Below are positions 1-33,932 of a stretch of DNA of 33,932 nucleotides, piece by piece. Below the pieces are notes generated by a model that was given only the letters and a program-made list of their open reading frames with translations, did no database searches and was not told the DNA's origin. Made by a program: the position numbers and the translations under genes. The DNA comes from Thermoanaerobaculum aquaticum (lineage in GTDB: Bacteria; Acidobacteriota; Thermoanaerobaculia; Thermoanaerobaculales; Thermoanaerobaculaceae): NCBI RefSeq assembly GCF_000687145.1, contig NZ_JMFG01000013.1:1-33932 (forward strand), given 5' to 3'. Numbering within the stretch: the stretch's first letter is position 1; every line of letters starts with the position of its first letter.

Positions 1-75
1 GGGCCGCCGCTCCGCGGCGGCAAACCCGCGACGGAGCGCGGGTCCCACATTTTTTAGCGCGGGTCCCACATTTTT
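1..75. repeat. REP-like palindromic repeat, copy upstream of the transposase
   Basis: This element has the same plan as the two copies downstream of the transposase gene. It has a perfect GCCGCCGC/GCGGCGGC hairpin with a TCC loop, then an ACCCGCG/CGCGGGT hairpin, then two GCGCGGGTCCCACATTT tails. It differs from the other copies in lacking the A-rich linker (GAAAAAAG) between the hairpins. The second hairpin has a 7-bp stem with an ACGGAG loop instead of 8 bp with AGGA. It begins at the window edge, so it may extend further left. Inverted GC-rich palindromes beside a Y1 transposase fit the REP/RAYT association. Confidence 0.75.
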
Positions 76-155
76 CTTGAACTTGCGACAGGTCGCGGAT
101 CCACATCCGAAGCCCAGTCTCGAAACCTTAGAGTTGATCGTGGTAAATTGTCCCC

Positions 156-611
156 ATGAGCTTCCCGGGACGCCCTCGTCGCCTGGAGGGTTTCCCCTAT
201 GATCGTCCGGGACCAGTGTTTCACGTGCGTATCGGCTGCCTGGATCGGAAACCACTGTTTTCGAACCCCAAGCTTGCCCAGGCTGCAGTTGACGCGCTGC
301 GCTTCTACGGCCAAAGCCGGATCAACCTTTTTGCTTACTGCATCATGCCGGACCACATTCATGTACTCATGGCTCTGCGGCAAGAACAGGATAGCCTAGG
401 CCGCTGGGTGGCGGATTTTAAGCGTTGGCTCGGCAAATTTGACGTGCAATTCCAGCCGGGTTTCTTCGAGCATGTGCTCCGGAAACAGGAGAAGCTCGCC
501 GTCGTGGCGCGGTACATCGTAGGGAACCCGATACGTGCGGGCTTGATGGCTCCAGGGAAACCGTGGCCCTGGGCCGGCATTATGGGCGATTGTGAACAGG
601 GAGACGGGTAG
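156..611 (+). CDS. REP-associated tyrosine transposase (RAYT, Y1/HUH family)
   Basis: This 151-residue protein belongs to the Y1_Tnp (IS200/REP-associated) single-strand HUH nuclease family. The metal-binding HUH motif is visible as MPDHIHVLM (His67, His69). The likely nucleophile is Tyr120 in ARYIVGNPIRAGL, matching the family pattern YIxxNPxRAG. Full-length RAYTs are typically about 150-230 residues, so this is short but has both catalytic elements. No partner gene and no IS ends are present; instead GC-rich hairpin repeats lie on both sides, the arrangement expected of a domesticated RAYT acting on REP sequences. The ATG at 156 has no clear Shine-Dalgarno sequence, so expression may be weak. 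Family assignment is firm; activity on the flanking repeats is inference. Confidence 0.88.
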   Translation: MSFPGRPRRLEGFPYDRPGPVFHVRIGCLDRKPLFSNPKLAQAAVDALRFYGQSRINLFAYCIMPDHIHVLMALRQEQDSLGRWVADFKRWLGKFDVQFQPGFFEHVLRKQEKLAVVARYIVGNPIRAGLMAPGKPWPWAGIMGDCEQGDG

Positions 612-642
612 CTCGGCGTGTGTCGCCGCCGGTCCACTTGTG

Positions 643-722
643 GGGCCGCCGCTCCGCGGCGGCAGAAAAAAGACCCGCGCAGGAGCGCGGGTCCCACATT
701 TTTCAGCGCGGGTCCCACATTT
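643..722. repeat. REP-like palindromic repeat, downstream copy 1
   Basis: An 80-bp unit. Hairpin 1 is GCCGCCGC (645-652), loop TCC, GCGGCGGC (656-663). An A-rich linker (664-672) follows. Hairpin 2 is ACCCGCGC (673-680), loop AGGA, GCGCGGGT (685-692). Two copies of a GCGCGGGTCCCACATTT tail end the unit. A third, degenerate tail (GCGCGGGTCCCGCAGTTTTC) follows at about 726-745. The unit differs from the copy at 754-833 by one base. Confidence 0.85.
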
Positions 723-753
723 CGAGCGCGGGTCCCGCAGTTTTCTCTGTGCG

Positions 754-833
754 GGGCCGCCGCTCCGCGGCGGCAGAAAAAAGACCCGCGCAGGAGCGCG
801 GGTCCCACATTTTTTAGCGCGGGTCCCACATTT
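754..833. repeat. REP-like palindromic repeat, downstream copy 2
   Basis: This is a second 80-bp unit in the same orientation, offset by exactly 111 bp from copy 1. It is identical except for one C-to-T change in the T-rich spacer between the two tails. Both perfect 8-bp hairpins are conserved. The near-identity implies recent duplication or homogenisation. No open reading frame of credible composition crosses this stretch. Confidence 0.85.
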
Positions 834-899
834 GCCGAGGTGGTCGCGTTTGCGGTGTGGAGTCGCCTTTGAAGATTCGTTCTCCGTTAGACTTCGCCT

Positions 900-1370
900 A
901 TGGCGGTGTTAGCGCACGTGGTGCTGGTTTCGCCGGAAATCCCCTGGAATACCGGCAACGTGGGTCGCAGCTGCCTGGCCTTTGGCGCTCAGCTCCACCT
1001 GGTGCGGCCCCTGGGGTTTTCTCTTTCATCTTCAGCCCTGAAGCGGGCTGGCCTCGATTACTGGGAGCACGTGCAGCCGCGGGTTTGGGACAGCTGGCCG
1101 GCTTTTGCGGGGGCTTTGCCGGTGCTGGGCGAGGCGTTCTTTTTTTCTGCGGAAGGGGAGCGCAGCCTGTTCGAGATTGCCTTTCCGCCCCACCCGGTGC
1201 TGGTCTTTGGGCGGGAATCGGTGGGCTTGCCTGAAAGCTTGCGGCGGCAGTTTGCCGAAAGGCTGGTGCGGATTCCCCAGGAACCGGGAGTGGTTCGCTC
1301 TCTGAACCTTTCTTCGGCGGTGGCGGTGGCCTTGGCCGAGGTATACCGCCAGCAGCGGGTGCCGAAATAA
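900..1370 (+). CDS. trmL: tRNA (cytidine(34)-2'-O)-methyltransferase TrmL
   Basis: A 156-residue SPOUT-class methyltransferase, the same size as E. coli TrmL. It uses S-adenosylmethionine to methylate the 2'-OH of the wobble nucleotide in certain leucine tRNAs. The trefoil-knot SAM motifs are visible: EIPWNTGNVGRSC near the N-terminus, VLVFGRESVGLPESL mid-protein, and VVRSLNLSSAVAVALAEVYRQ-type sequence at the C-terminus, which matches the family's RSLNLS...ExxRQ signature. The ATG at 900 aligns with the usual family start, although no strong ribosome binding site precedes it. The gene begins 66 bp after the last repeat copy and may share a transcript with the yceI-like gene that follows. Confidence 0.9.
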   Translation: MAVLAHVVLVSPEIPWNTGNVGRSCLAFGAQLHLVRPLGFSLSSSALKRAGLDYWEHVQPRVWDSWPAFAGALPVLGEAFFFSAEGERSLFEIAFPPHPVLVFGRESVGLPESLRRQFAERLVRIPQEPGVVRSLNLSSAVAVALAEVYRQQRVPK

Positions 1371-1435
1371 AGAAAGGCGCTTTTGGGTTTTTGGGGCTAG
1401 CCCGGATGCAAACTGGGCAGAAAGGGAGGGTTGTT

Positions 1436-2029
1436 ATGAGGAAGGTTGTCTTGGTATTTGCGGCAAGCTTGCTCGCTTTGGGTGCCCAAGCGCAAGAACA
1501 AAAGACCGTTTGGAGTCTTGACCCGGCGCATTCCTCGGTAGGGTTTTCGGTGCGGCACATGATGGTTTCCAACGTACGCGGGGAGTTCACGCAGTTTTCG
1601 GTGTCCGTGACCACCGTGGCCGACAAGCCGGAAACCGCCCAGGTGGAGGTGAGCATCCAGGCGGCCTCCATTGATACTCGCATTGCTGACCGCGACAAGC
1701 ACCTACGTTCGGCGGATTTCCTGGACGTGGAAAAATTCCCCACGATTACCTTTGTGTCCAAGAAAGTGGAGCCGGCGGGGAACGGGAAGTTCCGGGTGAC
1801 CGGGGATCTCACCATCAAGGGGGTCAGCAAACCGGTGGTTCTGGAGGCCGAGGTGAGCCCGGTGATGAAGGACCCCTGGGGTAACCTGCGGGTGGGCGTG
1901 CACGCCACCACGACCATCAACCGAAAGGACTTCGGGGTTTCCTGGCACAAGGTGCTGGACACCGGTGAGGTGGTGGTGGGCGACGACGTGCGCGTGATTT
2001 TGGACGTGGAGCTAGTGAGAAAACCCTGA
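1436..2029 (+). CDS. Secreted YceI-like lipid-binding family protein
   Basis: A 197-residue protein with an N-terminal signal peptide (MRKVVLVFAASLLALGAQA, probable cleavage after AQA near residue 19). The mature part is a YceI-family beta-barrel: WSLDPAHSSVGFSVRHM at its start, the DKHLRSADFLDVEKFPTI block in the middle and the GxxTINRKDFG-like stretch (TTTINRKDFGVSW) near the end are hallmarks. Family members bind polyisoprenoid or other amphipathic lipids in the periplasm; the ligand here is unknown. I chose the ATG at 1436 over an earlier in-frame ATG-type start because GGGAGGG lies 5 bases upstream and the signal peptide begins there. An intrinsic terminator about 110 bp downstream ends the transcript. 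Confidence 0.9.
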   Translation: MRKVVLVFAASLLALGAQAQEQKTVWSLDPAHSSVGFSVRHMMVSNVRGEFTQFSVSVTTVADKPETAQVEVSIQAASIDTRIADRDKHLRSADFLDVEKFPTITFVSKKVEPAGNGKFRVTGDLTIKGVSKPVVLEAEVSPVMKDPWGNLRVGVHATTTINRKDFGVSWHKVLDTGEVVVGDDVRVILDVELVRKP

Positions 2030-2130
2030 AGCTTTTTGCCGCTAAGTAAGCCCCTGCTTTTGCGGTTGCCCGAGCCTCTGGGGACGTCTTACGGGCTTCG
2101 GGGGTGCGCTTCTAACTGGACGCTCGCAAG

Positions 2131-2167
2131 CTCCAAACCCCGCCTTCGGGCGGGGCTTTTTATTTTC
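2131..2167 (+). terminator. Rho-independent terminator after the yceI-like gene
   Basis: A perfect 7-bp GC stem, CCCCGCC (2138-2144) and GGCGGGG (2149-2155), is capped by a stable TTCG tetraloop and followed by CTTTTTATTTT. The T-tract is on the plus strand; on the minus strand only three Ts follow, so it should work mainly for the plus-strand genes. Confidence 0.88.
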
Positions 2168-2182
2168 GGGAGTGATTTTCTT

Positions 2183-2599
2183 TTATGCTGGCTGGGAATT
2201 CCCTGGAGCGAGTCCTTGCGTCTCCAGGCGATGCAGAAGGTCCTGGAGCCTCTGGAGAGCGCCGGGGAGAGCAGCATAGATCTTCTCCGCAAGGGCCTCG
2301 TCGTATGTGTGGCTGGTGAGGTTTCGGAGCTCCAGCATCTCAAGCCACTGGGCGTCATCGGGTAAAAGCCCCACTTGAAAGGCTCCGCGGATGGCCGAGC
2401 GCGGGGAGCGAGCTTCCAGGCCTTCACGCTCCAGGTAAGTTTGGAGCACCTTCCACGCCAGCTCGAAGCAAAACTCGAACCTCTGAATTGCCGAATCGCG
2501 AACAAATTCGTCTTTAGGCCGCGATAAGGCCACCTCCAGGCGCTCCACAGCCCGGCGCAAAAGGGCAGTTTGAGCTTTGAGCTTATCCTCCCTGGCCAA
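2183..2599 (-). CDS. HEPN-domain protein, HepT/HI0074-type (putative RNase toxin)
   Basis: A 138-residue all-alpha protein of the nucleotidyltransferase-substrate-binding (HI0074) HEPN family. It has the family core RDSAIQRFEFCFELAWK (residues 34-50) and the active-site motif R92-N-L-T-S-H97-T-Y99, i.e. RX4HXY. In characterised HepT toxins this motif carries RNase activity, and its tyrosine is AMPylated by the partner MntA. The start is a TTG at 2599: AAGGAGG (2609-2615) sits nine bases upstream and the family's homology begins there. A longer frame to 2881 is only the shadow of the partner gene. It overlaps the 3' end of the MNT gene by 17 bases, so the two are translationally coupled. Toxicity has not been shown for this protein; a housekeeping HI0073/HI0074-like role is the alternative. 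Confidence 0.85.
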   Translation of the reverse strand: MAREDKLKAQTALLRRAVERLEVALSRPKDEFVRDSAIQRFEFCFELAWKVLQTYLEREGLEARSPRSAIRGAFQVGLLPDDAQWLEMLELRNLTSHTYDEALAEKIYAALPGALQRLQDLLHRLETQGLAPGNSQPA

Positions 2600-2894
2600 G
2601 GAGCACCCCCTCCTTTTCCACGGTTTCTTTGAGCCCTGGTGCCCAGGACAGCTCCACCAGGTCCACCCGCTGGAGGATGTTGACCTCCTCCAGCTCCTCC
2701 CGCAAACGGGCCAGCGTTGCCAGATCCAGCGGCGGGTCGGTCCACAGGGCCAGGTCGTAATCGGAGCGGGGGCTGGCGTTGCCCTGGGCCCGGGAACCAA
2801 AAAGGTAAAGCTTATAGCGGCGACCCTGAAGCCGCTGGGCAACCCGTCGGGTAAGCTCGTGCAATACCTCTTCCTGCTCAACGACCTTGCTCAC
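2583..2894 (-). CDS. Minimal nucleotidyltransferase (MntA/HI0073-type, putative antitoxin)
   Basis: A 103-residue protein of the DNA polymerase beta-like minimal nucleotidyltransferase family. The signature GSRAQG (33-38) followed by DYD (Asp45, Asp47) and a later acidic residue in RVDLVEL (Asp78) supplies the three carboxylates expected for Mg-dependent nucleotidyl transfer. In MntA-HepT modules this enzyme neutralises the toxin by transferring AMP to the RX4HXY tyrosine. The start is a GTG at 2894; no good ribosome binding site is visible. It lies directly upstream of, and overlaps, the HEPN gene, and the pair is divergent from queA. All catalytic residues are intact, so an active enzyme is likely. 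Confidence 0.87.
   Translation of the reverse strand: MSKVVEQEEVLHELTRRVAQRLQGRRYKLYLFGSRAQGNASPRSDYDLALWTDPPLDLATLARLREELEEVNILQRVDLVELSWAPGLKETVEKEGVLLGQGG
2609..2615 (-). promoter_or_regulatory. Ribosome binding site that sets the TTG start of the HEPN gene
   Basis: Read on the minus strand, AAGGAGG lies inside the last codons of the MNT gene, nine bases before the TTG at 2599. No ATG or GTG in the HEPN frame is better placed. Confidence 0.7.
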
Positions 2895-3023
2895 ATCGTC
2901 AGTCTAGCGCACCTTTGCCAAAAAGCGGGCTATGGGTCTTGCCACATCGGCTAATTCCAGCGTGCAGCGGCAGGCAATGCGGTGTGGCTTGCTGGTTGGC
3001 GGGAAACAGGCTACGTTTGCGTT

Positions 3024-4046
3024 GTGCGGACGGAGGATTTTGCCTACGAGCTTCCCCCTGAGCTGATTGCTGCTTTTCCGCGGCCGCGGGGCACCTCGCG
3101 CCTGCTGGTGCTGCCCCGGCAGGGCAGCCCGTGGGAAGCCAACATCCGCGATATCCCCGCCCTTCTGACGCCCGGGGACCTGCTGCTCCTCAACGATGTG
3201 CGGGTCATCCCCGCTCGGCTTTTCGGAAGGCGCCCCGGGGGAGGGGTTTGCGAGCTGCTCTTGCTGCGGCCGGCGGGAGAGGGCGTTTGGGAGGCCATGG
3301 GCCGTCCGGCGGCCAGGCTGCGGGAGGGAACGGTGGTGTCGTTCCCCTGGGGGCGCGGGGTGATCCAGGGGCGGCAAGGGGAGGGCAAGCTTTTGGTGGC
3401 TTTCCAGCCGCCTCTGGACGCTTCCGCCCTGGAAGCCCTCGGGGAGGTGCCGCTTCCCCCTTACATCGAAAAGAAACGCAGGGCGCAGCCGGAAGACCGC
3501 CGGCGCTACCAGACGGTTTTTGCCCGCAGGGGCCTGGCGGTGGCCGCCCCCACCGCGGGTTTGCACTTAACGGCCGAGCTTCTGGCGGCCTGCGAGGCCC
3601 GGGGGGTGGAGGTGGTAAGCCTCACCCTGCACGTGGGCCCCGGCACGTTTAAGCCGGTAAAAAGCGAGGACCCCAGGCAGCACCGTCTGGATCCCGAGCT
3701 TTACGAGATTTCCCCCGAAACCGCCGGTGCCCTCAACCGGGCGTTAGCTTTCGGCAGGCGCATCGTGGCGGTGGGGACCACCTCGGTGCGGGCGCTGGAA
3801 GATGCGTTGAAGCGAGGCGGGGGCAGGGTTTTGCCCGGAGTCGCCCATGCCGACACCTACATCCTCCCGGGTTTCGTATTTCGCGGCACGGGGGCTCTCC
3901 TCACCAACTTCCACCTGCCCCGTTCCACGTTGTTGATGCTGGTGTCGGCTTTGGCGGGGCGAGAGAGGGTGCTGGCCGCTTACGAGATGGCCAAAGCCCG
4001 GGGGTTTGGCTTTTACTCCTACGGCGACGCCATGCTCATCCTTTAG
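3024..4046 (+). CDS. queA: S-adenosylmethionine:tRNA ribosyltransferase-isomerase QueA
   Basis: QueA transfers and isomerises the ribosyl moiety of S-adenosylmethionine onto preQ1-tRNA to make epoxyqueuosine at the wobble position. The 340-residue product is close to the usual length of about 345-355. Family blocks appear in order: LLLLNDVRVIPARLFG, RYQTVFA, VAAPTAGLHLT, HVGPGTFKPV, GTTSVRALE, TNFHLPRSTLLMLVSA and the C-terminal GFYSYGDAMLI. I chose the GTG at 3024 because VRTEDFAYELPPELIA aligns with the usual N-terminus; an in-frame GTG at 2982 would add 14 unmatched residues. Neither has a convincing ribosome binding site. The pepF-type gene follows after 42 bases and sppA after that, so this is probably the first gene of a three-gene transcript. 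Confidence 0.93.
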   Translation: MRTEDFAYELPPELIAAFPRPRGTSRLLVLPRQGSPWEANIRDIPALLTPGDLLLLNDVRVIPARLFGRRPGGGVCELLLLRPAGEGVWEAMGRPAARLREGTVVSFPWGRGVIQGRQGEGKLLVAFQPPLDASALEALGEVPLPPYIEKKRRAQPEDRRRYQTVFARRGLAVAAPTAGLHLTAELLAACEARGVEVVSLTLHVGPGTFKPVKSEDPRQHRLDPELYEISPETAGALNRALAFGRRIVAVGTTSVRALEDALKRGGGRVLPGVAHADTYILPGFVFRGTGALLTNFHLPRSTLLMLVSALAGRERVLAAYEMAKARGFGFYSYGDAMLIL

Positions 4047-4088
4047 CCTTTTGGTTTGCTACCATCGCCTTCCTTGGAGGGTTGTCAC

Positions 4089-5897
4089 GTGGCCGAAGCA
4101 AGCTGGGACCTTACTCACCTGTTCCCCAACGACGAGGCCTTTTGGCAGGCTTTTTCTGAAGCTTCCGCGCGGGCCGATTTGGGTGCCCAATGGGAAAAGA
4201 CTTCGCTCGATGAGAGCCCCAACCTGCTGGGGGCGCTTCGGGATTTCTTTCAAACGTTTCGTGAGTTTGGCCGCCTTTCGGTGTACGCTTTTGCCAGCTC
4301 CGACGAGGATACCCGCCATAGCGAGCGCTGGGCCCGCCGGCTGCAGGTGCAGGACCTGGGGGGCAAGCTGGCGGCGGCGTGGTCCTGGCTTTCGCCGCGC
4401 CTGGCGCAACTGGGCGAGCAACGGGTGGAGGCGCTGTTGGCCCAGGAGCCGGAGCTTGCGGAGTTTGCCTTTTACCTGCGGGATGCGGTACGCCACGGCG
4501 CCCACCTCTTGCCCGAGGGGGAAGAACGGGTGTTGGCCGAGCTTTCGCCCGTGGGGAGATCCCCGTACAACCTCTACCAGGTGCTCACCCATGCGGAGTT
4601 TCCCTTTCCCGAAATTGAGCTTGCCGATGGGCAAAAGGTGCGGGTGGACCAGACGGCGTACACTCGCCTGCGGGAACACCGCGACCGCAGCGTGCGCGAA
4701 AAGGCCGCCCGCAGCTTTTTCGCCACGTACCAGCAGTTTGCCCGCACCCTGGCCTGCGCCCTGGATGCCCACGTGCGCCACCAGGCCACGGAGGCGCGCT
4801 TGCGGCGTTTTGCTTCGTCCCTGGAGGCGGCGCTTTTCCCCAACGCTATCCCAGAAGCGGTGTACCACCGCCTTTTGCGCGAAGCGGAAAACCTCCTGCC
4901 GCTTCTGCATCGGCTTTTTGCCCTGCGCCGCAAGGCGTTAGGCATTTCGCCGCTGGCCTTTTTCGACCTTTACGTGCCCTGGGGCGAGGACAGCTTCGGC
5001 GAGGTCACCCTTGAACGAGCCCGCGAGCTGCTGGTGGAAAGCCTTTCCCCATTGGGCGAGGAGTACAGCCAGGTGCTGCAGGAAGGGCTTGGGGGCGGGT
5101 GGATGGACCCGTACCCGCGCCCAGGGAAGAGGTCCGGGGCCTACTGCACGGGTGAAGCCTACGATGTGCACCCCTACGTGCTTTTGAACTTCCACGGGTC
5201 GCTGGACAGCGTGGCCACCATGGCCCACGAGTGGGGTCACGCGGTGCATTCGGCTCTGGCCAACCGCTACCAACCTTACCCTACAGCGGAATACCCGATT
5301 TTCCTTGCGGAAATTGCTTCAACCTTAAACGAGACCCTGCTTTTCCATCACCTGTTGCGGGGCCCTCTCGATAAGGGCCAGGAGCTTTTCGTGCTTTCCT
5401 ACCTTTTGGAGCACATCCGGGGAACGTTCTTCCGGCAGGCTAACTTTGCCGATTTCGAGCTGGCCGTCTACCGAAAGGTGGAAAGAGGGGAAGCCCTCAC
5501 CGGCGAAAACCTCACCGCCCTTTACGGGGAAAAACAGCGCCGGTGGTTAGGCCACGGAAAAGAGGTCATGGTGGACGGGGAATTTGCCGTGGAGTGGGCG
5601 TACATCCCGCACTTTTACTACGGCTTTTACGTTTACCAGTACGCCACCTCCATTGCCGCTTCCACGTTTTTTGCCCGGCAAATCCTGGCGGGGGAACCGG
5701 GGGCAAGGGAGCGCTACCTCAACCTCCTGAAAGCCGGCGGTTCGGCGTACCCCTACGAGCTTCTCCGCCAGGCGGGCGTGGATCTGGCGAGCCCCGAACC
5801 GTACCAGGAGCTGGGGGTGTTTTTCGCGAGCTTGCTGGAGCGGGCGGAAAAGCTGTTGCAGGACGAGAACAAAGGGCTGGCGCTGACCGTATCATAG
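4089..5897 (+). CDS. M3 family oligoendopeptidase (PepF-type)
   Basis: A 602-residue zinc metallopeptidase of the thimet/oligopeptidase F clan, expected to degrade short peptides in the cytoplasm. The zinc site is visible as His380-Glu-Trp-Gly-His384 (HEWGH, catalytic Glu381), with the third ligand Glu408 in IFLAEIASTLNET. The helical PepF N-terminal region precedes it, and the C-terminal YIPHFYYGFYVYQYATS block is characteristic of PepF-like members. The GTG at 4089 is favoured because TTGGAGGGT lies just upstream; an in-frame TTG at 4056 is less well supported. There is no signal peptide. It sits 21 bases before sppA, another peptidase, which suggests joint turnover of cleaved signal peptides and small peptides. 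Confidence 0.92.
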   Translation: MAEASWDLTHLFPNDEAFWQAFSEASARADLGAQWEKTSLDESPNLLGALRDFFQTFREFGRLSVYAFASSDEDTRHSERWARRLQVQDLGGKLAAAWSWLSPRLAQLGEQRVEALLAQEPELAEFAFYLRDAVRHGAHLLPEGEERVLAELSPVGRSPYNLYQVLTHAEFPFPEIELADGQKVRVDQTAYTRLREHRDRSVREKAARSFFATYQQFARTLACALDAHVRHQATEARLRRFASSLEAALFPNAIPEAVYHRLLREAENLLPLLHRLFALRRKALGISPLAFFDLYVPWGEDSFGEVTLERARELLVESLSPLGEEYSQVLQEGLGGGWMDPYPRPGKRSGAYCTGEAYDVHPYVLLNFHGSLDSVATMAHEWGHAVHSALANRYQPYPTAEYPIFLAEIASTLNETLLFHHLLRGPLDKGQELFVLSYLLEHIRGTFFRQANFADFELAVYRKVERGEALTGENLTALYGEKQRRWLGHGKEVMVDGEFAVEWAYIPHFYYGFYVYQYATSIAASTFFARQILAGEPGARERYLNLLKAGGSAYPYELLRQAGVDLASPEPYQELGVFFASLLERAEKLLQDENKGLALTVS

Positions 5898-5918
5898 GGT
5901 GAAAGACGGGAGGGAGCT

Positions 5919-7634
5919 ATGGCTGGACGATCCAAGGTGTTCGCAGCGCTGGGGTGCTTGGTGCTGGTGGTGGTGGGCGGGGTGTTGGCCATCATCGTGG
6001 GGGTAAAGATGACCGTGCGCCGGCTCCCCTCCAGTGCGGTGCTGCACGTGGAAATTGCCGGCGAAATCCCCGAGCGGAGCAGCGAGGAGCCCTGGGCTGA
6101 GCTCTTTGGGCCCCGGGTGGTTTCCCGCCAGGACCTCCGGGACGCTCTGGTCAAAGCGCGGTCTGACAAGCGTATTAAGGCCGTGCGGGTGAAAATCCGT
6201 GACTGCTTTGCTGGTCTGGCCACGGTGCAGGAAATCCGCGAGCAGCTGCAGGCGGTGGCTGCTGCCGGAAAGCCCACCTACGCTTACCTGGAAACCGCAG
6301 GGGAAGGCTACTCCGGAAACATGGCCTACTTTCTGGCCACCGGCTGCCAAAAGGTGGTGCTGGGTCCCATGGGTGACCTCACGCTTGTGGGTCTGAAGGC
6401 CGAGGTCCCCTTTATTCGCGGCACCCTGGACAGGCTGGGAATTGAGCCGGATTTTCCCGGAATTGGCGACTACAAAACCGCGCGCAATTTCTATATCGAA
6501 AAGGACTTTACCCCGGCCCATCGGGAAATGACGGCGTGGCTTTTGGGCTCCATAGGCCGACAAATCGCGAAAGGGATTGCCTCCTCTCGAGGCCTGTCGG
6601 AAGCGCAAGCGCAAACGTTGATGGCCCAGGGGCCGTACCTGGGACCTAAAGCGCTGGAGCTCAAGCTGGTGAACGCCATCCAGGACTGGGATAGCTTTGC
6701 CGAGGAGACCGCAAAAGGCGAAAGCGGAAGCCTGGAGGTGGTGGGCTTGCGGCGGTACTTGCGCTCCGGAAGGCCGGATTCCAGCGGAACCCCCATTGCC
6801 GTGGTGGTGGCGGAAGGGGCCATTATGCGGGGGGAAAGCGGCTTTTCTCCGGTGCCCTTCTTCGGTGGTGACGTGATGGGGGCGGAAACCATGGCCCGGG
6901 TTTTCCGGGACGTGAGGGAGTCGGACGCCAAGGCGGTGATCTTCCGCATCAACTCCCCAGGGGGTAGCGCCGTGGCTTCGGAAATCATCCGTGTGGAAAT
7001 GGAACGCACTGCCAAGGAAAAACCGGTGGTGGTTTCCATGGGCAACGTGGCGGCTTCCGGTGGGTACTGGATCACCTGCGGGGCCCAAAAAGTGGTGGCC
7101 AACCCGGGGACCATTACCGCTTCCATTGGCGTTTTTGCGGGGCATTTGGCCATGGCCAGGTTCTGGGAGGAAAAGCTGGGCGTCACCTGGGGGGAGTTGG
7201 CCACCAGCCCCAACGCCGACCTTTTCGGCAGCCTGCACCCCTGGACACCGGAGCAGAGGCAGATCATTCAAGCCTGGCTTGACCGGGTGTACGACCAGTT
7301 CGTGGAGCGGGTGGCCAAAGCCCGGGGGTTGAGCCGGGAAAAGGTGGACAGCATGGGGCGGGGCCGGGTCTTTACCGGGGAGCAGGCGCTGGAGCTGGGT
7401 CTGGTGGACCGCCTGGGAGGCTTTGACGTGGCCCTGGAGGAAGCCAGGAAGCTTGCCGGGTTGGGTCCCGAAGATCCGGTGGAGCTGCGCTTTTACCCTC
7501 GAAAGATTGAGCTCTTCGAGCGAATCCTGCGTCCGGATGACGAAGAGCAAGCCAGAACGTGGTTTTCCCTGCTGGCCCAAGGGAAGGCAGCCCTTCCCGG
7601 GCCCGTTTGGTTGCCACCCATTGTGGTGCGGTAA
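5919..7634 (+). CDS. sppA: Signal peptide peptidase SppA, long (67K-type) form
   Basis: A 571-residue membrane-anchored serine protease of family S49 that degrades signal peptides after their release. One transmembrane anchor lies at about residues 9-31. The protein has two ClpP-like repeats, as in the 67K enzyme. The first carries the predicted catalytic Lys186 in GDYKTARNFY. The second carries the nucleophile Ser380 in NVAASGGYWI, preceded by FRINSPGGSAVAS. The 194-residue spacing between Lys and Ser matches the two-domain dyad known from E. coli SppA (Lys209/Ser409). A strong ribosome binding site (GGGAGGGAGCT) precedes the ATG. The gene ends only 9 bases before the convergent metallophosphoesterase gene, with no terminator visible between them. 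Confidence 0.94.
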   Translation: MAGRSKVFAALGCLVLVVVGGVLAIIVGVKMTVRRLPSSAVLHVEIAGEIPERSSEEPWAELFGPRVVSRQDLRDALVKARSDKRIKAVRVKIRDCFAGLATVQEIREQLQAVAAAGKPTYAYLETAGEGYSGNMAYFLATGCQKVVLGPMGDLTLVGLKAEVPFIRGTLDRLGIEPDFPGIGDYKTARNFYIEKDFTPAHREMTAWLLGSIGRQIAKGIASSRGLSEAQAQTLMAQGPYLGPKALELKLVNAIQDWDSFAEETAKGESGSLEVVGLRRYLRSGRPDSSGTPIAVVVAEGAIMRGESGFSPVPFFGGDVMGAETMARVFRDVRESDAKAVIFRINSPGGSAVASEIIRVEMERTAKEKPVVVSMGNVAASGGYWITCGAQKVVANPGTITASIGVFAGHLAMARFWEEKLGVTWGELATSPNADLFGSLHPWTPEQRQIIQAWLDRVYDQFVERVAKARGLSREKVDSMGRGRVFTGEQALELGLVDRLGGFDVALEEARKLAGLGPEDPVELRFYPRKIELFERILRPDDEEQARTWFSLLAQGKAALPGPVWLPPIVVR

Positions 7635-7643
7635 GTTCTGGCC

Positions 7644-8501
7644 TTAAAGGCTTGCGGCGGGTTGGCCGCGGTGCAGGGTGATGAGGTCCACCTCCGGCAG
7701 GGTGCCCACCCGCAGCGGCACCGCGCCCACCCCCACGCCCCGGGAAACGTAGAGCAGGTGGGAACCGGAAACGTAAGCGCCGGCCACAAACCGGGTGGCT
7801 AGGCGGGCCACGGAAAAGCGCTCACCGATAGGGGAAATTTGCCCGCCGTGGGTGTGCCCGGAAAGCGTGAGGTCGGCGCCGTGGCGAATGGCTTCCGGCC
7901 ACAGCCGCGGCTGGTGACAGAGCAGCAGCTTAAAAAAGCCGTTGTCGGTTTGCAGCACGGAAAAATCGGGGCCAAAGGGACGGGGGGCATCCAAATCGTC
8001 CACCCCTGCCAAAAGCAGCGAAGCGCCCCGGCGCTGGACCAGCGCCGCCTCGTTCACCAGCGGGGTAATCCCCGCCGCTTCCAGCGCCGCTACCGCCAGC
8101 TCCCGGCCTGCCAGGTAGTCGTGGTTGCCAAGGATGCCGTAAACACCCAAGGGGGCGGAAAGACCAGCAAAAGCTTGCACAAAGAGCTCGGCATCCACCG
8201 GCCGGCGGTCCAGCTGATCCCCGGTAAACACGATCATGTCTGGCGCCAGTCGGCACACGAGCGCGCGGACCTTCTCCAGCCGATCGGGGGTCATGAACTG
8301 GCCGGCGTGCACGTCGCTCACCTGCGCCACGGTGAGGCCATCGAAAGCCTCAGGGAGGCGAGGGTGCACCAGCAGCACCCGGCGCACCAGGGGGAGGCTG
8401 CGCTCGCGGTGCCAGCGGAAGCGGGAGTAAAGACCTTCGCCGCCCCAGCCCAACCGCGCTGGCCAACGCCGATGACGGGTGATGTACGTGACCGCGTGCA
8501 C
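7644..8501 (-). CDS. Metallophosphoesterase (calcineurin-like, YkuE/YaeI-type)
   Basis: A dinuclear-metal phosphoesterase with all five family motifs. With the start chosen here these are SDVHAG (Asp63, His65), FTGDQ (Asp95), LGNHDY (Asn126, His127), CHQP (His197) and SGHTHGGQ (His217, His219). The GHTHGGQ ending is typical of the YaeI/YkuE branch, whose members act on phospholipid or sugar-nucleotide phosphoesters at membranes; the substrate cannot be told from sequence. Length is about 285 residues. I favour the GTG at 8501, preceded by AGGGGGG. The reading frame is open to a TTG at 8582, but that would overlap the upstream DUF2892 gene and adds residues without family similarity. It is the last gene of a minus-strand run. 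Confidence 0.88.
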   Translation of the reverse strand: MHAVTYITRHRRWPARLGWGGEGLYSRFRWHRERSLPLVRRVLLVHPRLPEAFDGLTVAQVSDVHAGQFMTPDRLEKVRALVCRLAPDMIVFTGDQLDRRPVDAELFVQAFAGLSAPLGVYGILGNHDYLAGRELAVAALEAAGITPLVNEAALVQRRGASLLLAGVDDLDAPRPFGPDFSVLQTDNGFFKLLLCHQPRLWPEAIRHGADLTLSGHTHGGQISPIGERFSVARLATRFVAGAYVSGSHLLYVSRGVGVGAVPLRVGTLPEVDLITLHRGQPAASL

Positions 8502-8556
8502 TGGATCCTGCCCCCCTACAGCCGGGGGACCCTGAAGTCTAGCACGCCCCTCAAGC

Positions 8557-8739
8557 TCACTTCTTGCAGGTGGAAATGCCAAAGATCACGTAGGCGGGAC
8601 AAAAGCCCACAAGCCCCGTGATCAGCGGGAGAAGCCCCACAAGCCCCCAGTAGCTCTTAAACGCCAGCCCCAGCCCTAAGATCACCAGCCCAGCGACGAT
8701 GCGGATGACCTTGTCAGCGCCTCCCACGTTGGCACTCAT
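8557..8739 (-). CDS. Small DUF2892 (YgaP transmembrane-like) membrane protein
   Basis: A 60-residue hydrophobic protein. The N-terminal block NVGGADKVIRIVAGLVILG, the second hydrophobic stretch WGLVGLLPLITGLVGFCPAY and the C-terminal GISTCKK match the DUF2892 family, seen as the C-terminal membrane domain of the rhodanese YgaP and as free-standing proteins. Two transmembrane segments are expected. The two cysteines (in GFCP and STCKK) are conserved in the family and may bind a sulfur species or metal; the function is unknown. The ATG at 8739 is chosen because AGGAGGTGCC lies immediately upstream (8741-8750). It sits 21 bases after the MFS gene. Confidence 0.88.
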   Translation of the reverse strand: MSANVGGADKVIRIVAGLVILGLGLAFKSYWGLVGLLPLITGLVGFCPAYVIFGISTCKK

Positions 8740-8760
8740 AGGCACCTCCTGCAAGCCATT

Positions 8761-9978
8761 CTAATCGCTTCCCTGGGGTTTTGCCCCTGCAGCCTCCGGA
8801 GCTTGTTGCGAAAGCAGGACCTTCCGCAACGGCAAGAGCAGCACCAGCCCTGGCACCGCCAGCGCCGTGGTCACGCCAAAGTACACGGCGTAACCGAGGT
8901 TTTCCACGCCCAAACCGGAAAAGGCCCCCACCAGGTCGCGGGACAACGCAAAGGTTGCGGAAAGCAGCGCGTACTGGGTGGCGGCGTGTTCCTTTTCGCA
9001 CTGGCCCATGAGAAACGACAAGAAAGCGGCGGTTCCCAGCCCCTGGGTGAGGGACTCAAAGGCCGAGGCCAGGTAAATGCTTTCCCGGGGCAGGGTGAGC
9101 GCGGCCACCGCCACGTACCCCAGGTTGGAAACCATTTGCAGGCCCCCCAGCCACAAAAGCCCGGAAAAAATGCCAAAACGGCTTACGAACCAGCCCCCCA
9201 AAAGCGCCCCGCCAATGGTGAGGACGGTGCCCAGGGTCACGGAAATCAAGCCGATCTCCTCCAGGCTGTACCCCCGGTCCACCCAGAAGGGTTTGACCAT
9301 ACGGCCCAAGGTGGAGTCCCCAAGCTTGAAGAGCAGAGTGAACGCCAGCACCGGCACCATTTGCGGGCGGAAAAGCCAGCGCAACACCGGCTTGATGGGA
9401 GACCGTCGCTGGTTGGCAGCGAGCGGCACCCGGGGGCTGAACCAGGCGGCCCCGGCCAGCAGGAAGAAGAGCACACCGGTGAGGGCAAAAAGGGGCTCAA
9501 ACCCCCACCATCCAGCTGCAGTGATGAGCCCTCCGCCGCCCAAAAGCAAAGCCACCCGCGCGGCGGTGACCCGCATGCCGTTGATGGCGCCTTCCTCCCC
9601 GGGGCTGGCCAGGTCCACGGCGTAAGCATCTACGGCAATGTCCTGGGTGGCGGAAGCCAGGGTAAACGCCAGCATGAGGGCCCAGAGGAGGGGGCCCGGG
9701 TGAGCGGCGTCCAGAGCCGGGAGCACCAGCGTGGTTAGGCCCAGGCTGGTAAGCGCGGCAGCAATCCAGTGCTGACGCATCCCCCAGCGGTCCACCGCCG
9801 GTGCCCACAGCAGCTTGAGCGTCCACGGCAGGGACAACAGGCTCATAAAGCCAATTTCCCGCAGGGAAACGCCGTGAACCCGGAAGTACACCGGCCAAAC
9901 GTCATAGGCAATGCCAAAGGGGAGCCCTTCGGCAAAGTAAAGGAGGGCAATCCAACCGAGCTTTTCCCGCAGCCGCAC
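8761..9978 (-). CDS. AmpG-like MFS permease
   Basis: A 405-residue major facilitator with about twelve hydrophobic segments. It resembles AmpG, which imports anhydro-muropeptides for peptidoglycan recycling. The matching signatures are LLYFAEGLPFGIAYDVWPVY at the N-terminus, LKLLWAPAVDRWG at the loop between segments 2 and 3, and SATQDIAVDAYAVDL in segment 4-5; the QDIxxDA element is the most diagnostic. The start is a GTG at 9978. A lytic transglycosylase that could generate its substrate is encoded about 4.4 kb away on the same strand. Some AmpG-like proteins carry other substrates (for example acetyl-CoA transporters), so muropeptide specificity is inference. Confidence 0.83.
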   Translation of the reverse strand: MRLREKLGWIALLYFAEGLPFGIAYDVWPVYFRVHGVSLREIGFMSLLSLPWTLKLLWAPAVDRWGMRQHWIAAALTSLGLTTLVLPALDAAHPGPLLWALMLAFTLASATQDIAVDAYAVDLASPGEEGAINGMRVTAARVALLLGGGGLITAAGWWGFEPLFALTGVLFFLLAGAAWFSPRVPLAANQRRSPIKPVLRWLFRPQMVPVLAFTLLFKLGDSTLGRMVKPFWVDRGYSLEEIGLISVTLGTVLTIGGALLGGWFVSRFGIFSGLLWLGGLQMVSNLGYVAVAALTLPRESIYLASAFESLTQGLGTAAFLSFLMGQCEKEHAATQYALLSATFALSRDLVGAFSGLGVENLGYAVYFGVTTALAVPGLVLLLPLRKVLLSQQAPEAAGAKPQGSD

Positions 9979-10036
9979 GGGCCATTTTAGCTTTGCTGGC
10001 CAAAGGACCGAAAGGGTGATGGAATCTCGGCTGACG

Positions 10037-11188
10037 TCAGGCTTGACTGGCAGTCCGTTGCTGTCTGGCGCGGTACATGGCCAGATCGGCAGCCGCTAAG
10101 GCCTCGTTGAGGGATTGGCCAGGGGAGAGCTGGCTTATGCCCATGGTAAGCCGGCAGGGGGGCAGCCCCTCTTCGGCTTTTTCCAGGTCCTGAACGATGG
10201 CCGCAAACCGCTCCTCGACGCTGGATGGATCCATGCCTGCAGCCAGCACCAAGAACTCGTCCCCGCCCCAACGGAAAACCCGGTCCTCCGGGCGGAAGCG
10301 ACTGGCGATGACGGTGGCCACGCGGATGAGGCAGGCATCCCCCACCACGTGGCCGTACCTGTCGTTGATTTCCTTGAAGTTGTCCACGTCAAAAAACGCC
10401 ACCACCACTGGCTGGTTGTGCTGGCGCAGGGGTTCGGTTTCCAGGGCCCGGCGGTTGGCCAGGCCTGTAAGCGGATCCTGCTCCACCAGGGCGCGCAGGC
10501 GGTCGTAGGAGTCCATGAGCTCAGCGTGAAGGTGGTTGAGCTGGGCTGTGGAGGAGCTCTCCAGAACGATGAGCATGCTCATGGCCAGCACCAGCTCGGC
10601 CCCCGCGTCAAAGAAAGACGTCACCGGCAGCAAGCCGCGGGGAGGAGCCCCACCCCACACGGTGGGAACGAGGGCGGCCACGTATCCGGCAAAAAGAACG
10701 CCTTCCAGAAACAGCGAAGCGGCGAGCCACCGTGACCGGGGGAAGCGGGGGCGCCGCCAAACCCAAAAGGCGGTGGCCAGGAAAGCACCGGCCACCAGCG
10801 TGGATTGGGCCATGAGGGCGGCGGAAAGAGAGGGGTTGGCCAGGCCAAGGCTAAGGCCCCAGAGCCCCACCATCCACCAGGCGTTTCTTTTCCCCAAAAC
10901 GGCCTCTTTTCCCGGGGCCAAATGCTGGCTCACTCCGGCTACCACCCAAATCACAAAGGCGGTTTTGGCGGCAAGGTACGCGGCCAGGAAGAGCTGGCGG
11001 AGGAAGCCGGTGTCGGAAAAGAAAGCTGCAAGATAAACGGCTACCAACGCTACGGTGTCCGCTAGCCAGGCCCGGGCCCACAGGCGGACTTCGATGAGGC
11101 GCAGGGAGCGGGCAAGGGTAAAGAAGAAAATGGCCAGCAAACTCGCCACCCCTAACTGCACCACCACAGACCATTGCGAGAGCGTCAT
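10037..11188 (-). CDS. Membrane-bound diguanylate cyclase (GGDEF protein)
   Basis: A 383-residue protein with about six to seven N-terminal transmembrane segments (to roughly residue 210), a short helical linker (about 215-240) and a C-terminal GGDEF domain. The active-site loop is a canonical GGDEF (308-312), and the inhibitory I-site RPED (299-302) lies exactly five residues upstream. DPLTGLANRR and FFDVDNFKEINDRYGH are also intact, so c-di-GMP synthesis with product inhibition is expected. The membrane part resembles no sensor I can name. The ATG at 11188 has an in-frame TAA five codons upstream and no adjacent ribosome binding site. Instead an 8-codon reading frame with a strong site overlaps it (see separate entry). 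No c-di-GMP effector or EAL domain is in the window. Confidence 0.92.
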   Translation of the reverse strand: MTLSQWSVVVQLGVASLLAIFFFTLARSLRLIEVRLWARAWLADTVALVAVYLAAFFSDTGFLRQLFLAAYLAAKTAFVIWVVAGVSQHLAPGKEAVLGKRNAWWMVGLWGLSLGLANPSLSAALMAQSTLVAGAFLATAFWVWRRPRFPRSRWLAASLFLEGVLFAGYVAALVPTVWGGAPPRGLLPVTSFFDAGAELVLAMSMLIVLESSSTAQLNHLHAELMDSYDRLRALVEQDPLTGLANRRALETEPLRQHNQPVVVAFFDVDNFKEINDRYGHVVGDACLIRVATVIASRFRPEDRVFRWGGDEFLVLAAGMDPSSVEERFAAIVQDLEKAEEGLPPCRLTMGISQLSPGQSLNEALAAADLAMYRARQQRTASQA

Positions 11189-11211
11189 GTTCGAATGTGC
11201 TTAAGTGTCAA
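11185..11211 (-). CDS. Candidate 8-codon leader ORF coupled to the GGDEF gene
   Basis: On the minus strand GAGGAGG (11217-11223) is followed after five bases by TTG-ACA-CTT-AAG-CAC-ATT-CGA-ACA-TGA. The stop overlaps the ATG of the diguanylate cyclase as ATGA. The cyclase ATG has no Shine-Dalgarno sequence of its own within 20 bases. Re-initiation from this mini-ORF is therefore a plausible way to translate it. A sequencing frameshift that separated the ribosome binding site from the true start is the alternative. Confidence 0.35.
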   Translation of the reverse strand: MTLKHIRT

Positions 11212-11228
11212 GCAAACCTCCTCGTTGG

Positions 11229-11257
11229 ATTCTAAGGCCAACCCGGAAGAATGCAAA
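11229..11257 (-). promoter_or_regulatory. Possible sigma-70-type promoter for the GGDEF gene
   Basis: Read on the minus strand: TTTGCA (11257-11252), a 17-base spacer, then TAGAAT (11234-11229). The -10 box matches the consensus at five of six positions and the -35 box at four. Predicted initiation near 11222 falls in the ribosome binding site at 11217-11223, which would leave almost no 5' leader; this lowers confidence. Confidence 0.4.
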
Positions 11258-11283
11258 GCATGCGTCCTTTTAACGCGCCAACG

Positions 11284-11309
11284 AAAAAGGGGCGGGAATG
11301 ACCCGCCCC
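11284..11309 (-). terminator. Rho-independent terminator after the pnt operon
   Basis: On the minus strand GGGGCGGG (11309-11302), loop TCATT, and CCCGCCCC (11296-11289) form a perfect 8-bp stem followed by TTTTTCGT. It lies 24 bases after the pntB stop codon and separates that operon from the diguanylate cyclase gene. Confidence 0.88.
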
Positions 11310-11332
11310 CTGCGTGGCAAAAAACTTCGTGG

Positions 11333-12718
11333 CTACAGCCTGCGGAGGGCTTCCGCCAGCTCCAGGGCCATTTTCTTGGCGTCCCCAAACAGCATCATGG
11401 TGTTGGGCAGGTAGTAAAGCGGGTTATCAATGCCGGCAAATCCGGGGTTGAGGGAGCGCTTGATGACCATCACCGTACGGGCGCGGTCCACATCCAGGAT
11501 GGGCATCCCGTAAATGGGGGACGAAGGATCGGTGCGGGCTGCGGGGTTGACCACGTCGTTGGCGCCGATGACCAGCACCACATCGGTTTCGGGGAAGAGC
11601 GGGTTGATCTTGTCCATTTCCCAAAGTTGCTCGTAGGGAACCTGCGCTTCAGCCAGGAGCACGTTCATGTGCCCGGGCATGCGCCCCGCCACCGGATGGA
11701 TGGCGTACTTGACATCAACACCCCGCTTGGCCAGCTCGTCGGCCAGCTCCTTGACGGCGTGCTGGGCCTGAGCCACGGCCATGCCGTAACCAGGGGCAAT
11801 GACCACGGTGCGGGCCGATTCCAGGATCATGGCGGCTTCTTCGGCATCGCCGCGGCGTACGGTCTTAGGTCCGCCAGGCCCTGCCGCCGCCACCTCCTGC
11901 ACGGTGGCCCCAAAGCCACCGAACAGCACGTTGGTGAAGGAGCGGTTCATGGCCTTGCACATAATGTTGGTGAGGATGATGCCGGAAGCGCCCACCAGCG
12001 ACCCCGAAATAATTAAGCCGTTGTTGTTGAGCACGAAGCCGGTGGTGCATGCGGCCATGCCCGAATAGGAGTTCAAAAGGCAAATGACCACCGGCATGTC
12101 GGCACCGCCAATGGGGATCGTGAGGCCTACACCTAAAACCGCCGCAAGCGCCGAAAGCACGTAAAAGGGCGTGCCCACTTCCGGTTTTTGCACCAGGAAA
12201 ACCGCCGCCACCACCGAAGCCAGAAACAGCGCCAGGTTCAGCCAGTGCTGGCCGGGGAAAAGCGTGGGGCGGCCACCCAAGATCCACTCCCGCAAGCGCA
12301 GGAAGGCCACCATGGAGCCGGTGAAGGTCACCCAACCGATGAGCAGGGAAAGGGCAATGGCAATGATGGCCACCATCCCCAGGGATTCCTCGGGGGTGTG
12401 GTGCACCCGCACCAGCTCGGCGGAAGCCACCAGAGCCGAGGCTGCGCCGCCAAAGCCGTTTAAAAGCCCCACCATTTCCGGCATGGCGGTCATGGGCGTA
12501 AAGAGCGCCAACAACAGCCCGAACAGCGAGCCCAGGGCGAGACCCGCCAGCACCGTGGGGAAGTCCACCACGCCTCCGGCGTAAAGGGTGGCGACGATGG
12601 CCACCAGCATGCCCACCGCACCGGTGAGGTTGCCGGCCACCGCGGTCTTGGGGGAGGACAGCATTTTCAACGCAAAGATAAAGCTCACGGCTGCCAGTAG
12701 GTAGAGCAAGTTGAGCAT
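11333..12718 (-). CDS. pntB: NAD(P) transhydrogenase subunit beta (PntB)
   Basis: A 461-residue protein, virtually the length of E. coli PntB (462). It forms part of the proton-translocating transhydrogenase that drives NADH + NADP+ to NAD+ + NADPH using the proton motive force. The first 270 or so residues are hydrophobic with about eight to nine membrane helices. The cytosolic NADP(H)-binding domain III follows, with the dinucleotide-binding PGYGMAVAQAQ (Gly310-Tyr-Gly312), HPVAGRMPGHMNVLL, DVVLVIGANDVVNP and the C-terminal VIKRSLNPGFAGIDN. The ATG at 12718 has TAAGGAGG upstream at good spacing and begins ten bases after the pntAB stop. An intrinsic terminator follows. Confidence 0.96.
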   Translation of the reverse strand: MLNLLYLLAAVSFIFALKMLSSPKTAVAGNLTGAVGMLVAIVATLYAGGVVDFPTVLAGLALGSLFGLLLALFTPMTAMPEMVGLLNGFGGAASALVASAELVRVHHTPEESLGMVAIIAIALSLLIGWVTFTGSMVAFLRLREWILGGRPTLFPGQHWLNLALFLASVVAAVFLVQKPEVGTPFYVLSALAAVLGVGLTIPIGGADMPVVICLLNSYSGMAACTTGFVLNNNGLIISGSLVGASGIILTNIMCKAMNRSFTNVLFGGFGATVQEVAAAGPGGPKTVRRGDAEEAAMILESARTVVIAPGYGMAVAQAQHAVKELADELAKRGVDVKYAIHPVAGRMPGHMNVLLAEAQVPYEQLWEMDKINPLFPETDVVLVIGANDVVNPAARTDPSSPIYGMPILDVDRARTVMVIKRSLNPGFAGIDNPLYYLPNTMMLFGDAKKMALELAEALRRL

Positions 12719-12728
12719 CGTCGCCTCC

Positions 12729-13010
12729 TTACTTCTTCCGCCGGAACATGCCCAGCATGCGGTGGGTGACCGCAAACCCGCCCACCACGTTGGTCATGGC
12801 CAGCACCACCGCCACAAAACCCAGCCACTTCATGCCGCTGGTAATGGCCGCACCGGTGGCAATGATGGCGCCCAGCACCGTGACTCCGGAAATGGCGTTG
12901 GAACCCGACATCAGCGGGGTGTGGAGCAGGGGAGGCACCTTGGAGATGACCTCAAACCCAACGAAAACCGCCAGCACGAAAACCGTCAGCATCATCACCA
13001 GGGATTCCAT
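12729..13010 (-). CDS. pntAB: NAD(P) transhydrogenase subunit alpha, membrane part (PntAB/PntA2)
   Basis: A 93-residue membrane protein corresponding to the C-terminal membrane domain of E. coli PntA, encoded separately here as in Rhodospirillum rubrum. It has three or so transmembrane helices, and VPPLLHTPLMSGSNAISGV plus LAMTNVVGGFAVTHRMLGMF are family hallmarks. AAAGGAGGT precedes the ATG. The ATG overlaps the pntAA stop as TAATG, so translation is coupled and subunit stoichiometry is probably held close. Confidence 0.95.
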   Translation of the reverse strand: MESLVMMLTVFVLAVFVGFEVISKVPPLLHTPLMSGSNAISGVTVLGAIIATGAAITSGMKWLGFVAVVLAMTNVVGGFAVTHRMLGMFRRKK

Positions 13011-14125
13011 TACTGACCTCCTTTCCGCGCCCGGAACTCACCGGCGTGGGTGATGAGCGGGAAGCTCACCAGCTCGTCCTCAAGGTTGAGGTTAAGCTGA
13101 CCACCTTTGAGCAGGAAGTTGAGGTAGTTAAGCACGTTCTTGGAGTACATCTGGCTGGCGTGGACGGCGGCGCGGCTCTCCCAGTCGGTGTAGCCCACGA
13201 TCTTGACCCCCTTGTGCTCCACCACCTCACCGGCGCGGGTCAGCTCACAGTTGCCACCAAAGGCCGCGGCCAGGTCCACGATCACCGAGCCGGGGCGCAT
13301 GGTTTCCACCATGGGGGTGGTGAGCAGCACCGGCGGTTTTTGCCCGGGCACCAGGGCCGTGGAAATCACCACATCGCTGTGGGGGAGTCTCTTGGCCAGG
13401 GTTTGCCTTTCCAGCTCCAGCACCTCGTCACCCACGGCCACCGCGTACCCCTGTTCGTCCTGGGCCTTCTCCAGCTTCAGGTCCATGGGGATAAAGCGCG
13501 CGCCCAGGGACTCCACCTGCTCCTTGGTAGCCGGTCGCACGTCGAAGGCCTCCACAACCGCCCCCAAGCGCTTGGCCGTGGCAATGGCCTGCAAACCCGC
13601 CACCCCCGCGCCAATCACCAGCACGTGGGCAGGGGAAATGGTGCCGGCAGCGGTCATGAGCATGGGCATGAAGCGCGGCAGAAGGTCAGCAGCAGCCAAA
13701 ACCGCCTTGTATCCCTGCACCGTGCTCATGGAGGAGCGGGCGTCCATATCCTGGGCGCGGGTGATGCGTGGCATCCAGTCCATGGCAAAGGCGGTGACAC
13801 CCTGTTTGGCCAGCTTTTCTGCGGTTTCGGGGTGGGCCAGGTGCTGCAAAATGGCAATCAGCACTTGCCCCTGGCGCATCTTGGCGATTTCCTCGTCGGT
13901 CGGGCGCTCCACCTTGACCACAATGTCCGCGGCCCAAACCTGGTCGGGAGCTACGATTTTCGCACCCGCCTGGGCGTACTCCTCGTCCGTGACCCCTGCG
14001 GCCGCTCCCGCCCCTTTTTCCACCAAAACCTCGTGGCCGGCGCCCACCAGCTTCTTCACGGCATCGGCGACCAGGGCCACACGACGTTCCCCGGGTCTTA
14101 CCTCGCGTGGTACTCCGATCTTCAC
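13010..14125 (-). CDS. pntAA: NAD(P) transhydrogenase subunit alpha, NAD-binding part (PntAA/PntA1)
   Basis: A 371-residue soluble domain I of the proton-pumping transhydrogenase, which binds NAD(H). It is related to alanine dehydrogenase: KIGVPREVRPGERRVAL at the N-terminus, the RAQDMDARSSMS loop (from Arg123) equivalent to the RQD loop, and the Rossmann fingerprint VIGAGVAGLQA (Gly172, Gly174, Gly177) with Asp195 at the end of the second strand, which favours NAD over NADP. The start is a GTG at 14125 preceded by AAGGGGGG. It is the first gene of pntAA-pntAB-pntB; a palindrome about 75 bases upstream could be a regulator site. Confidence 0.95.
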   Translation of the reverse strand: MKIGVPREVRPGERRVALVADAVKKLVGAGHEVLVEKGAGAAAGVTDEEYAQAGAKIVAPDQVWAADIVVKVERPTDEEIAKMRQGQVLIAILQHLAHPETAEKLAKQGVTAFAMDWMPRITRAQDMDARSSMSTVQGYKAVLAAADLLPRFMPMLMTAAGTISPAHVLVIGAGVAGLQAIATAKRLGAVVEAFDVRPATKEQVESLGARFIPMDLKLEKAQDEQGYAVAVGDEVLELERQTLAKRLPHSDVVISTALVPGQKPPVLLTTPMVETMRPGSVIVDLAAAFGGNCELTRAGEVVEHKGVKIVGYTDWESRAAVHASQMYSKNVLNYLNFLLKGGQLNLNLEDELVSFPLITHAGEFRARKGGQ

Positions 14126-14197
14126 GGGCTTCCCCCCTTCTGCCGCCGCCTCTCTTAAGGCGCGGCTGGGTATTTTACCCTAGGGTTGCATCAACTT

Positions 14198-14211
14198 TCA
14201 CAGGAATGTGA
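14198..14211. promoter_or_regulatory. Operator-like palindrome upstream of the pnt operon
   Basis: TCACA-GGAA-TGTGA is a perfect 5-bp inverted repeat with a 4-base spacer, 73 bases upstream of the pntAA start. The half-sites are those of CRP/FNR-type sites but in the opposite order and with shorter spacing. A -10-like TAAAAT lies between it and the gene on the minus strand, without a clear -35 box. The rest of 14126-14357 shows no gene. Confidence 0.3.
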
Positions 14212-14340
14212 CCTGGAGTTAAAAGAAATCGTTGTCCGTCACAACGCTACCGGGTAAAAAGCTAGTGGCCTCTTTGTTTTCCTGGGGCCAAAAGCGAGTT
14301 TTCTGCGTTTAGCCTTTGGTTTTTGCCGGAGAGCCACGCA

Positions 14341-14358
14341 AAGGCTGGGAGCAGCCTT
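14341..14358 (-). other. Hairpin directly after the lytic transglycosylase stop codon
   Basis: AAGGCTG (14341-14347) and CAGCCTT (14352-14358) form a 7-bp stem with a GGAG loop that begins within the stop codon of the minus-strand gene. No T-tract follows on the minus strand, so it is more likely a 3'-end stabiliser or a rho-associated structure than an intrinsic terminator. Confidence 0.35.
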
Positions 14359-15956
14359 CACGGGGCTAGGTACAACACATCACCCGGTCGGATGACGGTG
14401 CCGCTCAAGTTGTTCTTGGCGCGGATGGCCTCCACCGTGAGCCCATGGCGTTTGGCAATGCTGTAGAGGGTGTCCCCTGGCCTCACCCGGTAGCGCAGGG
14501 GGTTGCGGATGCTCTGGGCGCGGGAACGCGGTTTTTCGCGGTTCTCGGCCACGGTGGCGGCTGACCAGCCGGCCTTGGGGATCACCATTTCCCGGCCCAC
14601 CCGCAAGGCCCTGGGGTTCGTGATGTTGTTGGCGGCCATGATGGTTTCTGGTGAAACCCGGTAGCGGCGGGCAATGGCGGCAATGGTGTCCCCCGGCCGC
14701 ACGGTGTGGAAAAGCCGCTTGATGCGCTCGCTGGGCGGGATGGAGGCAATGACGGTTCTGGCCTGTTCCCCCTGTCCGCAGGGGACCGCCACCTGGTACA
14801 CGCCAGCTGGAGGGGTAATGCCGCGGACCAAAGCAGGGTTGAGCTGGCGCAGGGTCTCAAGGTCCCACGCGCCCTTTTCGGCCAAAACCTCCAGGTCCAG
14901 CGCCCCTTCCACCGGCACCATGTCCCGGCACCAGGTTTGCTCCGGAAACGTGGGAAGGCCGAAGCGCTGAGGCTGCTTGACCACGATCAGCGCTGCCCAA
15001 AAGGCGGGTACGTAGTTCCGGGTTTCCCGCGGCAAAAACCGGCGGATGCTCCAGAAGTCGGTGTTGCCTTTTGCGCGCTTGATGGCCTTCTCCACCCGTC
15101 CGGCGCCGGAATTATAGGCCGCCAGAGCCAGCTCCCAGTTGCCAAAAGTAGCGTAAAGGTCCGAGAGGTGCGCCAGCGCCGCTTGCGTGGCCCGCTGGGG
15201 GTCTAAACGCTCGTCCACCAACCCGTCGCAGCGCAATTGGTACAGGCGGGCAGTGCCGGCCATGAACTGCCAGAGGCCGGTGGCTTTGGCCCGGGAGCGG
15301 GCGTGGGTGTGAAAGGCGCTTTCCACCAGGGGCAGGTACGCCAGATCCTGGGGCAGCTGCATTTGCGAAAGGTAGGAGCGGATGAGCGGCAGCCAGCGGG
15401 CCGCCCGCTCCAGCGCGGCAATTAGCCTTTCCCGGTATGGGCCGGTGTAGAAGTCAATGAGCGACGCAACCTCCGGGGTCACCTTCACCGGTAAGTCAAA
15501 GGTGAGCTCTTGGGCCTCCCGGGCGGCTTGCTCCACCTGTTCGGGTTTTGCCGGTAAAACCTCCTCGGGAACCTGAGCGCTTTCTTCCTGCTCTGGAGTT
15601 TCCTCCTCGGCGTACAGGGTGGCCGTAAGGTCGTCCAGCTCTTGCCAGAGCTCAGCGATGGCCTGTGGCAGCTCGGGGTCCTGGGGAGCCTCGGCGATGG
15701 CCTCCCCTACCTGCTGCACAAGGGTGGACTCGCAGGCCAGAAAGCCATCCTCGTCGCCGGCAACGGCGGCTTCCCGGGCGGACTCCAGAGCTTTTTCGGC
15801 ATTTCGCCGCAGTTTTTCCCCGGCGCTTTCCTCCGGCTGGTTTGCCGGCTTTCCGCTGGTATTGGCAACGCTCACTACCGGCCTGTGCTGGACGGTAGTT
15901 TGGCAGGCAAGCAAAAGCCCGGCCAACGCCGCCGAGAAGAACCAGCTCCCCTTCAT
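14358..15956 (-). CDS. MltD-like lytic transglycosylase lipoprotein with two LysM domains
   Basis: A 532-residue predicted outer-membrane or periplasmic lipoprotein that cleaves peptidoglycan glycan strands to 1,6-anhydro-muropeptides. A lipobox LLLAC places the lipidated cysteine at residue 18. An Ala/Glu-rich, probably helical region (about 30-160) precedes the SLT catalytic domain, with the likely catalytic Glu212 in LPLVESAFHTHARS, then GLWQFMAGTARLY and AAYNSGAGRVEKAI. Two LysM peptidoglycan-binding repeats follow at about 417-461 (FHTVRPGDTIAAIARRY) and 488-531 (YRVRPGDTLYSIAKRHG). Its ATG overlaps the stop codon of the GTPase gene as ATGA, so the two are co-translated. The extended region between the lipobox and the SLT domain is of unknown role. 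Confidence 0.93.
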   Translation of the reverse strand: MKGSWFFSAALAGLLLACQTTVQHRPVVSVANTSGKPANQPEESAGEKLRRNAEKALESAREAAVAGDEDGFLACESTLVQQVGEAIAEAPQDPELPQAIAELWQELDDLTATLYAEEETPEQEESAQVPEEVLPAKPEQVEQAAREAQELTFDLPVKVTPEVASLIDFYTGPYRERLIAALERAARWLPLIRSYLSQMQLPQDLAYLPLVESAFHTHARSRAKATGLWQFMAGTARLYQLRCDGLVDERLDPQRATQAALAHLSDLYATFGNWELALAAYNSGAGRVEKAIKRAKGNTDFWSIRRFLPRETRNYVPAFWAALIVVKQPQRFGLPTFPEQTWCRDMVPVEGALDLEVLAEKGAWDLETLRQLNPALVRGITPPAGVYQVAVPCGQGEQARTVIASIPPSERIKRLFHTVRPGDTIAAIARRYRVSPETIMAANNITNPRALRVGREMVIPKAGWSAATVAENREKPRSRAQSIRNPLRYRVRPGDTLYSIAKRHGLTVEAIRAKNNLSGTVIRPGDVLYLAP

Positions 15957-17212
15957 TCGCCCTGCAGGTTGACGGTGAGGGTGAGGGCCAGCTGCCGCAC
16001 CCGTTCCCCCCGCTTGAGCTCCACATCCACGGGGGCCACCGTGGCCACGGTGGCGTCGTTGTCGTCCACCAGCTCGATGCGCACCCGACAGCGGGCAGCT
16101 TGCCCCAGAGCTTTGCCTACGTGTTCCTCGACCTTCTTGCGAACTTCCTGGCGGGAGTTGAGGGACCCCGCCAACAGCGCGTCCAGGTCCAACGCGGGTT
16201 TCGCTGGTTCCTCCACGGGGGCCTTGTAGGTGCTGGCCTTCCGCAGGTTTTCAAGCTCCGCCAGGATGTCCAGGGAAGACGACACGCGGACGTGCCGGAC
16301 TTCCGGGGTGGAGGGTGGGGCCGGCTCGGTGGTGGTGGCGAACTCCACCGCTGGTTCGGCTTCCGGAGTGGCGGGCGGCGGGGCTTCCGGGGCAACTTCT
16401 GCCGCTGGACCGGTGACCGCGCTTGCCGGCAGCTCTTCCACCGGTGGCTGCACGGTTTCGGTAAGCACCTCCACCACCGGCGGCGGGGGCAGCTCTTGCT
16501 CCACCGCACTGGCTAGCCGGTCCGGGGAAAAGCTGGCCTTCGGTGCGGGTGCAGGAGCTGGGGGAGGTGGCGGAGGAGCAGCCGCCGCTGGGCGCACCTC
16601 TTCCACTTTGGCCTCTTGCGTGGCCATCCGCGCCCGCAGCGTCTTAAGCGTGAGCTTGGTGATGGCCTTTAGGGTCTCAAAAACCCCCACGCCCTGCGTG
16701 GCTATTGCTTCGAAGTATGGGTATTTGCCGTCGGGGTTGAGCGCCGCGTTGAGCTCTTCCACCGACAGGATGTTCTTCAAATCGCGCTTGTTGTACTGCA
16801 GCACCAGCGGCACCGAGTCGAAGTCAATCCCCAGCTCCTGCAGGTTTTCCCGGAGGTTGTTGAAGCTTTCTACGTTAGCATCGGCCATTGGGCGCTGGGA
16901 GTCGGCCACGAACACGATGCCGTCTACACCTTTCAGCACCAGCTTGCGGGTGGTGTTGTAAAACACCTGCCCGGGCACGGTGTAAAGCTGCAACCGGGTA
17001 CGGAAGCCGCCCACCTTTCCCACTTCCAGCGGCAGGAGGTCAAAGAAAAGCGTGCGGTCCGTTTCGGTTTCCAGAGAAACCATTTCCCCCCGGGAAGTGG
17101 GGGCGGTCTTGGCGTAGATGTACGACAGATTGGTGGTTTTGCCGCAAAGGCCAGGACCGTAGTACACGATCTTGGCCGCCATTTGCATGGTGGCCCAGTT
17201 AAAGAAGACCAT
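15953..17212 (-). CDS. MglA-like Ras-family GTPase with Pro/Ala-rich linker and extra C-terminal domain
   Basis: The first 195 or so residues are an MglA-type small GTPase, the switch protein of polarity and gliding in Myxococcus. It shows the P-loop GPGLCGKT (19-26), the MglA-specific TVPGQ in place of DxxG (78-82), and NKRD (141-144). Arg53 and Gln82, known catalytic residues of Thermus MglA, are at the same positions. Unlike MglA (about 195 residues) the protein runs to 419. Residues about 205-320 are Pro/Ala/Glu-rich and probably disordered, and about 325-419 form a separate domain ending in a beta-rich stretch I cannot identify. No MglB/roadblock GAP gene is present. The downstream lytic transglycosylase overlaps it by four bases, and a consensus-like promoter lies about 29 bases upstream. 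Confidence 0.9.
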   Translation of the reverse strand: MVFFNWATMQMAAKIVYYGPGLCGKTTNLSYIYAKTAPTSRGEMVSLETETDRTLFFDLLPLEVGKVGGFRTRLQLYTVPGQVFYNTTRKLVLKGVDGIVFVADSQRPMADANVESFNNLRENLQELGIDFDSVPLVLQYNKRDLKNILSVEELNAALNPDGKYPYFEAIATQGVGVFETLKAITKLTLKTLRARMATQEAKVEEVRPAAAAPPPPPPAPAPAPKASFSPDRLASAVEQELPPPPVVEVLTETVQPPVEELPASAVTGPAAEVAPEAPPPATPEAEPAVEFATTTEPAPPSTPEVRHVRVSSSLDILAELENLRKASTYKAPVEEPAKPALDLDALLAGSLNSRQEVRKKVEEHVGKALGQAARCRVRIELVDDNDATVATVAPVDVELKRGERVRQLALTLTVNLQGE

Positions 17213-17240
17213 CTAAGGCTCTCCGCTCACCACGAAGAAA

Positions 17241-17269
17241 ACCCTAGCACACGCAGGAGCCTCGGTCAA
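17241..17269 (-). promoter_or_regulatory. Sigma-70-type promoter for the GTPase/lytic transglycosylase operon
   Basis: On the minus strand TTGACC (17269-17264), a 17-base spacer and TAGGGT (17246-17241) form a good housekeeping-type promoter. Initiation near 17234 would give a leader of about 22 bases before the ATG at 17212, with GGAGAG as the ribosome binding site. Confidence 0.6.
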
Positions 17270-17290
17270 CGCGACGGCCCGGGGCGCGGG

Positions 17291-17307
17291 AAAAACGCTG
17301 CCAGCAG
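17291..17307 (-). terminator. Weak candidate terminator after glgA
   Basis: On the minus strand, directly after the glgA stop, GCTG-CTGG-CAGC forms a short 4-bp stem followed by GTTTTTC. The stem is weak and only the T-tract and position support a terminator. Confidence 0.3.
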
Positions 17308-17313
17308 CCCTTG

Positions 17314-18741
17314 CTACCTGCGCGCTCCCGTTGGCTCTAACCCTAAAAGCCAGCGGTAAAGCTCGAGGTACTTTTGCGCTGAGGATTTCCACGAAAAATC
17401 CTGACCTACAGCGCGTCTTTGCAGTTCCTGCCAGGCTTCCGGCTGAGCCAGCAGCTCTTTGGCCCGCTGCAGAGCCCGCACCAGCTCCTGGGGGGTGAGC
17501 GGGGAAAACACGAAGCCGTTACCGTCCGGCTGGGAAGCATCCCGAACCGTATCGGCCAGACCGCCGGTGGCGTGTACCACCGGCAGGGTGCCGTAGCGCA
17601 TGGCAATCATTTGCCCCAGGCCACAGGGCTCCCAGCGGGAGGGCATGAGGAAGAGGGTGCTCCCTGCGTAAATGAGCCGGGCCAACCGGTCGTCAAAGCG
17701 GAGGGCCACGGCCACGCGATCGGGGTGGGCTGCCTGAGCAGCCTTCAAAAGCTCTTCAAAGCGCCCCTCGCCGGTGCCCAACACCACCACATCGAACCCC
17801 AACTGCAGGATGTCTTCCAGCGCCGCCACCAGCACGTCGGCGCCCTTTTGCTCGGTAATGCGGGAAACCATCCCCAGGATCGGCCGGGAGCTGGGGCTCA
17901 TGCCCAGCACCCGCCGGAGTTCCTGGGCGGCGGCTTCCTTTCCCGCGGTGAGGTTTTCCCGGGTGTAGGGCAACGGCAAAGCGGCATCCCTGGCCGGATC
18001 CCAGAGGTCCTCATCCAGGCCGTTGAGGATGCCGAAAAGGCGGTCCTGCCTTTTGGCCAGCACCCCTTCCAGCCCGCAGCCAAAGGCCGGGTTGAGGATT
18101 TCCCGGGCGTAGGTGGGGGAAACCGTTGTGATGGCCGAGGCGGTGGTCAGCCCCGCCTTGAGGAAGTTCACCTGGCCGTAGTACTCCAGGCACTCCATGG
18201 TGAAGTAGGCCTCCGGCAGCTGGCACGCGGAAAGCACCCAGGGCGGGAAAACCCCCTGGTAGGCCAGGTTGTGGATGGTGATCACGGTGGCCTGTTGAGG
18301 TCGGCTAGAGTCCGCCTGGCAAGCCAGTAGGAAAGGCACCAGCGCCGCCTGCCAGTCGTGAACGTGGATGACCTGCCGGTCTTGGGTCACCTGCAAGGCA
18401 GCCCTGGAAAACCAGGCAAAGCGCATGGGGTTGTCGGGGAAGTCCCCTTCCGGCAAGCTGTAAAGCGCAGGCCGCACGAAGAGCGGTGGGCAGTCGAGAA
18501 AGAGAAAGCGCACACCGTCCTGGAGGAGCTCGTAAACCTTTCCCTGGAGACCCAGCGCTTCCACGGTGCCCACCGGCGTGCCCGGCGGAGGGGCTTGCAC
18601 GGTGAGGCGGTGGGCGGGGAGCACCACGCTGACGTCAAGACCCAGGGCCGCCTGCGCTTTGGGCAAGGCTCCCGCCACATCGGCAAGGCCGCCGGTTTTG
18701 GAAAACGGTACCGCTTCGGAAACCACGTGGGCCAAACGCAT
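17314..18741 (-). CDS. glgA: Glycogen synthase (GT5)
   Basis: A 475-residue retaining glucosyltransferase that extends alpha-1,4-glucan from an NDP-glucose donor; E. coli GlgA has 477 residues. The nucleotide-sugar-binding motif SKTGGLADV (Lys15) is at the N-terminus, with HVHDWQAALVPF and TIHNLAYQG in the first domain. The C-terminal domain carries RITEQKG and MPSRWEPCGLGQM, whose Glu371 is the conserved catalytic-site glutamate. I chose the ATG at 18741 because AAGGAG lies five bases before it; a GTG two codons earlier overlaps that site. It is the last gene of the glucan operon, nine bases after the branching enzyme. No glgC (ADP-glucose pyrophosphorylase) is adjacent, so the donor nucleotide is uncertain. 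Confidence 0.95.
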   Translation of the reverse strand: MRLAHVVSEAVPFSKTGGLADVAGALPKAQAALGLDVSVVLPAHRLTVQAPPPGTPVGTVEALGLQGKVYELLQDGVRFLFLDCPPLFVRPALYSLPEGDFPDNPMRFAWFSRAALQVTQDRQVIHVHDWQAALVPFLLACQADSSRPQQATVITIHNLAYQGVFPPWVLSACQLPEAYFTMECLEYYGQVNFLKAGLTTASAITTVSPTYAREILNPAFGCGLEGVLAKRQDRLFGILNGLDEDLWDPARDAALPLPYTRENLTAGKEAAAQELRRVLGMSPSSRPILGMVSRITEQKGADVLVAALEDILQLGFDVVVLGTGEGRFEELLKAAQAAHPDRVAVALRFDDRLARLIYAGSTLFLMPSRWEPCGLGQMIAMRYGTLPVVHATGGLADTVRDASQPDGNGFVFSPLTPQELVRALQRAKELLAQPEAWQELQRRAVGQDFSWKSSAQKYLELYRWLLGLEPTGARR

Positions 18742-18750
18742 GGGCACTCC

Positions 18751-20319
18751 TTAAAGGGTTGGGTGGGAAACAACCTCGCCCACCACCGAAAGCAAAAGAC
18801 CGTCGGGGAAGGCGGCGTCCTCCGCCACCCAGGGGGGAAGCGGACCGCCGGCCTCCGTGATGAGCTGGCGCAAGCGCTGGACGTGGAGGGCAAAGCGCCG
18901 CTCGGCGTAATCCCGGGCTGCCTGGGTGGTCACCAAGAAAGGCCAGTCGGAAGCCAGGGCCAAAAGCAGCTCGTGGGCTTGGGCGGAGCGGAACCCGTCG
19001 TGGGCTGAGGATTGCACCAAAGCCTCCCAGGCTTGCTTTTCCACGGAGGCCAGCTCCCGCCAAAAGTGCTCGGTCTCGGGGTTTACCCAAACCCGGTGGT
19101 CCCCCCCTTCGCCCCAGGAGCCCTCGGGGAGCTCCACCGGGGACGGAGCTTCGACGGACAGCGCCTGGGAAAGCGTGGTGGGGTGCACCAGGGGGTGGGT
19201 TTCGGCTTTTTCCAGCACCTTTTCCAAAAACGCCACCCCTTCAAACCACCAGTGGCCGAAGAGCTCGGTATCAAAGGGGGCCACCACCACGCCTCCCCGG
19301 GCATCGCCCAGACCTGCCACCACCTCCAGGAAGTGATGGGCGTGGGAGTCCACGGCCTGGGCAATGGCTTCGGGGTCGTAGGGGAGCTTGTCCGCCAGGT
19401 CGGCCTTGGGGTGGGTGACCCGCCACAGCTTGAGGCCCGAGGGCCAGTGCCGCTTGTGGAAGTCCAGGTAGCGCTCCTCGCCGGGGTAACCGTGCTCCCG
19501 CGACCAAACCTGCAGGGAGGTATGGGGGTCCCGGAAAAAGGCCGCTACCTGCGAGCGGGCGATCAGCGCGGGGTGGTAAAGCGACGGCGAGGTGGGGATT
19601 TCCGCACTGACCTGCTGGGCAGCCGAGGAAGCCACCGGTTTTCCCCCCAGGAGCAGGTGGGAGTCCAAAACCGTCCAGGAAAAACCGGCTTCCTCCAGAA
19701 GCGTTTCCAGGCCCGGACGGAAGGGCTCAAAAAACCCGGTGACCGGGTGGCGGAAGGGGCCGGCGGGGCGGTAGGCGCACTCGGGGAGCCAAACACCTGC
19801 GGCTTTCCGCCCGAAGACCTGGTGGTGGTAGGCCTGGGCCAAAAGCAACGACAGGCGCGCCGAGCGCAGGTCGTGGACCAGCGGAAGGTAGGCGTGGGTG
19901 GCGGCGCAGGTTCCCAGCTCGATGACCTGATCGTGGGCCAGTTGCGCGAAGGCAGCGGCGAGATCGCTGTTAATGGTGTCGAAAAAGCGCAAGCGATCGG
20001 CAAAGAGCTCCCGCCAGAAGCCGGCCAGCGCCAGGTCGTTGGCTTCTTCCGCGGCTGCCACTCGGTTCTGCAGGTAGGTGGCCAGCTTGCCGGGGAAGCT
20101 CGGGTGGCGCCACTGCGCGGCCAGCACCGGCGAAACCGTGATGGTGAGCTGGTTTTTTGCGCCTTTTCTCCCCCGCCTTTGCAGCATGGCCAAAAGCGGC
20201 AGGTAGCAGTGCACGGTGGCTTCAAAGAGCCAGTCCTCCCCGTGAGGCCACGCCCCGTGGTTCAGCACCCAGGGCAGGTGGGTGTGGAGGACGATGGCAA
20301 GCCCCCGGGCTTCCCTCAT
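18751..20319 (-). CDS. GH57 1,4-alpha-glucan branching enzyme (DUF1957-type)
   Basis: A 522-residue GH57 enzyme expected to introduce alpha-1,6 branches in glycogen, replacing the usual GH13 GlgB. The N-terminal HTHLPWVLNHG, the nucleophile motif GVWLPECAY (Glu180) and the acid/base motif PFDTELFGHWWFEG (Asp350) match the characterised Thermococcus and Thermotoga GH57 branching enzymes, in which the corresponding residues lie at about 183 and 354. A helical C-terminal region follows. The ATG at 20319 has GGGGAG upstream and overlaps the galT-like stop as ATGA. Close relatives with low branching activity exist, so hydrolysis rather than branching could dominate. Confidence 0.9.
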   Translation of the reverse strand: MREARGLAIVLHTHLPWVLNHGAWPHGEDWLFEATVHCYLPLLAMLQRRGRKGAKNQLTITVSPVLAAQWRHPSFPGKLATYLQNRVAAAEEANDLALAGFWRELFADRLRFFDTINSDLAAAFAQLAHDQVIELGTCAATHAYLPLVHDLRSARLSLLLAQAYHHQVFGRKAAGVWLPECAYRPAGPFRHPVTGFFEPFRPGLETLLEEAGFSWTVLDSHLLLGGKPVASSAAQQVSAEIPTSPSLYHPALIARSQVAAFFRDPHTSLQVWSREHGYPGEERYLDFHKRHWPSGLKLWRVTHPKADLADKLPYDPEAIAQAVDSHAHHFLEVVAGLGDARGGVVVAPFDTELFGHWWFEGVAFLEKVLEKAETHPLVHPTTLSQALSVEAPSPVELPEGSWGEGGDHRVWVNPETEHFWRELASVEKQAWEALVQSSAHDGFRSAQAHELLLALASDWPFLVTTQAARDYAERRFALHVQRLRQLITEAGGPLPPWVAEDAAFPDGLLLSVVGEVVSHPTL

Positions 20320-21362
20320 GGCTGCTCCCCGTCGCTGGTGGCTTCCCTGAGAAAGCGGGCCGCTTCCTCGGGGGGCGTGGGGTTGATGGCGTAGCCTGAG
20401 CCCCACTCAAAGCCGGCAATGCGGGTAATGCGGGGCACAAACTCGATGTGCCAGTGGTAGTCGTACTCGATGGTGGTCCAGTACTGGGGCTGTCCCGGTC
20501 GGGGGTGGGGGCTGGGGGCGGTGTGGAGGATGAGGTTGTACGGAGGGTCAGCCAGAAGCTGCCGGATGCGGCGCAGAAAGTCCCGCAGCACCTTGCCCAG
20601 TTCCAAAAGTAAAGCATCACTGGCCAGGGCAAAGTCATGGCTGTGCTGTTTGGGGAGGATCCAGGTTTCAAAGGGGAAGGAAGCGGCAAAGGGCTCCAAC
20701 AGGATGAAGTGTTCGGTTTCCAGGGCCACGCGATCGCCAAAGGCCTTTTCCTGGTGGATGAGGTCGCAAAAGATGCATCGCTCCTTGTGGGCCCAGTGGT
20801 TGCGGGCCACGTTGAGCTCCTCCACCACCACCGTGGGGATGATGGGCGTGGCAATGAGCTGGCTGTGGGGGTGGGGGAGAGAAGCACCGGCATCCCGCCC
20901 TTTGTTCTTGAACAGCAGCACGTAACGGATGCGGATATCCCGCCGCAGGTCGGTGAGCCTTTCCCGCCAGGCCTTAAACATCAGCTGCAGCTCTTCCGGC
21001 GAGCGGTCGGCCACTTCCGCGTGGTGGTTTGGGGTTTCGATGATGACCTCGTGGGCGCCAATGCCGTTCACCCGATCGAAGATGCCCACGCCCTCGCGGG
21101 TGAGCTCGCCTTCAATGCGCAGCGCCGGAAACTTGTTGGGCACTACCCGCACCTGCCAGCCCGGGGTGTTGGGCTGGTGGTTTTGGCGGCCGTAGGCGAG
21201 GATTTCCGGCGGGGTGGCCGCTTCCTGCCCGTATTCGAATGGGCAGCCTTCCGGTGATGAGGTTTCCGGTTGCGGTTGGGCAAACTCGTGGGGCCGAAAC
21301 TTGCGTTCGGTGGCGATGATGGACCATCGCCGGCGGATGGGGTCAAAGCGCAGCTCAGGCAT
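20316..21362 (-). CDS. GalT-like hexose-1-phosphate nucleotidylyltransferase/phosphorylase
   Basis: A 348-residue member of the GalT branch of the HIT superfamily. It has the nucleophilic-His motif SLPHPHSQLIATP, the early VVPNKFPAL and the C-terminal CIFCDLI and YHWHIEFVPR blocks. GalT transfers UMP between UDP-glucose and galactose-1-phosphate. The first half of the usual N-terminal zinc-binding CPFC is altered to CPFE, so metal binding there may be lost. No galK or galE is nearby and the gene lies between glucan enzymes. A phosphorylase or nucleotidylyltransferase role on ADP/UDP-glucose is therefore a reasonable alternative. The start is an ATG at 21362, preceded by AGAGGAG. It overlaps the branching-enzyme gene by four bases. 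Confidence 0.82.
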   Translation of the reverse strand: MPELRFDPIRRRWSIIATERKFRPHEFAQPQPETSSPEGCPFEYGQEAATPPEILAYGRQNHQPNTPGWQVRVVPNKFPALRIEGELTREGVGIFDRVNGIGAHEVIIETPNHHAEVADRSPEELQLMFKAWRERLTDLRRDIRIRYVLLFKNKGRDAGASLPHPHSQLIATPIIPTVVVEELNVARNHWAHKERCIFCDLIHQEKAFGDRVALETEHFILLEPFAASFPFETWILPKQHSHDFALASDALLLELGKVLRDFLRRIRQLLADPPYNLILHTAPSPHPRPGQPQYWTTIEYDYHWHIEFVPRITRIAGFEWGSGYAINPTPPEEAARFLREATSDGEQP

Positions 21363-21398
21363 GGTTTTGTTTGCTCCTCTGTGTAGCCAGGGCTTTTC

Positions 21399-23339
21399 TC
21401 ACGGCTCGTCAACCTCCAAAAGCTCCAGACGGTAGGACCCCCAGGCCGGAAAGCGTACCCCCGGTGCGTCCACCACCATCAGCACGTTGCCGCCGGGAAG
21501 CGGAAGCGCCGCCTCCAGGATTCTGTTCACCGCGCACCAGCCCGGGCGGTCCACCGGGAGCAGGTAGCGTACCACGTGGGAGCCGGAAGCCAGGGTCACC
21601 CCCACGGGCAGGGGTACCTTTCCCGGGGAGGCACCCTCAAAGCGAACCCAGAGGGAGTCCCCGTCGGCCCGCAAGGCCAGGCGGCAGCCTTCGGCTTCCA
21701 CCCAAGCGGCCACCGCCCACTCGAAGTAGGTGGTGGTGCGGCCGTCCAGCACCGGTGTGGGCCAGGAGCGGGAAAGGGGCACGGTGAGCGGGGTCTCACC
21801 CTTGCGCACCGGCACCCCCAGCTCGGCCAGCGGCTCCTTTCCGGCGGCGCGCAGGGCGTCGGCCAGGTGCCAGCGGAAGAGGCGGTCGTAAAGGGGGGCG
21901 AGGAGCGTGGGGTTGTCGTCGCCAAACCACCACCACCAGTCGCTGCCCTGGGCCGCCAACCACGACTCACCCCCTGCAGCCGCTCCCGCCTCTCGGCAGC
22001 GGGCCAAAAGCTCCCAGGCTTTGCGCTTTTCCTCATGGCCAATCCAGGTGGCAAAGGAGGCGTTGATCCACGAGCCGGGGTGCAAACGGGTGAGCTCCCG
22101 CGGCTTTTCCTCGGCCACCCTCTGGCGCAAGGTCACCAAACGGAGCTCGCCCGTCATGGCCAAAAGCTCGCCCAAACGGGTGAGGAAGGTGGCGCCGCCT
22201 TCGGGGTAGCTGCTCCAGGGGTTTTCCCCGTCCAGTGCCACCAACAGCCCGCCCTCCGGAGGTAAGTGCCGGCTGGCGGAAACGGTGGCCGCCACGAATT
22301 GCTGGGCGGCTTCCGCTTCCGGCAGCTCCTGGGCTTTAAAGCCCACAAAGTCGGAAAGCCCGCGATGTCGGAAGAAGAGCGCAGGACCTTCCCCGCGCAG
22401 GCGCCAGGGCACGGCCAGCTCGGCAGCCACCCCGGTTTCTCCCGAAACCGGATGCCCCAGGGAGGCCGCCAGGATCCCCTCGTCGGTGGCCAACCACGCC
22501 ACCTTGTGCTCGCCGTAAAGCGCCACCGCTTCTTCGGAAACCGCCCCCTCGGGGGGCCAAAAACCCTGCACCGAAAAACCCAGCTCGGCCATGAAGGCCT
22601 GCGCTTTCTGCACGTGCAGGGCGGCGTCCTCCCGGGATCGGAAAACGGGGAAACCACCTGGTGGGGGAGGCACGGAAGCGGCCGCCACCTGCGTGTCCAG
22701 GAGCAACGGCAAGAGCGGGTGGGCGTAAGGCGAGGTGGCAATTTCCACGCCCATGTCGGCGAGTTCGCGGTAAAGGGTCAGGAGCTTTCCCGGGCAGCCC
22801 ACCAGCCACTCCACGATGAGCCGGCGGTCTTCCTGGGAATAGCCCCGGCGCTTGGCCAAAAGCTCGGCCACCAGCGGCTCCCAGCGGGCGTTGGGGGCGG
22901 CGTAAGCGAGCACCGTGAGCACCTGGAGGTCGGTGAGGTCGGGAAGAGGAAGGCGGGAGGGGATTTCGTCGTCCTTGGCCCCCGCCAACTGTCCGGCCAG
23001 CGCCCGCAGGCGGGGGAGGCGGGAAAGCTGCCGCGGGTGCAGCATGAACGCCCAGCGCACCAGCTCTTTGATCGATTGCGGTGAAAGCTCGGAGGTGGGG
23101 GTGGCCAGCGCGGTGAGCAGTGGGTCCTGGGCCCGTCCCTGCTGATAGGCCAAAAGCTGCTCCAGGAAAACCGGGGTGAGGTTCAGCACCTGCCCACCCA
23201 CCCCGGTTTGCTTCAGGGCGTAAGCCAAAGTGAGGTACTCGCCGGCGGCGTGAAGCAGCACCCAGGGGGCGTGGACCCGGCCATCGGCGGTGCGGTAGCG
23301 GGGCTGGTGGAGGTGCCAGAGGAAGGTGAGCTTGGCCAT
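21399..23339 (-). CDS. GH57 alpha-amylase/amylopullulanase-like glycoside hydrolase
   Basis: A 646-residue GH57 enzyme. The conserved regions are visible as LWHLHQPRYR near the start, FWPPEGAVSE with predicted nucleophile Glu264, LVALDGENPWSSY with predicted acid/base Asp370, and SWINASFATWIG with SDWWWWFGDDN in the C-terminal part, which group it with amylopullulanase/amylase-type GH57 proteins. A beta-rich tail of about 130 residues may bind carbohydrate. There is no signal peptide, so it probably acts on internal glucan, in debranching, hydrolysis or transfer. Its ATG overlaps the stop of the upstream nucleotidyltransferase fusion as TAATG. Confidence 0.9.
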   Translation of the reverse strand: MAKLTFLWHLHQPRYRTADGRVHAPWVLLHAAGEYLTLAYALKQTGVGGQVLNLTPVFLEQLLAYQQGRAQDPLLTALATPTSELSPQSIKELVRWAFMLHPRQLSRLPRLRALAGQLAGAKDDEIPSRLPLPDLTDLQVLTVLAYAAPNARWEPLVAELLAKRRGYSQEDRRLIVEWLVGCPGKLLTLYRELADMGVEIATSPYAHPLLPLLLDTQVAAASVPPPPGGFPVFRSREDAALHVQKAQAFMAELGFSVQGFWPPEGAVSEEAVALYGEHKVAWLATDEGILAASLGHPVSGETGVAAELAVPWRLRGEGPALFFRHRGLSDFVGFKAQELPEAEAAQQFVAATVSASRHLPPEGGLLVALDGENPWSSYPEGGATFLTRLGELLAMTGELRLVTLRQRVAEEKPRELTRLHPGSWINASFATWIGHEEKRKAWELLARCREAGAAAGGESWLAAQGSDWWWWFGDDNPTLLAPLYDRLFRWHLADALRAAGKEPLAELGVPVRKGETPLTVPLSRSWPTPVLDGRTTTYFEWAVAAWVEAEGCRLALRADGDSLWVRFEGASPGKVPLPVGVTLASGSHVVRYLLPVDRPGWCAVNRILEAALPLPGGNVLMVVDAPGVRFPAWGSYRLELLEVDEP

Positions 23340-25843
23340 TACTCCTCACGCACCAGCTCTTCCACCTGGGCCCCAAAGGAGGCTGCCAGCTTCGCGGCCG
23401 CCTCCTGATCCGGCCCCTGGGCGTGAACGTGCAGAGCGGGTCCCAGACGGTCGGGCCGCAGCAGCACCCACCCCTGGTCCTGCTTGATCTTGACGCCTTC
23501 CAGGAAGGAAAGCTCCCTGCCGGCAAAGCGGTCCACCACCTGGCGCATGATGCGCCCCTTCTTTTCCACCGGGCAGGGAATGGTGCGGTGCACCACGTTG
23601 ACGGTGGGGGCACGGCGGCCAACTTCGCTCAAAGGTTGCCCCACCCGGCTTAAGTGGTACAGGAAGCTTCCCACCGCAAACAGCGCGTCGGGGGCGTAGT
23701 GAAAGGCCGGAAAGATGAAGTCCCCTTCGCCGCTGGTGGCAAAGATGACCCCCTTTTGCCGCGAGGCCTCGATGAGGGTTCGCGGCGCCGAAAGGGTTTC
23801 CCGCACTCGGATGTTGGCTTTGGCCAGAGCCTGGGCGAAGGTGGAAGGGGCAAAGGCGGGGAGCACCACCTCGCCCGCCGGCGGGGACTGGGCCAGAAGC
23901 AACGCCAGAACCAGGCTGACGAGCTCCATCCCTTGCCAGATGCGGCCGGTGTCGTCCAAAACCACGAGCTTTTCCCCGTCGGGGTAGAGGAAAACCCCCA
24001 TGTGGGCGTCCAAAGCCCGCACGATGGCGGCCAGCCGCTCCAGAGCCTTGGGGATATCCGCGGGCAGCAGCGCTTCCTCCCTTTCGGTGTGGGCGTTGAG
24101 GGTGACCACGTCGCAGCCCAGCTCGGCCAGAAGCCGGGGGAGGATCACCACCGCCGGGGAGTGGGCGTAGTCCACCACCAAGCGGAAGCGCTCGGGGAGA
24201 GCAGCGTCCCCCAAAGCCTTGAGGTACGCCTCGGCGTAAAGGTCCAAAACCCGCGGTTGCTCGAAGATCAAGCCGATTTCCTGATGCTGGACCCGGCGGA
24301 ACTCCTCCCGCAGGAACACCCGTTCCACCGACTTGGCAAAGGCGGTGGAGATGTCCACCCCATGCTCGTCGAAAAAGCGGATGGAGGTCATGCCCCGCAC
24401 CAGCTGCACCTGCTGAAAAGACACCCCACCCTTTTCACCAAACCCCTTGAGCTTGTAACGCAGCACGGGGATGGGCATGAGGCCCAGGTCCACCACATGC
24501 ACGCCGGTGGAGCCCACACCCCCTACGAAGGCCCGGCGCAGCATGCGGGAGGCGGGGTGGCCGTCGCGGGCGGTGAGGATGGTGCTGCCCGGTGCCAGAA
24601 GCGTTCCGTAGGCAGCTCCCAGCCGTGCGGCTACTTCCGGGGTGAGCTCCAGGTTGGTGAGCCCGGTGACCGCTCCTTCCTCGAAGGCGGAGGTGCGCCA
24701 CCTTTCGGCGTAAACGAGGTTGGAGTGCACCACCGCGTGGTCTTCCACCACTTTGGAGGGCCAAATCTTGACCCCTTCCTTGACCCGCACCCCCCGCCCC
24801 AGCGCCGTGGCGTCGGCAATGATGGCCCCCCGTTCGACCACGGCCTGCTCGCCCACCTGCACTTCGGCACCCACCACCGCCCGCTCCAGCCTGGCGCCGG
24901 CACCAATGCGGCTGCCTGCCCAAACCACCGAGCGGCGCAGCTCCGCCCCGGGGCCCACCACCACCCCCGGCCCCAGCACCACGTCCTCCAGCCGCGCCCC
25001 TTCCTCCAGGCGGCAGCCCTCCCCCAACACCACCGTCCCCCGCACCTCCACCGAGGGCGCCACCTCCACCGCGCCGGCGGCCCAGTAGGGGCGCCCCCCC
25101 ACTTGTTCCAGGCGCCCCTGGGGGATCAGGCGCAGGGTGCCGGAAAAGAAGTCCTGGTGCACGTCCAGGTAGGATTCGGGGTCGCCAATGTCCCGCCAGT
25201 ACCCCTGCATGATGCAACCGAAAAGCGGCACGTTGGCCTGCAAAAGACGCGGGAACAAATCCCGGGAAAAATCAAAGGGCTCATCCAGCGGCACTTGCTT
25301 CAAAACCTCCGCTTCCAGCACGTAAATCCCGGTGTTCACGGTGTCGGAAAACACCTCGCCCCAGGTGGGTTTTTCTAAAAACCTGCGGATGCGGAGGTCG
25401 CCGTCGGTAATGACGATGCCGAACTGAAGCGGGTTGGCCACCCGCGTGAGGGTAATGGTGACCGCCGCTTTTTTGGCTTCGTGAAAGCGGAGGATGGCGG
25501 AAAGGTCGAAGTCGCAGACCACATCCCCGGAAAGCACCAGGTAGCGGTCGGAAGAAACCAAGCGCGCGCCGTGGGCCACCGCACCGGCGGTGCCGAAGTC
25601 CTGCTCCGCCTGGTAGTAGGTGAGCTTCATGCCAAAGCGGGAGCCATCACCGAGCGCCTGCCGGATTTTGGCCGGCTCGTGGTAGGTGAGAACCACCGCC
25701 TCGCTCATCCCGTGCTGGCGCAGGTGCTCCAGCACCAGCTCCAAAATGGGCCGGTTGACCACCGGCAGCAGCGGCTTGGGGATGTTGGCGGAAAGCGGGC
25801 GGATGCGGGTACCAAACCCCCCCGCCATGATGATAGGGATCAT
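23339..25843 (-). CDS. Nucleotidyltransferase / left-handed beta-helix / phosphomannomutase-like fusion
   Basis: An 834-residue three-part protein. Residues 1-240 are a sugar-1-phosphate nucleotidyltransferase (IIMAGGFGTRIRPL, LSGDVVCDFD, FLEKPTWGEVFSDTVNTGIY). Residues about 250-380 are hexapeptide repeats (GxxVVLGEGxxLEEGA pattern). Residues about 385-834 resemble phosphomannomutase/phosphoglucomutase. The fusion is annotated in other bacteria as mannose-1-phosphate guanylyltransferase. The mutase half lacks the TASHNP phosphoserine loop (LVRGMTSIRFFDEHGVD lies there instead) and the DxDxDR metal loop (LDAHMGVFLYPDG from about 611). It is therefore probably not a mutase in the usual way. 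In this operon it may supply the NDP-sugar for glgA in place of glgC. Its ATG overlaps the response-regulator stop as ATGA. Confidence 0.87.
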   Translation of the reverse strand: MIPIIMAGGFGTRIRPLSANIPKPLLPVVNRPILELVLEHLRQHGMSEAVVLTYHEPAKIRQALGDGSRFGMKLTYYQAEQDFGTAGAVAHGARLVSSDRYLVLSGDVVCDFDLSAILRFHEAKKAAVTITLTRVANPLQFGIVITDGDLRIRRFLEKPTWGEVFSDTVNTGIYVLEAEVLKQVPLDEPFDFSRDLFPRLLQANVPLFGCIMQGYWRDIGDPESYLDVHQDFFSGTLRLIPQGRLEQVGGRPYWAAGAVEVAPSVEVRGTVVLGEGCRLEEGARLEDVVLGPGVVVGPGAELRRSVVWAGSRIGAGARLERAVVGAEVQVGEQAVVERGAIIADATALGRGVRVKEGVKIWPSKVVEDHAVVHSNLVYAERWRTSAFEEGAVTGLTNLELTPEVAARLGAAYGTLLAPGSTILTARDGHPASRMLRRAFVGGVGSTGVHVVDLGLMPIPVLRYKLKGFGEKGGVSFQQVQLVRGMTSIRFFDEHGVDISTAFAKSVERVFLREEFRRVQHQEIGLIFEQPRVLDLYAEAYLKALGDAALPERFRLVVDYAHSPAVVILPRLLAELGCDVVTLNAHTEREEALLPADIPKALERLAAIVRALDAHMGVFLYPDGEKLVVLDDTGRIWQGMELVSLVLALLLAQSPPAGEVVLPAFAPSTFAQALAKANIRVRETLSAPRTLIEASRQKGVIFATSGEGDFIFPAFHYAPDALFAVGSFLYHLSRVGQPLSEVGRRAPTVNVVHRTIPCPVEKKGRIMRQVVDRFAGRELSFLEGVKIKQDQGWVLLRPDRLGPALHVHAQGPDQEAAAKLAASFGAQVEELVREE

Positions 25844-26199
25844 GGCGCTTCTCCCAGGTGGCGCCGCAGGGCCGAGCGCAGCTCTGCCAGGTCAGCGGAC
25901 TTCACCACGTACTCATCGGCCAGCCACGAGGAAAAATCGTCCTGATAGCGGGCGTAGGCGGTGGAGAGGATCACTGGTAGCGTGGGGGTTTTCGCCTTAA
26001 TCTCGCGAAGCAGCGCCAGGCCCAGCCCCTCCGCCAGGCGGATGTCCAAAACCACCGCATCTACCGGAAACTTGGCCAGGTGCTCCCGCGCCTCGTCCAT
26101 GGTCAAGCAGGTGCTCACCTCGTACCCTTCTCCACCAAAGACATGGCGGTACAGCTCAAGGATGGCCTCATCGTCATCCACAAACAGCACCCGCTTCAT
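25840..26199 (-). CDS. Single-domain response regulator
   Basis: A 119-residue receiver domain with no output domain. The phosphorylation site is intact: acidic triad Asp8-Asp9-Asp10, phosphoacceptor Asp52 (AVVLDIRL), Thr80 (ILSTAYA) and Lys100 (VVKSADL). Regulators of this CheY-like form act by protein contact or as phosphorelay links, not by binding DNA. The ATG at 26199 follows GGAGG at five bases and overlaps the kinase stop as ATGA. An in-frame GTG at 26205 would bury the ribosome binding site. The gene's own stop overlaps the ATG of the nucleotidyltransferase fusion. The kinase next door is the obvious phosphodonor; the target is unknown. Confidence 0.93.
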   Translation of the reverse strand: MKRVLFVDDDEAILELYRHVFGGEGYEVSTCLTMDEAREHLAKFPVDAVVLDIRLAEGLGLALLREIKAKTPTLPVILSTAYARYQDDFSSWLADEYVVKSADLAELRSALRRHLGEAP

Positions 26200-27575
26200 A
26201 CGCACCTCCGCAAGAGCAAGGAAAACCGCACCCAGCCGGGCTCGTTTTCATCATACTCGACTTTCCCGCCCATGGCCTCGGTAAGACGCCGCACCGAAGC
26301 TAGGCCTTCACCGCTGCCTCCCGGTTGCCCCAGGCCTCCCGAAAAAGGGTCCGAGCGCAGGGGTTGCGGCAGGGGCTGCCCGTTATCGGCCACCGAAAGC
26401 CGCACCCATTCGCCTTCTTCTTCTACCCTGACGCGCACCTCACCTCCTAGCCCCACCGCCTTTACCGCGTTGCTCAAGAGGTTTTCCACGCAGCGGTCGA
26501 GGTAGGCCGGGTCGGCCCACACGCAAACCGGTTTTTCCGGCGGGTCAAAACGCAAGCTGATGCTTCGGCTTTCCGCCAGCGGCTGCCATGAGGCCACCAG
26601 GCGCAGCAGCAGAGCCACGGCGTCGGTGCGGGTGAGCTCCATGCCCTGGCCGCGGCTGGCCAGCTCCTGCACCAGCTGGTTTACCTGCCGCTCCACCCGG
26701 GAAAGCCCGTCGGCAATTTTTCGCCCCCAGGCTTCCCACTCTTCCACGGTGGTGGGTTTGTGCTCCAGCAGGTGTTGGAGCAAACCAGCTGCGGCGGTGA
26801 GGGGGTTTTTGATGTCGTGGGCTAAAGCCCGGGCGGTTTCCACCAGCACCACCGCCTGCTCGGCGCGGCGTCGGGCTTCCTGTTCCGCCTGGAAGCGGGC
26901 CCACAGCTCCGTGCGTTCCAGGGCAGCTTGCAGGCTATGGCAGAGCGCCTGGGCACCCTCCAAAAGCGGGGCAGAAACTGGGGCCCTGGTGACGAAGTTA
27001 TCCGCCAGCACCACGCCCCAAAAGGTCCCCTGGCGCACCAGGGGGAGCACCACCAGGAAAGGGGACTGCAGCGCGTGCATCCAGTGCCGCACGCAGGGGT
27101 CGGCGAAGTCCCGGCGGGCCACAAAGGCCCGCCGCCAGCGACCGCAGCCCTCCTGCAGTGGGGTCTTGAGGGCTTGCAGGGTTTCGGCCAGCCGAGCCTT
27201 TTCCTGGCTGATGATTTCCGGCTGAAAGGTGCCCAAAGTGGCCAGGGGCTTTACCTCCAGGGCCTGCAACTGCTGCCAGAGCTGCGCCGCTTCCTCACCG
27301 CTCCGGGGACCGATCCCCAGCCAGCCTTCCAAAAGACCGTTTGTTCTCCGCAGGAGGAAGGCGCGGTTAAAGCCAAAGCCTTCTCCGGCGGTGAGGGCCA
27401 CCAGGGCAATCCAGCCGGCGTGCTCGGGGGTGAGGGCTCGCTCGAAGAGCTCAGCGGCGAGGTGGAGGGTGGCGAGGATCTTGGTGGAACGACCCCGGTC
27501 CCTTTGATAGCCGCCCCCTCGTCCTCGCCGGAGGCCGGGAAAAGCCCACGGTTTGCGCCGCGTTTCGCCCCTCAC
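26196..27575 (-). CDS. GAF-domain sensor histidine kinase
   Basis: A 459-residue kinase without transmembrane segments, so it should sense a cytoplasmic cue. A GAF-like region spans about 35-220, followed by a coiled stretch, the dimerisation/phosphoacceptor H-box ALAHDIKNPLTAAAG (His253) and an ATPase domain with the N-box CVENLLSNAVKAV, G1 VADNGQPLP and G2 GGSGEGLASVRRL. Two-component signalling to the adjacent single-domain regulator is expected. The start is uncertain: the GTG at 27575 is the only credible one and the first 30 residues are Arg/Gly-rich and unlike a GAF domain. It lies 24 bases after the PIG-L gene and overlaps the regulator gene by four bases. Confidence 0.9.
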   Translation of the reverse strand: MRGETRRKPWAFPGLRRGRGGGYQRDRGRSTKILATLHLAAELFERALTPEHAGWIALVALTAGEGFGFNRAFLLRRTNGLLEGWLGIGPRSGEEAAQLWQQLQALEVKPLATLGTFQPEIISQEKARLAETLQALKTPLQEGCGRWRRAFVARRDFADPCVRHWMHALQSPFLVVLPLVRQGTFWGVVLADNFVTRAPVSAPLLEGAQALCHSLQAALERTELWARFQAEQEARRRAEQAVVLVETARALAHDIKNPLTAAAGLLQHLLEHKPTTVEEWEAWGRKIADGLSRVERQVNQLVQELASRGQGMELTRTDAVALLLRLVASWQPLAESRSISLRFDPPEKPVCVWADPAYLDRCVENLLSNAVKAVGLGGEVRVRVEEEGEWVRLSVADNGQPLPQPLRSDPFSGGLGQPGGSGEGLASVRRLTEAMGGKVEYDENEPGWVRFSLLLRRCV

Positions 27576-27599
27576 CTTCCGCTCGTGGCGAAGTGTAGC

Positions 27600-28610
27600 T
27601 CAAACCGAGGCTTTGTCGGCGAGAACGAAACCCATTTCGTCGTAGAGAAAGGCCGGCCTGCTCACCTTCACCAGGGCCAGCTCTGGGGCGTTTGCCAGCT
27701 CCACCAGCACCCGGAGGGACTTCCCCTCTCGCTGCCAACGGCAACGCTGCACCTGAGGGGGAAGAGGTGCCAGCTGCCGCTGGGAAAGCCGCAGGGAAAA
27801 GCCGCCGAGGCTTGCTTGCAACGTGACCACCGTGAGCACCGGCTTGCGAAGCGAGCGCCAGCTCAAGGGGAGATGAAAGCTCACGTGCAGCACGTTGCCT
27901 TCCAGGGTGGCCTTCACTTGAGGAGTGCGAGGTGGGGTGGTAAGGGGCAAGAAGACCTCGGGGGCCCCGGCAAACTTCAGGTGGAAGCGCCGACGAAACA
28001 CCAGCTGGCTGCGGTGGGCAGCAATGGCGCGCCTTTTGAGGGCTTTTTCGGCTGCCGTTCCGGCGATCTGGGTAGCCTCCTGGCTGCTGGCCAGGTTGGC
28101 GTGCGTGGGGTAAGCCAAAAGGCGAAAGCTACCGGACTTAGCTTCTGTGAAAAGCGCAAGCGCCAGCGCTGCCGTGGCGCTGTGGTCGGGGTGGCAGTCG
28201 GCCAGAAGCGGGGCCAGCACCAGTGTGGGCTGAAATTCGCGAACCAAGTTGCGCAAAGGTTCGAGAGCAGACTCACCATTGGCCAACAGAAGCGCGGTGA
28301 GTGTTGTATCGGGGAAGGCCAAAAACACCGCGGCGTCGGGGTTGACACCAAGGGTCGCCAACGCTTCCCGGGCTTCTCCCTGGCGGCGCAGACCAAAGCG
28401 CTTTTGGTCTTCAGCGGTGAGCACCAGCTTGCGGTCCAAAACCCGCTGGGGCCAGGCGTTGGCCTCCCCCGAGGTGAGGAAAACCGGTAACACCGCCGCC
28501 CCCACAGCGGTGGCCCGCTGCAGGAGGATTCCCGCCCCCAGGGACTCGTCGTCGGGATGGGGGAAAAGGCCCAAAATGCGGTCGTCCTTGCGGAGAGATA
28601 GCTCGCTCAT
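27600..28610 (-). CDS. PIG-L family N-deacetylase-like protein with C-terminal extension
   Basis: A 336-residue protein. The PIG-L/LmbE zinc-deacetylase motifs are intact: FPHPDDESLGAG (His18, Asp20, Asp21) and DCHPDHSATA (His140, Asp142, His143). Family members remove acetyl groups from N-acetylglucosaminyl compounds such as GlcNAc-PI, mycothiol or bacillithiol precursors. After the deacetylase core (about 1-225) there is an extension of about 110 residues with predicted beta strands that I do not recognise. I chose the ATG at 28610, where homology begins; an in-frame GTG at 28625 is possible and neither has a strong ribosome binding site. It is the promoter-proximal gene of the run ending with glgA. 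Confidence 0.85.
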   Translation of the reverse strand: MSELSLRKDDRILGLFPHPDDESLGAGILLQRATAVGAAVLPVFLTSGEANAWPQRVLDRKLVLTAEDQKRFGLRRQGEAREALATLGVNPDAAVFLAFPDTTLTALLLANGESALEPLRNLVREFQPTLVLAPLLADCHPDHSATAALALALFTEAKSGSFRLLAYPTHANLASSQEATQIAGTAAEKALKRRAIAAHRSQLVFRRRFHLKFAGAPEVFLPLTTPPRTPQVKATLEGNVLHVSFHLPLSWRSLRKPVLTVVTLQASLGGFSLRLSQRQLAPLPPQVQRCRWQREGKSLRVLVELANAPELALVKVSRPAFLYDEMGFVLADKASV

Positions 28611-28656
28611 GCCTTCGAAAGCCACGGGTTTTCACCGCCTTGGCCGCAAACCCTCA

Positions 28657-28672
28657 TCGGTGTTCCCACCGA
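28657..28672. promoter_or_regulatory. Inverted repeat in the divergent PIG-L/penicillin-acylase intergenic region
   Basis: TCGGTG-TTCC-CACCGA is a perfect 6-bp inverted repeat midway in the 104 bases between the two divergent starts. Position makes it a candidate operator for either or both transcripts. A -10-like TAAAGT lies on the minus strand nearby without a clear -35 box. It may equally be a chance GC-rich hairpin. Confidence 0.25.
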
Positions 28673-28714
28673 GGCAAGGGTGCGTTACTTTAGCACGAGC
28701 GGGAGGGGTAAGCC

Positions 28715-31033
28715 GTGGCGTGGAAAAAGCGAACGGGCGTGGTTTTGGGGGTGGTTTTAGCGGTGTTTTTGGCCTTGGCAGCCATCGTCTTTTACCTGCT
28801 GCGGGCCTCGGTGTTTGTGCCGGTACCGGGGGAGGTCAAGCTTGCCGGCCTTTCCCAGCCGGTAACGGTGCGGTTCGATGCCTGGGGGGTGCCCCACGTG
28901 CAGGCCGCAAGCCCGCGGGACGCCTGGTTCGTGCAGGGCTACCTGCACGCCCGGGAGCGCTTTTTCCAAATGGAGCTTTCCCGGCGGGCAGCTTCCGGTC
29001 GGCTGGCGGAGCTTTTGGGGGAAAAGGTGGTGGCGGTGGATGCGCGGTTTCGGCGCTGGGGCTTGCCGGAAGCGGTGGGTCGCCAGCGCCAGATGCTCCC
29101 CCCGGAGGCCGAAAAGGCGCTGGCGGCTTATGCCGCGGGCGTGAACGCTGCCATCTTGCGGCTCCCGGCCTGGCGGCTGGCCCCGGAGTGCTTGCTTTTA
29201 GGCTGCCAGCCGGAGCCCTGGCAGGTGGAGGACACCCTGGGTGTGGGTTTGCTTCTGCAGTACACGCTCACCTGGGCGGCAGGGGAGGAGCTGCAGAGGC
29301 TGGAAGAGCTCCGCGCCTTCGGTGGGGAAAGGGCGGTGAACCTCTGGGGTTGGAGCGAGGAACAGGCGGCAGCCTGGCTTCCCCCGGAGCTCCCCCCGCG
29401 GCCATCGAAAGCGCCGGCAGAACCACCACCGCCGGTGTTTTCCGGGGTGGGCTCCAACAACTGGGCGGTTTCGCCTAGCCGAAGCGTCACCGGTATGCCG
29501 CTTTTGGCCAACGATCCCCACGTGGGGGTGGCCAACCCCGCCACCTGGTACGAAATCCACCTGCAGGCGCCGGGGCTGGCCCTGGCCGGGGTTTCGGTGC
29601 CCGGGGCTCCCGGGGTGCTCATTGGCCATAACCCCCAGGTCGCATGGGGGCTCACCATGGTGATGCTGGACGATCAGGACCTCTTCCGCCTCACCCTCAA
29701 CGAGCAGGGTACCCATGAGCTCTTTGGCGGACGCTGGCTGCCGTTGGTCATGCAAAAGCAAAGCCTCAAGGTGCGGGGGGAAGGCCAGCCCCGGGAGGTG
29801 GTGCTCAAGCGCTCCATTCACGGGCCGGTGGTGCGGGAGGAAAACGGACAAGCCTATGCCCTGGCCTGGACCGCGCTGCAGGCCCGCTCGCCGGTGGAGT
29901 GCTTCCTGCGGCTCGCTTCGGCGGCAAGCGTGTACGAGGGTGTGGAGGCCTTTGCCACCTGCGAATCGCCGGCCATGAACCTGCTTTTGGCCGACCGTCA
30001 CGGCAACATCGCCTGGCAGGTCACCGGGCGCATTCCCAAACGCGGGAAGGGCGCGGGAAAGCTGCCTGCCCCCGGTGACGATCCGGCGTGGGCGTGGCAG
30101 GGCTTTGAGCCTTACGAACGCAACCCCCGGGTGGTGAACCCCCCCGCAGGGTTTTTGGCCACGGCCAACCACGATCCCTTTGCCGAAGGCAATGCTTCCG
30201 GAGAGCCTTTTCCGGGAGAGTTCGCCCCACCCCACCGCGTCCGCACCATAAAGAAGGCCCTGGCGGCGCAGGAAAAATGGGATGTGGAGGGCTTTTTGAA
30301 GCTGCAAACCGATGTGAAGAACCCGCAGGCCCTGGAGCTTCTGGCGGCTTTGCGGCCTTTTCTTGCCAAGCTTCCCCATCCGGAGGCCCGGGAGTTGCTG
30401 CAGTGGGACGGGGAAATGCGTGGGGAAAGCCGGGAAGCGTTGCTGTGGGCCAACTTTTTGCGGGCTTTGGTGCGTCAGGTGGGCCTGGATGAAGCGCAGG
30501 GCGCAGGCCTTTCCCGCTCGCCCTTCACCGGTGAGGTGTTTTTGCGGCTGCTGGCGGGGGCCGTGGATCCCCGCTGGTGGGACGACGTCACCACGCCTGC
30601 AGTGGAAGGACCGGCGGAAGCCATCCGCAAGGCCCTGGAAGAAGCCGCGGCGCTTTCCCGGGGGAAAACCTGGGGGCAGGAGCACCAGCTGCTGTTTGCC
30701 CATCCCCTGGGAGGGGTGCCGCTTTTGGGCAAGTTTTTCAACGTGGGGCCGGTGGGGGTAGGCGGTGCTGCGCCGTGCCTCAACGCCACCGCCTATCGGG
30801 GCCAGGCCCGGGACTTTTCGGTGGTTTCCCTGCCCTCCATGCGCTTTGTGGCGGACCTCCAGAGCTGGGATAACTCCCGTTTGGTGCTGCCCTTGGGGCA
30901 GTCGGGTCATCCCCTTTCCTCCCACGCCAGGGATCAGCTGCCCCTCTGGCTTGCGGGGAAAGCCCACGCCATGCCGTTCACCGAGGAAGCGCTGGCCCGG
31001 GAAGCCCCGCGTACCACGCGCTTTGTGCCGTAA
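28715..31033 (+). CDS. Penicillin acylase family (Ntn) amidohydrolase, membrane-anchored
   Basis: A 772-residue N-terminal-nucleophile hydrolase of the penicillin G/acyl-homoserine-lactone acylase family. One N-terminal hydrophobic segment (about 9-29) anchors or exports it. The alpha-chain part contains VRFDAWGVPHVQAASPRDA and YLHARERFFQMEL. Autocatalytic cleavage is expected between Gly246 and Ser247 in VGSNNWAVSP, making Ser247 the beta-chain nucleophile. LANDPHVG and ATANHDPF (probable oxyanion Asn) follow. The start is a GTG at 28715 after GGGAGGGG. The substrate is unknown: N-acyl amides, quorum signals, lipopeptides or beta-lactams are all found in the family. The M14 peptidase gene starts 43 bases downstream. 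Confidence 0.92.
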   Translation: MAWKKRTGVVLGVVLAVFLALAAIVFYLLRASVFVPVPGEVKLAGLSQPVTVRFDAWGVPHVQAASPRDAWFVQGYLHARERFFQMELSRRAASGRLAELLGEKVVAVDARFRRWGLPEAVGRQRQMLPPEAEKALAAYAAGVNAAILRLPAWRLAPECLLLGCQPEPWQVEDTLGVGLLLQYTLTWAAGEELQRLEELRAFGGERAVNLWGWSEEQAAAWLPPELPPRPSKAPAEPPPPVFSGVGSNNWAVSPSRSVTGMPLLANDPHVGVANPATWYEIHLQAPGLALAGVSVPGAPGVLIGHNPQVAWGLTMVMLDDQDLFRLTLNEQGTHELFGGRWLPLVMQKQSLKVRGEGQPREVVLKRSIHGPVVREENGQAYALAWTALQARSPVECFLRLASAASVYEGVEAFATCESPAMNLLLADRHGNIAWQVTGRIPKRGKGAGKLPAPGDDPAWAWQGFEPYERNPRVVNPPAGFLATANHDPFAEGNASGEPFPGEFAPPHRVRTIKKALAAQEKWDVEGFLKLQTDVKNPQALELLAALRPFLAKLPHPEARELLQWDGEMRGESREALLWANFLRALVRQVGLDEAQGAGLSRSPFTGEVFLRLLAGAVDPRWWDDVTTPAVEGPAEAIRKALEEAAALSRGKTWGQEHQLLFAHPLGGVPLLGKFFNVGPVGVGGAAPCLNATAYRGQARDFSVVSLPSMRFVADLQSWDNSRLVLPLGQSGHPLSSHARDQLPLWLAGKAHAMPFTEEALAREAPRTTRFVP

Positions 31034-31076
31034 AACCTGCATGCCGGCCTTGCGTAAACCCAACCAGGGGGGAGTC

Positions 31077-33617
31077 ATGAGACGGGCCACCGTGCTGGTT
31101 TTTTTGAGCTTGCTGGCGGTCAGCTCGCTGGCCGCTTCTCTGCCGTCACCGGAGGCGGCGCTGGGCAAGGCCGTGGGTCAGGATCGGGTGCTGGCCAGCT
31201 ACGAAGAAACGGTGGCGTACCTGCGGAAGCTTTCCGAGCTTTCGCCGCGGGTCAGGGTGGAAGAGCTGGGTGCAACGGTTTCCGGGCGGCCCATGATTGC
31301 GGTGGTGGTTTCCTCTCCCGCCAACATGGCCAAACTGGAGGCCATCCGCCGGGGCTGGGCCAGGCTGGCCGATCCCCGCCAGCTCAACCCGGCCGAACGG
31401 GAAGCACTGCTTTCCGACTTGCCCGCCGGTCTTCTGGTAACCGCCGGCATCCACTCCACCGAGGTGGCGGGACCGCAAGCGGTGCTCCTGTTTGCCCACG
31501 AGCTGGCTGCGGCGGGCGAAAGCTCCGGGCTGGGGCAGTTCCTTTCGCGGGTGGTGGTTTTCCTGGTGCCTTCCCTCAACCCCGACGGGCAGGAAGCGGT
31601 GGTGGCCTGGTACCAGAAGCACCTGGGCACGCCCTTTGAGGGCTCCTCTCCGCCTTTTCTTTACCACCCCTACGCCGGCCACGACAACAACCGTGACTTT
31701 GTTTTCCTTACCCAGCCGGAAAGCCGGGCCCTCAACCGCTTCGTGTACCACCGCTGGCACCCGCAGCTGTTCGTGGACCTCCACCAAATGGGGCCGGTGG
31801 GACCCCGGCAGTTCGTACCCCCCTTTGCCGATCCCATCAACACCAACCTGCCACCGGTCATCTGGCGGCTGACCTCGCATTTGGGCACCCTCATGAGCCT
31901 GCGGCTGGAGCAAGCGGGGAAGTCCGGGGTGGTTTCCGGCTGGACCTTTGACGGCCACTGGATCGGCGGCACCCGCAACACCGCGTGGTGGAAGAACATC
32001 TTTGGGGTGCTCACGGAAACCGCCTCGGCGGCGCTGGCCACCCCCATCGTTGTGGACACCACCGACCTGCGGGGCGGGGGAAAGGGCCTCTGGGAGTACC
32101 AACCCCAGGTGAACTTCCCCAACCCCTGGCGGGGTGGACGCTGGGGCTTAGCGGACGCCGTGGGTTACCAGCGGGAGCTGATGCGTGCGGCTTTGGAGTT
32201 TGCCGCCACCTACCGCCGGGATTTGCTTGCCGAAACCTCACACATGGCCGAGCAGGCCGTTTCCAGCAAGAGCGGCTTCTGGGGTTGGGTGGTGCCGCCG
32301 GAAGGAGACCCGGGGCGGCGCCAACGGCTGGTTTCGCTGCTGGTGGAGGCGGGGGCAGAGGCGCTGGTGGCGGAGGAGGAGCTCCGCAGCGGGCAGCTCG
32401 TGGTCCCCGCCGGTTCCGTGCTGATCCCCCAGGCGCAGCCGCTGGCGCGTTTTTTGTGGGAGGTTTTGGAGCCCCAGGAGTACCCGGAAATCCATCCCGC
32501 TCCGGGCGCGGATATTCTCGTTCCTTACGACGTGACCGCCTGGAACCTGCCGCTGATGCTGGGGGTGAACGTCCAGCGGCTTAACGAACCGCCGGCGGGA
32601 CACAAGGGGCCGCTGCCTGTGGATTACGGGCTTTTCCGCGGTAGCGTCACGGGCTCGGTGGTGGCAGTGCCGGCCCATCACCTCTGGCTTTCCCGGCTGG
32701 CCAACGACGCCCTGCGCGCGGGGCTTGTCCCCTGTCGGCTGGGGCGCTCCGCAGGCCAGGGTTTGGCCCCTGGTTCGCTGGTTTTGACGGGCGAGGCGGG
32801 CAAGCTGGCAGCGCTCTTTGCGGGAAAACCGGTGGTGCCGGTGAGGCTTTCCCAGGTGCCTTCGGACTGCAGCCCGCTGCGGTCGCCGCGGGTGGGGGTT
32901 TTGCACCCGTACACCCCTGTGGAGGATGCCGGCTGGCTGCGGTGGGTTTTGGAACAGGGTGGGTTTGCGGTGACGGTGGTGGAGCCGCCGCAGGTCACCG
33001 CCGGCAAGCTGGGGGAAAAGCTGGACGTGCTGGTCCTTCCCGACCTGGAGCCAAGCCGCCTGGTGGAGGGTCCTGCTCCTGGCCTGGTGCCGCTTCCCCC
33101 CGAGTACCGGGTGGGCCTGGGCAAGGGTGGGGCCCAGGCTCTGCGGGAGTTTGTGGAAGCGGGGGGCACTGTTTTGGCTTTCGAGCGCTCCGCCGAGTGG
33201 CTGGCCGAAGCCTGGGGGCTGCCGGTGAGCAACGCCCTCAAGGGCGTGGGGCGCAGCGAGTTCTTTGCCCCCGGTTCGCTGGTGACGCTGGAGCTGGAAG
33301 CGGATAGCCCCTACGCCTGGGGTTTGCCCGGGCAGGCCGCCGCTATGGTGGAGGGGGCGGTGGCCTTTGCGCCCCGGCCAACCCCGGAAGGCGCCCGGGA
33401 GGTCATCGCGCGCTTCCCCGAAAACCCCAAAGTGCTTTCGGGGTTTTTGCGGGGTGAGGGGCATTTGCGCCGGAAGGCGGCGGTGCTGGCCTTTACCGTG
33501 GGCAAGGGGAAAGCGGTTCTCTTTAGCTTTGCCCCCCATTTTCGCGGGCAAACCGCCAACCTGTTCCCGCTGGTGTACAACGCCGTGTGGCTTTCGTCAA
33601 GCACCGTTCAACGCTAG
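31077..33617 (+). CDS. Secreted M14 family zinc carboxypeptidase-like protein
   Basis: An 846-residue protein with a signal peptide (MRRATVLVFLSLLAVSSLAA) and an M14 peptidase domain in the first 400 or so residues. Zinc ligands are visible as AGIHSTEVAG (His126, Glu129) and VDLHQMG (His236). NNRDF supplies the conserved Arg, and VLTETASA supplies the catalytic Glu314. The C-terminal 400 residues include a class-I-glutamine-amidotransferase-like beta/alpha domain, common in large bacterial M14 proteins, of unknown role. The ATG at 31077 follows AGGGGGGAG; the frame is open further upstream inside the acylase gene, but the signal peptide fixes the start. Its TAG stop is shared with the opposite-strand gene through a CTAG. 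Confidence 0.92.
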   Translation: MRRATVLVFLSLLAVSSLAASLPSPEAALGKAVGQDRVLASYEETVAYLRKLSELSPRVRVEELGATVSGRPMIAVVVSSPANMAKLEAIRRGWARLADPRQLNPAEREALLSDLPAGLLVTAGIHSTEVAGPQAVLLFAHELAAAGESSGLGQFLSRVVVFLVPSLNPDGQEAVVAWYQKHLGTPFEGSSPPFLYHPYAGHDNNRDFVFLTQPESRALNRFVYHRWHPQLFVDLHQMGPVGPRQFVPPFADPINTNLPPVIWRLTSHLGTLMSLRLEQAGKSGVVSGWTFDGHWIGGTRNTAWWKNIFGVLTETASAALATPIVVDTTDLRGGGKGLWEYQPQVNFPNPWRGGRWGLADAVGYQRELMRAALEFAATYRRDLLAETSHMAEQAVSSKSGFWGWVVPPEGDPGRRQRLVSLLVEAGAEALVAEEELRSGQLVVPAGSVLIPQAQPLARFLWEVLEPQEYPEIHPAPGADILVPYDVTAWNLPLMLGVNVQRLNEPPAGHKGPLPVDYGLFRGSVTGSVVAVPAHHLWLSRLANDALRAGLVPCRLGRSAGQGLAPGSLVLTGEAGKLAALFAGKPVVPVRLSQVPSDCSPLRSPRVGVLHPYTPVEDAGWLRWVLEQGGFAVTVVEPPQVTAGKLGEKLDVLVLPDLEPSRLVEGPAPGLVPLPPEYRVGLGKGGAQALREFVEAGGTVLAFERSAEWLAEAWGLPVSNALKGVGRSEFFAPGSLVTLELEADSPYAWGLPGQAAAMVEGAVAFAPRPTPEGAREVIARFPENPKVLSGFLRGEGHLRRKAAVLAFTVGKGKAVLFSFAPHFRGQTANLFPLVYNAVWLSSSTVQR

Positions 33618-33932
33618 GGGGCAGGCTTGAAGCCTTCTTGCAGGTAACGCCGGGCACTTGCCGGAGAACGAAGTAAGCCCAGGGCCTGGAGCTGCCGCAG
33701 CCGGGTGATGGCCTGGGCTCTTTCGGGGCCCGGTGGCAGGTTCAAAAGCGCCACCACCTCTCGGGAGGCCAAAAGCGGGGGTTTTCGGGAAAAAGCCAGC
33801 CACCAGCGCCAGAGCCTCTGCACTTCCGGCCAGGTTGCTTTCAGGTTGCGGGCAAAATACCAGGCCAGGACTGCGCGGGTTGGGGCAACGCACGCCAGCA
33901 CTGCCTTGGGTTGCGGCTCGGTGAGCAACTGC
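33614..33932 (-). CDS. Partial CDS, probable C-terminus of a tRNA nucleotidyltransferase/poly(A) polymerase-like protein
   Basis: A reading frame that enters from the right edge of the window and stops at 33614; at least 105 residues are visible and its start is outside. The part PPLLASREVVALLNLPPGP followed by a helix and PASARRYLQEG resembles the end of bacterial CCA-adding or poly(A) polymerase proteins, where a GxDLxxLGxxPGP motif is followed by a short helix and an Ala-Leu-rich end. The catalytic head is not in the window, so this rests on a short weak motif. The preceding region is Trp- and Arg-rich and helical. It is convergent with the M14 gene and overlaps it by four bases. Confidence 0.5.
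   Translation of the reverse strand, partial: QLLTEPQPKAVLACVAPTRAVLAWYFARNLKATWPEVQRLWRWWLAFSRKPPLLASREVVALLNLPPGPERAQAITRLRQLQALGLLRSPASARRYLQEGFKPAP

Follow-up and report, generated by a model that had tools for sequence, protein, structure and literature searches.

The start of this contig raises the question of whether a short transposase-like gene and the hairpin repeats on either side of it belong together or share the place by chance. The window, a stretch of 33,932 nt, comprises bases 1–33932 of contig C13 in the draft genome of Thermoanaerobaculum aquaticum (2.66 Mb, 68 contigs, 95.8% complete). We conclude that the locus is very probably a REPtron, that is, a single RAYT gene with its own REP family, and that it likely spreads dozens of short intergenic hairpin repeats by means of its transposase-like gene. 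The reading as a REP/RAYT locus, proposed in the initial annotation, is upheld by the protein family, the fold, the flanking inverted repeats, the genome-wide copies and a foot conserved beside RAYTs of the same clade. The locus is of a known kind; the odd extra is a series of half-REPs at regular spacing, which is also its least explained part. The way in which RAYTs drive the spread of REPs is still poorly understood, according to the available part of PMC8266576. The locus extends the REP/RAYT map by a clade of Thermoanaerobaculaceae RAYTs with GTGG as the foot, and it offers a natural comparison between two congeners in which 69 and 65 REPs were found and one in which there were none.

An intact RAYT gene between inverted REPs

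The reading frame at 156–611 is open and, as described at the outset, encodes a Y1 transposase with the HUH motif (MPDHIHVL) and a tyrosine (RYIVGNPIRAG). Its score against the NCBIfam model NF047646 (REP_Tyr_transpos) is 79.7 bits, the curated cut-off being 80, and against Pfam Y1_Tnp 21.2, with a cut-off of 23. A Pfam search of the whole genome gave nothing at threshold; the NCBIfam model did pick up the RAYT gene. The best PDB match by sequence is the TnpArep structure 4er8 (1.7e-6). An AlphaFold model of the protein, built from an alignment of 29 sequences (the RAYT and 28 relatives), has a mean pLDDT of 91.6, and its top fold match is again 4er8, a RAYT bound to a REP hairpin (7.3e-8, TM 0.63/0.58). 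Residues H67, H69, Q100, R109 and Y120 are invariant across the 29 aligned sequences. In the alignment to 4er8, Y120 corresponds to residue 115, Q100 to 95, R109 to 104 and F99 to 94; Y115F is the catalytic mutant of PMC8266576, and W94, Q95 and R104 figure in the account of guide recognition in PMC6006769. Sequence, alignment and model agree on a Y1 HUH fold with an H-x-H motif and a single catalytic tyrosine.

REPs lie on both sides of the gene, at 1–73, where the left copy is truncated by the contig start, and at 637–833 (Table 1). The initial annotation described a composite element, present on both sides, of two distinct hairpins with tails. Its presence on both sides is borne out; the two hairpins and tails are instead an inverted pair of one REP. 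Read in one direction, all copies have the elementary form 5'-TGTGGG-[GA]CC-stem-TCC-stem. Since the composite consists of two inverted copies of this REP, the GCCGCCGC and ACCCGCGC hairpins have a common 5' foot, TGTGGG, and the supposed GGGTCCCACATTT tail is the foot of the second REP, read as its reverse complement; such tails lie partly on half-REPs. A REPIN is here composed of REP-Y, a short linker and a reversed REP-Z, each with a foot and, directly behind it or one base further on, a hairpin of about 8 bp that pairs almost perfectly.

Table 1. Features at the RAYT locus (positions in the window)
Feature	Position	Strand	Remarks
REP-Y hairpin, left REPIN	1..21	+	GCCGCCGC-TCC-GCGGCGGC at 3-21; 5' foot lost at contig start
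REP-Z, left REPIN	21..51	-	Foot TGTGGG 49-44, stem ACCCGCG/CGCGGGT; covariance-model match
Half-REP type Z (foot and 5' arm, without 3' arm)	50..70	-	21 nt to next foot
RAYT (TnpA_REP), 151 aa	156..611	+	HUH H67/H69, Tyr120; Q100 and R109 conserved
REP-Y	637..667	+	Foot TGTGGG 639-644, perfect 8-bp stem, loop TCC, hairpin end 663
A-rich linker inside REP pair	664..671	.	Sequence
REP-Z	670..700	-	Foot 698-693; T run after it on minus strand
Half-REP type Z	699..719	-	Spacing 21 nt
Half-REP type Z, foot TGCGGG	720..739	-	Spacing 20 nt
REP-Y, third REPIN	748..778	+	Foot TGCGGG, one base off
REP-Z, third REPIN	781..811	-	Covariance-model match
Half-REP type Z	810..830	-	Spacing 21 nt
Flanking gene, SpoU-type RNA methylase	900..1370	+	Right-side marker for comparing relatives

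The earlier statement that the repeats have no GTAG-type guide does not hold. GTGG is present in the 5' foot, within the published GT[AG]G that, at the 5' foot of a palindrome, defines a REP in the available parts of PMC3686654 and PMC6006769, and GTGG is among the feet listed for O. terrae (PMC3733652). In a search that allowed only one foot substitution, the GTGG foot is found in 64 of 65 full REPs at the scanned loci of the T. aquaticum genome (TGTGGG in 61) and in all 31 at those of the congener G002. Only the copy at 750 in the window departs from this, with GCGG. Across 58 aligned copies, all three G of GTGG are invariant and the T is kept in more than 90%. The hairpins are indeed bigger and more symmetrical than enterobacterial REPs, as had been remarked, yet perfect stems of 8–9 bp are ordinary in Stenotrophomonas (PMC3686654). 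Folding of positions 637–724 gives z = -4.8; an Rfam search of window positions 1–1500 returned 10 matches, every one below the gathering score.

Covariation was counted on the 31 of 58 REPs that are in 4-nt register. Both sides are altered in four of the eight stem pairs, and pairing is kept in 96.4% of cells, versus 84.7% in shuffles and 31–48% with slid partners; the presence of a hairpin was one ground for choosing the copies, a bias towards pairing that affects the compensatory changes at pairs 1, 4 and 5 less. Two of the five covariation measures are weaker: 15 of 500 shuffles attain the observed number of pairs changed on both sides, and 39 of 500 attain that of pair types. In the MAFFT alignment of the 58 REPs, 3' arms fall out of register because no gap was placed in the 3-nt loops. 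Taken by script, all 58 comprise 14 distinct stems with 108 of 112 cells paired; 2000 shuffles of this set gave a mean of 90.2 paired cells (sd 4.1, highest 103).

The two REP types also occur together. At the scanned loci, all 31 cases of neighbours less than 60 nt apart in T. aquaticum are Y-Z pairs (12 foot-to-foot and 19 tail-to-tail), and so are 13 of the 14 cases in G002. Tail-to-tail pairs, the arrangement of REPINs, hold 38 of the 65 full REPs at the scanned T. aquaticum loci, with linkers of 7–18 nt. The linkers measure 11–13 nt in 14 of the 19 pairs of this genome versus 18–19 nt in eight of nine in G002, which suggests separate amplification of a distinct REPIN type in each lineage. 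The integrity of the gene, its family and predicted fold, the structure and covariation of the REPs, their copy number and their pairing, all observed here, back the REPtron.

Copies across the genome and in the congeners

A BLAST search with the 191-bp query 643–833 gave 46 matches in the T. aquaticum genome, partial ones included. A count of matches to the 80-bp unit, as the initial annotation had suggested, gave 26 here, 19 in G002 and none in the second congener, G001. It was matched in four of 59 genomes, two of which (G043, G058) have single marginal matches. A covariance-model search, in which 150 candidates per genome were scored with rough E-values, gave among the matches listed 69 full REPs in the T. 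aquaticum genome, 65 in G002, none in G001 and 0–7 in each of 18 other genomes. Together with the folding score of 637–724, the numbers of matches and REPs in T. aquaticum go far beyond what chance would give. In T. aquaticum, none of the 29 REP clusters overlaps a predicted gene, the genes being predicted by a crude home-made codon-usage finder. The TnpA proteins of IS200/IS605 elements (IS608, ISDra2) share the Y1/HUH fold and the guide logic with the RAYT (literature), but those elements move as whole insertion sequences, whereas here the gene was not seen to multiply with its ends: a single NF047646 match stands against 69 REPs in a 95.8% complete draft, and an IS200/IS605 copy was rejected. 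So was a CRISPR-like or plain tandem repeat, since the units are inverted pairs and dispersed.

The 80-bp copies at 643–722 and 754–833 do differ by one base (99% over 80), as first described. For this pair only, and compatibly with a REPtron, local tandem duplication or conversion rather than the RAYT is a fairly probable source. The next best copy found in the genome is only 88% alike and the two lie 111 bp apart start to start; each being the nearest match of the other among the copies found, they fit local duplication or conversion as well as transposition. Such an event leaves unexplained the copies at about 27 other places, as given by grouping of BLAST matches.

The repeats might also be kept mainly as terminators or mRNA 3' hairpins, their spread by the RAYT being history, which would likewise be compatible with a REPtron. 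A T run follows REP-Z in 19 of 29 T. aquaticum copies; the REP-Z at 670–700 is followed by one and is therefore terminator-like as well; minus-strand terminator-like matches lie at 695–670 and 806–781. Of 20 clusters with both flanks, nine stand between convergent genes, seven between unidirectional and four between divergent ones (nine more clusters lack one flank). However, the T run is found after one of 15 REP-Z in G002 and after none of 52 REP-Y (36 in T. aquaticum, 16 in G002), and the GTGG foot, the Y-Z pairing and the RAYT are all superfluous for a terminator. We consider this account quite unlikely.

The congeners provide both REP-free and REP-bearing versions of orthologous regions, the comparison that had been suggested initially, and G001 is empty at the RAYT site. 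There, the methylase gene lies only 50 nt behind a gene for a PAS/histidine kinase/receiver protein (Pfam), and neither RAYT nor REP stands between the two; the 50-nt spacer has one two-mismatch resemblance to the foot on one strand, and the covariance model gave no REP anywhere in this genome. In T. aquaticum, contig C10 ends with the kinase orthologue and REPs that follow it, and C13 opens with the RAYT and REPs, after which comes the methylase gene; the two corresponding genes of G002 are likewise located at REP-bearing contig ends. From this arrangement of contig ends, the RAYT locus most likely lies between the kinase and methylase genes, across an assembly gap. Six orthologous sites were compared, among which C20:101.4k and C20:227.6k have flanks on different contigs or around large inserts. 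Site C8:81.4k has, by eye, a REPIN and half-REPs in T. aquaticum, at best a degraded REP remnant in G002 and nothing in G001, and sites C20:236.7k and C20:268.4k carry REPs of differing make-up in T. aquaticum and G002.

The initial annotation held that absence of the element elsewhere in the genome, or its equal presence in genomes lacking the transposase, would speak against the link. REPs are present genome-wide in T. aquaticum; on the second point, G002 has approximately as many REPs and no RAYT was detected in it (E ≤ 0.001, despite 65 REPs). This absence is not secure, as the contigs of G002 break off within REPs at the site of the RAYT. G002 is counter-evidence to the link between RAYT and REPs that is weakened by the assembly gap but still stands. 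The REPtron is further backed by the position of the REPs outside predicted genes, the empty site of G001 and the foot conserved beside same-clade RAYTs. Present activity of the locus is plausible given the intact gene, the lineage-specific linker lengths and the differences in presence and absence. In T. aquaticum, REP matches lie at or beside the ends of several contigs (C13 at its start, C10 at both ends, C3 at its start, C20, C35 and C9 at their ends), so the repeats fragment assemblies and can hide a RAYT.

Related RAYTs and known systems

Some Y1 match at E ≤ 0.001 is found in 33 of 59 relatives; identity above 40% over most of the protein is seen, besides the gene itself, only in three genomes of the same family (G013, G011, G004). 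In G004, similarity of the RAYT frame (L093, G004:C2:49344-49754) ends after NPVRAGIV and the frame runs on for well over 100 residues; it is possibly frameshifted. The closest RAYTs in named records, L103–L105, come from Thermoanaerobaculaceae or Acidobacteria and form one clade with the window RAYT (support 98/95). By eye, the REPs flanking them are inverted pairs with TGTGG-like feet (L105 also has TGTGC, L103 also TGCGG) like those of the window, but have other stems, and the linkers of L104 are longer and contain a small hairpin. Stacks of half-REPs at 20–22 nt were not found near these three RAYTs.

The tree includes 39 of 81 RAYTs, the other 42 having been left out to keep it small. The GTGG label, carried by six rows (the window, L103, L104, L105, L153 and L177; L103 by eye, its hairpins missing the strict rule), takes three changes on this tree, a number that is valid for the 39 only and is equally low in two of 500 shuffles. 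GTGG-footed hairpins stand beside L153 and L177, outside the clade of the window, and the foot therefore changed more than once on the tree. Under the strict rule, GTAG-footed hairpins are also present at L104, L105 and L177. L125 and L161, which are absent from the tree, have one GTGG hairpin each. Across the 81 loci, a GT[AG]G-footed hairpin lies within 500 nt of the RAYT in 67 and is absent in 14. GTAG hairpins number 216 near RAYTs (75 kb) versus 45 far from them (260 kb), which gives GTAG the fourth-highest ratio among all 256 tetranucleotides; those above it include TAGG and CGTA, which look like its shifted readings, and GTAA has 15 near versus two far. For GTGG there are 20 hairpins near (75 kb) and 20 far (260 kb), a density only about 3.5 times higher near RAYTs.

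It is very improbable that the element is MITE-like, bounded by terminal inverted repeats (TGTGGGG...CCCACA) and mobilised by a different transposase, with the RAYT inside it by chance: the feet of a pair are inverted repeats that pair with each other in the predicted fold, and tyrosine transposases with long TIRs (TIRYT) are known in Acidobacteria (PMC3733652), but TGTGG-like feet with different stems lie beside same-clade RAYTs in three other genomes, the hairpin stands directly at the foot, which TIRs do not require, and the half-REPs are polar.

The REPtron of E. coli resembles this locus in that a single RAYT is flanked by inverted pairs of two REP sub-types (Y and Z; BIMEs) (PMC6006769), the hairpins have a 5' tetranucleotide foot, and the catalytic tyrosine, the HUH motif and the equivalents of Q95 and R104 are conserved. 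The differences are the foot, here GTGG and not GTAG, a perfect stem without a mismatch bulge, F99 in place of W94, and a protein of 151 versus 165 residues. Stenotrophomonas REPs likewise have a perfect 8–9 bp stem at the tetranucleotide (PMC3686654) and, like the REPINs of Pseudomonas fluorescens, form intergenic inverted pairs. In comparison with both, the present repeats have another sequence and come from another phylum, their linkers are mostly 11–13 nt (T. aquaticum) or 18–19 nt (G002), and half-REPs are stacked next to them.

By analogy with the enzymes of E. coli, Stenotrophomonas and Marinomonas, the RAYT would bind the REP hairpin of one strand while the DNA is single-stranded. GTGG would serve as the guide, Tyr120 would cut beside the hairpin, and the strands would then be rejoined, by which REPINs may be copied or moved to other intergenic places. 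In the available part of PMC8266576, a RAYT binds one hairpin strand, the foot is required and helps to choose the cut, and strands are rejoined through a tyrosine link. The same source describes cutting of Marinomonas GTGG variants at CA and CC, on the basis of which CA or CC cut sites are predicted for the window RAYT.

Half-REPs at fixed spacing

In a count limited to five spellings of the foot, feet that share a strand and are separated by less than 60 nt number 32 in T. aquaticum (21 at 20 nt, eight at 21, two at 22 and one at 41) and 17 in G002 (six at 20 nt, eight at 21 and one each at 22, 29 and 42). A spacing of 20–22 nt leaves no room for the 3' arm. The intervening bases come either from the loop of the REP itself (TCCTGC, TCCGCA) or are A-rich (GAAAAA), and the length is constant regardless. 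A full REP downstream is reached from 31 of the 32 half-REPs in T. aquaticum and from 14 of the 17 in G002. A stricter count of half-REPs relative to full REPs gives 22 upstream and two downstream in T. aquaticum, and 10 and none in G002.

Half-REPs were also scored at nine of 80 foreign RAYT loci (19 upstream, one downstream), several at odd distances that may be due to chance. Clear cases by eye are those of Smithella (L122, 21 nt; RAYT at 2219–2638) and Natronospirillum (L163, 28–29 nt), which belong to unrelated phyla. PMC3116915 describes tandem REP arrays at 72 or 112 bp, arrays with even spacing, and REPINs that have inserted within or beside other REPINs. No description of half-REPs was found in the available parts of PMC3116915, PMC3686654, PMC6006769, PMC8266576 and PMC3733652, a weak indication of novelty.

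We tentatively suggest, as a possible but rather unlikely account, that half-REPs are scars of a polar RAYT reaction, or else an array of binding sites that repeats every two helical turns, and not decay products. In the scar version, one REP would be cut within its loop or immediately past it, freeing a 3' end, and joining of this end to a cut a few nucleotides upstream of the foot of another REP would produce a half-REP. If this is true, half-REPs would be a general trace of REP multiplication that can be read from sequence alone, since they are also seen beside the Smithella and Natronospirillum RAYTs. If the RAYT makes these polar half-REPs at fixed spacing, their junctions could be examined as reaction products in the established assay for cleavage and strand transfer.

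At least two of the half-REPs without a downstream full REP lead into another repeat module, and elements near REPs are mosaics of REPs and other hairpins. A separate GC-rich module (GGGGGG..GCGAGCGG..CCCCCCGCG) lies near REPs at four T. aquaticum loci (L058, L049, L064, L065), its end being 5 nt before a REP foot in four of the five copies found. Two further module types occur near REPs, with seven and 10 copies at the scanned loci of T. aquaticum and G002.
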